Below, piece by piece: positions 1-64,000 of a DNA stretch of 64,000 bases. Made by a program: the position numbers and the translations under genes. Source of the DNA: Sanderia malayensis (Eukaryota; Cnidaria; Scyphozoa; Semaeostomeae; Pelagiidae); NCBI GenBank assembly GCA_013076295.1, contig RQOL01000772.1, positions 806,001 through 870,000 of the forward strand, given 5' to 3'. How positions within the stretch are numbered: the first letter of the stretch is position 1; each line of letters opens with the position of its first letter. The notes beneath the pieces were generated by a model, which was not told where the DNA came from, did no database searches, and worked only from the letters and a program-made list of their open reading frames with translations.

Positions 1-3000
1 ATATTGTACAATGAAAGGATACCAGGATGAATTGACCAACGTAGCCCATTGACAACATCCGAACCCAACAGTTGCAGGCTCTCGAATGCTGACTTGAAGT
101 ACTTCAGATCTTCACTGTCAACTCCGCGGTTTAATATATCCCAAACAATGCTATTCTCGTCTTCGATGCTTCGCATTGGAAAAACCGGCTTCGGAGGGGC
201 TGGCACGGCTTGTAACAGCTCATGCGCCAGCTTGTCCTCCGCGACATCAACAACGTCGATGAAAGGAGAATGGCGATCCTTTTGCGTGGACTTCTTCTCT
301 CTTTCAGCTTTGCCTTCATCGACTGGCATCGCAAAGGACGCATAACAATGCTCACTGAACACTTCTTCCTGCATCTTACTATCTTCCGCTTCAACTTTAA
401 TCACCTCTTCTGATATCAACTCTTCCTTTGATTCCACCGAAGATTCTTCAATTTCTTCTTCAACTTTCTCAATGAATTCTTCGATAATGGGACCATCTTC
501 CCCCGTCGCCTCGTTTTCATCCTCGTAGATTTCCTCGATTACAGATTCAGTCTTTTCGATGACAACATCCTTCCTGCAGATTTTGTCGCCAATGATTAAT
601 TCATTAGCCTTTAACTTCTTGTTAACATAGCCTTGTAAACCGTGATTATTATCCCCGCGCTCAACCATTGTCCTCTGTTGAAGAGTAGAAGACTTTTGCT
701 TGCTACTGGCTCTTTCGGACAGACTACTTTTCGCTTTTTGTTCTTTATGTGACATTTTCCTTAAATATTCTTCAACCAGTGCATCATGCTGTCTCTTGGC
801 ATCATCCTGTGTTTTCCGTTTGGTCACTACATAAACAACAAAGAAAACTCTAAAAATTTGCACAGACATAAAACAAGGCCAATGAGAGAAAAAAGTTGCT
901 CACGCGGAACTGAACAATTTACTCCACACATAACAGTAATTAAAAACCTGTCTTCCAAAATACCACGTCAAAAGCTCTAATTTAAAGCACCGTTAGAAAT
1001 CAGGTTCCACTTTTTGTTCTCAGTATTCGATTGCAAAACGTCATATGGTTGATCATTCATAGACAAAGACTTCTGCTTACCTTTCTCTTTGAACGGATGC
1101 AGTGTTTCTTTCGCTTCAGCTATGACCTCTTGTTCTGGTTCCTCTGCTTCACTACTCTCCCATTGCGAGTCTGAATCTTCTTCCTCTGAGCTTTCTTCTT
1201 CCTCGTCATCTTCCTCCTTTTCTTTGTGGACACCTCTAAGAATCTTCTCTGTCGCTCTCCTGGTTTCTTCTTCATCATCTTCTTCTTCTGATAACTCGGA
1301 CTTCTCATCTTCATCTTCAGACCCTTCTGACTTCTCTTCATCTTCCGACTTTTCATCTTCCTCCTCTTCTTCGTCATCCGATACGTCATTCTCGCTATCC
1401 GATTCATAAATGCTTCGATAAAGTGAAGAGCCACTCTTGATGGTTCCTTGGCAAAAAGAAAACAAGTAAATTATACAAACTGTTCAATAACCCTACCCTA
1501 AAATAGTAACGAGCTGGTTGACACGCCTTACATTAAAACAACCCACATATAACAACCCACAAATTTTGCACCCAGCTTATTGTTCAAATAAGCAATTGCT
1601 TCGTTTATTGCTTTGAGCAAAAATATCAGCCTGAGTGTTCTTAATCTATTGGCTTTTCTAGGTGAGTTTTTGCTATATTTCGAAGAGTGCTGGTCACCCT
1701 CATCATCTGGAATCTAGGCTGTCACCCCTTTCTAAGTCACCCCCCCATTATATCCTTGAAAACAATTGTTCTCAGAAGCATTTGTAACAAGAATACTTTA
1801 CTCACTCTTACTTGCAAGCAGGCTACGTTCAACCTCGCTATCAGATTCTGCAGCCTCACTTTCATCATCATCCATATCATCATCATCATCATCACTGTAT
1901 TCAACCCGTTGCATTTTATTCGTAACGTCGTGTTGTTTCCTCTCATTAGCTCTCTTCAACCTTCTGTTATTCTGCTCTCGAAGGATCGGCCTAGCCTGCG
2001 GCTTTCTACTGATCTTGAACGACGGAATCTTCGGCATGGAGCCGTGCGATTGAATGCCCGCTGCGGAGGACCCATGACCAAATAGACTGCTCAGGAGCGA
2101 TGACGTTGCAGTGGAATTCGATGGTGATGAGATGTTGGACGGAGTGAGTGGTGAGACGTAGCTGTTGTTGTTCTTCAAAGTAGTCAGTCTTGTTGCGGCT
2201 GAAGTGTTCTCCTAAATAGATAACAAATGTTACAGTGTATGCTGAGGTACAGTGAGATTCGCATCAGGTCATGATAGGATAACATAACAGAGGATATACA
2301 ATCACATTATCGATAATTACCTTTGATTTGATTTGATTATCCCACCAGGCATCTAGTGCAGTGAATCCTGAATGTTCAACCAGTCGCTTGATGAAGTCTC
2401 GATGCAAAACCGGTTTCAAATCCTTTTTGATTTTCGCCGTGCTCTGGTTCTTCACCTTCTCCTCGAAGGGTACGACCCTCGGCGGAGCGGGCGCGTGACT
2501 GTCCCTGGAATGGGGATTGAACTTCGTGAATCCAGGATAGAAACCAGAGTATTGTCGTGGAAAGGAGTTGATGAATCCGCCCGAACCTGGTCGCTGAGGG
2601 TATGTTGGCGGCTGTGCAGGTCGAAGCTGAGACGGATGCTGTCCATGTGGAGGATGCTGTTGACCAAGAGGTGGTGTATGCTGGTCATACGCTGGATGTT
2701 GATCGTAAGGTGGGTGTTGACCAGGTGGGTGGTGCTGACCGTGTGGGTGATGCTGACTGGGTGGCGCCGGAGGATGCTGAGCAGCAAACGGCGGAGGAAT
2801 GTGCTTGTTGAATGATATTGCCGGAGGAGGGACGTGAATGTTCACTGGCGGCCGGGGTGGAAGAGGCGGCAACATGGGATTCTGTTGCACACTCACAGGA
2901 GGAGGCGGTACGTTCATGGGTGGTGGTATGGCGACGTTGACTGGAGCGGGTGGTGGTATGTTGACCTGTTGAGGTCCCACCGTCGGTAAGACATTGATTG

Positions 3001-6000
3001 GGGGTCCTTGCGGCACGAATTGCGGCAACGCGGCAGTGTAATTCAGTTGTTGATAAGCAGAAACGGCGACGACAGGATGCGGGGGAGCAACTGACATTTG
3101 CATCTGCGTAGCAGGCGTGTTAAGCACGAGTGTGCTCTCCTCATTCGAACTGATCGAGGATAAAGACATTGCATCGTCATCATCATCATCATCTTTAACG
3201 GCTGCGACTTCCAATGTTGCTTCATTACTCACTTGGCTCGTGCCTGCTATAGTCTTCAGTGCCGCTTGATCAACAGTAGGTAACGTTTCCACGGTTGGCA
3301 AAGAAACTGCAATACCATTGGCCACAGGTGAAACTGCTGGTGAAATATCTTCAACTTGCAGTTTCTTGCTTGTAACGACACTAGGATCATTTGAAGAGAC
3401 GTTATTTGCAATCCCTTCGTCATCACTATCCGAGATCTCCTCGTAAACAGGCTGAGTAGCCAGTCCGCCTTCAAACTCAACCTTCGTCGAAGAGTATTCT
3501 TCCTTGACAGCTGGTCTTTCGATTGAGAACGCATCAACTGGTTTCTTGACGGCGGGCGACGGGCTCCTCCTCTCCACAGAGTTGTTCCGTCGATGTGGCG
3601 ACCTGCTACGTCCTCTGCTCCTCTGCCGCGAGTATCCGCTACTCCTATGATGATGATAAGGCGAGCTACTCCGATGACTGTCCCTGCTGCTTGCGTAGGG
3701 TGAGTTGCTTCTTGGGTGCTCCCCTTTGCGATACGGCGAGCTGCCACTCAAACTGCGTTCTCTACTGCTGTGGTACGGAGATCCGTTGCGTCTGTCTTTG
3801 TGATAATTATCGTCCCTGCCCAACGAACCTTTGTATCGACTTTCGTCATAAGATGGCGATCTGTAATCTCTTTTATCGCGATAATCGCGTTTGCGATCCG
3901 AGTACGATGGTCGATACTGACTGCTACCACTACTGGCTGAATGTGGTGCATGCTTTTCATCAGCAACTGAAGCCTGTGACGTCTTCTTAACATCCTTTGC
4001 AGATTTACTATTGTCTTTTGCAAGTTCACCAGTGGATGAAAAACTTAGGCCAAGAAGGTGAGCTTGGACAAAAGTTTCATTCACACTTGAATCCAAAGAA
4101 GACGACTTCTCCTCATCAAATGATGCAGTTGGTGAAATGTCTTCGTAAATCCCTTGCTGCTTATCTGGCTGTATTTGGCTGACAGTTCTCTTCTTATCTG
4201 AAAGGGGGGCAGGAGGAGGTGGTGGGGGAAGAGGGCCTTTTCCCTCACTCTCTGGCGGGAACAGACATGAACCAGGAGATGGAGAGACGGCCTCAAATGC
4301 CCCACTGTTCATTGATGCTGAACAAATACTCGTCGGACTTCCAGTTAATGTCATGTCAGATTCAAGGGAGCTGCCCCTTCGTAAATAGCTTGTTGATTTC
4401 ATATCTGCAACTGGATGTGTTCTGCTCAGTGCACTGATCAGTGGAGTTGGTGGAGTACTGTTGAATGATGGTGAATATTGACTTGGCGGAGGGGTAGGTA
4501 ACACTGTTTGCATGGAACCAACTGACGGTCGTCTGTATTCACGTGGATCTTTTGAACCTGGAGGCCTATTTCCATGAGTTGCATGTGCAGGCTCTAAAAA
4601 TTCATGAAACAATAGCGATTAAATACAATACATTAAGAAATCTAAAAATTAGACCTCAGCATAGAGGATTTTATCATTGGTTCCTTTTGCAATATTTTTG
4701 CTGATGATGCATTATATTCCAAGCTAAATAAATATAGTTTGACACCTGTTATCTCAAACACTCAATGGAAATAAAAATTTGACCAAAATAGCAAATATTA
4801 GAAACAGTGAACACCTAAAAGGGAGCAAAAGATCTGATTTAACTGGAATTAATTGAAAATTGCTTGAGATGGTGGAAAACTTGAAGGTCAACTTCATACT
4901 TAAAGCCACAAAATAAAATAAAATTGACAGGCTAAACTCTATCTAAAACAGATGATAAATTCTGAGAATTTTCAAAATCAAAACATGTTGAGAAAATAAT
5001 TCTAATTCCCAGCCCAAGCTAATTTACTAATTCGAAATTAAATCAATTTTGATCAATATTGTTCTGCCCATTCAACAATCTTAGAACAGGAAGGTATTTT
5101 GCGTGGCTAAACTTGCCACAAATATTTTCACGTTTATGTTAATGAGCCACGTGATCAGATAACGTAAAATATTTTGGCACAGAATTTGAATTCATTAGTC
5201 AAAACACGGAGTTCTCTCGTCTCGCAATTGTTATTGACAGTGTATCTATTCAAAGATTTTCAAGCAGTTGTTTGATATTTCAGTTAAAAGAAGAAAATTG
5301 AATCAACCTACTTTTTCGATCGATTGAGACTCTGATAATGTTGCCCATGACAGACGATCCATCAAGGTCCGATACTGCTTGCCTTGCAGCAGACGACGTG
5401 GTGAACGTGATTTTCCCAGTTCCAAGATGTCTTTTCGATTTAACGTCGTAATAAACTTTGCATTCTTCGATTTTTCCGAATCTCGAGCACAATTCCCGTA
5501 GAAATTGACGATTCACATTGTCGTTCAAGCAACCAAATCGTATCGTGTTTTCTGGCAGAGCACCGACGTAATTTTTGTCCACCTTCAACAAAATCGAGAA
5601 CAGTGGTGTTTTCAATTTACACATCCGAAATAATAGGTCGAAGATATCACCAAGGAAGCAAATTTAGGAAAACAAATTCAAGCAAAGAATGGTCGGAGGA
5701 CTTCGTTTTCGTTTCACCTTAAATTGAGGAACTTGAAGTTCAGCCACCGATGCAGTCCATAATTTTGCTTTCGGAGGCCTAGGATCTCTTGGAACGACTG
5801 GCGGTTGCTAAAAATTGGAATCGAAGAGAGATAAATTAAACGTAAAAGTCGTTTATATAATAAATCAACTAATTAAAATTGTGTATTATAATGTTGCAAA
5901 GACACACGTACTCCACGCAATGCTCCTTCATATCGATATATTTTGTGGTGGCCTTTCTTGATAGCAGGGTCAATTAGAAGCTTATAATTTCGCCTGGTTT

Positions 6001-6209
6001 GGTTTTTCAAGTTGTCATCGTCGCCATTCATATCTAGAAAGAAAATTCAGCTCAGAACCCACCATTTATTGCATGCAGATGGTGGATGAAATTATGACAA
6101 GGCACATTAAGGCACAAAATTTAGGCCTACCTTTGGTGTCCTGCTGCAAATCTCCACTGCTTCTTCTGTCCGAGTGAAGCTGAGTGCTTTGGTACGAGGC
6201 ATGAGACAT
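1..6209 (-). CDS. SETD1: SETD1-type histone H3K4 methyltransferase (N-terminal and central part, 3' end off window)
   Basis: Catalytic subunit of the SET1/COMPASS complex, which methylates histone H3 lysine 4 in the nucleus. Exons I read on the minus strand: 6209-6131 (start ATG, MSHASYQ), 6033-5912, 5807-5718, 5582-5312, 4593-2321, 2211-1812, 1446-1081 and 826 to beyond 1. Exon 2 has the family motif [20 protein letters not shown]. Exons 3-4 give the family RRM ([12 protein letters not shown], then [20 protein letters not shown] and [12 protein letters not shown]). The large exon is Pro/Ser-rich and disordered, ending near [12 protein letters not shown]. The 1446-1081 exon is an extreme Glu/Asp/Ser tract. 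The last visible exon carries the N-SET region ([18 protein letters not shown], then LRWSIHP). The SET domain must lie left of position 1. Splice phases agree across all junctions. Family membership is firm; individual exon edges are good but predicted. Confidence 0.93.
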
Positions 6210-6216
6210 GGGTAGA

Positions 6217-7625
6217 CTAAAAATAAAATATTCGTAAACTTAATCACATTTCAATGCTAAATAAAACGTAAAATTGGGATTCTAATGTCAGCCATTTTAA
6301 CTTTACCATTACTTTACAAAGCACCTCTCATCCTCGATGCATCCCACAATGCACTGCGACCCTTTATCACCTAATGTATTCAATGCTATGTTGAGTTCCT
6401 TGTTGCTATTTAGAGCAGCATTGTTTAATAACTTCAATTATCCATGTTTTTAATTGTTCCACATAGCCAAATATATTTTCATGAATTGTTAAAAATTACA
6501 GTAATAACTGAATAGATTACATAACCAATCAATTTTGCCTGTAAGATCTGCAAAGCGAGAATTACCAAGAATGACATCAAAAATGGAGAGATTCAGTCCT
6601 CTGAAAACTTGCGAAAGGTTGTCAGCTAAGATGGCGGATAAAGATAAACAGTAAAGAAATACAACAATATTGAATACAAATAATTATAGGAAATAAGAAA
6701 CAACAAAAAGCAAAGTGACAGCGTTACTAATAAACGACAAAACCTGACATGTTATGCTAATTATAGCATTCAAATAAAAGTACTATTATGTTGATAATCA
6801 TAAGAACAAATGAATATTTCATGATAGCTTCTTATTCCATAAAATAAAAACATGAATATAACAAGTCTGTGAAAAATCCAAAGTTGCTGCGAAATGACGT
6901 CACATACCTATGTCCCTGATAAACCCAGTGGCACAAAATGTCTTATTTATATAAACAAAGAATGTATTATGCAACAAACAAACATCTTCAATAATGTAAT
7001 GACTCATGGGAAATTGCAGAATTATACATCCACACTTCAATGTTTCATGTCGTACATTTTGCATTATAATACAAACTATGTGCTTGTTTTTGACGTGCAG
7101 ACCTACAAAATCAATAATGGAAACTTGATTAAAATACATATGATAAATGTTGGATAAAAATCTCCATTAGTTTACCTATTCAGAGAGCTCCTCTGTAACT
7201 AGTCTATCCAATATACAATCACTTAATTTTAGCGTTGTATTTGTACTTAACTGTTTGCAATGATCTAAAGTTGCATTTAAGGTGGGTTGACAAAAAAATA
7301 AAACGAAAACTGAGTATTTTATCGACAAATAACAACAACTATTGGACGCTTTTTCATTTTAATCCTATTCACTTTCATATATTTAGTGGCTGTTTAAATA
7401 ACTAATATGAAAAATCTTCCACCCAACTTTATTCATCATTAATAGTTGTAAATTGAGAATTACATAGCTGCGCACATCTGCGCAAATATTATATTAACCT
7501 CTCGCATAAACACGCAGGTTCAAATTAGAAAATTGTCAAATGTAAACAAAACACATTTCAATTCATCATCATCATTAATTAAAGAAAGCATAAACATAAA
7601 CAACAAACCTCGCCGTGCCGCTTGT
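6217..7625. other. Intergenic DNA between SETD1 and the FET-like gene
   Basis: About 1.4 kb of AT-rich sequence between the 5' end of SETD1 and the stop codon of the FET-like gene, which is on the same strand. It must contain the SETD1 promoter and upstream non-coding exon sequence, since an acceptor precedes the SETD1 start exon near 6217. It also holds the 3' end of the FET-like transcript. I see no convincing coding exon; the short ORFs at 6894-7157 look random. Confidence 0.5.
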
Positions 7626-10600
7626 TTATCTGCCACCTCGGTATCCGCCACCGCCACCTCTTGATCCGCCACGTCCACCGCCACGTCCACCGCCACCCCT
7701 TCCACCATCACGGTCCCAGTCACGCGAACCTATGGCATAAGACAAAAGTAGTTTTTCTATCAAACAGCAAAATTATTCAAGGCTGCAATAAACAATGAAA
7801 AATACAGTTAAGCCTCAAAAAATCAAAAAAATTAAGAGATATGAAGAATTCCTTTGAGTAAAAAAGTCAAAATAAAAACTGTGCCTAGCCTATGATGTCC
7901 AGAAACATGGAACATAAAAATCATATCCGTGTCTTTGATTTTTATGTTTCAGGCAGTGTCTAGCCTTTAGTACAGCGGATCATGCCATGAAAAAGGCAAC
8001 AAAAGAAAACAAAGTAACTTATCCTCAGTCAGCAAAGAAAACTTTGACAATGGAGTTTCTTGAAAACCCATTTTGGTTAAGCTCGCTCCTCCGCTGTGCG
8101 CAATAAAACAGTGTTCGCACGATTCAAGATATCGTGGATGGAGAAAACAATTACTACAATTGAGGTCAAATTGTATGTAGAATATAAAATATAAATAAAC
8201 AAACAAACGATTATAAAATCATACCTCGTCCGCCACCACCTCCACCCCCGTCTGCGCCATCAGGCTTTGCAGTTTTGCATCGATTGCATTCATCTCGACG
8301 GGCGAAGTTCATGTTTCCACATCTGAATCGAGATGGAATAAAGATGGATCAAATTGAACACATTTGCAACAAACTGTAAACAATATTAACACGCCTTCTT
8401 GTGACGATAAGAGCAAGCCTGTAGGGCAACGGACTAAAGTCACCTTTAGTTAAAAAGCTGAGAGCCCCCAGAAATATTCGAGAGCCGAAAAAGTGTGAAA
8501 GAGATTGACAAACAATGTATATAATACTCACTGTGGGCAATTCCAATCTCCACTACGCTCTGAAATTCAAAACAAGTTACTATAAATCATAAAATATTTC
8601 AAAAAGAATACATTAATCCCCAAAAATTTCGGACGGTTTAATTTCGGACGTTTAATTTTCGGACAGAAAATTTCGGACTGAAAAATCCTGATTTCGGACA
8701 ATTTCGGACAAAAATTTCGGACAAAATGTAAAGAGACTCGAAGGACTTTCGGATAGTATCTTCAAGGTTCATAAAACAACATAACAATGAGATCTTCAAC
8801 AAAACACCCAACGCTAATGATTGAGTACATGAATACAGTTCTAGTTTGAATCGAAGTCGAGGAAAGCCGATAATGAAACTGGGGAATTCTCAGATGAACC
8901 ATAGCCAAACATGCTTGATGATGATCATATTGACGACGAGGATCAATCAAGCTAGTCAAATGATGAGAAGAATCCTGCTACACGTTTTTTTTTTATAAGA
9001 AACCGGTTTATAAGAAACCTAGATCTAGACGCCCTAAAATTTAAGAAACTTTTAGAACTACAAGGAAATATTTAAAAAACATTCGAAATTTCGGAAACAC
9101 GTTTTTCCCTCACGGACTTAACTAATGTCAACTACAATAAGTATGTTTCATGTGCAAAGCATAACATTGTCGGCTCCACATGACGATTTTTCGCATTGAC
9201 GATTTTTCTTTGTTATGATACTGATATTTTATATTCACGTTTCACATTCACGTTTTTTTCTTCGTTTTCATTAGAGCTTTGTTCATTAAGTTAAGAAACT
9301 TTTAAGAAACTTTTAGAACTAAAATGTGGCCAAAAATTAAGAAACTTTTACCACTAGGCCTTGAGCCAGGTTTCTTATAAAAAAAAAACGTGTATATTCG
9401 TATTGGATGCCCTGAAGAAAACGTTGGCTCTTTTATAGAGTTTTCTGTTTGACTACACCTGGCATGCATTTTAAGTGATGGCTAACAAAGCCAAGTATTT
9501 TCACACTTGCTTGCTATTTCTATTTCGTTTCTACCTGTACATAACAGGACATAGCAGTCACTTTCCAACTTTTTGCTTGGTCAACAAAACATATCGGAAA
9601 TATAAAGAAATATACTTCGCAACTTTTATATATAGTTTATTGGCAGTAAAATTTTCGGACGGTAAAATTTTCGGACTGTATATTTGTCCGAAAATTAAAC
9701 CGTCCGAAATTTTTGGGGATTAATGTATGAACGAAAGCTCTATTTGAAAAAAATCTGCTTATTCGATTCAATCTCGCTGCCTCAAACTCGAAAAGAAAAT
9801 TTGATCAAAATATCGAGATAACCGAGTGAACTAGTATGACACGACTCTTGATAGAAAGTAACAATTTGTTCATGATAGTAGATTTTATGTTAAAAATTTG
9901 TACCTCCACCCGGTGGTCCCCTGCTAAATCCGCCACCACCGCCAGGACCACCTCGTCCACCTCTGCCTCGATCTGCAAAGAAAAGGGCAAACTTATATTA
10001 CATAGTTGAAATAAATAGTCATATCATGCATATGATATGATAGCCATACGTATTTGGCTCTAAAAGAAGCATGCACCAAATGACATAAGAATGAAAATCC
10101 ACGAGAAAGCACGCTTGATATCATGAATTATCCAATCAACATATCAACGTGAATCACCTTTTGGTCCTGTTCTATCGAATCCGCCCCCGCCTCCACCAAA
10201 CCCTCTTCCTCTGCCACGGCCTCCTCCGCCGCGGCCACCTCCACGAGCTCCGTACGAAGGCACTTTCATTTCTGCTATGGATACAGAGATGACATAGCCG
10301 GCGCTGTACTCCTTGTTGTTAAACCATTTAATGGCAGCAGTTGCACTCGGCTGGTCATCATACGTCACTGTACATTCACCCTGTTCAATATCAACAATTC
10401 ACTTCAACATTAGCTACACCAAAAATATACCGTCCAACTTTGCTACCTTCCAAAAAACCAACTGTTGTCATATGAGAAGACCGCTTTATTGAAGGTCAAT
10501 TGTATTATGAAGCGGTTTGAAGGTTTAGTATTTTACAAAGGAATATTTATCGTATAGCTCTGATCTGATACTGAAAAAGTTTTCATACCTTGCTTGTTCC

Positions 10601-13600
10601 ATCTGGCTTTTTGTACATGTAAATCTTCGGCTCATTCGTCCTCTTATCTTTCTGAAATGGAAAACATAAAGAAAGGCATTTAATGCTTGAAAAGTTTCTA
10701 TGGATATCCAGCTTGCTTCTGAAGGTTCACATAGCTCTACTCCAGTTAAGAATAACGGTCATTCCAACTGATTTTCAAAAAAACCTTCTCGATGCTATCG
10801 TTGATAAAGTGAGATAATTTTGTGCTCAAAAAGTTTTTAATTGTTGTGTTAGCCTTTTGATACACTAAAAACCCGCATATAAGAACCATTGGATCAGAAA
10901 CCTTGGGCTGATATTTCTGCTCAAAACAATGAAAGAAACAATAATCTATTTTTTTTAACAATGGGCTTGATACAACATTTGCAAATTCATATATCCGGGA
11001 TTTTACTGCAGTGCCTGTTGCATGTTCAATGACACATACCTTGATTATTCCAATCTGTCCGAAAAATCGTGCGATATCGGGAGCATCAACTGACGCTGGA
11101 AGTCCGGAAACGAATATCGTATCTTCTCTCTTCATCATTCCATTTTCAGCTGCGAACAAATGCATGTATACAACTCAAAAATTCTGCTATCGATCAACAC
11201 TTACACCCTTACACCAGCGCACCGCTACGTTATGTATATTTAATAGAGTTCACTTAAGCCGTTATGCATATTTTAAGGCAAAGTAAGACCATCTGCATTG
11301 GCAATGATACAGGATTTGATTTCTTTGAAGTACACCCCCTGGTTAACGGTGCTATTTGTTGACTTTAAATGGCAATAAAACAATATTCCCGGGGGGGGGG
11401 TAAAACAAAGCAAATCAAAATTCACCTGCGCCATCACCTCTATCTCTATCCATTCCGGCTGTAAAATAAAATTCATGATTAGAATTCCTGAGAATTCGAA
11501 ACAACAGTATTCAAGACAGAGGAAATTGACATTATACATGTCCTGCAGCAACGTTAAACCATAAAACACCACAATTCTTTCAAAGCATCAAAATATAGAA
11601 AGATAAAAAACTAGAAGCAACTGACTATTGCCAACTAAACTATCAAGAATGTCAGTTCAAAGTTACCATAGCAACTAATAAATACACATTGCAAACTGTC
11701 ACTGCAAGCAGCACTTTCTAAACTAGCCAAACTAACCGTATGGTATGTAGCTTCCAATAGCTAAAGCCTACGAATATATTGAATATATATTCCTTGAAGG
11801 GTTGTCATTACTGTATAGTAGCATGCATTGTTCCTGCATTGTATGGCTTTATTGCGACATATGTCGCTTGACTGTTTTAAAACCGTGATAAACCAATGAG
11901 TGTCATCAACTCTATTGCATCATACCGTTTTCCAATTTATAGATAGAAACACAGACCAAGTGCGGATACAAAGTAGTTGCTACTTGCAATATTATGCAGT
12001 GACCGCGTTCAAGTGGTTCACAGCACAATCCAAACCATTGTCATTTCCATATGACCAAAACCCTTGTTTACCGCTTGACAGTTAATAGTTAACCGCTACA
12101 AAACACGCGTTAATTAAATTACAACCGAATGGCAGTAAACAGAATGGCAGTAAACCGTCCTATATACGCACTGCCATAAAAATTCCACGAAAAAATGTTT
12201 CACACAGACCTGGCGTTAATCACACAGTTCACTTTAAGAAATCAAGTACCTTTTAACTTAACCGTAATTCAACCACCAATACCGTTTTGCATTATAATTT
12301 CAATCCTATAACCGGTCACTGTGACCTATCACCGGTGACACAGAGCTTATTCAGTGCAGCTAGTAATGCAAACCCTTTAAGTAATACGGAGGACAACACA
12401 GCACAACACCAATACATTGGTATATTGAAAGAGGTTAAAACTTTAAGGTGGTGTTATCTACCAACCCTGTTTGTGCACTTACCACCAGAACCACCTCTTT
12501 CACCACCTCTTCCGCCGTAATCACTGTAAATTTGAGGGAGCGAATAATATGATTTTAAAACTTCATCTCATCGACTAGCTATGTCGTGGAGACACAACAC
12601 AACAGCTCCACACAAGCAGAAATAGCAACAATTTCAGTTGTCTGCATTTGTTTTTGATCTTCGATTACCAAGGTAGAAAAAAACTGGGACAGCTTACTTT
12701 CAATACATTACAATAAGAATAGGCAGGATACCTGGATGCTTTTATTAGCAACATTCTTGTGAATATGACACGTCAACCATCAATGATATAAGATCAAAAC
12801 TGAACTCACCCTCCTCTTGATCCACCTCTGTCACCTGCACCATAAGAGCTGTCTCTCCCACCTCCGCCATATGATCCTCCTCTGGGGCCCCCACCTTGGC
12901 CATAGGAGCCACCTCTATTGCTGCCACCCCTTCCTTGTCCATAGGAACCACCTCTGTTACCACCATAGCCAGACTGGGAGTAGCTGTCTTTCTGGTAACT
13001 CTGTCCGGATTGTTGGCCCTGGTAGCCTTGATAGGAGGGGGCTTGACTAGAGCCTTGGTACCCAGATCCACCACCAGATTGATAAGGGGGCTGACCTTGA
13101 TAAGGTGGTGCACCACCAGCCTGTTGGTATCCCTGCTGATACCCACCACTGCTCTGGGAGCCTGGCTGTTGTTGGGGTGGTGGGGGGTAGCCTTGATAAC
13201 CACCAGCTACAAGTAATGACAGATGTCAGTCAGTGCAAATCTGTTGCAGGTGACAAACTCTTGAAAACAATAAATATACTCTTACATACTTACAACCTTA
13301 TTTTTTGATGACATTTTATTTCTAGTAAGACCATAAAAATCTAAAAATGCATCAATATTCAGTACACATTCATATTAAAGATACCTGGTGGTGGCTGTTG
13401 ATATCCTCCTTGAGAGGAGCCCTGTGATTGTGTTACTGTGGAGGCATACCCAGTATTACTGCTCCCAGTTGATTGACCTCCAGCAGACTGCTGTCCTGCC
13501 TGGTAGCCAGGATAGCTAGAAAAACACAGGAATCTTTCACTATCATTTATATGTTATTTCTGTTGGAAAGATGATAAGTTATGCTGATCTATTATTCCTT

Positions 13601-14239
13601 ATCACATGTTTGATTGCAGGCTAAATCTTATATACTTGTGTTTGTATATTGATTAACATCTTTGCTGAATGTGTTTATTATGCTCTTGAAACTACAAGGT
13701 TTTGTGTTTCGTATTTTGACAATTTCCTTGCAGAGTTTGTAAACTCCTAACTTAAATAAGTACAGTATCTAATGATTTTTAAGGAGGCTTTTTACAGCAG
13801 GATGTATTTTCCTGTGATAATTATGTAAAGTGCTGTGTTCAGAAAAGATTACTTACTTTCCATACTGAGAGTATCCACCATCTGCAATGTAAGAGAATGG
13901 ATGAACAAATTAATGTGAGAACATCTCACGGAGAAGAAATCCACAAGCAATGTGACATCTCGAAATTCAATAGCTAAAATTACAGATACTCTTATGATTT
14001 CCATATCTATAATATTTATTTGCCAATTTTTTATATTTAGAATACTGTAACTGGAGTTCAAAGTAACAGCCGTGAGTATCACTCTAAATTATATTCACGA
14101 AAAATGACAGAGAATCGGGCCTAATAAATATGTTGAACCTAAGACATTCAAACCTTCTAAGTTGGAAGTGAAAATTAGTGAGAATAACGTCAAAGTAAAA
14201 TTAAATCTTACATTGATCTGTAGAGCTCGGATTTGACAT
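7626..14239 (-). CDS. FET-family RNA-binding protein (FUS/EWSR1/TAF15-like)
   Basis: Nuclear RNA-binding protein of the FET family, which acts in transcription and splicing and forms condensates. Thirteen exons read on the minus strand: 14239-14212 (ATG), 13881-13857, 13515-13385, 13206-12810, 12523-12483, 11458-11426, 11149-11040, 10651-10589, 10380-10158, 9971-9904, 8559-8532, 8322-8225, 7729-7626 (TAA), about 450 aa. Domain order matches the family: a Gln/Gly/Ser/Tyr-rich low-complexity N-terminus (GGYSQYG, then [19 protein letters not shown]), RGG stretches, one RRM ([20 protein letters not shown], then [20 protein letters not shown] and [20 protein letters not shown]), more RGG, a RanBP2-type zinc finger ([20 protein letters not shown] with a Cys4 pattern), and a final RGG tail (GGGGYRGGR). 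I cannot say which vertebrate FET gene is closest; one ancestral FET gene is expected outside vertebrates. One boundary may be off by a base. Confidence 0.93.
8611..9725. mobile_element. Terminal-inverted-repeat element in an intron of the FET-like gene
   Basis: The stretch is bounded by a near-perfect inverted repeat that starts CATTAATCCCCAAAAATTTC and continues with repeats of the word TTTCGGAC at both ends. The symmetry runs outward to 8608 and 9728. The duplicated target could be TA (8609-8610, 9726-9727) or TTAA (8613-8616, 9720-9723), so the superfamily (Tc1/mariner-like or piggyBac-like) is not settled. No transposase is present, so it is non-autonomous. A second element is nested at 8981-9392. 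Confidence 0.8.
8981..9392. mobile_element. 412-bp TA-flanked MITE nested in another element
   Basis: The inverted termini begin CACGTTTTTTTTTTATAAGA on both strands and are flanked by TA at 8979-8980 and 9393-9394. The interior carries several copies of the word TAAGAAACTTTTA. The same termini occur in the element at 61693-61864, so this is a dispersed family. It is non-coding and lies inside the element at 8611-9725. Confidence 0.8.
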
Positions 14240-14975
14240 GGTCTACAACTATTTTCCTGTTGGAAATCTTCTTTATTGTTGACTAATAACTTCTCATGTA
14301 CAAAAAGATAGAAAAACAATTTAACACATGGCTTGGTGACAAAAACTGTTGTGCAGCATCCGCCCCATCATGCTTTGCTGCAGCTGTCCCACAAGAATCA
14401 GCATTTGGGCCCTTTCTGCTTAATTGACTTTTTAAGACTTTTTAAGAAAGAGTGGATGATATTTGTATATATTTAGACACATTTTGACATTTTAAAATGA
14501 AAGCAGCAAACATTGGCAATAAGAGTACAAGGAAATACGTTTTTCGTGTATAATCTAATCAAAGTATTGGACAATTCACAGATGCTATTAAATTTATACA
14601 GAGACAGCTAAAATTCGATAAATAAATTGCACCTAGGGCAAAAAAGTAACTCCCTCAACTAAACAACTCATTGCAAATCTGTTTTAAAAGGAATGGTAAA
14701 GAAATTTATGCTATGTAATATTCAACGCACAAGACATCTTTTATAGAAATATTGTGCTATTATCATTTACCAGTACCATAACAACAGGTTTCTGACTTAA
14801 ACTTTTTAAACTGCTAATGCTCAAGGATGAGAGGGGATAGTTTCAAAACATTCCAACATAATTTGTTTTTCAAGTCGAATATTTTATGGTAGGAACATTG
14901 CTCCACCCTCTACATATATGTAGACTCGTATAGTATATAGTCTATCTACAGTAAATAATCATATAGACAATAAAT
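14240..14975. other. Intergenic DNA upstream of the FET-like gene
   Basis: Roughly 740 bp between the start codon of the FET-like gene and the stop codon of the GPCR gene. It must contain the FET promoter and the GPCR 3' end. I see no coding exon or recognisable repeat. Confidence 0.4.
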
Positions 14976-16085
14976 TTATCTTGGCTGGCCGGGACTACTT
15001 CTGCACAGCACTGAAAACATAGCACGCCTGAGGTCATTTCGCAAAGCAAAGTAGATGCACGGATCTAGCAAGGAGTTGACAAGAATCATACAGTTGCTAA
15101 TATAAAGCATAAAGTCTCTTGTGATGTACTCTCGTTTAAGCATTACACCCACGAAGAAAATCGTGACAGGAGCCCAGCAGATTATAAATGAAATAACGAT
15201 AAATGAACACAAAATCGACGATCGTTTTTCTTTACTCAACGACGAGAGAAGTCGACGCTTTTCACTTGTTTTGTTGACTGTTATCATGGGTTCTTGAGTG
15301 ACGTCAAGATGGGATCTTGATTTATTCACTGACTTGATATCGAGATCCAGGGTGTCAGCGCATGACCTCGTTGCATCGAAATCCATTGAGCAGGTCGCAG
15401 ACACTGACGTGTTGCGAATATTGCGACTGTGACGTCGAATCTCGCGATACAAGTGAATGTAGACGACAGCAAGGAATATCGACATCGTCGTGGCGATGAC
15501 AACGATTATGACGCCGTTCAGTTCGAAATATCGCCCTTCGTCGAATTTCAACGCGACGGTTGCTTGACAGCATGTCATAACAAGCGATAAAGCCCAACTG
15601 CCAAGAATGGCAGTATTCACTGTGAACGATGTGACCAGCTTCTCGTATTTAAGCGAGTTTTTAACGCCGACCAATCTCTCGTACGTGATGCAACACAAGC
15701 TGAACATCGACGTTTCGAGCGAAAAACCAAGCACGATCGTCGATAATCGCTTCGCCAACAAACTGACCGATTCGGAAAGGAGAAAGACGAGGAAGATCAA
15801 ACTTGAAACGCCGACGAAAAGATCAGCTGCAGACAGACTCAAGAGAAAGAGATTGCTCTTGCGTTTTCGTACTTCCCTTCGCCTGGCAAACACGATCACG
15901 GCAATGCCATTAAATACGACAACAAGCACTGCAATGATGCCGTAAATAAATACAAAAGACAACGGTATTTTCGGCTGCCTTGGTAAAAAGAGCCTGTCAT
16001 ATGCAGGCTTCAGCGTTGCGTCTGTATTATTGAAATACGAGGCTAATGCACTGCTATTCATTGTTGATAAAATCCAGTCTTGCAA
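14976..16085 (-). CDS. Rhodopsin-family G-protein-coupled receptor, intronless
   Basis: A 369-residue seven-transmembrane receptor in a single exon. The N-terminus has likely N-glycosylation sites (MNSSA, FNNTDA). TM1 has the conserved Asn (VFNGIAVIVF) and TM2 has LSLSAADLFVG. The TM3 end reads YERLVGV, so Glu-Arg replaces the usual Asp-Arg-Tyr. TM6 has CWAP and TM7 has NSLLDPCIYF, i.e. DPxIY rather than NPxxY. I see no Cys near the start of TM3, where most family members have one for the disulfide to extracellular loop 2. Loss of that Cys and a DPxIY motif are known from melanocortin-type members of the MECA group, so a MECA-like orphan receptor is my best guess; the ligand is unknown. A second in-frame Met lies 8 residues in and could be the real start. 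Confidence 0.88.
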   Translation of the reverse strand: MQDWILSTMNSSALASYFNNTDATLKPAYDRLFLPRQPKIPLSFVFIYGIIAVLVVVFNGIAVIVFARRREVRKRKSNLFLLSLSAADLFVGVSSLIFLVFLLSESVSLLAKRLSTIVLGFSLETSMFSLCCITYERLVGVKNSLKYEKLVTSFTVNTAILGSWALSLVMTCCQATVALKFDEGRYFELNGVIIVVIATTMSIFLAVVYIHLYREIRRHSRNIRNTSVSATCSMDFDATRSCADTLDLDIKSVNKSRSHLDVTQEPMITVNKTSEKRRLLSSLSKEKRSSILCSFIVISFIICWAPVTIFFVGVMLKREYITRDFMLYISNCMILVNSLLDPCIYFALRNDLRRAMFSVLCRSSPGQPR

Positions 16086-17884
16086 TAACGTGCTGTTAAT
16101 TAAAATAACGTAATGGTAAATAATATATTTATGTATGCATTACGTGGTTATGGCAATGGTGATGTCTTGTACATGTAAGTGTAATTTGCTTCACAATTCC
16201 GCATATATTTTCCTCAAGTGATGGTCCTTTTCCAATCTTCACAACGCTGCCTTGCTCCACAAACAGATCTTTCCGTGCAGACTGCTGTAGATGTTGTGGT
16301 GCTGGCGAAATGGTGAATCAATTAGCTTTTGATTGTAATAGCAGGATAGTCGCATTCAACAGTGCTTAATTCTGTGGCGATGGAAAATGAGTTTCAGTGC
16401 TACTCACCAGTGCGGTTCAGCTGTTAGTCCTGTTTTATTCATCGACTAATTTCCTCCCTTGGTCGTTAAATTTCTGATTAGAATTTTCTTCGCACGCAAA
16501 CTGTGAAAATATGTTAAGTGGAGTTATCTCTCTTTCGTTGTTACTCTTGCATTTATCTCCTGTGGAAACAGAAACACGATTGAAAATATGAAAAACACTT
16601 GCGATAAGGTGTCTAGAAGTGTTGCCCTTCCAAATTACCTCTTCAAATGAAGTTGTAAATAAATCATATATGTCACAATCGATATAATTTTGCTCAATTC
16701 AGTTTAAACGTCTTATGCAAAGAGCATACAGAGTATTAAAGTGCTTGCATTGCAATACCTGCAACATCTACTTTGGTACTGCCATAAATATTCTAATAAA
16801 TTTGCATTTTAAATAGCATTTTCATGCGTGGATATCGAGCGATCTTCATTAATAACGCAGTGAACACTTCTTTCCTTCTAATTATTAAATTACAAATTTC
16901 AATTTATTTGATGTTTGACAATTCAAATTGTAAAAAATTACGTAATAGCAATTCAAAAACCCACCAACTGCTGATCGACTGACAAACCATAGGAAATTGG
17001 AATTTATTTATTATAGAATAGAAGATAAAACTGCTTCGGTTTTTCTTTTGTAAATTTTAAACGACAAAGCTGTTGAAAACAGGTGTTCAAGGGGATTAGA
17101 ATTGAGTCCAAGGACGATTATTTTTTTAATATAATAACGTAATAGCTATAATAACGTAGAAAAAACTCAACATACTCACTTGAATTTATTCCATCAAAAC
17201 AAGTGTGCTTAGCTGTCTTAATCAGTTGTGTTATCAAAGCGAAACTGAAGTTACCAAAGCACATGAAAAGCTCTTTCAATCAACGAAACAAAGCAATTGC
17301 AAACTTGCAAACCATCTGATCAGCTTTATCCCTCCCTGTGCTGAAAAAAAGACAGAAAATCAGTCGATATTGCAAACAATTATACTTCCATCATTGTGCC
17401 GAGGATTCTATAATAAACAGGTGGCGTTATCGGGCTTCCTGCATTCTTACAAGGGCAAAGGGTGTATCTATGAAAACACAATTCCGTTTAAACCTGCTTT
17501 TTATTCAATTCTTAAATATTCCCGAAATGTATTGAACGAAGAAACATTTCAACGAAACTCAAAAGCCATACAACTCTAGCCATACATGAAAAATATTTCA
17601 CGATAACTTTTACCTAATGGAGCAATCCTATTATCGATATATATGGGCGTCCATTGACTTTACATTGGTGTAACCTGCTACCTGTAGTGTGCGGAGAACG
17701 GCAAACGTTTAAATGAAAATAACCAACCAAGCAATTACATCGTTGCTGATGGCCAAACTCGTGATTCATGCTGTTTTCCTACTTTATTCCATGAATAATT
17801 AAACATATGAATAATAAATAATAATTGAATACACTAGAATCCGGTATATAAAAAACCTAAAGTGAAACCAAATAATTATGATTA

Positions 17885-18054
17885 CAGTTGAACCTCGATA
17901 AGTCGATTACTTAAGTCGAACTCCCCGATCTCAATCATTTTTGTATTTCCCTTGGTTCTGTATGCTTTATATGTGAACCTCGATAAGTCGAAACCTCGAT
18001 AAGTGGAACAAATTTTTCTTGCCCTTGGGAGTTCGACTTATCGAGGTTCAACTG
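17885..18054. mobile_element. 170-bp pogo/Tc1-like MITE
   Basis: The ends are inverted copies of CAGTTGAACCTCGATAAGTC with TA on both sides (17883-17884, 18055-18056). An internal partial repeat of CCTCGATAAGTCGAA is also present. TIRs of this kind with a TA target are typical of pogo/Tigger-derived MITEs. It is non-coding. Confidence 0.85.
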
Positions 18055-18826
18055 TATTTATTATTTGTGGAGTTTTTTAAAGCGAAAAAATATTGTTGGA
18101 AAGACAAGCAAAGCAAGAGTGCCCTTTTGAGTGAACCGAAAAGTTTGTTGCATTACAAACTATTTGCAATATTTGCAATGCAATTTCATTACAGTTAGGC
18201 GATCATATCACATCTAGTATACATGCCTTTATGTGAGGGTTTACATTACAACATCGACTTGAACAAAGCTATTCTGCCTTGCCAAACTTTACCCATTAAG
18301 TAAGTGAAATATAGAAAATAACGGAGATGTCTATGAAGTTTAATCTTACCCATTATTGACTTGAAAGATAAAAATAATCCTAGTGGTTCGTGCCTCGGCT
18401 GTCCACGCGGTCTAACTGTATACTTGCGATTGAGGTCTTTTAGACGTCACACTACGAATCTGTTTCTCTCTTCAGTGACTATCAGTGACTATAATAGAGA
18501 AATAATTAGTTAGTTGGTGGTTGACGCAGCCTGAATAACGCACCCACGTTGCTTGCAGATGATGAGGAAAACAAAAGAAAAAAGTGATTCCAGCAAGAAT
18601 AGTCCACAAGCACTGGTGAATATAACAGGGAAGAAGAAAGAGAAGGCGACAATGAAGCCATGATTATTTAACTGCTTTGAACGTAAACAGACTCACAATA
18701 GCATTGAATGTCTAGTCTATTGCATGCTACACCGCTTGACGTAGCATTCGAGTCTGGTAATTAAAATAGCCATAACTCCGATAATAAGATGCAGAACAAC
18801 AGCTCTAGTAGCTTAAATATAAAATA

Positions 18827-18991
18827 CAGTCAACTCTAATTCGAAAACCGGGGGAAGGGTAAAAATGTTCAAATTACAAAAAGTTCTAATTATAGAGGTT
18901 TCTTTGATAAGGATTGGCTCATTAGTGATCCTTGAAGGGACGGAGAAGTTCGTTCGAATTAGATAGAGTTCGAATTGTGCAGACTTGACTG
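18827..18991. mobile_element. 165-bp TA-flanked MITE (AATTCGAA family, copy 1)
   Basis: Inverted termini CAGTCAACTCTAATTCGAA on the left and CAGTCAAGTCTGCACAATTC read from the right, with TA on both sides. The interior (GATCCTTGAAGGGAC) is shared in opposite orientation with the element at 23201-23387, which shows a dispersed family. Confidence 0.8.
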
Positions 18992-20896
18992 TACAGCTGA
19001 CTGTACAGTCAAATACAGACTGCACAGCTGAGAATTGCAGCATAAAAACAATGCTACGAAAAAGGCGCAAATCTAGCAGCTGAGAATAACAAACAAGTCA
19101 AAACCAGTTGTGCTATGTAATTTAGAGCTACAACAACAATAGCTTGACTGAATAATGTAGCGCAAGGACTGAAATGTAATGTTATCGGGGGAAGAGAGAA
19201 ATTGGTGCAAAAAGATCATTGCTTCTCACAATAATAATATACAATCTCTTTTGTTGTTGCCCTCATACCTTGCTTGTACTCTCTTCATTGCATCAATTCG
19301 CTTCTGCATTTGTGTGTGTATAAGAAACAAGAACACTCATCCATCGAAACTGAGTTTCCACCAGCTGAGTTGCAGAGAATGATAGCATGAGACATTGCAC
19401 GAAACTAACGACAACAGCACGAAACTAACCAGAGGAAACGAATCTTGCAATTCCAATGAAATTGTCAGGCAGCTGTAAGGGCAGTCTTGGGTGATTAGGC
19501 ACACAACAAAGGTATTCGTAACCAAAAACAATTGTACGTGTCTCCCTATTGAAATTATCTAAACACGCATTAATTGCACTACAGGGCTGCACAGCGTAAA
19601 ATCTTCGATCTATTTAAAAATTGAATTTTCCAAACCCTAATGTATCAATACATTTCTTCTAATTTTATACCCAACGTGCACTAGATTTCAGAGCAATTGA
19701 ATTGAATGAGTCTTCGGTAAAATTATCTTAGCGTTCGTTGAAAATTTCTTCAAAGAATTGACTCATGTGGATGTAAACTTCTTCAAATATTGCCTTGAAA
19801 TAAATAGAAGAAATATATCGTCACGTTGAAGAGCTAAAACAAGCAGACACGCTGTATTAAGTGAAGAAGATACATGTTCATAATTGGTTGCAACGGTAAT
19901 AAAGATGGCTGATTATAGAAAGAGTGAAAAACCCCATATAAGAACCTGCTAATTTTCCACCCAGCCTATTGTTTTTAACAATAGGCTATTTTTCTTCTAT
20001 TGTTTTGAGCAGCCTCGACGGTTCTTAATAAATTGTTTCTTAAATACGAGATTTTATTTACTGTGTATTTCTGTGCCAACTCAAAGCTGACTTGGGTTGA
20101 ACCCTACTAAAGCTTCACCGGTGAAAGTTCCTTAATTTTAGGGCATTTTTGGACACATTTTACTCGATATTGATATTACCATGTAGAGTGGTTATCTTCC
20201 GAAATGTCAAACAACAATAAAAATTGAAAGTTTCTTAGTGATTTTTCATTTATCAGTGGAAGTTTCTTAAATTGTTTGGCCTTTTAGCAGTGAGTTTCTT
20301 ATAAAGCGGTTTCTTATAAAAAACCGTCTATTCGAATCGAAACTTGACAAACTGTTATGAATCGTTTATGAGAAAAATGTCGTGAAAGAATTACCTTCAA
20401 TCCGGTCTTATTATCCAGCTTAATTCAGTTTTGCTGTTTCCTTAAACACTATTCAACATAAACGGATAAAAAAACCAAATGGAATTTTGCAAATGAAATT
20501 TCTCCAATTCAGCTGTTCCACTACAGCAGAGCAGCTGTATCATTAGCTTGTTATTGGTTTGCCATAGCAAACAAATAAAAAGTCGAAAAGAATCGCAAAT
20601 AGGCCTTGGCTGTCTTCGCATAGAATTGCCCGCAATAGGCACTTTCTGCCGCAAGAAGTTAAATAAACTCACTACATTGCGTCTCTGTGCTTTGCTCGAA
20701 TCTCGCTCACCTTAGCATATGGCCATTTCAAAAACCAGATAAAAATGGCTTGCCTCGATTTCATTAATACAACCCCATCTGTAGGGATGCCAGTCTGATT
20801 TGCAGGCCTGGTTGGCGGGATATTTGATATGAAATAAAAACCCAATAAACATAATTCAGTACTAGCGTGTCCAACATGAAGTACTGCCACCACTAC

Positions 20897-20972
20897 ATAT
20901 TGACCGGGCTGGGTGGGGTCGAGCCCACGTCCTTCGGTCTCTCACGCCGACGCCCTACCATTGGGCTATCCA
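20897..20972 (-). other. tRNA-like sequence, probably a pseudogene or SINE head
   Basis: On the minus strand there is an A-box-like stretch (ATAGCCCAATGGTAGGGCGT) and a B-box-like stretch (GGGCTCGACCCCA) at tRNA-like spacing. The anticodon stem pairs four of five positions. The acceptor stem does not pair, so it is not a convincing functional tRNA. Confidence 0.35.
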
Positions 20973-21453
20973 GATGCAGAACTCGTGTATTCAAATAGTT
21001 AAAAAAGTAAGGGTTTTGAAACGTTATTTTTGCAAGTCCTGCTATCAAAAAATAAATTCCTAAGTCAATGCAAAAGAAAAGGTTTCGTAAATAAACGAAG
21101 CCAAACCCCCAATGAGTGTAAAGCAAATTCTATCAAAAGTTTAGAGGCCGCAAAATACCGGCCTATTCGCAAGTCCCTCTAAAACCATAATATTTTCATG
21201 CAATACGCCAAACAAATCGTCTTTCTTGAACCAGTTGAAAAGCATTACCGCTTTGACAAATGTTCTTATATACAAGTCGCTGAAAATAACAGCATTTTGT
21301 TCCCGAGTTGCGATTTTTGAACCTCAAATGTGACAAGTCCGAAGGAGCGAGCAAAAACACAAGAACGCAATGTAATAAGTCTAGTCTTTAGCAAGTTACA
21401 AGCGAGGTACAGGGATGCAATGTAGTGAATATAGGAGTTACACAGCTTGACTT

Positions 21454-24400
21454 ACTTGGCTTCACGAACTTGCTGCTCAATTCGTTCCTAGGTAAAGGAA
21501 GATAGAAGCAATTATTATAAACAAAGAAATGGACAGAAAAATGTCTTGCATAGGGAAAAATGTCTTGTATAGGGCAAATTTTAGCATAGTAATTGTAATA
21601 ATAATAATAGGAATAATAATAACAATAATAATTGTAATGTATTAATTGTTATACAGATATATTTGTCATGCTATACGCATGACAAATATGCTGCCATCAT
21701 TAAAATTCAGTGAGATAATTTAAGGAGAACTTCATCTCTTTCACATCAATGTACGTAACATTAAAATGTAACCCTTGCATAAATACTTCGATATTATTAT
21801 TATTATTATTATTTTTATGAGCCTGATGGTTACTATATTTATGTTGCGTGAAGCTTGTTATAAGAAGGAGATGGTCGTTCATTGGAATAAATGGGGTACC
21901 GTTGAATGTCTTAGAATGGACAGCAGTTTGTGTGGTTCTATTTGAATCAGCACAAAAAGACTGCAAAAAGTGAAGTGGGTATGTTTTTAATCATTGATAT
22001 TATCCATGCCATCATTAATTATGAATAAAATCAAAACAAATTCCAACGTTGATTCATTTCCACCATGTGCGGAGTACAGGTGGAAATAAATAATAAACGA
22101 CAAAACCAAAGCACGCCATCTTTATAATTAATAACGTTCGACTGAATCGCGAACAACATGATTGAATCAATGGCCATTGCAATATAGTATTATCTGCATA
22201 CAGGTATTCCTAGGGGTTTCAGCGCACACATACTGCATGAAGACATAAATAAGTGCTATAAAAATGGCTACAGCTAACTGACCTTGTGTGAATCTGATTT
22301 AACATGAAGCAACTTCTGCTTTAGACCAACCAAGGATGCTTTCACTCCAATAGGGTTATGCCAAACGCGTACTGTTCTATCCCCACCGCCAGATGAGGCT
22401 AGTTGGCGGGAATCAGGATTCCAAACAAGATAATTGATGTTATCTGTAGAAGAATAGCAGAACAAAGTCATTACTATAATACTCCGAATAAACGCTCCTT
22501 ATTTAAACGCCTCCTCTAATAAACGCGCCGTATAAAGTTAAAAAATGTGCTTATAGAGTATCAGAGATAGCATCTTTGAGCTGTGGTAGGGAAATGAAAT
22601 ATACACTCGAAATTCAAATCAATGTTATAATGAGAGTTCAGATACTTAAGTTACAATCTAGAGCCTTTGGGTTATATCAAATAAAGAACAAGGGGAGGAT
22701 ATGTTGATAAAAAAACACAACATACAATGTGTTTCTATAAGCTCGTTGCCCTATAATCTATAATCAATGCTATTACAAATGTAATTCAAACAAATTTCCA
22801 GCATTAAGATGCAATCAGAATACACTCAGCATTGCATTATCATTATTGGATAAATACCAACAACTAAGCCCCCATGCAAACCTGCAATACACGTTGATAA
22901 ATATTGGGCTAAAGCGTCAAACCAGGGGGTAAGAATAAACTGAGAAACTTACCTCCGTGCGCATCAGATATGACATTCGACCTTTCCTTTGTCTCCACAT
23001 CCAATAAGATGATCGATCTTCCATACGCTATGGCAACAGTGAGACTGTCGGGTGACAGGGCAATAACGGCCGACTCAGTCACAGGGGATCCAGGGAAATA
23101 GTTTGTGTATAATCCGGTATGCAGTAGGTAGGCATCTTGTCCTTTCTGGTAGTTCACTGGCACGAAAAATACAAACGCATAAATATCAGATTTCAGAGTA
23201 TAGTCAAATCTGCATAGTTCGAACTCGTGTAATTCGAACTCTATTTAATTCGAGCGAAATTTTCTGTCCCTTCAAGGATCACTGATGAACCAATTCTTAG
23301 AAAACAAACCTCTATAATTCGAACTTTTTGTAATTCGAACATTTTCACACTTCCCCAGGGTGTTCGAATTAGGCAGGGTTGACTGCATATGAGATATATA
23401 CTTGTTTTCTGTAGCTATACTTGCTTACTCGAAAAATTAGTAAGTCTCAATGTATAAGACACCTCCGCAAAGGTATACTGATTCAATAGAGGCGCATTGC
23501 TTAAACACAGTTTTCAATATTTGCTAAGTGCTGCTTGCTGGAATATGTTACCGCAATGATGATTAAAATCAAAGAACCTACCATCAATGTCCCAGAGTTT
23601 CCATGAGCCATCTTTAGAAATCGATGCTGCTCTGAAAAATAATTGTGTGAATACGTACACCATTAATACTTTCCAGTTGAAGCAGGACTTCGTTACAATC
23701 TACACAGTCTAATGCCTAACAACTTTGAAATGAAATGAAATGAGAACAAGTAATAGGAATGAAAGTAGTAGATGCATTAAAAATAGTAAAATATAAGATT
23801 TACTATGGTAATAGAGATTCATTTGATGTACTTACCTCTTGGAATCAGCTGAGAAAGAAAATGAATGTACTCCAGCAGAGTGTCCTTTGAGGTCTAAAGC
23901 TCGTGTTGTCTTAAGAAAAAAGCAAAGAAAAATACGTTACTTGAACTTTTATATAAATGTAAAGAAATAGAGATCTAAAACAATCTTTGATCGCTACAGA
24001 GCTTCAAAATAGCTTTATCTATATCGAAAACATAGCGAAACATAATAACTACTAAAGCTATTCTAACTACTAAAGGTATAATTATTCAATAGTTTTTCAT
24101 TTTCGTTCTCTTTCTGACGTACTACTCCGATGAGTGTCAGACGAAAAGCTTTAGTAGTGACTATGTTTTGCTATGTTTCCGATTTTCAAAGCTAAATAGA
24201 GATCTGCCTTTTGCACATCGAGAAAAAGCAGGAGAAAAAGAGTCTAATTATTGTACTTCATAGTTAACAACCTGTTTGAAATCTCCAACTTTATCAAACT
24301 CTACAGACCACATTTTGATATCCGATGAAAAGCCTGAGAAAAATGCAATCATGTTTACTACAATTAGAAAAGCAAAAGAAAACATCAAACATTGATAGAA

Positions 24401-26456
24401 TGATAAGAAGAAGATCTGATTACCTGAAGCAGCCACAAGAGCTCCAGATGGTGACAGTGTCACACAGGAATTATAAACAAGAAGTGTATCAATTGTTGCT
24501 AGAACCTCTCCTAAAACAGAAAAGATATTGTATTTCCAGGTAACTTCTATAGAAAGAATGTAAGCATAGATTAAAAATTTAAGACCAAAGATTAACCTTT
24601 CAGTGTCCATATTATAATTGTTGTATCTTTGCTTGCAGACATTACAAACTTGCCAGTGGATGAAATACAAACACTAATGATTTCAGATTTGTGAAGTTTG
24701 GGAAAATCTTCTGCTTCGGTAGTGATAAAGGCTGGCGTGCTTCCTTCTTTCTTCTTGTTTATTTTGAATATTCTAATTGCATTGTGTACAGCCAATGAAG
24801 TGATGAATGCTCTATGAATTCAAGCAACACAGAAACTCATAGAAGTCTTTTAGCATCTGAGAATTGTGTGGCATTTAGCATAGTATTGCGTTCAACTGAG
24901 AGTATGCATTAAAGTGAAAATGATTCAGCAAAGTTACCGTAAATCCTCAAATAAGCCCCTGGGTGCTATAAGATGCAGCCAATCAATAAAGTTATTGGCT
25001 TAAACTTGCTGTTAATTGCAATACATTCACTGAACAACTTCAATGTCTGGAAACTTGGGCTCACTATCCTTGCAAATGATTAACAGGATGGGGGCTTATT
25101 GGAAGCAGGGGGGGGGCTTATTCAGAGGTGGGGGCTTATTCGAGGATTTACGGTAGCAAGTCATACATGCTGCATTGCCCAACTAACAACCACATTGGAG
25201 TGTTGGCATAGAAAATACATACCAGGGGAATATAAAGTACAGAAGAACAGGGAACATGAAGGGAGCATACATGTAAGTTATTGAGTTACCTTGAATCAGG
25301 ACTGAATGACATTGATGTTGCGTGGTCAAGATCCACATTAGCTCTCACATACCTTTAATGGAAAGAGAGTACGTAAATACATGGTAACATGAAATGAAGA
25401 TACGTCAGCTGGTGAGCACCATAAGGTATCTGTCACCAGAGGTAAACAATAGAACAATAGAGGATAAGTATAGAACAAAGAAAAGAATAATAGAGGAGAA
25501 TAATAAAATAACAGATGAGATCAATAAAAACAGCTAAACAGCTCCTTGTATTCCAAAAACCTTTTCATACTCTTGCTAATCAGTCTATCAGATTACGGTA
25601 TTTCCTCAATTAAATGCCCCGGGGCGTTTATTGGAAAGTACAAGATCACAGGCTCTGTCATTGGGTCCAGAAAAGAGAAGATGGTTTAGTTGAGCCTTGC
25701 TTTATCGAGCAACAACGTAGAAAATGAAAGTCGCCATGATTTTGCACAAAGAGGGGGCATTTAATCGAGGGGGGCGTTTATTGCAAAAGTTGGTAGCATA
25801 AGGGGGCATTTATTTGAGGGGGACTTTTAATCGAGGGGGGCATTTAATCGAGGAAATACAGTAAAGTAATTTGAAAACCAAAATTATTTCATTGTGCATA
25901 CTTATGCTCCTTTTCTTCAAAGTCCTTTGTCATCCACAAACGAATTGTTCTATCTAGAAAAAAAAAATAATGCCACATTATGAACAGGGTCCAAAAATGC
26001 TTACCATAAGGGAAACTTATTCTTTTATTCGTATTTTTAAATCCATCAGCACTTTTCACTTTGCATGTGATATACAGCCTGAAATCTGATAAAACAAGCA
26101 TGCATGATGCTTAAATACCTACCTTCAGAACAAGAACCAAGGTATTTTCCACAAGCACTGAATTGCATTTGCATGATGGACCCAATGTGGCCTTTTAGCG
26201 AGGACATTAGCAATGGATGTGAGAACGCCATCTCTTTAGATTTAGTTTTACTCTTTTCTTTTACCTGAGCAGTTTTCTTTTTTGCATCTTGCTCCTTTTT
26301 GCTGTCCTCCTTACTCGTCTTGCCTTCAGAGTTGTCGACCTCTTGGGACTCTGGCTTTTTTCTGTTGAAAATCATCAAAACTGCGAGGACAAATCCACCA
26401 AAAAATATTGTCAAAATAATTATTGACAATATCTGAGCTCCGTTTGCTTCTTCCAT
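21454..26456 (-). CDS. TBL2: TBL2, transducin beta-like 2 (ER-anchored WD40 protein)
   Basis: Orthologue of TBL2, an ER membrane WD40 protein linked to the PERK stress response in vertebrates. Exon 1 (26456-26123) has an N-terminal membrane anchor (ILSIIILTIFFGGFVLAVLM), a Lys/Glu-rich linker, and the first WD40 strand (SSLKGHIGSIMQMQFSACGK). Further exons: 25953-25902 (RTIRLWMTKDFEEKEHK), 25352-25290 (YVRANVDLDHATSMSFSPDS), 24811-24597 (TTEAEDFPKLHKSEIISVCI, TIIIWTLKG), 24509-24424, about 24336-24275 (SSDIKMWSVEFDKVGDFKQ), about 23909-23836 (ALDLKGHSAGVHSFSFSADS), about 23634-23580, 23159-22953, about 22443-22277 (DRTVRVWHNPIG) and 21487-21454 (ERIEQQVREAK). The order and spacing match TBL2 along its length. 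I could not place the last few codons with certainty; an acceptor near 20711 could supply a short terminal exon. Introns hold MITEs. Confidence 0.92.
23201..23387. mobile_element. TA-flanked MITE in a TBL2 intron (AATTCGAA family, copy 2)
   Basis: The left end reads TAGTCAAATCTGCATAGTTC and the right end GCAGGGTTGACTGCA, imperfect inverted copies rich in AATTCGAA and GTTCGAA words. The interior carries CCCTTCAAGGATCACTGATG, the reverse of the copy at 18827-18991. End positions are good to a few bases. It is non-coding. Confidence 0.72.
24937..25153. mobile_element. 217-bp TA-flanked MITE in a TBL2 intron
   Basis: Inverted termini CCGTAAATCCTCAAATAAGC on the left and CCGTAAATCCTCGAATAAGC read from the right, flanked by TA at 24935-24936 and 25154-25155. 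G-runs near the right end are part of the repeated word AATAAGCCCCC. It is non-coding. Confidence 0.82.
25596..25861. mobile_element. 266-bp TA-flanked MITE in a TBL2 intron
   Basis: Termini CGGTATTTCCTCAATTAAAT on the left and CTGTATTTCCTCGATTAAAT read from the right, with TA flanks at 25594-25595 and 25862-25863. The right half contains several copies of the word TTAATCGAGGGGG. It resembles the 24937-25153 element in layout but not closely in sequence. Confidence 0.8.
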
Positions 26457-26591
26457 GATAATATGCTCCCAGCTACAACGCGTAAAACTTCAATAAGACT
26501 GGGTTTTAAATGCAGGTTAAGAAAAGAAAATAGGCTCAGGCCTAAGAGGACACGAAAGTTTAGCCTCGTATTGATACCGAGATAGGAACAA

Positions 26592-26600
26592 TTGGGGACA
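26592..26600. repeat. Target-site duplication of the MULE, left copy
   Basis: TTGGGGACA directly precedes the left TIR and is repeated exactly at 32342-32350 directly after the right TIR. A 9-bp exact duplication at the tips of an inverted repeat is strong evidence that both element ends are correctly placed. Confidence 0.92.
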
Positions 26601-26630
26601 GGTTGATGATCGATACCAATGAGTAAAAGG

Positions 26631-26697
26631 CATAGAGATAGGATATAAGATAAGATAAGATAAGATAAGATAAGATATCTTATATCCTATCTCTATG
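26631..26697. mobile_element. 67-bp palindromic mini-insertion inside the MULE left TIR
   Basis: The insert starts CATAGAGATAGGATATAAG and ends with the inverse of that word, so it folds into one hairpin. The centre is a run of ATAAG units. It is flanked by an 8-bp duplication GTAAAAGG (26623-26630 and 26698-26705). The word is single in the right TIR apart from one base change, which shows it interrupted the left TIR. Confidence 0.8.
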
Positions 26698-26969
26698 GTA
26701 AAAGGACGCTTGCCGAGAATTTTTAACTAAGTACTCGGGAAATGATTATCGGTAGACCCGAAGTAGGCGTGAATACGAAGAGTCCAAACCGAAAATAATC
26801 ATCGTTGTTGTTGCTTTTTGGCGGGAAACTTAATTCCGGTTATTTTGTCTTGTGTGTTGCTTGCTTTTGCAAATGTGCATGTTTGTAGATACATATGAAT
26901 AACTATCTAATTTTGTAGCATTTAAAATCAGTAATCAGTAAGATAGCTTGCGAAGACTCTATGATATGG

Positions 26970-27134
26970 CACTGGCGTAGCTGCGATTTGGCGGCGAAGG
27001 AGCGAAACCAGGACAAATTCCGACAAACGTAAAATTTGCGTTGTAAATTTTCCGACAAATTTTCCGACAAGCAGCTGGAAACGTTTGGTGGAGGGGCAGC
27101 TGCCCCCCCTGCCCCCCCTATAGCTACGCCACTG
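26970..27134. mobile_element. 165-bp hAT-like MITE nested in the MULE
   Basis: Ends CACTGGCGTAGCTGC and, read from the right, CAGTGGCGTAGCTATAG form short inverted repeats. A perfect 8-bp duplication TGATATGG flanks it (26962-26969 and 27135-27142). CAGTGGCGTA-type termini with 8-bp duplications are typical of hAT MITEs. It lies about 70 bp upstream of the transposase start codon. Confidence 0.85.
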
Positions 27135-27203
27135 TGATATGGGAGCAGAAATGTAAATTGTTATGACAAGCTGTGATAAGTTATAGCTCTATGCCTTTCG
27201 TAA

Positions 27204-30200
27204 ATGGACGAGGTTTACGCTGAAGAAAGTGAATTCGCGGACAATGCGTCACAAATTGGCAGCATTCAAGACAAAGAATCTAATGATGGTTAGTAATCTA
27301 ACGCTTACTTATAAAAAGCGATACCAGAACAGGGGTAGGTGTGGGGTGGGGGCTAGCAAAGTTCTTGTATATCACTCGTTGGCTCACACACAGCTAATAA
27401 TTTATGATTCACATTATATCAATTACAGTGCACTATACAAATACAATCCAAGAGGCACTGGAGATAATAAGAAAGCATGAACTTCAGCACACGCTGCGTT
27501 ATTCGTGCTATCAATCTACAAAAGACTTTGGAAACACAGGTAAGACTCCCTATTCTCAGTAATTTTCTTGCCATTTCTAGCTGTATTTCTTTTTCATGAA
27601 CAACAAGCTGATTTCATGCACCCTAGATTTCCGAGGCTCAAGGCACAAAGTGCATTGGAACAATAGCCAGACTCAATATAATGGTGTCCCGTTCTTTATA
27701 CTGGGAAGTAAGTATTTACAATGTCAGCATGGAAAGGATTATCAGGCTGCGAAGAAACAAAGCAGAAAAAATAAGAAAGTCAAGGATCAGGTAAGCTTAT
27801 GCCAAACTATCAGAAACTGTAAATGCTGATCACATGTACAAAAAGGGGCAGTGCAATTTGCGTCTCCTCACTTCTTTGATCACATGAACTTTGCGTTCCT
27901 TCGATATGATTGGAGGATAGCTATTTAGCCCCTGACGTATCGCTTTTGACGTTAATTCACTTCAATGTAGTGAGATTTAAAGTAATTCCGTTGATTCACT
28001 TTAAAGCAATGTAATTTAAAAGCAAGTTTGCTCACAGTTGGAAATCAATAATTAACTCAGAATCGTTTTTATCCACAGGGTAATGACCATTGCTATCGAC
28101 GAAAGTACACGCTTGTACAAGACACCAAAAAGTTTGGATGTCCAGCTAAAATAATTCTGCAAGAAATCCTGCAATTTCCACAGTATAAGGTAATATTACA
28201 ACAAACCATTTAGGAGATAGTGTTGGAGAAGCTCCAAACATGAGCTATGGGTCATTGAAGCTCTTACCTTTTTGTTACAGATCAATGATAACACAGAAAG
28301 AAGGCGCAAATCTGCGTCAAATAAAATAAAAGTCGCAATTGAATCGCAAACATGTATTGAAACAGTGCGAAAATTTGTCGTCAACATTCTCAATAGCGAA
28401 ACTCATGCCAATCATCCAATAGGAGCTGTAAGTATGATTGAAATTATACCAATGACATCCCAAGTGCTTTTCATGCTACTTTTGTGACTTACAATATTGT
28501 AAGAAAATGCAATTTGTTGATTTATTTCATTAGGTGGCCGGTATCTCCCAAGAAATTGATGAGCGTTTAGCGGAAAAGATTGACAAGCTTGTACGCGAGG
28601 GTGTCTCCAGGGTAAACGAAATGAAAAGGCACTTGAAGATTTTTGTGAAAACATCCCTATTCAGTGAAGATGAAATGCCCGATGCATCGAATAGAAGATT
28701 CTTTCCTCGCGACAAAGTAATCAGAAACCATATGGTTGTAACGACAAGAAAACTTCGTCATTCAATGGTAGACCAAGAATATTTGCAAGAAAAGGTAACT
28801 GAGTGGAAAGAATCTGGCACCGATGTAAAGATATTTTTCCGCCCAAGATCTGCAAATCATTCAGACGCTGACATCAAACAAGATGAAAGTGATGGTGGAG
28901 ATGGTTATGATTCTGATGAGTCAGTCGACGTCGAATGCAGAGGAAATCATCGTAATCAGCTGCTGTTTATTTATCAAAATAGTTGGCAAAAGAGATTATT
29001 AAATCGCTATGGAAATGAGCTTGCAATGCTGGATGCAACATACCGTACAACACGATACTCTCTGCCGTTATTCTTTCTTGTCGTGCGCACCAATGTAGAT
29101 TACCAAGTTGTTGGTACATTTGTTTGCGAGAGTGAAACAACAGAGAGTATCCAAGAAGCACTTGAAATTATAAAGAAATGGAATCCAGAGTTTAAGCCGA
29201 AGCATTTCATGACAGATTACTCCAATGAGGAAATTACAGCTATAGAAAATGTCTTTCCTGGTAATTTTATTATTACTGATATTACTGCAGTTAGTATGCC
29301 CAGCTTTTTGACATGTTATTAAAAAAATTTTTGCTTTTTAATTAGGTTGCTTTACACTACTGTGTGACTTTCACCGAGAACAAGCCTGGGATCGCTGGCT
29401 TCGAAAAACAGCAAATGGCTGTTCACAGATACGCACCGATGTATTAGACATGTTGAGACGCATCGCCCGGTCGCAGACAGATGAAGGATGTACGCTTGCA
29501 GAAAAAGATTTGAAAGCATCGCCGATTTGGAAAAAGCGAGAGTATGGAAAATTAGTACAATATGTCGAGACGTACTGGCTTCCAATAAAAAAGGTATGCG
29601 CATCTTCGTTAGTAGTTCACGTGCTTACTAACGGTACAGCCAAACTAGGCAACATTGTTGGGCTACTTCTGCTACTTAATGCTGTGCTAATTAGCTAACA
29701 CATGTCGACCAGTTTGCGACTTTCAAATCTATGATTGACCAAGCGAATTCGTTTTACAGAGATGGGTTCAGGCATATCGACAAGATCGGATTTTGGTCAA
29801 TTGCAACACAAATAATGGTACTGAGAGACAAAATGAGGCTTTAAAATACCAGTATCTGGAGAGAAATACAAAAAGATCTTTGACCAGAATGCTGATGACA
29901 CTGATAGACCAGTTTTTTCCTGATAAGTATGACCGGTAAGTGCGTTAAACGTCACAATGCAGATAACAAAAGTTAGCTTTGATTTTAAAGTGTTACCAAT
30001 TGGTCAATTTATATTTATACTACAGATACTGTGAAGCAAATATGAAGCAAAGCTCATCTTATCGATTACATGCACAAAGTGTACCTGAAATGATCCGAAG
30101 CTGCCCAAAGGATTTCATAAAGCATTGGCTGGAGAAGAAAGATCTGTCTGACAGTATTCCCAGTTCACACGTTGCAATGACTGGTTATGGCAAATTCACA

Positions 30201-31956
30201 GTCCAAAGTCTTTCAAGAAATACTCTTTGCCAAGACTATGAAGTCTTCTTTGGTAACGAGAAAATGTTACCAAGTTGCTCATGCTACGATTGGAAAAAGT
30301 CCCCTTTCCTTTGCAAGCATTTCTTTGCAATATTTCGAGTATTCCCTGTCTGGTCATGGAATGCATTGTCGCCAATTTATAGAGAATCCCCATTCTTCCG
30401 GCTAGATGAATTGTTTGGTTGTGACAGTGCTGAAAAAGACAGAAAGATAGAGCTTGAAACAGAATCAAGTGTTGAAAAATCTGTTGAAATATCTGCAATA
30501 GAGTTAAATAATGAAGTGGGCTTCAACATTTTGGATGGATCCATCCATGAGCCTAACATAGATCAACCAATTGATCAACTACAAGAACGCATACCTCCCA
30601 ACTGTGGAGTGCTTGTTAGGGAGACAATAAGTGAAATCCGTTCCTTAACATTTTTACTTGAGAGCCAACCAGAAACATTGTTCAAACTGCATAGTGATCT
30701 TGAACAGTTGAAAGAACAGTTGTATGCTGTGTGTCCTAAAGAGAAAGGATTGCCATTACTTCCCTGCACTGCTAATTCAACAATGAAAAATTTGTCAAAA
30801 AGAAAATTGCTGTCTCTACCCTCTAGAAAGCAAAAATGGAAGTATGTTTCAAGAGTTGGTGAGAAACGTGACAAAATTGAAGCTGCAAAAACAGTTGAAG
30901 TTAAAAGCAAGAAAGATTACCCAGTAGATGAGACAATTGTTCCAAATTTCATTGATGGTAGTGAGAGCTCTGAAATAATTCATGCAGATGCAGATGTAAT
31001 AGTTGAAGATAATGACACTGACACTGACATCACAGACATTCATGGCCCAGCACCAGCTGTGGAGTCTTGTTCTGTATATGGTAGCAGGGACATTGAAGCA
31101 TGCTCTATCAGATCAACCCTAACAAAGAAAGATTTGAAGATTTTTGAGAAAAATGAAATGCTCAATGATAACATAATAAATGTATTCCAAAGGATGATGG
31201 CAAAGGAATTCAATTATCCAGCAGGATTGCAAGACTCAGTTCTGGGACAAAAGCTGAAGTTCAAGCCATTGGTAGACATTCCATTTGTTCAAATCTTGCA
31301 CGATGGAAATCTCCATTGGATAGCTATAAGTACATACGGTTGTGCTGATAATGAAATATTGTACATGGACAGCTCATTTCATGGATCAATAACAAAAAAA
31401 ATAAAACAGCAAATCTGCAATATTCTCATGTGCAGAAAAAACAAGATAAAAGTAAAGGTTTTACCAGTTCAACAGCAAGCAAACAATGTTGATTGTGGAG
31501 TTTATGCCATTGGATTCATAAGTACCATACTGTATGGAACATTGGATATTCATGCAATTAACTATGATGGATCAAAGATGAGATCACATCTGCTGCGCAT
31601 TCTCATGCAAAACAAATTTGAACCATTTCCTGAGACACCACATAAAACAAGAAAATGCCCTGAAAAACTCATTGAAATCGATGTATTTTGTAGCTGTCGT
31701 CAAATTTGGCTAAAATCAGATGATAAAGTGTTTGCAAGGTTAGCTATGTCAATTTGTTAAGGTTTAGATTTAACAATTAAATAATAACATTCATTACATT
31801 TTTTAAGCATTTGCTGTTTTTTCTAGGCAAATGGCAGAGTGCAATCAATGTCAGAATTGGTTTCACAGGATGTGTGAGAGAATACCAGGTCAGGTATTCC
31901 ATGACACAGATGTTGAATGGAAATGCTCCCACTGTCAGAATAAACCTAATAACTAG
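27204..31956 (+). CDS. MULE transposase fused to CARF-like, SWIM, Ulp1-protease and PHD modules
   Basis: Ten exons: 27204-27288, 27429-27539, 27627-27790, 28079-28189, 28281-28427, 28534-29260, 29346-29593, 29760-29935, 30026-31738, 31827-31956. All junctions are GT-AG, phases agree, and the product is 1203 residues with no internal stop. Residues about 66-157 resemble the CARF/ALS2CR8 domain (GVPFFILGSKYLQCQHGKD, then TKKFGCPAKIILQEI and FPQYK). The MULE core has D373 (LDATY), D434 (MTDYSNEE), C455 and H458 (CDFHREQAWDRW) and E553 (TNNGTERQNEALK). A SWIM finger follows (C674, C676, C686, H688; CSCYDWKKSPFLCKHF). A C48/Ulp1-type protease has H1020 (LHWIA), D1038 (YMDSS), Q1073 or a neighbour, and C1080 (VDCGVYAIGF). 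A PHD finger closes the protein (C1145, C1147, C1166, C1169, H1174, C1177, C1194, C1197). Predicted roles are transposition, removal of a SUMO-like modifier, and histone-tail reading. Family assignments are by motif only. A short upstream ORF at 27191 overlaps the start. Confidence 0.9.
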
Positions 31957-32341
31957 TATATTAAATAAGCAAGTAGGGCATTCCTGCTGAAGTCTGCAGG
32001 TTAAAAACCTCCCAGCGACCAGTGTGCTCTGCTGGGTAAGTTTGCTCAGGCGTTACTGTTACTTTTTATCAAATTGCGTTAAATGCACTAACTTTTTTTC
32101 GTGTTACATATTTTACATTTCACGTTGGCAAGAATCAATAAAAAGTAACCATTGTGTAGCTTTGTAACTTTAACTCTTTAGGCCGGTCATATCCTGTCCA
32201 TTTAGTCGTGATGTTATTGTATTGTCGTTCGGCCGGCGGAGGCACACTACCAAATACCGAATGCTCGAAATTTAACGACAAAACTCGGACATAACATTTT
32301 TCGGTGAGGGTCCTTTTGCTCATTGGTATCGATCATCAACC

Positions 32342-32350
32342 TTGGGGACA
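32342..32350. repeat. Target-site duplication of the MULE, right copy
   Basis: Exact second copy of TTGGGGACA, abutting the right TIR. Confidence 0.92.
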
Positions 32351-33725
32351 AAAGCCGTTGGAACGGAACACTTTGTTGAGCCCATTTCTAATCAGTGTTT
32401 CCATTCATCTGCAAACTTCCTTTTCTGTGGGTTTTATTCAACCCCCTTCCCTATTGTAGACTTCGGGTGGGGCAAGTAAAAATTAGAAAAGCCGACACGC
32501 CAAAATAATTTTGGCGTGTCGGTTCTCCTTTAATGAAGTTTATAAGGTGCTTGGAGGAGCTACAAGATCTCCCAAAGCAAACAAAAAAAACTAATATTTC
32601 TGTATCTTTTGTACTTCATTCCTATAATATACACAACATAAAATACACTTCAAAACTTAATAATTCACCAATAACACCCAATCTTACCCATGCGTGTATT
32701 AATTTATAAAAATGAAAAGACTTTGCTGTAAAACAAAGCAAATAATACATAGTCCCCAAGCTACCCAAAAATAAAGAAATTGTCCTGTTAACATACGAAT
32801 TTAATAATCAATTCTAATCTTACATGTTCCAAAGCATGTACACCTAGGGCGGCCTGTTTATATGAGAAAAATATTTCATCTGGCAGACCATAGTCATAAG
32901 AGAATCATAAGAGTTAGTTTTCTCTAATGACTATTGACTATGGCCAGCCCCGGGTCTGGCCATAGTCATAAAAGAAATTAAATATCTGGCACTGTTTAGA
33001 TGGGATTTTTACTTCACCTGCTAGCTCCGTTGCTGAGCGGCGAAGTGAAATCAAATGCATGCACGCAACAAGAAACTTTACTCAACACTACCAGTCGTTT
33101 ATACAGATAAATTTTACCACATCCCAGGTGAGATTCCACCTCTTGTGAAGTGAAATGTCACCATACCGGTGGTATGGTGGTAATTATTGGCGTTTTAATT
33201 ACTCCACTTCACTAATATTTTTTGCAAATTTTTGAAGGCACTTCTTTGCAGTTTTCTTTTGTTATTACAATAAAACAATCTGATATAGTTTAAATTATGG
33301 TTTCACTTGAAAATCTATAAAATTTGAGTATGTTTCTGCTAAAGAAACTTGCAATTGAAACCCGTTTGGTGTTTATATATTGCTATGTAATTTTTTTGCC
33401 CATGCCTTCGACCACTTCTAGACGCCATTTTGCATGGGGTGGTGCGTAACCTTTGCTCGCAAAATGGCGAAGCAGAAACAGTAGCCCTGCTATTGAATGG
33501 TTGTTGAAAGTCTTCTTTTAAAGATAAAAATGCCAAATAATTAATATACCATTTTAGAACATTTTGAAGTATTTTTCTTTGGTGGGTAGTTACTCAAATA
33601 TACCTCCAACTTATGATTTACAACGGCAGCTTATGTACATAGCAATTAACAGAATTTTATATTCAACCAATTCAACATATTTTCATACGCTGCACCAATT
33701 TTAAATTGATCGATCGTTGGATGAA
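32351..33725. other. Intergenic DNA with a perfect hairpin and other inverted repeats
   Basis: About 1.4 kb between the MULE and the 3' end of the Doc2/rabphilin-like gene. It contains a perfect hairpin at 32492-32522. A second inverted pair around the word GACTATGGCCAG lies near 32885-32975, and a short palindrome ACCATACCGGTGGTATGG near 33162-33179. I see no coding exon. Confidence 0.45.
32492..32522. repeat. Perfect 15-bp stem, 1-base loop hairpin
   Basis: CCGACACGCCAAAAT is followed by one base and then by its exact reverse complement. It lies in non-coding DNA 150 bp past the MULE. It could be a remnant of a small inverted-repeat element; I see no duplicated flanks. Confidence 0.7.
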
Positions 33726-38986
<5,261 letters not shown>

Positions 38987-39086
38987 NNNNNNNNNNNNNN
39001 NNNNNNNNNNNNNNNNNNNNNNNNNNNNNNNNNNNNNNNNNNNNNNNNNNNNNNNNNNNNNNNNNNNNNNNNNNNNNNNNNNNNNN
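38987..39086. other. Assembly gap of 100 N
   Basis: Exactly 100 N, which usually marks a scaffold join of unknown size. It removes the 5' end of the Doc2/rabphilin-like gene and the 3' end of SRRM2. Any ORF reading across it is an artefact. Confidence 0.97.
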
Positions 39087-42000
39087 TCAGATTCAGATTC
39101 AGATTCTTCACTGCTCGTTTCTCGTTTTCTTCTTCGTCTATGCTCTTCTTCTCTGCTCTGTTTTACTTTCCTCTTGGACTCATCCTTAGACCTATCAATA
39201 TTGCGACCAGCAAACTTCTTCTTCCGATCCCTATCCTCAGTTGATGATTCTGAATCTGACGAAGAACTGTCATCTGATGAAGTTGAGGCACTCTTCGACT
39301 CTTTGCGTGTGCTTCTCCTCTTCGAGTTTCGTTCAGCAGCAAGTTTATCACTGCGAATGAACAACCAAAAATTAAGAAAGCGCAGATAAAAATATCCAAC
39401 AAAATTAAAAATAGTATATTATTTAAAGAAATTTACCTCTTTTTCTTATTTTCCACTTCTCTAGCTTTCTTTAATGATTTCCTGTCTTCTTCACTTTCAC
39501 TTGAGGATTCTTCAACTTCTTTTTTGCTTCGTCTTGATTTCTCATGCGACTTTTTCATATTCTTCATGCGTCTATCCTCTCCACTACTGCCATTACTTCC
39601 TGACTCTCTCCTCTTGTCATCGTCAGAATCACTTTCTGACGATGAACTGCTACTTTTCTGTTGCCTTCTTTCCATTTTAGCTTTGGTCTTCTTCTTTTCT
39701 CTTCTTCTCGATATTCCTTTACTCTTCCTCGCAACCTCAACTGACGGTGACTTCATCTTCCTTTCCATCCCTTCAGCTTCTTCCAAGCTGTTGTCTTCTC
39801 CATGTCCAGCAGCTTTCTTCACATCCGACCTATGAAGATGTTTATCTTTCTTCATTCTAGGCCTCCTTTCTTTCTCAACCCCTTCTTCCTCATCTTCCAC
39901 GTAGTGCGCTCTAGCATCATGCAATTTCTCCTCGGAATCACGACTTAAACGTTGCTGCTTCTCTCTTTCGTGCATTGAATTTTCACTCTTGTTCCAGTTT
40001 TCATTCTCAACAACATGAAGATAATCATCGACCACAGCTTTTTCCTTCTTCTTAAAGTCGTCATCATCATCACGATCGTACTGACTTCGATCTTCATTTT
40101 CATCCGTCACCTTCTTCATTTTAAAACTAGCGACTCCTCTTCCAGATTCACTTTGTTCCTTATCTGACTCTTCCACATCCATATCTTCAACCTGAAGCGT
40201 ATCTCTGAATTGTTCGGCAGTTTGATTCCTATCAAATGATCTATTCATAATCTGAAATCCTTCAGAAGCAACAACTTTTTTATCACTTCTTCCTTCTTCA
40301 TCCGCATATCTTCCTTCTGATACCTCTTCCTCTTTCATCACATCTTCATTTCTTCTCTTACCCTTCTTTCGAATCTCATTCTCCTTCTCCTGTCTATACG
40401 ATGACATATTCAGCACTTCTTCATTTTGCTCATCTTCATGTTTCAAATATTCTTCAGACTTCTCTTCCCCGTGCCTATCTCTACTTCTTCTGCGAACATG
40501 ACTCTGTATTTCATCATCAGAGCTGCCTGTCAGCTCTCCCGATTCCTTTTCGCTGTCTCTCCTTCTCTCCATTTTCTCTTCTCTCTTTCTCTCCTTATCT
40601 TTAATCGGTCTTGAGAAAGCGTCCAATCCATTCTTATCCTCACCCTCCCTTTCACGAAGCCTGTCCTTGCTCCTTCTTCCTTTCGACCTCTCCCTGCTAT
40701 CACCACCATAATCATCATCAGAATAACGACGCTGGTCATCTTCAAGGCGTCTTTTGTCCATCTCCTTTCTTCTTCTTTCTTCCCTTGAAATTCTTCTTTC
40801 CCTGGATCTCTCTCTGCTTCCTCTTCGATCTTTGGTACGATAATAATCACCATCATCATCTCGATCTCTGCCTTTATCAGGCCTCTTAAAACCATACACA
40901 TTATCATCATCATCTTGGTCATTACCTGGCTTCTCATCTCTATCTTTATGCTTTTCATCTTTACCTGCACCAGCGCTGTATTCTGCATGACCTTTGTCCC
41001 TCACCCTTGACCTATCATCTCCATCGTTGTGCCCATCCTTCCTGCTTCTCCTCATCCTCCTTCGCTCTTCTCTTTCAGCTGAGATGTCTCTCAACAAACG
41101 CCTTTCCCTATCATAATCATCCCTCTCCAATGATCTATCCCGTGGCGAATAGACCTTCCTAGATCGAGACTTCTTCTCAGTAGACCTCCCCCCTCTTCCA
41201 CCTTCTCCATCATCATCTTCAACAGACCTTCCTCTTTGCCTGTCTCGTCTTTCATAATAATCTCTGCTTTCATACTCATGCTTTCTGCTAGATCGTCTTC
41301 TCTCTTCTTCCGCCCCTTCTCTATCCCTGCTTCTGCGCCTTCCTCTACTATCACCAACGTGATCTTCTTCGTTCAAGCCATCTTCGCTTCTTCTTCTTCT
41401 GCTTTCCTTCTCATGGTACTGCCTATCTCTATCATCCTTACCAGAAGACTTTCTTGTTCTTCTGTCATCACTAACGAAACAAAAAGAAACATATATTTAA
41501 CCATAACAAATAACATTCTCATGCAAAACAATGACAGTCAAAATCATAACAAAAACCCCATCACAATACACATTTTTTTATAAGAATGCCTTAACTTATG
41601 CTAAGCCTTGATCCTTTTCATTGTTATTTTTAAATTTCTATTACTTTTGGCAATTTTGAGCCTCAATATTCTTATAGACTATATTCTTATAAAAACGTGC
41701 GTACAAAGGAATGATTAATTACTTCAGAGTGGGTACATTGCCCAGTAAAACATCTCCAACAATGACATGATACTCTTACATGTTCAACAGCACTCACCTT
41801 CGCCTGCCATTCTTGTAATCAACATCTGAATCCGAGCTGCCATACCCTTCAACCAGTGCCGCGTGCTTTCCAGTCATCTCTGTTTCCTCCTCCGCATCAT
41901 CCTGCCTGTCGTCAGATCTCTCACGCCGGCGGCTACAAAACAAAAACAATCATAAAAGGACACAAATAACTATGCACTAACATCAAAGCAAGTTTTACAT

Positions 42001-45000
42001 TGTGGGCAACCAATGTAAAACATGTTATGAACGAACAGTCAATAGCAACCACAATAAGATAGCATATACAGCAAATTTTGCGATTTTTACTTCAACCATT
42101 GGCTCTCGCAAAACTTCTTATTATCACCATTGAATTGCTTAACGATACTTACCGTATACTTTCTAGTAAACGCCAACGGCGGTTATAAAAATACTTCAAT
42201 TTAGTAAAACAGCGTTTATTGAAGAAGGGAGTTGGGTTAGAGTTTGCCGGTCACTATCGAACAAATTACATAGTGATCAGCAATTCAGCTCAATAGCTAA
42301 AATCATGATTCTTACAAGTCGTCTATTACACAGCTTTGCTAAACGTGGCTTCCTGGAAGAGAGTTTATTACGTATATCTTCATGCATGCTACTTCTTCAA
42401 ACACAAACCTATCGTGATCCTTTGTTCGTCTTCCCGAGAAGCGACGGCCATCATCATCATGATCATCATCACTTGGGAAAACAAAGAAAGTTGGTTACCA
42501 TAGTAACAAAATTATCACGTCAGCTAATTGTTGCAAAGGGATTGACTTAACTGGAGGAACCAAATGTTTAGCTCATTTTACAGGCATACATAAATTTTGG
42601 AAATGTGGAATGTAAATGTGTAAATTACATATCATATTCAAAATGCAAAGACATCTCCTATACTTTGATGAAAAAGTCAGAGCATTTCAATATACACATC
42701 ATCAAAGGAAATTAAAAAGAAAATTAGACATAGGATATAAAGATACCTTTCACTTCTATCCCTCCTTCTTCTACTGTCCCTGTGTTTTCTCTCGTCATCT
42801 GAGCTGTTGCAGGAAGAGAAATAAGTTAAGTCGAGCTCAAACAATCAATAAATCTAACAAAACATCCCCCTTTTCCCTTCTGCATACATAAGCACCATTT
42901 GCATTTTCTATACAAAAGCTCTGAGTCAATGATTCTCGATTTAGAGCACCAACACAAGCAAAAACTATTAATTATAATTTTAACAACCCAGGGTAAAGGG
43001 ATAACAACCCAGGGAAAAATCGTAATACCCTAAGACCTAAGATCCTAAACAACCAAACTTATCTTTCCTAACATATCATCTTTGCTAAATAGAACTACAT
43101 TTCTTACCTTGGCAAGTCAGACAAAAATTAAATGCTTGAACAAAGTGAGTAATTGTTTTATCCAAAATCGAAGGCTGTAAAATAGAACATGAATTAAGCT
43201 AAATTTAAAATTATTCCAAGGACTGCTTGTTTTGTGTAACCATTCAGCTAATTACGTTGAAATAATTTAATAATTTGAATAACAAAAAAATGATCACTAC
43301 TGCTTTGAAGTTTCAACAATAGCCTTGTCTACAGAACTTTGAAGTGACTAAGCAAACATACACATACTTGCATCATTAAAACCTCAGGCATGTATGAAAA
43401 GTTGTCTGCATTCATGATTGTTTAATTTCATGTTTAAGAATTGGTCTTTGATTCTTGAACAGAAACATTACTCACTTTGTTCAATAGAAGCACTGCTTCA
43501 ATAAAATAGTATTGCAATTTCATCCTTATTCAGATCAAAAATGCAAAAGAGTAATAAGATAAATTGAATATGATAATTACCTTTCATCAGAGCTTGTTTC
43601 ATGCCGTCTTTTCCTCCTCTGCCTTTTCTCCTCCTTTAGTTCTCTGTTGATTAAAATCATAAGCAATTAGGTATCAGTGCAGGAAATTGAATTTGAATTG
43701 ATAAATTTATCATGCGAAGGGTATTGTCATGGCTTAATTATACCTCTTTATTGACTTCTCCCATTCCTTCTTTCGTTCTTCCCTTTCTGCTTTGGCTTTT
43801 TCTTTCTTTGCTGCCTGGTGCTCTGGGTTGAACGAGCTTCCTTCAGCATATTCGCCTGTTATCCCAAATGCCTCCTTCAGCTTTTCATTCTTTATTTCAT
43901 TTGCTTCTGCAAGCTGATGGCTACCAGCGGGGGCCCTATAAAGTGCAGCACAACACATAGATAACAAAATTTTATGAGAAATTGGCTCATAAGAAAATAG
44001 AACCAGAATGACCAAAAATTTAAAAAACTTTGACAAAAACAGAAAAATAACGAAGATTCCATCATAAAAACAACCATTGATTTTATTTTGAGCACCACAC
44101 AGTCTCGGTGAATATGAACAATTTTATTAACTTTTGCTTGAAAAGGTTGTACTTTTTATTTCGATCTTGGTGGGTTGTTTTCGTGATGGTCAGGATTTAT
44201 ATCTGTTTAAAAATGCCCAACTTTAGAGCAATAATATCATTTTAGATTACAAAAATATGAAACCAATTCAAAAATTTTTAGTATTGAAATGCAAAAATCT
44301 TCATGGTAAATTAAGAAACTGTTATTGCCAAGTGCTCATCCAAGATTCTTATAAAAAATGTGTGGGAATGGCAGTGGCAGTTATATCAGTAAAAATATAA
44401 AACGTAATTTATACCAAATAAATCATCACTCTTTATATAAACAGAGCTTTATGCATTCCAGTAGAAAACTTTGTGAGGTTCAACTATAAAATTCATACTC
44501 ACCCAATCTGTTTTTCATATTTCCTATTTTGCTTTTCATTTTCTGCTTCGAGTTTTTCATGCAACATTTTTCTGAACTCTGCAACTTTGATTTGTACTTC
44601 TTCATCTTTATACCTACAAAACAAAACCTGATAGCTGTTGTATTCTTTCAAATGAAACCCATAATTAATACAGTAATCTTATATTTTTACCATTTTACAT
44701 CAATATAATTAAATTGGGTTTGTGGTTCTAAAGTTGATCATTATATCGATTAAACGCCCTGACAGTTCCATGAACTGAACCAGATTGTTAATTAGATTGA
44801 ACAAATACAAAAACTTCATTCAATCTTCGCAGTGCATAATTAAAGAGATTTACCCTTGCTCCTCCATCATGTCTTCCAATTCAAGACATTTGAGTTCAAT
44901 TTCGCGTTTCCTTTCATGCTCAAGGATATCTTTGTTGGCCTTTCTCATGATACTTTGTTCAAATGTTTGCAAGTCCTGTTCTTTTAAGTAGTCTTGCTTT

Positions 45001-45092
45001 TCTCTTCTCGTCTGCAAAAACGACAAATTTCGCATGACGTATCCATTTGTACCAGAGCCCCGAGGGGTTGTTAGTCCAATATTATTATACAT
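39087..45092 (-). CDS. SRRM2: SRRM2/Cwc21-type spliceosomal SR-rich protein (3' end lost in gap)
   Basis: Spliceosome-associated protein of the SRRM2 (SRm300)/Cwc21 family, a scaffold of nuclear speckles. I chose the ATG at 45092 because the family starts MYN. Here it reads MYNNIGLTTPRGSGTNGYV, then the cwf21 motif DILEHERKREIELKCLELED. An upstream in-frame Met would add 22 residues. Exons on the minus strand: 45092-44854, 44613-44503, 43935-43744 (SHQLAEANEIKNEKLKEAFG), 43643-43581, 42803-42747, 42471-42409, 41932-41798, 41470-39437 and 39350 to the gap at 39087. From 43643 onward the protein is a low-complexity Arg/Ser/Asp/Glu/Lys tract, with a 2-kb exon of alternating basic and acidic runs. 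The true C-terminus is not visible. Family assignment rests on the N-terminal 150 residues and is firm. Confidence 0.93.
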
Positions 45093-45451
45093 ATTCGTCT
45101 CTTTCAACAAGGAATCGTCTTCCTCCGGTTTTTCCTCGAATAAACGTTTCAACAACGAATGAAAAACAGCAATAAAAACAACAGTGGAAGTTCTTCGTTT
45201 TAGTCTTCAATAATGAAAGAAAACACGCCATGCATTTGTACACGACGCAACCAAACCGCGCATCGACAAAGAGCCATAAGTCCTTGATGTATGGAAATTC
45301 TAACGTCCCGAATCAATTCCCCCTGCTCCTTGTTATATACCATTGCCCTGTATAAGAATGTATACATGGTGTAAGTGGACAGCGTGTTAGGTGTTGATGG
45401 CCAAACACCAGCGCTTTTCAAACTTCGATTTCAGCCACATCTTAAAGGTTG
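45093..45451. other. SRRM2 upstream region
   Basis: About 360 bp between the SRRM2 start codon and the first repeat of the large element at 45452. It should contain the 5' UTR and core promoter. No repeat or motif that I can name. Confidence 0.4.
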
Positions 45452-45545
45452 TTAAGCTATCTCAAGAAATTGGGCGGTTAGCCTACCGGCCCGGATTGCT
45501 TGAGCAAAGAAAGGCATTTACGGTCGGTGATTCCGACAAACTCCG
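45452..45545. repeat. 94-bp repeat of element I, outer copy
   Basis: Begins TTAAGCTATCTCAAGAAATT and ends GACAAACTCCG; repeated at 45918-46011. Confidence 0.88.
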
Positions 45546-45646
45546 GCCGGTACACCAGGCAGTACTAACCGAATGGTCAAACTACAGAACAATGACTGAA
45601 ATCATAATGCAAATCAATAAACAATAATAAGGAGAGGGAGGGTGGG

Positions 45647-45917
45647 AGAAATTGTGCTAGCTCTCTGAGTTCCAACGAAGAATGATTAGAAATGCTACAC
45701 TCTGTACTCCTATATGCCCCAAGGATTTAATCCCTACAAAACGTGCCGCGCTAGACGCGTGGATAAGGGTCTCCCTAGTGCCCCAATATTTAGGGTGTGT
45801 TAATGAACTTTGCCTAAGGATTTATATCCGTGTCGCGACGGTAACACGGATATGGTTGTCAGCGAGCGATGCAATTTCTTTCAACCTTAACCATTTTTAA
45901 ATTGCATTTAAAATCAT
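45647..45917. repeat. 271-bp repeat of element I, inner copy
   Basis: Begins AGAAATTGTGCTAGC and ends TTTAAAATCAT, essentially identical to 49654-49924. A 72-codon ORF (MIRNATLCTPICPKDLI) occurs in both copies only because the repeats are identical. Confidence 0.88.
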
Positions 45918-46011
45918 TTAAGCTATCTCAAGAAATTGGGCGGTTAGCCTACCGGCCCGGATTGCTTGAGCAAAGAAAGGCATTTACGGTCGGTGATTCC
46001 GACAAACTCCG
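45918..46011. repeat. 94-bp repeat of element I, inner copy
   Basis: Second copy of 45452-45545, directly abutting the end of the inner 271-bp repeat at 45917. Confidence 0.88.
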
Positions 46012-46364
46012 TCCACAGAACACGTAGTGTGACCCCACGAATCCCGAACGTAAAGACTACAACTTATGATACTCATTTCTTAATTCTAACCTTATAGGTA
46101 ATAGTGAATGAATCCTAGCTGGCTTGGGAGCTAGCAATTCCTCCCATCTCCCCAAACAATAACCCTTAGCAAAAATGGCAGATCAGGAACAAATGGCTAA
46201 GCTAAAAGTTAATATACGCAATCAAAAAATCATAATGGAGGCCCCTGCAGACGACACCACCGGGCAGCCGCCGGAAACCTCCTAAGGAAAACAAAAGCCA
46301 AAAAGGAAGGCTGCAGGCATAAGGCCACGCAAGCCCAAAGGCGTGGCATTTTTCATCGGTGGTA

Positions 46365-46515
46365 GCTACCTTCAACGAGGCATTTAACAACTGCACCTTC
46401 AACGAGGTATACTTTATCACTGCAACCTCCGAGGAGGTATTTCAAACACTGCACCTTCAGCGAGGTATTTTTATATTGCAACCTTCAGCGAGGTATTTGA
46501 ACACTGCATCATCAA
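46365..46515. repeat. Short tandem repeat of about 30 bp inside element I
   Basis: About five imperfect units built round the words CTGCAACCTTCAGCGAGGTA and ACTGCACC. Units vary by a few bases in length. No coding role is apparent. Confidence 0.65.
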
Positions 46516-49500
46516 CAAAGCACTTGGAAATGATAGCCATTGAATTTCATCAAAGCAACGCATTTGTTTTTCCAGGGCTGCTGATAACATCGAGTCTGAT
46601 AGTAATAGGTTCCACACGTGACGTTGGCTACAATTCAGAACAGAAATAAAAGGAATTACCCAGATGGTTAAATAGATAGCAAGAATAATGACGAAGTATT
46701 AGTAACGACGATTTAACTAGCTATACTTAACTCTCTTGAGCCCCTTGTGACAACGCAGAAGGGGCAGTGGTCAGCTGACTTTGTGGTGGCTTTATGTCTG
46801 GGGTTCGTAAGCCGTGCTTGACCAGCGGCCAATAGCTTGGATCAGGTGGGCTGACAGGCCGACAGAAGCCGCGTAATCGCGGCCCCGACCCAGAAGCTGT
46901 GTAGTCACCATGTTTTGGGCCCTTTATATTCGCGCAATATGACTGGAAATAATCATGCGATGCGAGGAAGACTCACTGTAAAGCTCGTTCCAAACTGGTT
47001 AGGTTTGAGACTGGTTGTCGGGTCGGAGAAATTGCAAATTAAATTACTATTAAGAGCTACCCCTTTGATGAAGTACGAGAGAATGCTACAACTGCCACGA
47101 GGCAGAAAACAGCAACTGTAACGAAACACAAGCATTGTATCTGCAACGAGTGATTACCCCCATTTGCCGAATGTAAAATGGCTTAAAGCAGCTGTATATA
47201 CTGGACAAACATCGCGATTTGGTGGAATTTGCAATCAGTGTGACAAATTCAAATTCAAATTCCAATTCGTGTAAATCAGCAACAATCAAATAGTTTTTGA
47301 CTCACGGCACATGCGTCGTGTAGTCTATATGGCCAAGTTTTTAGGATAACAATGGTTCGATTGTCCGGACAAAATTCTTGTACCATCAGGTATTGCGAAA
47401 TTTGAAATTCTAAAATTTGCCCATACAAATCTCTCATAAAAGTCACGCGCAAAATTCTATTCTTATGCAAATGATGAGATCATGCAGCTGAAAACAATTG
47501 CAAGCTGTCATTATTCTCAGTTGCTGGTTTGGTTATTAATATTTATTTGTGCGTGGCCAGAATCAGTAAGGCCCAAAAACGCCATCCCATTCCGAGAAAG
47601 AACACAGGAGCCGCCTTCCTGTCGCGGGGACAAATCGACACAAACCAACGCCCGCAAGCCAAGAGAAAAGCCGCGCGGAAGCACAGCAGGCCCCAAAAAC
47701 CACTGCACCATCACCTGCACCATCATTACGCCCTACTGCTTTCAGCAGGAGACAGTAAAGCAATCCCTGTCCAGCAAATCCCGACTTCAGATCCCAAATT
47801 GTTGATGATTACGTGTATTTAATGTAGTTTCCCTTCAATCTGAGGCTGTCCAAATCCACTCAGCCGCTTCTGGGTACTGCTCCGCCCCCATGAAGTCACA
47901 TCAACAAAGATTTGTTGTTGGTTTTCAAACTGAGTGTACTCTTCAAAACATATCGTTTTAATCAAATGCTAGATGCTTGAGTGTATAGGCCGTGCACCCT
48001 GAAGGGTCACTTTCCTTTAATTTAGGTTGATAGAAAAACGGATTAAAGAACAAAATAGGGTACAACATCATCTCTGGATATAGTTGCCTAGGACATTGGG
48101 GGAACCGAAACGGTTTGCGAGCCCAGCGCCCTAATCAGTTTGGAAATTCTGCGAAGGTGGTATCAAACTGGGCCAGATTGAGAGGGAAGGGAAAGTATTC
48201 GAAATTTCAAATCAAGCCATTCCTGTCTGAAAGGTCGGCATGTGTATGTGCAGATAACGACAGAGCCCCAAATAAGGCTTGATGAAGGATAATGCCGCCA
48301 GCCACTCGTATGTGTTGTAAGGGTGGCGACGTACGCAAAATAGAAGCAAATTGGGCAAGGGTGTTAAATATTAAACTGTAGATATTTGAATGAAGCGCAC
48401 ACTCATCAGAATCGGCCCAATACTTATAAACGGAAACAGCGCCTCCGACAAACAGCACCGAAATAATGCCCAATTTCAGATTATGCTAAATTTTACGCCA
48501 AATGACGATTACTGTTCAAAATATTCCAAAGCATAATACTATGCTGGGTCTGGTCACTGTTTGGGATACTTATTGTGAACCTATTTGGTTTAGGGTGAAC
48601 CTTTTTGTTTCTGTCCGCAGACGAGAACAAATATGGCCTTGAAATAAGGAAAATAAACCAATCAGAGACATATACCCCTGTTGTTGCCACACCCTGGCGG
48701 CAAGGGCGATAGAATTATGATTTTCACGGATTTTCACAAATACACCCTTTCCGAATTCGAGGGAAAAACCAGAAAACAAGCTACTGTAGCATGGCAAACA
48801 GCTAAGAAGGGTGATGCTAGTAGTAAAGTAACGAAAACTGTAAAGCTTTGTGTGATAATGACTTTCAGGCTACCGAACCTACAAAGGTGCTGGTGGGACA
48901 TTTGTAATGCTCTAAAAATAATGCAGCCGTGCGGGGGCTAATTAGCATTGAGAATTGATATCGAGACAACTAATTGACATTGCAATCGCATGACAAGGGC
49001 CTAATGCCCAGGCTAAACGTCACAAACAAGCCTGAACGGACGTGCCCTTGCTTTGCATGGCAGAAATATACTTAGACTTTGTGCAAAATTTCCCCCCAGA
49101 TGTTCTAGAATCAGCAGCACCTACTACCAACCTGGGATTCCTGGTCTAAAGCTATAAATACACAAGCCGTAAATATATAGCAAGAAGTGAGCGAAACTAC
49201 AAGCAAGAAAACCCCAAACATGGAGTGGCGTTAAATGAAAACATATAATAGGCGTACAGTGGTGGGGGATATCAAGAGGAGGAGATGATAACAAACCACC
49301 CTAGTGGCCATGGATAACAAGGAAGCAGAAAATAGGCCATCCCCAGTTAGTTACTCTTACAGACCTTGCAGTAAGAAGAAGCGAGGCGAAATCACACGCA
49401 AAATATGCTGACTAGATAAACAGCAAAGTAAGCTAAGCCTAGTTCAATGATGCATGTGCAGGAAATAATTGGTACCTAAATACAAATGTTAAGAAACGAC

Positions 49501-49653
49501 CTCACCGGAATAGCTTGTATATGGTTGTATATGTGGCTCTGAGAGGTAGCTATGGAAGACATCGGCCAGTCGGGCGTCATATTGTGTTGTGATCAGCAGT
49601 AAACGACGAAGCTCCCAGAGCATATTTATCATATTTGAGAGAACACAACATAA

Positions 49654-49924
49654 AGAAATTGTGCTAGCTCTCTGAGTTCCAACGAAGAATGATTAGAAAT
49701 GCTACACTCTGTACTCCTATATGCCCCAAGGATTTAATCCCTACAAAACGTGCCGCGCTAGACGCGTGGATAAGGGTCTCCCTAGTGCCCCAATATTTAG
49801 GGTGTGTTAATGAACTTTGCCTAAGGATTTATATCCGTGTCGCGACGGTAACACGGATATGGTTGTCAGCGAGCGATGCAATTTCTTTCAACCTTAACCA
49901 TTTTTAAATTGCATTTAAAATCAT
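49654..49924. repeat. 271-bp repeat of element I, outer copy
   Basis: Direct repeat of 45647-45917, separated by about 3.7 kb. Near-identity means the duplication or insertion is recent. Confidence 0.88.
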
Positions 49925-50165
49925 GTATTGACAAACTAGCTGTTAACATTGGTAAAATGAGTGCTGCTATGATGTAAAACCAATTATAAGATCGTACTAG
50001 TTGTTTTCGCTTAGAAATAAGAAACATGATATTCTCTTTTGCCAGGAAGCGCTGCTGTAGACTAATGGTAACATACCTGCAAAGTAACCTCAAGACCACT
50101 GGTTCGAAACCTGATGAGGAAATCTAGTTTGTGTTTTGATCAATTTGTAATTTAAATTTCCTGAA

Positions 50166-51160
50166 GGTGGGCGTGTATGCGCAGCGCAGTGCCATGTATA
50201 GGCTGCTGCGAAGAAGTATGCATGACGTAATACTATTGCCAGCATTTAATGTATCAGCTAGGGTCAGGGTTAGCGTAAGGGTTACGTCATGCCGAGGAGA
50301 AAGGTGGTCAGCATGCGCAGTGGCATACATATAGGTACTCCGCAGGAGCATATATGATGTGACGCTGGTGGATGCATTGCCCTTAGGGTTAGGGTTAGCG
50401 TTAGGGTTACCTCATGCGGAGGGGAAAAGTGGTCAACATGCGCAGTGGCATTTACTCATTGGGTACTGTTGTAATTTTGTAGTTGATTGTCAGTAAAAAC
50501 CTTTGTGATGCATAAATTTAGTATTAGGGGTGTGTTTTAGGAGATTAACAATGTCAACACTAAGAACAATAGTCAATTTTTAAATAAGACAAGTAGAAAT
50601 AAGTTAGAAGTAGAGTCATCGAACATCGCACGAGAGGGTTCATTCGCATATCCGCATAATTCGCACTTTTTCGCTCACTTGATTTAAGTAGTTTTAAAGA
50701 ATCTTTAGTTTAATTGTTGTTTATCAAAGACATGATTGTTCATCGATTATTCTGCAATTTCTCAACGGAACCAATCAATTAGGGATGGTTTACATTTGCG
50801 TAAACCATCATATCCTAACACAAAATACTTCAGGTACTGCGCAGGAGCATATGTGACGTGAGGCTGGTGGATGCATTGGCCTTGGGTTAGGGCTGGCGTT
50901 AGGGTTAGGGTTACGTCATGCGGAGGAGAAAGGTGGTCGGTATGCGCAGTATCATTTATATAGGTACTGCGCAGGAGCATCTGTGACGTGACGCTGGTGG
51001 ATGCATTGGCCTTGGGTTAGGGTTGGCGTTAGGGTTAGGGTTACGTCATGCGGAGGAGAAAGGTGGTCGGTATGCGCAGTATCATTTATATAGGTACTGC
51101 GCAGGAGCATCTGTGACGTGACGCTGGTGGATGCATTGGCCTTAGGGCTTGGGTCAGCGT
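50166..51160. repeat. 130-bp minisatellite carrying interstitial TTAGGG repeats
   Basis: Units begin near GGTACTGCGCAGGAGCAT and contain GACGCTGGTGGATGCATTGG, a run of TTAGGG copies, TTACGTCATGCGGAGGAGAA and TATGCGCAGT. Clear unit starts lie at 50833, 50963 and 51093, exactly 130 bp apart, and the last two units look almost identical. Older, diverged units occupy 50166-50460, with unrelated sequence at about 50470-50820. TTAGGG is the usual animal telomere repeat, but unique genes lie on both sides, so this is an internal site. Confidence 0.85.
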
Positions 51161-51225
51161 TAGTATTCTATCCTCACTGTTCTCTATTCTTCTCCTTTCA
51201 AATATGGATAAGATGTGGCAAGTGC
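51161..51225. repeat. 65-bp repeat of element II, outer copy
   Basis: Begins TAGTATTCTATCCTCACTGT and is repeated at 51481-51545. The word TATCCTCACTGT is also the inverse of the end of the 186-bp repeat, so the ends carry a short inverted repeat 8 bp in. Confidence 0.87.
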
Positions 51226-51297
51226 GAAGGAGGCTTCGCTATTTGAAAGGAGAAGGGGGAATTTGGCTTCCGTCGCTGCGGGAGGTGGGTGGGTCGC

Positions 51298-51483
51298 CGA
51301 AACTTAGACCACCAAATTCTCTGACTTGGTGCGTATTTGTTAGAGAACTGTGATAACCACGAGGAACCAATATATATGCCCTTATTCCCCTCTGGGAGAT
51401 AGAAATATCCCGGATATTACTAGTAAAAATGCATAAATTATCTTATCCTGGTCACGTGTCAGAATACATCACAGTGAGGATAG
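51298..51483. repeat. 186-bp repeat of element II, inner copy
   Basis: Begins CGAAACTTAGACCACCAAAT and ends ACAGTGAGGATAG; repeated at 58150-58335 with no difference that I noticed. Confidence 0.88.
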
Positions 51484-51545
51484 TATTCTATCCTCACTGT
51501 TCTCTATTCTTCTCCTTTCAAATATGGATAAGATGTGGCAAGTGC
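51481..51545. repeat. 65-bp repeat of element II, inner copy
   Basis: Second copy of 51161-51225. It overlaps the end of the inner 186-bp repeat by the shared bases TAG. Confidence 0.87.
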
Positions 51546-53315
51546 TCGTCGGCTACTGCAATTAGAAATCCTTCCAGGTCCTTTTAGCGAGGCACGGATG
51601 AGCTATTCAGGCGAGACCAGAGTTTCCTCTTCATCACTCAAAATACTCAAAAAACCATGAGAGGAACAAAAAATACGCAAAGAAATGTCGTTATGGCAGT
51701 CATAGCAGAAGAAGCCACTGCAGTGAAGGTCACATCTGTCCAATTGAACATACCTTGAAAAAATGCCAAGCTGAAGTACGGTAATATCAGCAACAGATAA
51801 AAGGTGATAACTCTTCTGGTGGACAATTGAGACGATCAGCATCGGAAAATGACAACATGGTATAAAGATGCATGGCATACGGACAGGGGTCTGGGAGTCA
51901 AAAAGCAAATGAAATTGTACGAAAAGGCTAAAATCCCTCTTATAGCCGTCAATAAAATAATAAGAAGGTGTTTATGTCATGCCAAGAATAATAACGGAGG
52001 TACCTACCGTTGATTCGTGCTTAAGTGCCTTGAAGCCTACCAACAGGCCACTGACAGAGAGTATACCAAATAGAACCGAGAGCGAGGGCGAATATTCATT
52101 GCTGTATAGAAGCAAGACTTTTGTGCAACAAGGAGTAGTAACTATACTTCAAGCATTAAAATGAAGACGAAGATGAAATACAAAATAATCAAAATAGTAA
52201 CATTAAATATGCTGTGGTTGACCAACATTTCGATCAGCTAGACTGTTGGATTGAGGAAATTTTGTATAGCCATGCTTGCTGTCCGCCATGAAGAATGGTT
52301 TCGCATTGTCTTCCCGCCTGTTCTGCGAGGGGAAGGTAAACAACCGGCTCTGAATTAGATATAGTACCAAACAGGCATGTTGGCCTGAAAGTAGAAGAAG
52401 GGGCTGACTTCTTGGCTGGGACTTTGATATCTATGTCAACAGGCATTAACCAGTCCGCAAATGTTTTGACGGTTTTTATGTCCGGAATAATTTATTGGTG
52501 GTAAACTACTTGATACCTCGATTCGGATATGCCCTCTTTGCCCAGTGTTGCTCATCTCAACGAATAAATGCTGCCTTTGAACCCAGTCGAAAATCAATTT
52601 ATCTACCTGCAAATTGTTTGACAGTCTTGAGGAAATTGTATATTTCAATACCTTGCATCTGATACATTGTAGCTATGCTGCCTGTTTCATTGCAATCTGA
52701 TGAAAAGTTCGAGAGTCAGAAGCCATTGCGTTGAAAACAAGAGGCGTCCAGAGAAAGCAACGGCTTGTGCGCAAAGGTGTTAAGGGCGATTCCCGTGGAC
52801 GGAAAGATACTGCCAGCTTTTCTGACCGTGGTAAATAACACGAGCATACACGAGAAACCATGATATCATCAATGAAGCAGGAAGGACTATACGGACTGAA
52901 GAATCCTGCATGTGCCAAAAGCACCACACTGAAACCAATGATCTGGAGGCGATGATATATAACTGAGTTCAAATGCCAACGGGAAGACGTCTTATATCTG
53001 TAACTGAAGCGTCACAAAAGGCCGTGTCCAATGTTGGTGAAATAACGTCACAATGGACCCCGTCAACAAACTCCAGGCAAGGTGTTTGTTGTTCAACATA
53101 CAGTCAAACGGGCTGCTGCTGCTTCATTCATATATCTTAAAAGAAAATGTGCTGTTGGTCGTGAGCCTCGTGTCCATTATCACCAGTTGGATTGAAATTT
53201 GGGATTCAGAGAATGGTGAATATGCTGGTACATGGAGAAAACCGAAATTACCTTTCCTCGGAAGGCTAGTCAGCGATAAGCAACATGGCGGTTTTTGCAA
53301 AATGCAGCGCTCTAC

Positions 53316-53640
53316 TGCAACAGGCTGCTTATATCGTACGAACACACGTCTGAGTGGCTGGTTTTGAGGGTCGACCATCGACGGCAAACTTTGCTGTAGC
53401 AGTAACGGACTTAGAACTGATAAAACACCAATAGAGTGAAAATAGAAGGTTAATCCAGCAAAGAAACATGACAGATAAAGCAAAGACAGATGGAGGACCC
53501 CCAAACCCAGCCACTCAGAGCTGACAGCACGAATGCCGCGCATTAAGGCCCTTAGTTAGGCCCCCAAGTGACTGAGCCGGAGAGAGTGAAATGACAAATT
53601 GATGGTAGCGAGTACAGGTGAGAAAAAGAGACAGTTAAAA
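53316..53640. repeat. Duplicated block of about 300 bp in element II, copy 1
   Basis: Shares long identical words with 54736-55065, for example GAGTGGCTGGTTTTGAGGGT and TTAGTTAGGCCCCCAAGTGA. The copies differ at scattered positions. Short ORFs in it are not conserved in a way that suggests coding. Confidence 0.8.
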
Positions 53641-53759
53641 AGACAAGCGTCAAAAACGAGACAAGAAGAATGGATACTTAACAACCTAGTGGACATAATG
53701 GAGTATTTTGGATGACACGTATATCGAAATGAGGACACACATAGTTTAGAGTCCGATCA

Positions 53760-56700
53760 CATGGATGGAGTTCAACCTTGCTATCGGAACAGTGAGACCA
53801 TCGTAGGGGCTGGGGAACGAAATCGATACGCGGAAAAACCTGATCATCTCATAAGGCAGAAATATTGCAATAAAATCACATACTCATCATAATAGACACA
53901 TCGCAGTAACGGGGAAGCGAACTCAATGAGCGAAAAGACATGAACTTCTTATAAAGTTAAAACGTCATGATACAAAAACGTAGGGTCATCGCAGGAAGTG
54001 CAAATTGCAGTCTCAGAAAGGTGTAAACAATTGCCATACACGTACATCCAACCATCTCATAAGTTGTAAATCGCGACATCTGGGAGAAGGAAAAATCGAT
54101 ATGCGAAGGGATGGTCATGATAGAGGGCATGTCACGATACCAACTGCGTGATCATCGCAAAAATTCTACACAATGGAATATTGGGGCACTGAAAATTGCT
54201 CTGTGAAAAAACATGGACATCATATGAGGTAGAAATCTAGCGATAAAGAACACATGATCATCTCATAAAGTAGCTACATATCGCAGTCTCGGCGTAACGA
54301 AATGGATAGGCGAAAACGTAATCATGATCTAAGGCATAAATACCCGCGATACAACTACATAATCATCTCATAAAACAGAAACAGTGCAATATCGTCTTAG
54401 AAGTTACACATCGGAATATCAGGCCAACGAAATCAAGAATGCGAAGACATGATCGTTTCATACATTGTAAATATCGTGATATAAACTAAAGTTCATTTTG
54501 GAAAATTGCACATCCCAATATCAAGGAAACCAGATCAAAATGCGAAAAACGTGATCATCTCATATATGCAAACATCGCGATAGAGGCACATGATTATCGT
54601 GGAAATTACACTTCGGAATAGAAGGGAGACAAAATCGAAATGGGAAAAACCTGATCATCTCGTAAATGGTAAAACACCTGCGTTACAACTACATGATCAT
54701 CGAGAAAAATTACGCATTGCATTACCGTTCTATTGCAACGAACTGCTCATATCGTGCGAACATGCAGCTGAGTGGCTGGTTTTGAGGGTCGACCATCGAC
54801 GGTACACTTGGCGGTAGACGTAACGTACTTGGAAATGATAGATACAATAGAGTGAAAAGAGAAAGTTAACCCAGCGAAGGAACATAACACAAAAGCAAAG
54901 ACAGATGGAGGACCCCCAATCCCAGCCACTCAGAGCTGACAGCACGAATGCCGCGCATTAAGGCCCTTAGTTAGGCCCCCAAGTGACTGAGCCGGAGAGA
55001 GTTGAAGAATGAGGATAAAATAGTAGCGAGTGCAGGTCAGAAAAGAGACAGCGAAAAAGACAAACGTCGAAGTAACGAAATCACATGATCAACTATGGCG
55101 ACGATCAAGGCAACTAACTGTGGCAGCAATCATGGCAATAAAATCGAAATGCAAATATTTTCGTCTCATATATAGTACACATCGCGGTTAAACATTGCAT
55201 TATCAGGGGAACGAATTTGAAGAGCGTGAAACATGCTTATCATCTGATATATGATGAAACGTCGTGATAGAAACACAAGATCATCTTGGCAATTACACAT
55301 TGCAATATCAGGGGAACGAAATTGAAATGCGATAACATGATCATCTCATAAGATATAAACCTCGCGATACAAAACACATGGTCATCATAGAACAATTACA
55401 CATTGCAATACCAGGGTAACGAAATCGAAATGCGATAACATGATCATCTCATAAGATATAAACATCGCGATACAAGCACATGATCATCTCAGAAGTGACA
55501 CATCGCAAAATCAGGGGAACAAAATCGAAAAGCGACAACATGATCATCTCATAAAACATAAACCTCGCGATACAAACACATGATCATCATAGAACAATTA
55601 CACATCGCACTATCAGGGGAACGAAATCGAAATGTGAAAACATGATCAACGCATTCATGATAAACATCGCTATACAAAAGCACATGATCATCTCAGAAGT
55701 GACACATCGCAAAATCAGGGGAACAAAATCGAAAAGCGACAACATGATCATCTCATAAAACATAAACCTCGCGATATAAACACATGATCATTATAGAACA
55801 ATTACACATCGCACTATCAGGGGGACGAAATCGAAATGTGAAAACATGATCAACGCATTCATGATAAACATCGCTATACAAAAACACATGATCATCTCAG
55901 AAAATGACACATCGCAAAATCAGGGGAACAAAATCGAAAAGCGACAACATGATCATCTCATAAAACATAAACATCGCGATACAAGCACATGATCATCCTA
56001 GAACAACTACACATCGCACTATCAGGGGAACGAAATCGAAATGCGAAAACATAATCAACGCATTCATGATAAACATCGCTATACAAAAACACATGACCAT
56101 CTCAGAAATGACACATCGCAAAATCAGGGGGAACGAAATCGAAAAGCGACAACATGATCATCTCATAAAACATAAACATCGCGATACAAGCACATGATCA
56201 TCATAGAACAATTACACATCGCAATACCAGGGTAACGAAATCGAAATGCGAAAACATGATCAACGCATTCATGCTAAACATCGCGATACAAAAACACATG
56301 ATCATCTCAGAAGTGACACATCGCAAAATCAGGGGAACAAAATCGAAAAGCGACAACATGATCATCTCATAAAACATAAACCTCGCGATATAAACACATG
56401 ATCATTATAGAACAATTACACATCGCACTATCAGGGGGACGAAATCGAAATGTGAAAACATGATCAACGCATTCATGATAAACATCGCTATACAAAACAC
56501 ATGATCATCTCAGAAAATGACACATCGCAAAATCAGGGGAACAAAATCGAAAAGCGACAACATGATCATCTCATAAAACATAAACATCGCGATACAAGCA
56601 CATGATCATCCTAGAACAACTACACATCGCACTATCAGGGGAACGAAATCGAAATGCGAAAGCATGATCAACGCATTCATGATAAACGTCGCGATACAAA

Positions 56701-57250
56701 CACGTGATCATCATAGAAAAATTACACATCGCACTATCAGGGTAACGAAATCGATATGCGATAACATGATCATCTCATGGACCATAAAACATCGCGATAC
56801 AAACACATGATCATCATAGAAAAATTACACATCGCACTATCAGGGTAACGAAATCGATATGCGATAACATGATCATCTCATGGACCATAAAACATCGCGA
56901 TACAAACACATGATCATCATAGAAAAATTACACATCGCACTATCAGGGTAACGAAATCGATATGCGATAACATGATCATCTCATAAAACATAAACATCGC
57001 GATACAAACACATGATCATGATAGAAGAATTACACATCGCAATAACAGGGTAACGAAATCGATATGCGATAACATGATCATCTCATGAAACATAAACATC
57101 GCGAATACAAACACATGATCATCGCAGAATTTTGACATCGCAATATCGGGGAAACGAAATCGATATGCGATAACATAATCATCTCATGAAGCATAAAACA
57201 ACGCGATACACATACATGAAGATTTTTGAAGTTACACATCGCAATAACCA
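53760..57250. repeat. Satellite array with units of about 100-110 bp inside element II
   Basis: Units contain ACATGATCATCTCAT, AAACATCGCGATACAA, a second ACATGATCATC, ATTACACATCGC, and AACGAAATCGAAATGCG. Units at 55300-57100 are similar to each other and partly arranged as higher-order repeats of about 210-430 bp, while those at 53760-54700 are diverged. The array is interrupted at 54736-55065 by the duplicated block. All visible sequence is repeat-derived and non-coding. Confidence 0.85.
54736..55065. repeat. Duplicated block of about 300 bp in element II, copy 2
   Basis: Second copy of 53316-53640, lying inside the satellite array. Its placement suggests that the block and the satellite units were amplified together. 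Confidence 0.78.
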
Positions 57251-58149
57251 ACGGAAAGTAACGGCTGGGGGGAATAACAAACTTTAAATTTTAGCGAGTA
57301 CAGCGGAAAAGATCCTAGGGTGTAGAAGGCTAAGCTTTTGGCAGTCCCAAGGGAAGCGATGCTGGAATGAGGGCAAAATGCAATAGACGGCATAACGAGA
57401 TCAAAACGAAAGGTGAAAACTTACAATGGCATGTAAAAGAAAAGTAGCGTAAAAGAATTTTTAGGCGCACGGGGGAATATAAAGAATAAAATACGCAAAG
57501 CAGAACACGCACAGGAATATCCGGAGGGACGTTATGACAGAGAACACAAAAACCTCGGTAAAAATGGAAAGATAAACAGCAGCAAAAGGGCCTACTCCGA
57601 AAAATCACTTTTAATGCGAGACAAGAAATTAGGGGAAGGCTAAAGGAATTAAGGAAAACACGGGGACAAAGAAAAATTTAACTTATGCAGGACTGACCTC
57701 GCGAGACAAATTGGGAAAAATTTATAGCTAATCGAGACGACAACGGGCATGGGTATCGGGGTAAAATGAAAAAGCAAACTCACAGAAATATCTTGACGGG
57801 CGGCGACACAGGTTCAGCAAGCTTGTCTGCACTTTGCGCTGGGGCACATGGTCTGAGAAAACGACAGCTGGAGGAGAACATGTGAGCGGCATACACTGGT
57901 AGAAGAGGTAACAGCAGCCTGACCAGACGAAACCGTGATGTCTTGTCCTGAGAGGGCGTGAGAAGAAGCACCGACTTCAATTACCAACGTGGCTGGAACC
58001 CACAGACTGGATGAGGAGGCTGTAGAGGGAACTGCTTCAATACTTAACTGCCTAACAAGGGCACGAATGGCCTCAGCGAAGGGTTGACTCGGTCGTGGAG
58101 ACGACATGCTGATGAATTTTTGGCAGCGACGGTGTCAGACGATGAAAGA

Positions 58150-58335
58150 CGAAACTTAGACCACCAAATTCTCTGACTTGGTGCGTATTTGTTAGAGAAC
58201 TGTGATAACCACGAGGAACCAATATATATGCCCTTATTCCCCTCTGGGAGATAGAAATATCCCGGATATTACTAGTAAAAATGCATAAATTATCTTATCC
58301 TGGTCACGTGTCAGAATACATCACAGTGAGGATAG
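58150..58335. repeat. 186-bp repeat of element II, outer copy
   Basis: Direct repeat of 51298-51483, directly followed by GGTTAGGGTTA of the interrupted minisatellite. Confidence 0.88.
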
Positions 58336-58545
58336 GGTTAGGGTTATGTCATGCGGAGGAGAAAGGTGGTTAGTATGCGCAGTAACATGTATATAGGTAC
58401 TGCGCAGGAGCATATATGACATGAGGTTGGTGGATGCATTGGCCTTAGGGTTAGGGTTAGGGTTGCATGCGGAGGAGAAAGGTGAGTACGCGCAGTAGCA
58501 TTTATTTGGGTACTGCGCAGGAGCATATGTGACGTAAAGCTGGTT
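58336..58545. repeat. Continuation of the 130-bp TTAGGG minisatellite
   Basis: Directly after element II the sequence resumes with GGTTAGGGTTATGTCATGCG and about one and a half further units. A further short fragment (GTGACGCTGTTGGATGCATT, then TTAGGG copies) lies at about 59390-59430. Confidence 0.85.
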
Positions 58546-58546
58546 G

Positions 58547-59135
58547 ATGATTTATTGCGGAACGATGTACCCGGCCTAAATTTATTGAATTACAAAAAAA
58601 GTTGTAAAAATTCATACTTTTGGATGTACTGGATGATATGTATGCTCAGGTAAGTGACATGGTTTTGATATCCCACAAGCTTACTAAAATATTAGCTGAT
58701 GCGACACGGGATTTTACTGAAGTATTCCAGAACTTTACCAAAATCTGAAATTTTAACTTTTGTACGTAGCACAACACGGTTTTGCTTCCTAAAGGTTCCA
58801 CAACGAAGAAAATCAATTACTTCCAGCCTAAGTGACTTTAATTATGTAACCGAATATCAGACCGCTACAATTTTTTAAATTGATTCACTTTTATAAGGGA
58901 TAGCTATAGGTATAGGTATAATTATCGTGATCTGCCACAGCTGCGTTTCCTTTCGAATTGGAGAAGTGTTGTATTAGCTAATATTTCAGTGAGCTTTTGG
59001 GATATCAAAACCCTGTCACTTACTTTTAATTAGAGCTCACATATTATATCTAGTACTGCCAAGATATTTAATTCAACAAATCTCTTGGTCATTCGATTAA
59101 TTTAGGCCTGTTGCATCGTTCCGTAAAAAATAAAC
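58547..59135. mobile_element. Foldback element with inverted arms of about 160 bp
   Basis: The left arm (TTATTGCGGAACGATGTACC, then GGTTTTGATATCCCA and AAATATTAGCT) matches the right arm in inverse order (AGCTAATATTTCAGTGAGC, TGGGATATCAAAACC, then GCATCGTTCCGTAAAA). Arm identity is moderate, with small gaps, so the element is old. I could not fix the exact tips or a target duplication. Confidence 0.7.
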
Positions 59136-61465
59136 AAAATACCGACATTTGAAACGTTTTTTGTCATTATCGAAATTTTACTAGTATCCTCATATTATAT
59201 GCCCTGCAACAGTATGCATATGTCAACCTTGTTTACCAATATTTTCCTCCAAAACGATCATTTAACTTTGCACTCATTGATTTACAAAAGCTATTTACCC
59301 CTCTCTAATTTGCCGCTAAATGACGTCGCCGTTGTCTGCACGAATCGTGCGGAGTCAGGTATGTAGTGCCTTCGGCGCTTTATATTATTGCGTGACGCTG
59401 TTGGATGCATTGGCCTTAGGGTTAGGGTTAGTGTTAAATCCACGCATACCTCTGTGCTCCACAGATTGCATTGGCAGTTGGGGTGCTAAACTCTCTCTCC
59501 ATGATCTATAATAACAAGTTATATATATGAAACTTTGCTAAACTCAAAGATATCACCTTCTGTTTACTTTAAATATCGAACATACCCAGGCACGTTCTTA
59601 TCAAGCCGTGCAATTTGTTTTGCAATTTGTTTAAGAAAGTTTTGTTGGTTATATCACAACCTGTCGCTTACCCATCTTAGCCAACATTTTTTAGCACGAC
59701 ATCAAGCAATACAAGCTACAGCTTTCCGCGGCAGCATTTAAAGATTATTTAGCAATAAAGTTACAAAACGAAAATTCCACGACTGGTTCAGATGAGGCCG
59801 AAATTTCATTTAGCTAGGAACATAAGAAGAAGAATTTGCACTATTGCGCACGAGCTCCTCTAATTGCCATAACAACAACGCTCAAAGATTTATGAAATTG
59901 CCCTCTCGTGAAGATCTTCAGCCAATCGGATAAAGGTAAATAGCAAAGTTTACCTTCAATTGTACAATTAATATCTGGCATTTGAACTCTCAAGTAAAAT
60001 TTCAGTCAGGTCGTTTTCAATATCTGTTGTCTTGGATTTTTGTATTATTCCCTGGACTCCAACACATTGGGTTTTCCAAGCTGCTTCAGTGTTCAATCAT
60101 TTCTGACCGTCTCCGTTGTTTTGGCTACAAATCTATTAATTTTCCACACCGATTAAATGTTATCTGCATGAGCGATAATATTGCAGGTATTTGTGCAAAT
60201 GCGAATTTGTGTCGGTCCAAGCTCCAAACTGCCCTGTCCGTCAACTCTTAATAGGTCATGGTCATTATAAAGCACTTGGTTTCTCCTAGATTAATATTTT
60301 ATTCGTATAAAGGTAACATTTTCTCAAAATTTCCTCAAAGCGAGTTGGTAGCACAAATATAATAGGTGCGACTTTACTCAAAAGCTGTCAGACTTGAAAC
60401 CATTGTGTCTCTCTACCATTGTCCTGGAATGTTTTCAGATTGAGGAGGGGATCGAGAAGCACCCGCAGCCATACCTAAACCAAATTTGAGAGGAGAAGAA
60501 CAAAGTGCAGTGCAGTGAGAAAGTAGGATACTGGTCCATATCAAAGGGGAGCTGTAATTGCTAAAGGTGGGCTGCACGCGCAGTCCGTTATCAATCATCT
60601 GTCCATTTCGTTGCTTGAATGGAGTTTGTTTTGTTTGGTGTGGCCCAACAAATCACATGGTGATATTATTTGAAAAGTATCCAATATTTGCTAAGAATAG
60701 CAAGGTCGTCGAAGCAGATAGACTGAAATAGCTTTGTATCGTGATGATGATAGATACTAAATACAGGTAAGAGGGTTAGAAAGCGTGTTTTATAATGAAG
60801 TTTTTGGACGAGAGACCCTTCTCCTGGCCTAAATTTTAATGTTGTGCGAAATATTTCGCGAGGTGGTTTATCCCGTGACAGTAGGCCTGTGAAAAGTGAG
60901 AAATTGTTGCAGTTTTTATCACATGATTTTTCCTGATAAATGTTAACCAAAATCGGGTATTCATTTAGCATTATCCGCTCTCCTCTTTTTCGATATTTGG
61001 AATTTTTAACTATTTTGTTTTGGCGTGATTCCTCATGAAGGAAAGTTTACAAGACCTGACACACCAACTTCATGGCAAATCAAACTCCTTTCCTAAATAA
61101 TTTATCATGAGATAAGGTTTCTCGTTTGATTGCTAATTGAATAGGCTCTAGAATGGAAAAGCTTGCACGAATCTTCATATTGTGGTCGGTCGGGGTAACA
61201 CTTGAGTTTCGGAAGATTTTCTTGTTTTGAGACATTTTGCAAATAACCTGATGCACTTCCTTGATGTTGAACAATTTTCGTTGTGAGATATTATGCACAA
61301 GACAATGACGTTCAAATCTCGGACAAAACAGCGCTGTTGAAATTTCCATTGAGAACATAATCTATTTGTTAATCTTTTGTCCAAGTTAACACAGCGTTGT
61401 TTTTCACCAATTTGTTTTTTGTCAAGGTACAGTTTCTTTTGACGACATTTGGGCTGCTTTGAACA
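59136..61465. other. Intergenic DNA upstream of the right-hand gene
   Basis: About 2.3 kb with one TTAGGG minisatellite fragment near 59390-59430 and otherwise unremarkable AT-rich sequence. The ORFs at 59982-60251 and 61080-61504 show no domain and no flanking splice pattern that I trust. The promoter of the gene starting at 61466 should lie near the right end. Confidence 0.4.
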
Positions 61466-63990
61466 ATGGGCGATATTTTTAATTCCAGTCAGTTCTTGAA
61501 ACAAGTCAAAGAGCGTGCCGAGGTAAGCAAGTAAACAATATTTGACAAGTAGCTTTCTTAATTTAGTTATTCCTTTATCTGTTGCTAGATTCTAGGAAAA
61601 CCCAGTTTTTATGGAAATATGCATAGCTCTATGAATTGCTATGCATAGTAATTTTAATTGAATGTACCAATTTATGATTTTATGACCCTGTACACGTTTT
61701 TTTATAAGAAACCACTTTATAAGCAACTTACTAGTAGAATTTGTGCCAAATTACAATAGATTCTTTTTTTCTATTGTTTTTGTTAACAATAGAAAACAAT
61801 AGAAAATTTAAGAAACTTTTACTAGTAGGGCTTGAGCTAGGTTTCTCATAAAATAAAAAGTATGTACCTATGATGAAATAAATGTATTCAATTATTTTTT
61901 AAACCCCCCTTTGCCAGATTACCTACCCTTAAAATTCTCTCAAGTGTATTTAAATTTGTTTTTCGAAATGTACTGTATGTCTTCTAAATGCTATGAAAAT
62001 AGGTATGCAGCTGATAAATACATCAGTTTGATTATTGTAAATGAATGTTTAAAGGTTGTAAGCAAAAGTGCCAGGCAAAAGCCAGAAGATGTGGCAGAAA
62101 AATTCAGTAAACAAGATGGGGAAGGAGATCAGGAAATGGTAAATAATTTATTTTAATGTATGGCTTTAAAATATATTTTAAGAACATATTGTCTTGTTTT
62201 ACCTGGTAATATAGATTATTTCTATATATTTTATGTTTTTATAACAAAGGCAATTTTTATGGATGTATTCTTTTTGTATTTGATAGCAAGATTACTTGGC
62301 TGTAATCCGGGGAACAGAGCCAGTAAGTTGTATAATTTCTGTTATATTAATGCACTATAAATAATATAAAGTTTAAACTAGCATATAAATTTTCCATCAA
62401 GATCACCTGTAGATTTTGCATCAAGACTATTATTGAAATACAACAGGATATTGTTTAAACACAATTGGCTACTGTTTCTCCTATTGTTATGATAAGAAAT
62501 TTTAGCTTGAATGTATTTGTAAAAGTAGGGTTTTATCTGCTGGTCTTTACTTTAATCCATTATTTATGTCTATTGATAGTGATTCATTTTTTTTGTATAA
62601 GGAAAAACCCGAGTTTGATGTCAAAATCACAATTAGTGATGATTTGGAATTGGATTTTGCTTCAAGTCAGGTACAAATATAAGTTTATTGCATATATCCA
62701 GTGGTGTAAATAGAGCGGGTCACTGGGACCCTTGGCAGAAATTATATTCTCATACCACATTCAACAAATCATAGTCAAAGACAATGTTATTTTTTTATTT
62801 AATATGAAGAAACGTATATGTTATGTTTAGGCAACCCCATTGGATTTTTCAAGAGAAAAAACCAAAGCTGAGTTGGCTCAAAGGCGAATACAGAAAAGGA
62901 GAAGACCCCAATCTTGGGCATGGGCTCCAGCAAGCCAAGTTTCGATTACAGTTCCTCAGTCAAGTGGAAGTCAAGAAAATGTTCGAAAGTAAGCCCTGCA
63001 CAATAGTCTGAATCGATATCTATGAAAACAGAATGGAAATTAGAAAATTCATGCGAGCTTTGCAGCTTTTTTGAGGTTGGGATCAAAGTTTGATGCGTGC
63101 GAAAATTTGGCGGGAATGCCACGCTGACGAAATTGCGTCAACATAAATGTTCCTTCCCTTCTTAAACTCAATTGTTATCGTAATTTTACGTGTTTTTGTT
63201 CATATTTGTATGTTGTTAGATATAAAGATGCTAATCTAGGCTTGTTGTTTTCTTTAGTGAGCCCGATTTGAGTTCGCAAAAAGAAAATAAAATCGAGGAG
63301 AAAAAGGAAATTTCATATGAAGAGCCTACGAAACGACCCAGAGCCCAAAATAAATTCGGAAGTCCAGCATCAAATAATTTGATGGCAGATCTTGGCAATT
63401 TCCTCAAGGTATCAAAGAAGCCAAATAATGTAAGTCCTTTTACGATATTTTTTCCTATGTCTTTGCGGAAACCTTAATCGAATATTGAATCTTAATTACT
63501 GGAACTATGTATAAAGGGACTGAGTTTACGAGTGATTGATTTAACGGGCTTATAATTGTCTGACATATTGTGCTTTAGTTATTTACGTTCAAATCAAATT
63601 ATAAAATGCTTCCTGTCGTCTACTATAGCTTGTTTCAAGTTAAAAGTTACCCAATGTTACTCAGCCTACACATTTTTCATGAGGATAATGTTTATAAAAT
63701 TGCCTGGTAGGTCCTACTGTCTAATATCTTATTTGCTTTTTGTTTTTATTAAAAGGACGATGGCACTAAAGAAGGCAAAAGTTCGCCCGAGAAGCGAACA
63801 AGCACGCCGCCAAAAGTTGTATCACCGCGTCTTACAAGTCCAACAACGTCACCCCGTAGCCCAAGATCTTCCGAGCAAGACCCGTACCTTGTAAAAACGA
63901 AAGCCACTTCAATTTCTCCCGGTCAGACCATCCCTATAATACACAAAAAGGAGAATGCTGGAGATTTGTTTGATAATTCGCGTGTTAAAG
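61466..63990 (+). CDS. Unrecognised protein, first seven exons (runs off right edge)
   Basis: I do not recognise this protein. Exons: 61466-61530 (ATG, MGDIFNSSQFLKQVKERAE), 62003-62138 (KYISLIIVNECLKVVSK, GDQEM), 62287-62322 (QDYLAVIRGTEP), 62602-62670 (EKPEFDVKITISDDLELDFA), 62831-62988 (TPLDFSREKTKAELAQRRIQ, KRRRPQSWAWAP), 63258-63429 (SSQKENKIEEKKEISYEEPT) and 63756-63990. Phases agree through all junctions, which supports a real gene. The first about 90 residues look folded and helical; the rest is charged then Ser/Pro-rich (PPKVVSPRLTSPTTSPRSPR) and likely disordered and phosphorylated. The basic KAELAQRRIQKRRRP stretch could bind a partner or act as a nuclear signal. A donor follows at 63991. 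Confidence 0.75.
61693..61864. mobile_element. MITE of the CACGTTTTTTTATAAGAAACC family in intron 1
   Basis: The left end CACGTTTTTTTATAAGAAAC is preceded by TA. The right end, read in reverse, is the degraded CATACTTTTTATTTTATGAG, followed by TA. The interior shares TAAGAAACTTTTACTAGTAG words with the nested element at 8981-9392. The right boundary is good to a few bases. Confidence 0.7.
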
Positions 63991-64000
63991 GTAACTTTAA

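Follow-up and report, generated by a model that had tools for sequence, protein, structure and literature searches.

A MULE transposon of Sanderia malayensis, probably recently mobile, with an ALS2CR8-type head, a SWIM finger, a Ulp1 protease domain and a PHD finger predicted in one transposase

Bao and Jurka (2010) reported that Mutator elements from Hydra, from lancelet and from plants can carry Ulp1 domains, and presented an alignment of the Ulp1 and PHD domains found in Ginger1 and in Mutator transposases (PMC2836005). The Hydra Mutator (MuDR) elements with Ulp1 are cited there from Repbase Reports 2008. By this description they share with the element analyzed here the MULE core, the C-terminal Ulp1 and, in the 2010 alignment, the PHD finger, whereas their host differs and the paper's passages on them do not mention an ALS2CR8 head (PMC2836005). 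An initial sequence-only reading of the present locus knew of no described animal MULE with its five-module order, but the combination of Ulp1 plus PHD on Mutator transposases was in print by 2010, Hydra's included (PMC2836005). Ginger1 transposases also carry a C-terminal Ulp1, in one case together with a PHD finger (Ginger1-9_HM), but according to the same description their catalytic core is of the Gypsy-integrase type, while that of the present element is of the MULE type (PMC2836005). Among plant non-TIR MULEs (VANDAL), the Ulp1 carried by Kaonashi (KIU) has been tied to silencing escape; it is described as a separate gene of a non-TIR plant element, whereas the Ulp1 domain here is fused to the transposase (PMC13317346).

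Among animal MULEs, Muta1 of Aedes aegypti is similar in its 8-9-bp target site duplications and its non-autonomous derivatives, and displayed a genic insertion preference and activity in yeast (PMC5225508). The mosquito MULE families in that paper encode transposases of 416-554 residues, some with FLYWCH or SWIM, and a CARF head, Ulp1 or PHD is not mentioned in their description (PMC5225508). The table of animal MULE groups of Dupeyron et al. (2019) contains neither Ulp1 nor ALS2CR8, and the terms 'ulp', 'als2cr8' and 'peptidase' were not found in the main text of that paper (PMC6446971). A literature search outside Repbase found no description of an ALS2CR8 head on a transposase.

The window, the whole 64,000-nucleotide stretch analyzed here, contains an element at 26601-32341, flanked by two identical 9-bp copies of TTGGGGACA (26592-26600 and 32342-32350). 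We interpret it, with a probability of about 0.85, as a MULE-superfamily DNA transposon of the cut-and-paste type that moved recently and works as proposed below, because of its terminal inverted repeats (TIRs), the 9-bp duplications, derivatives sharing its ends, an empty site, an open reading frame and coding constraint. Pack-MULEs consist of host gene fragments without a transposase, and the complete transposase found here does not fit them. A Rehavkus element was also ruled out, as this group is defined by a minisatellite before the 3' TIR (PMC6446971, section 8) and no tandem array of score ≥50 was found between 31957 and 32341.

The outer TIR bases (26601-26630 on the + strand and 32312-32341 on the - strand) matched at 29 of 30 positions. 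Both this match and the perfect 9-bp duplication had been recognized in the sequence-only reading. The TIR is longer than the 30 bp claimed there: judged with a sister copy on contig C303, in which 46 of 49 positions matched, its full length is about 49 bp (32293-32341 on the right). A palindromic MITE of 67 bp (26631-26697), with the 8-bp duplication GTAAAAGG on either side (26623-26630 and 26698-26705), interrupts the left TIR behind its first 30 bases, and the remainder of this TIR lies at about 26706-26724. A second MITE of 165 bp (26970-27134), with ends CACTGGCGTAGCT and an 8-bp duplication TGATATGG, is nested in the leader and occurs at 11 more genomic places at 97-100% identity; we take it to be hAT-like from its 8-bp duplication. 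The C303 copy contains neither MITE. Thus, the description of the window copy as intact holds for its coding part, which is open, and not for its left end, which was altered by the nested MITE.

The transposase gene (27204-31956, + strand, as are all its domains) was rebuilt with ten exons (27204-27288, 27429-27539, 27627-27790, 28079-28189, 28281-28427, 28534-29260, 29346-29593, 29760-29935, 30026-31738 and 31827-31956). All introns were GT-AG, phases agreed and no internal stop was present, giving 1203 residues in a single frame as first read. Read with the same introns, the C303 copy yields a translation identical to the EukProt gene model P0001 at 954 of 954 residues, up to the C303 frameshift, and introns 1-8 are therefore independently supported. 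D373, D434, E553, the SWIM motif CxC-x9-CxH, H1020, D1038 and C1080 were all at the positions claimed. Pfam placed the ALS2CR8, MULE and Peptidase_C48 domains above and the SWIM and PHD domains below cut-off; the claim of five modules in one coding-intact animal MULE protein was supported.

The MULE RNase H-like catalytic core (residues 348-600; 28957-30056) matched the Pfam families ZSWIM1-3 RNaseH-like (2.4e-14) and MULE (PF10551; 1.3e-11); failure of domain searches on this core, named beforehand as evidence against a MULE, did not occur. The DDE residues (D373, D434, E553) and the C/H motif (CxxH at C455/H458) of MULE/IS256-type RNase H cores are present and conserved, and the Hydra relative P0002 gave a fold match to ISCth4. 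The SWIM zinc finger core (residues 674-688; 30276-30320; motif starting at residue 674) scored 18.2, under the cut-off of 19.6, and was above cut-off in some Hydra relatives. The RNase H core and SWIM finger would very likely cut and join the DNA with a 9-bp stagger.

The head (residues 70-276; 27638-28743) belongs to the ALS2CR8/CARF type by its match to Pfam ALS2CR8 (PF15299; 4.2e-43, 148.4 bits against a curated cut-off of 28.9). Four zinc-ligand candidates (C98, C141, H199, H202) in C-C-H-H order are conserved. Zinc fingers of the WRKY-GCM1/FAR1 type are small sheets with a C-C-H-H zinc site, and the best fold match of the head was a weak one to WRKY. Foldseek gave no match under 0.001 for the head, and searching PDB sequences with a profile built from its alignment gave no convincing match. 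The four conserved zinc-ligand candidates of the head and its weak best fold match to WRKY are new here, and the head would probably bind the element ends. The Pfam domain takes its name from the vertebrate transcription factor CARF (ALS2CR8). We take CARF to be a host transcription factor without a transposase core, its likeness to the head being that of the Pfam domain alone; a search with the head region alone returned three proteins, the CARF gene not among them. The element suggests that the DNA-binding domain of CARF belongs to a transposase family, and it offers a reason why databases name some relatives 'calcium-responsive transcription factor-like'.

In the same genome, exon 6 had 59 matching pieces and exon 9 had 82. 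Among 21 related loci scanned by tblastn, nine encoded head, core, SWIM, protease and PHD (L011, L029, L030, L034 and L035-L039, with L035 and L036 representing one duplicated insertion), and in the other 12 at least the PHD was missing from the sequence retrieved. One related family displayed perfect 45-bp TIRs and 9-bp duplications, and two of its insertions differed at 62 of 6438 bases. The Hydra proteins P0002, P0006 and P0007 aligned over 97-98% of the length at 38-40% identity and kept the head, SWIM, Ulp1 and PHD residues. The same order was detected, by Pfam or by sequence reading, in Lytechinus variegatus, Apostichopus and Bufo. The core, SWIM, protease and PHD were also found in a protein of Clytia, the head missing from its model. 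The five-module order is thus not unique to this element among animals, being shared with other loci here, Hydra, a sea urchin, a sea cucumber and a toad.

In a tree of 40 selected catalytic cores (the window and 39 of 88 proteins), the window sequence branched within a 15-row clade (SH-aLRT 98) that comprises sequences of Hydra, Clytia and Rhopilema along with two EukProt proteins. The protease was present in 15/15 rows of this clade and the PHD was seen in 12. The Hydra row P0021 has the tail yet clustered outside. The label ULP+PHD required eight changes on the tree, at least six of them forced by starred branches, with many of the gene models truncated. The tree fits a single origin of the tail as well as several.

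The PHD finger (residues 1143-1200; 31683-31944) scored 18.5 in Pfam, under the cut-off of 24, and was above cut-off in some Hydra relatives. H3K4me3-reading PHD fingers are defined by an aromatic cage, and the C4HC3 pattern here includes candidate cage residues W1151, M1163 and W1172, among them the Trp two residues ahead of the His. A PHD with a putative H3K4me3-type cage is new here: W, M and W were found in 16/16 rows, and the toad, urchin and sea cucumber proteins have M or W, plus W. This finger may, at almost even odds, read H3K4 methylation and tether integration to active promoters. That the finger binds histone tails with no modification or a different one, or serves as a structural zinc module only, is a real if doubtful possibility, consistent with the modest matches in PDB (best E 0.0007), the absence before W1172 of the acidic residue seen in SPP1 and PHF2, and the absence of the cage in P0048. 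The conserved cage argues against it, as do the top PDB matches, most of which we believe to be H3K4me3 readers.

The Ulp1/C48 protease domain (residues 956-1135; 31122-31661) scored 23.7 bits against a cut-off of 20.7 for Peptidase_C48. Of the 24 rows that are ungapped at the four positions concerned, 22 have the His-Asp-Gln-Cys catalytic set of the Ulp1/SENP (C48) proteases in their CE-clan fold (H1020, D1038, Q1074, C1080). As judged from the sequence, the domain would in all likelihood strip some ubiquitin-like modifier from the transposase or from silencing or repair factors at the element, and the chances are even that this modifier would be SUMO. A protease that targets ubiquitin or NEDD8, or cuts the transposase itself, appears possible but rather doubtful.

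The protease and PHD could also be captured host fragments carried as passengers without a role in transposition. MULEs capture gene fragments, and the capture of Ulp1 in plants has been described as transduplication (PMC13317346). Sixteen of the 40 tree rows, all outside the window's clade, lack Ulp1 in their models, some of which are truncated, and the Ulp1 of the fish protein P0032 is far more SENP-like (122.5 bits), indicating that capture may have occurred more than once. However, the core, the protease and the PHD were all under strong constraint and the linker under the weakest, and in each of six comparisons with diverged loci the protease and the PHD had a lower pN than the linker. 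Constraint on protease and PHD almost equal to that on the core is new here. Together with the catalytic set kept in most rows and the protease kept throughout the window's clade, this makes the passenger explanation improbable.

The whole-genome search (184.0 Mb, 918 contigs) gave 139 matching pieces, including the element's own site and copies of the 165-bp MITE. The C303 copy is 97.7% identical to the window element and frameshifted. Both TIRs were found in 13 of the 20 fetched loci; one of these is the C303 copy, and the other 12 are short derivatives 1.6-3.4 kb in length. MULE duplications are 8-10 bp, mostly 9, and the 9-bp duplications of these 13 copies were perfect in ten, with one mismatch in two and three mismatches in one. 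Three pairs of short copies were 99.8% identical across about 1.7 kb with different duplications. An empty version of the window site was found on contig C600, where TTGGGGACA occurs once and the joined window flanks matched over query bases 87-300 (junction at 150) with one mismatch. The C600 flanks shared 97-98% identity with the window, which would be expected if C600 represents the other allele of the site; it may instead be a recent duplicate of the locus. The further copies with 9-bp duplications and the empty site that the sequence-only reading had proposed to search for thus exist, and these genomic footprints indicate that the element probably moved recently. A domesticated host gene of transposase descent, as the long open frame, the 'calcium-responsive transcription factor-like' labels of relatives P0067 and P0081 and a solo CARF-like gene without MULE matches in this genome (L049) might suggest, is very improbable and is ruled out for this locus by the TIRs, duplications, many copies and the empty site within this genome, unless C600 was misassembled.

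A broader reading of the MULE transposon would place it in an ancient animal lineage in which the transposase forms a chromatin machine complete in itself: a WRKY-type head would serve the ends, a PHD reading H3K4me3 would steer insertion to active promoters, a SUMO protease would lift SUMO-dependent silencing, and the head would be the source or twin of the CARF DNA-binding domain; taken as a whole this is unlikely. The element nevertheless provides a concrete animal MULE both present and absent at one site in one assembly, with two predicted chromatin-facing domains fused to the transposase and under selection. It makes testable in one protein the question of whether DNA transposons carry their own tools for promoter choice and for reversal of SUMO silencing.

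A possible preference for genes was analyzed by long ORFs and Pfam in the 1.3-kb flanks of nine other sites and the window site, with 19 segments of the window alone as control. ORFs of at least 150 aa were found at 7/10 sites versus 4/19 segments; the counts were 8/10 versus 12/19 at a threshold of 120 aa and 5/10 versus 3/19 at 190 aa. Three of ten ORFs scanned matched anything in Pfam (at 0.01), one of them being another transposase. A host gene with WD40 repeats, presumably TBL2-like, has its predicted start codon 145 bp from the element end (26454-26456, - strand). C600 has an insertion of its own (13.36 kb) 55 bp left of the empty site, with the 9-bp duplication CAGGCCTAA, and one of its ends matches DNA directly downstream of the L034 transposase gene. 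Both insertions are located less than 150 bp upstream of the start codon. Two different MULE-like insertions 55 bp apart, one in each assembled version of the site, give a hint of promoter steering.

A second family of five-module MULEs, comprising loci L035-L037, displayed a length of 6.44 kb and perfect 45-bp TIRs, and this family is very young. L035 and L036 have common flanks and represent a single insertion that was duplicated.

On C600, the contig of the same assembly with the element-free version of the insertion site, a large insertion of 13.36 kb (L068-L069, G000:C600:20981-34344) was located 55 bp from the insertion point of the window element. It was accompanied by a 9-bp duplication (CAGGCCTAA) and had the termini GGT...ACC, whose inverted-repeat match to one another does not extend past GGT. 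One of these termini was shared with the related five-module locus L034.

The Peptidase_C48 domain of P0032, the related protein from the fish Misgurnus anguillicaudatus, scored 122.5 bits, while the cnidarian relatives scanned remained below 30 bits. This far stronger match suggests that the Ulp1 of P0032 may have been captured separately from the cnidarian ones. At L049 (G000:C686:1234321-1235184), several exons encode an ALS2CR8 domain flanked on both sides by sequence rich in Ala, Ser and Thr. Matches to MULEs are absent from this locus, which is likely a host CARF gene.

Other repeats in the window included a minisatellite of about 2 kb with 102/204-bp units (55188-57219) and a tandem repeat with 2.5 copies of a 130-bp unit (50832-51163, 96% matches), inside which TTAGGG-like runs occurred. 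A weak tRNA match (20910-20971, minus strand; 31.2 bits, cut-off 29) is possibly a tRNA-derived repeat.
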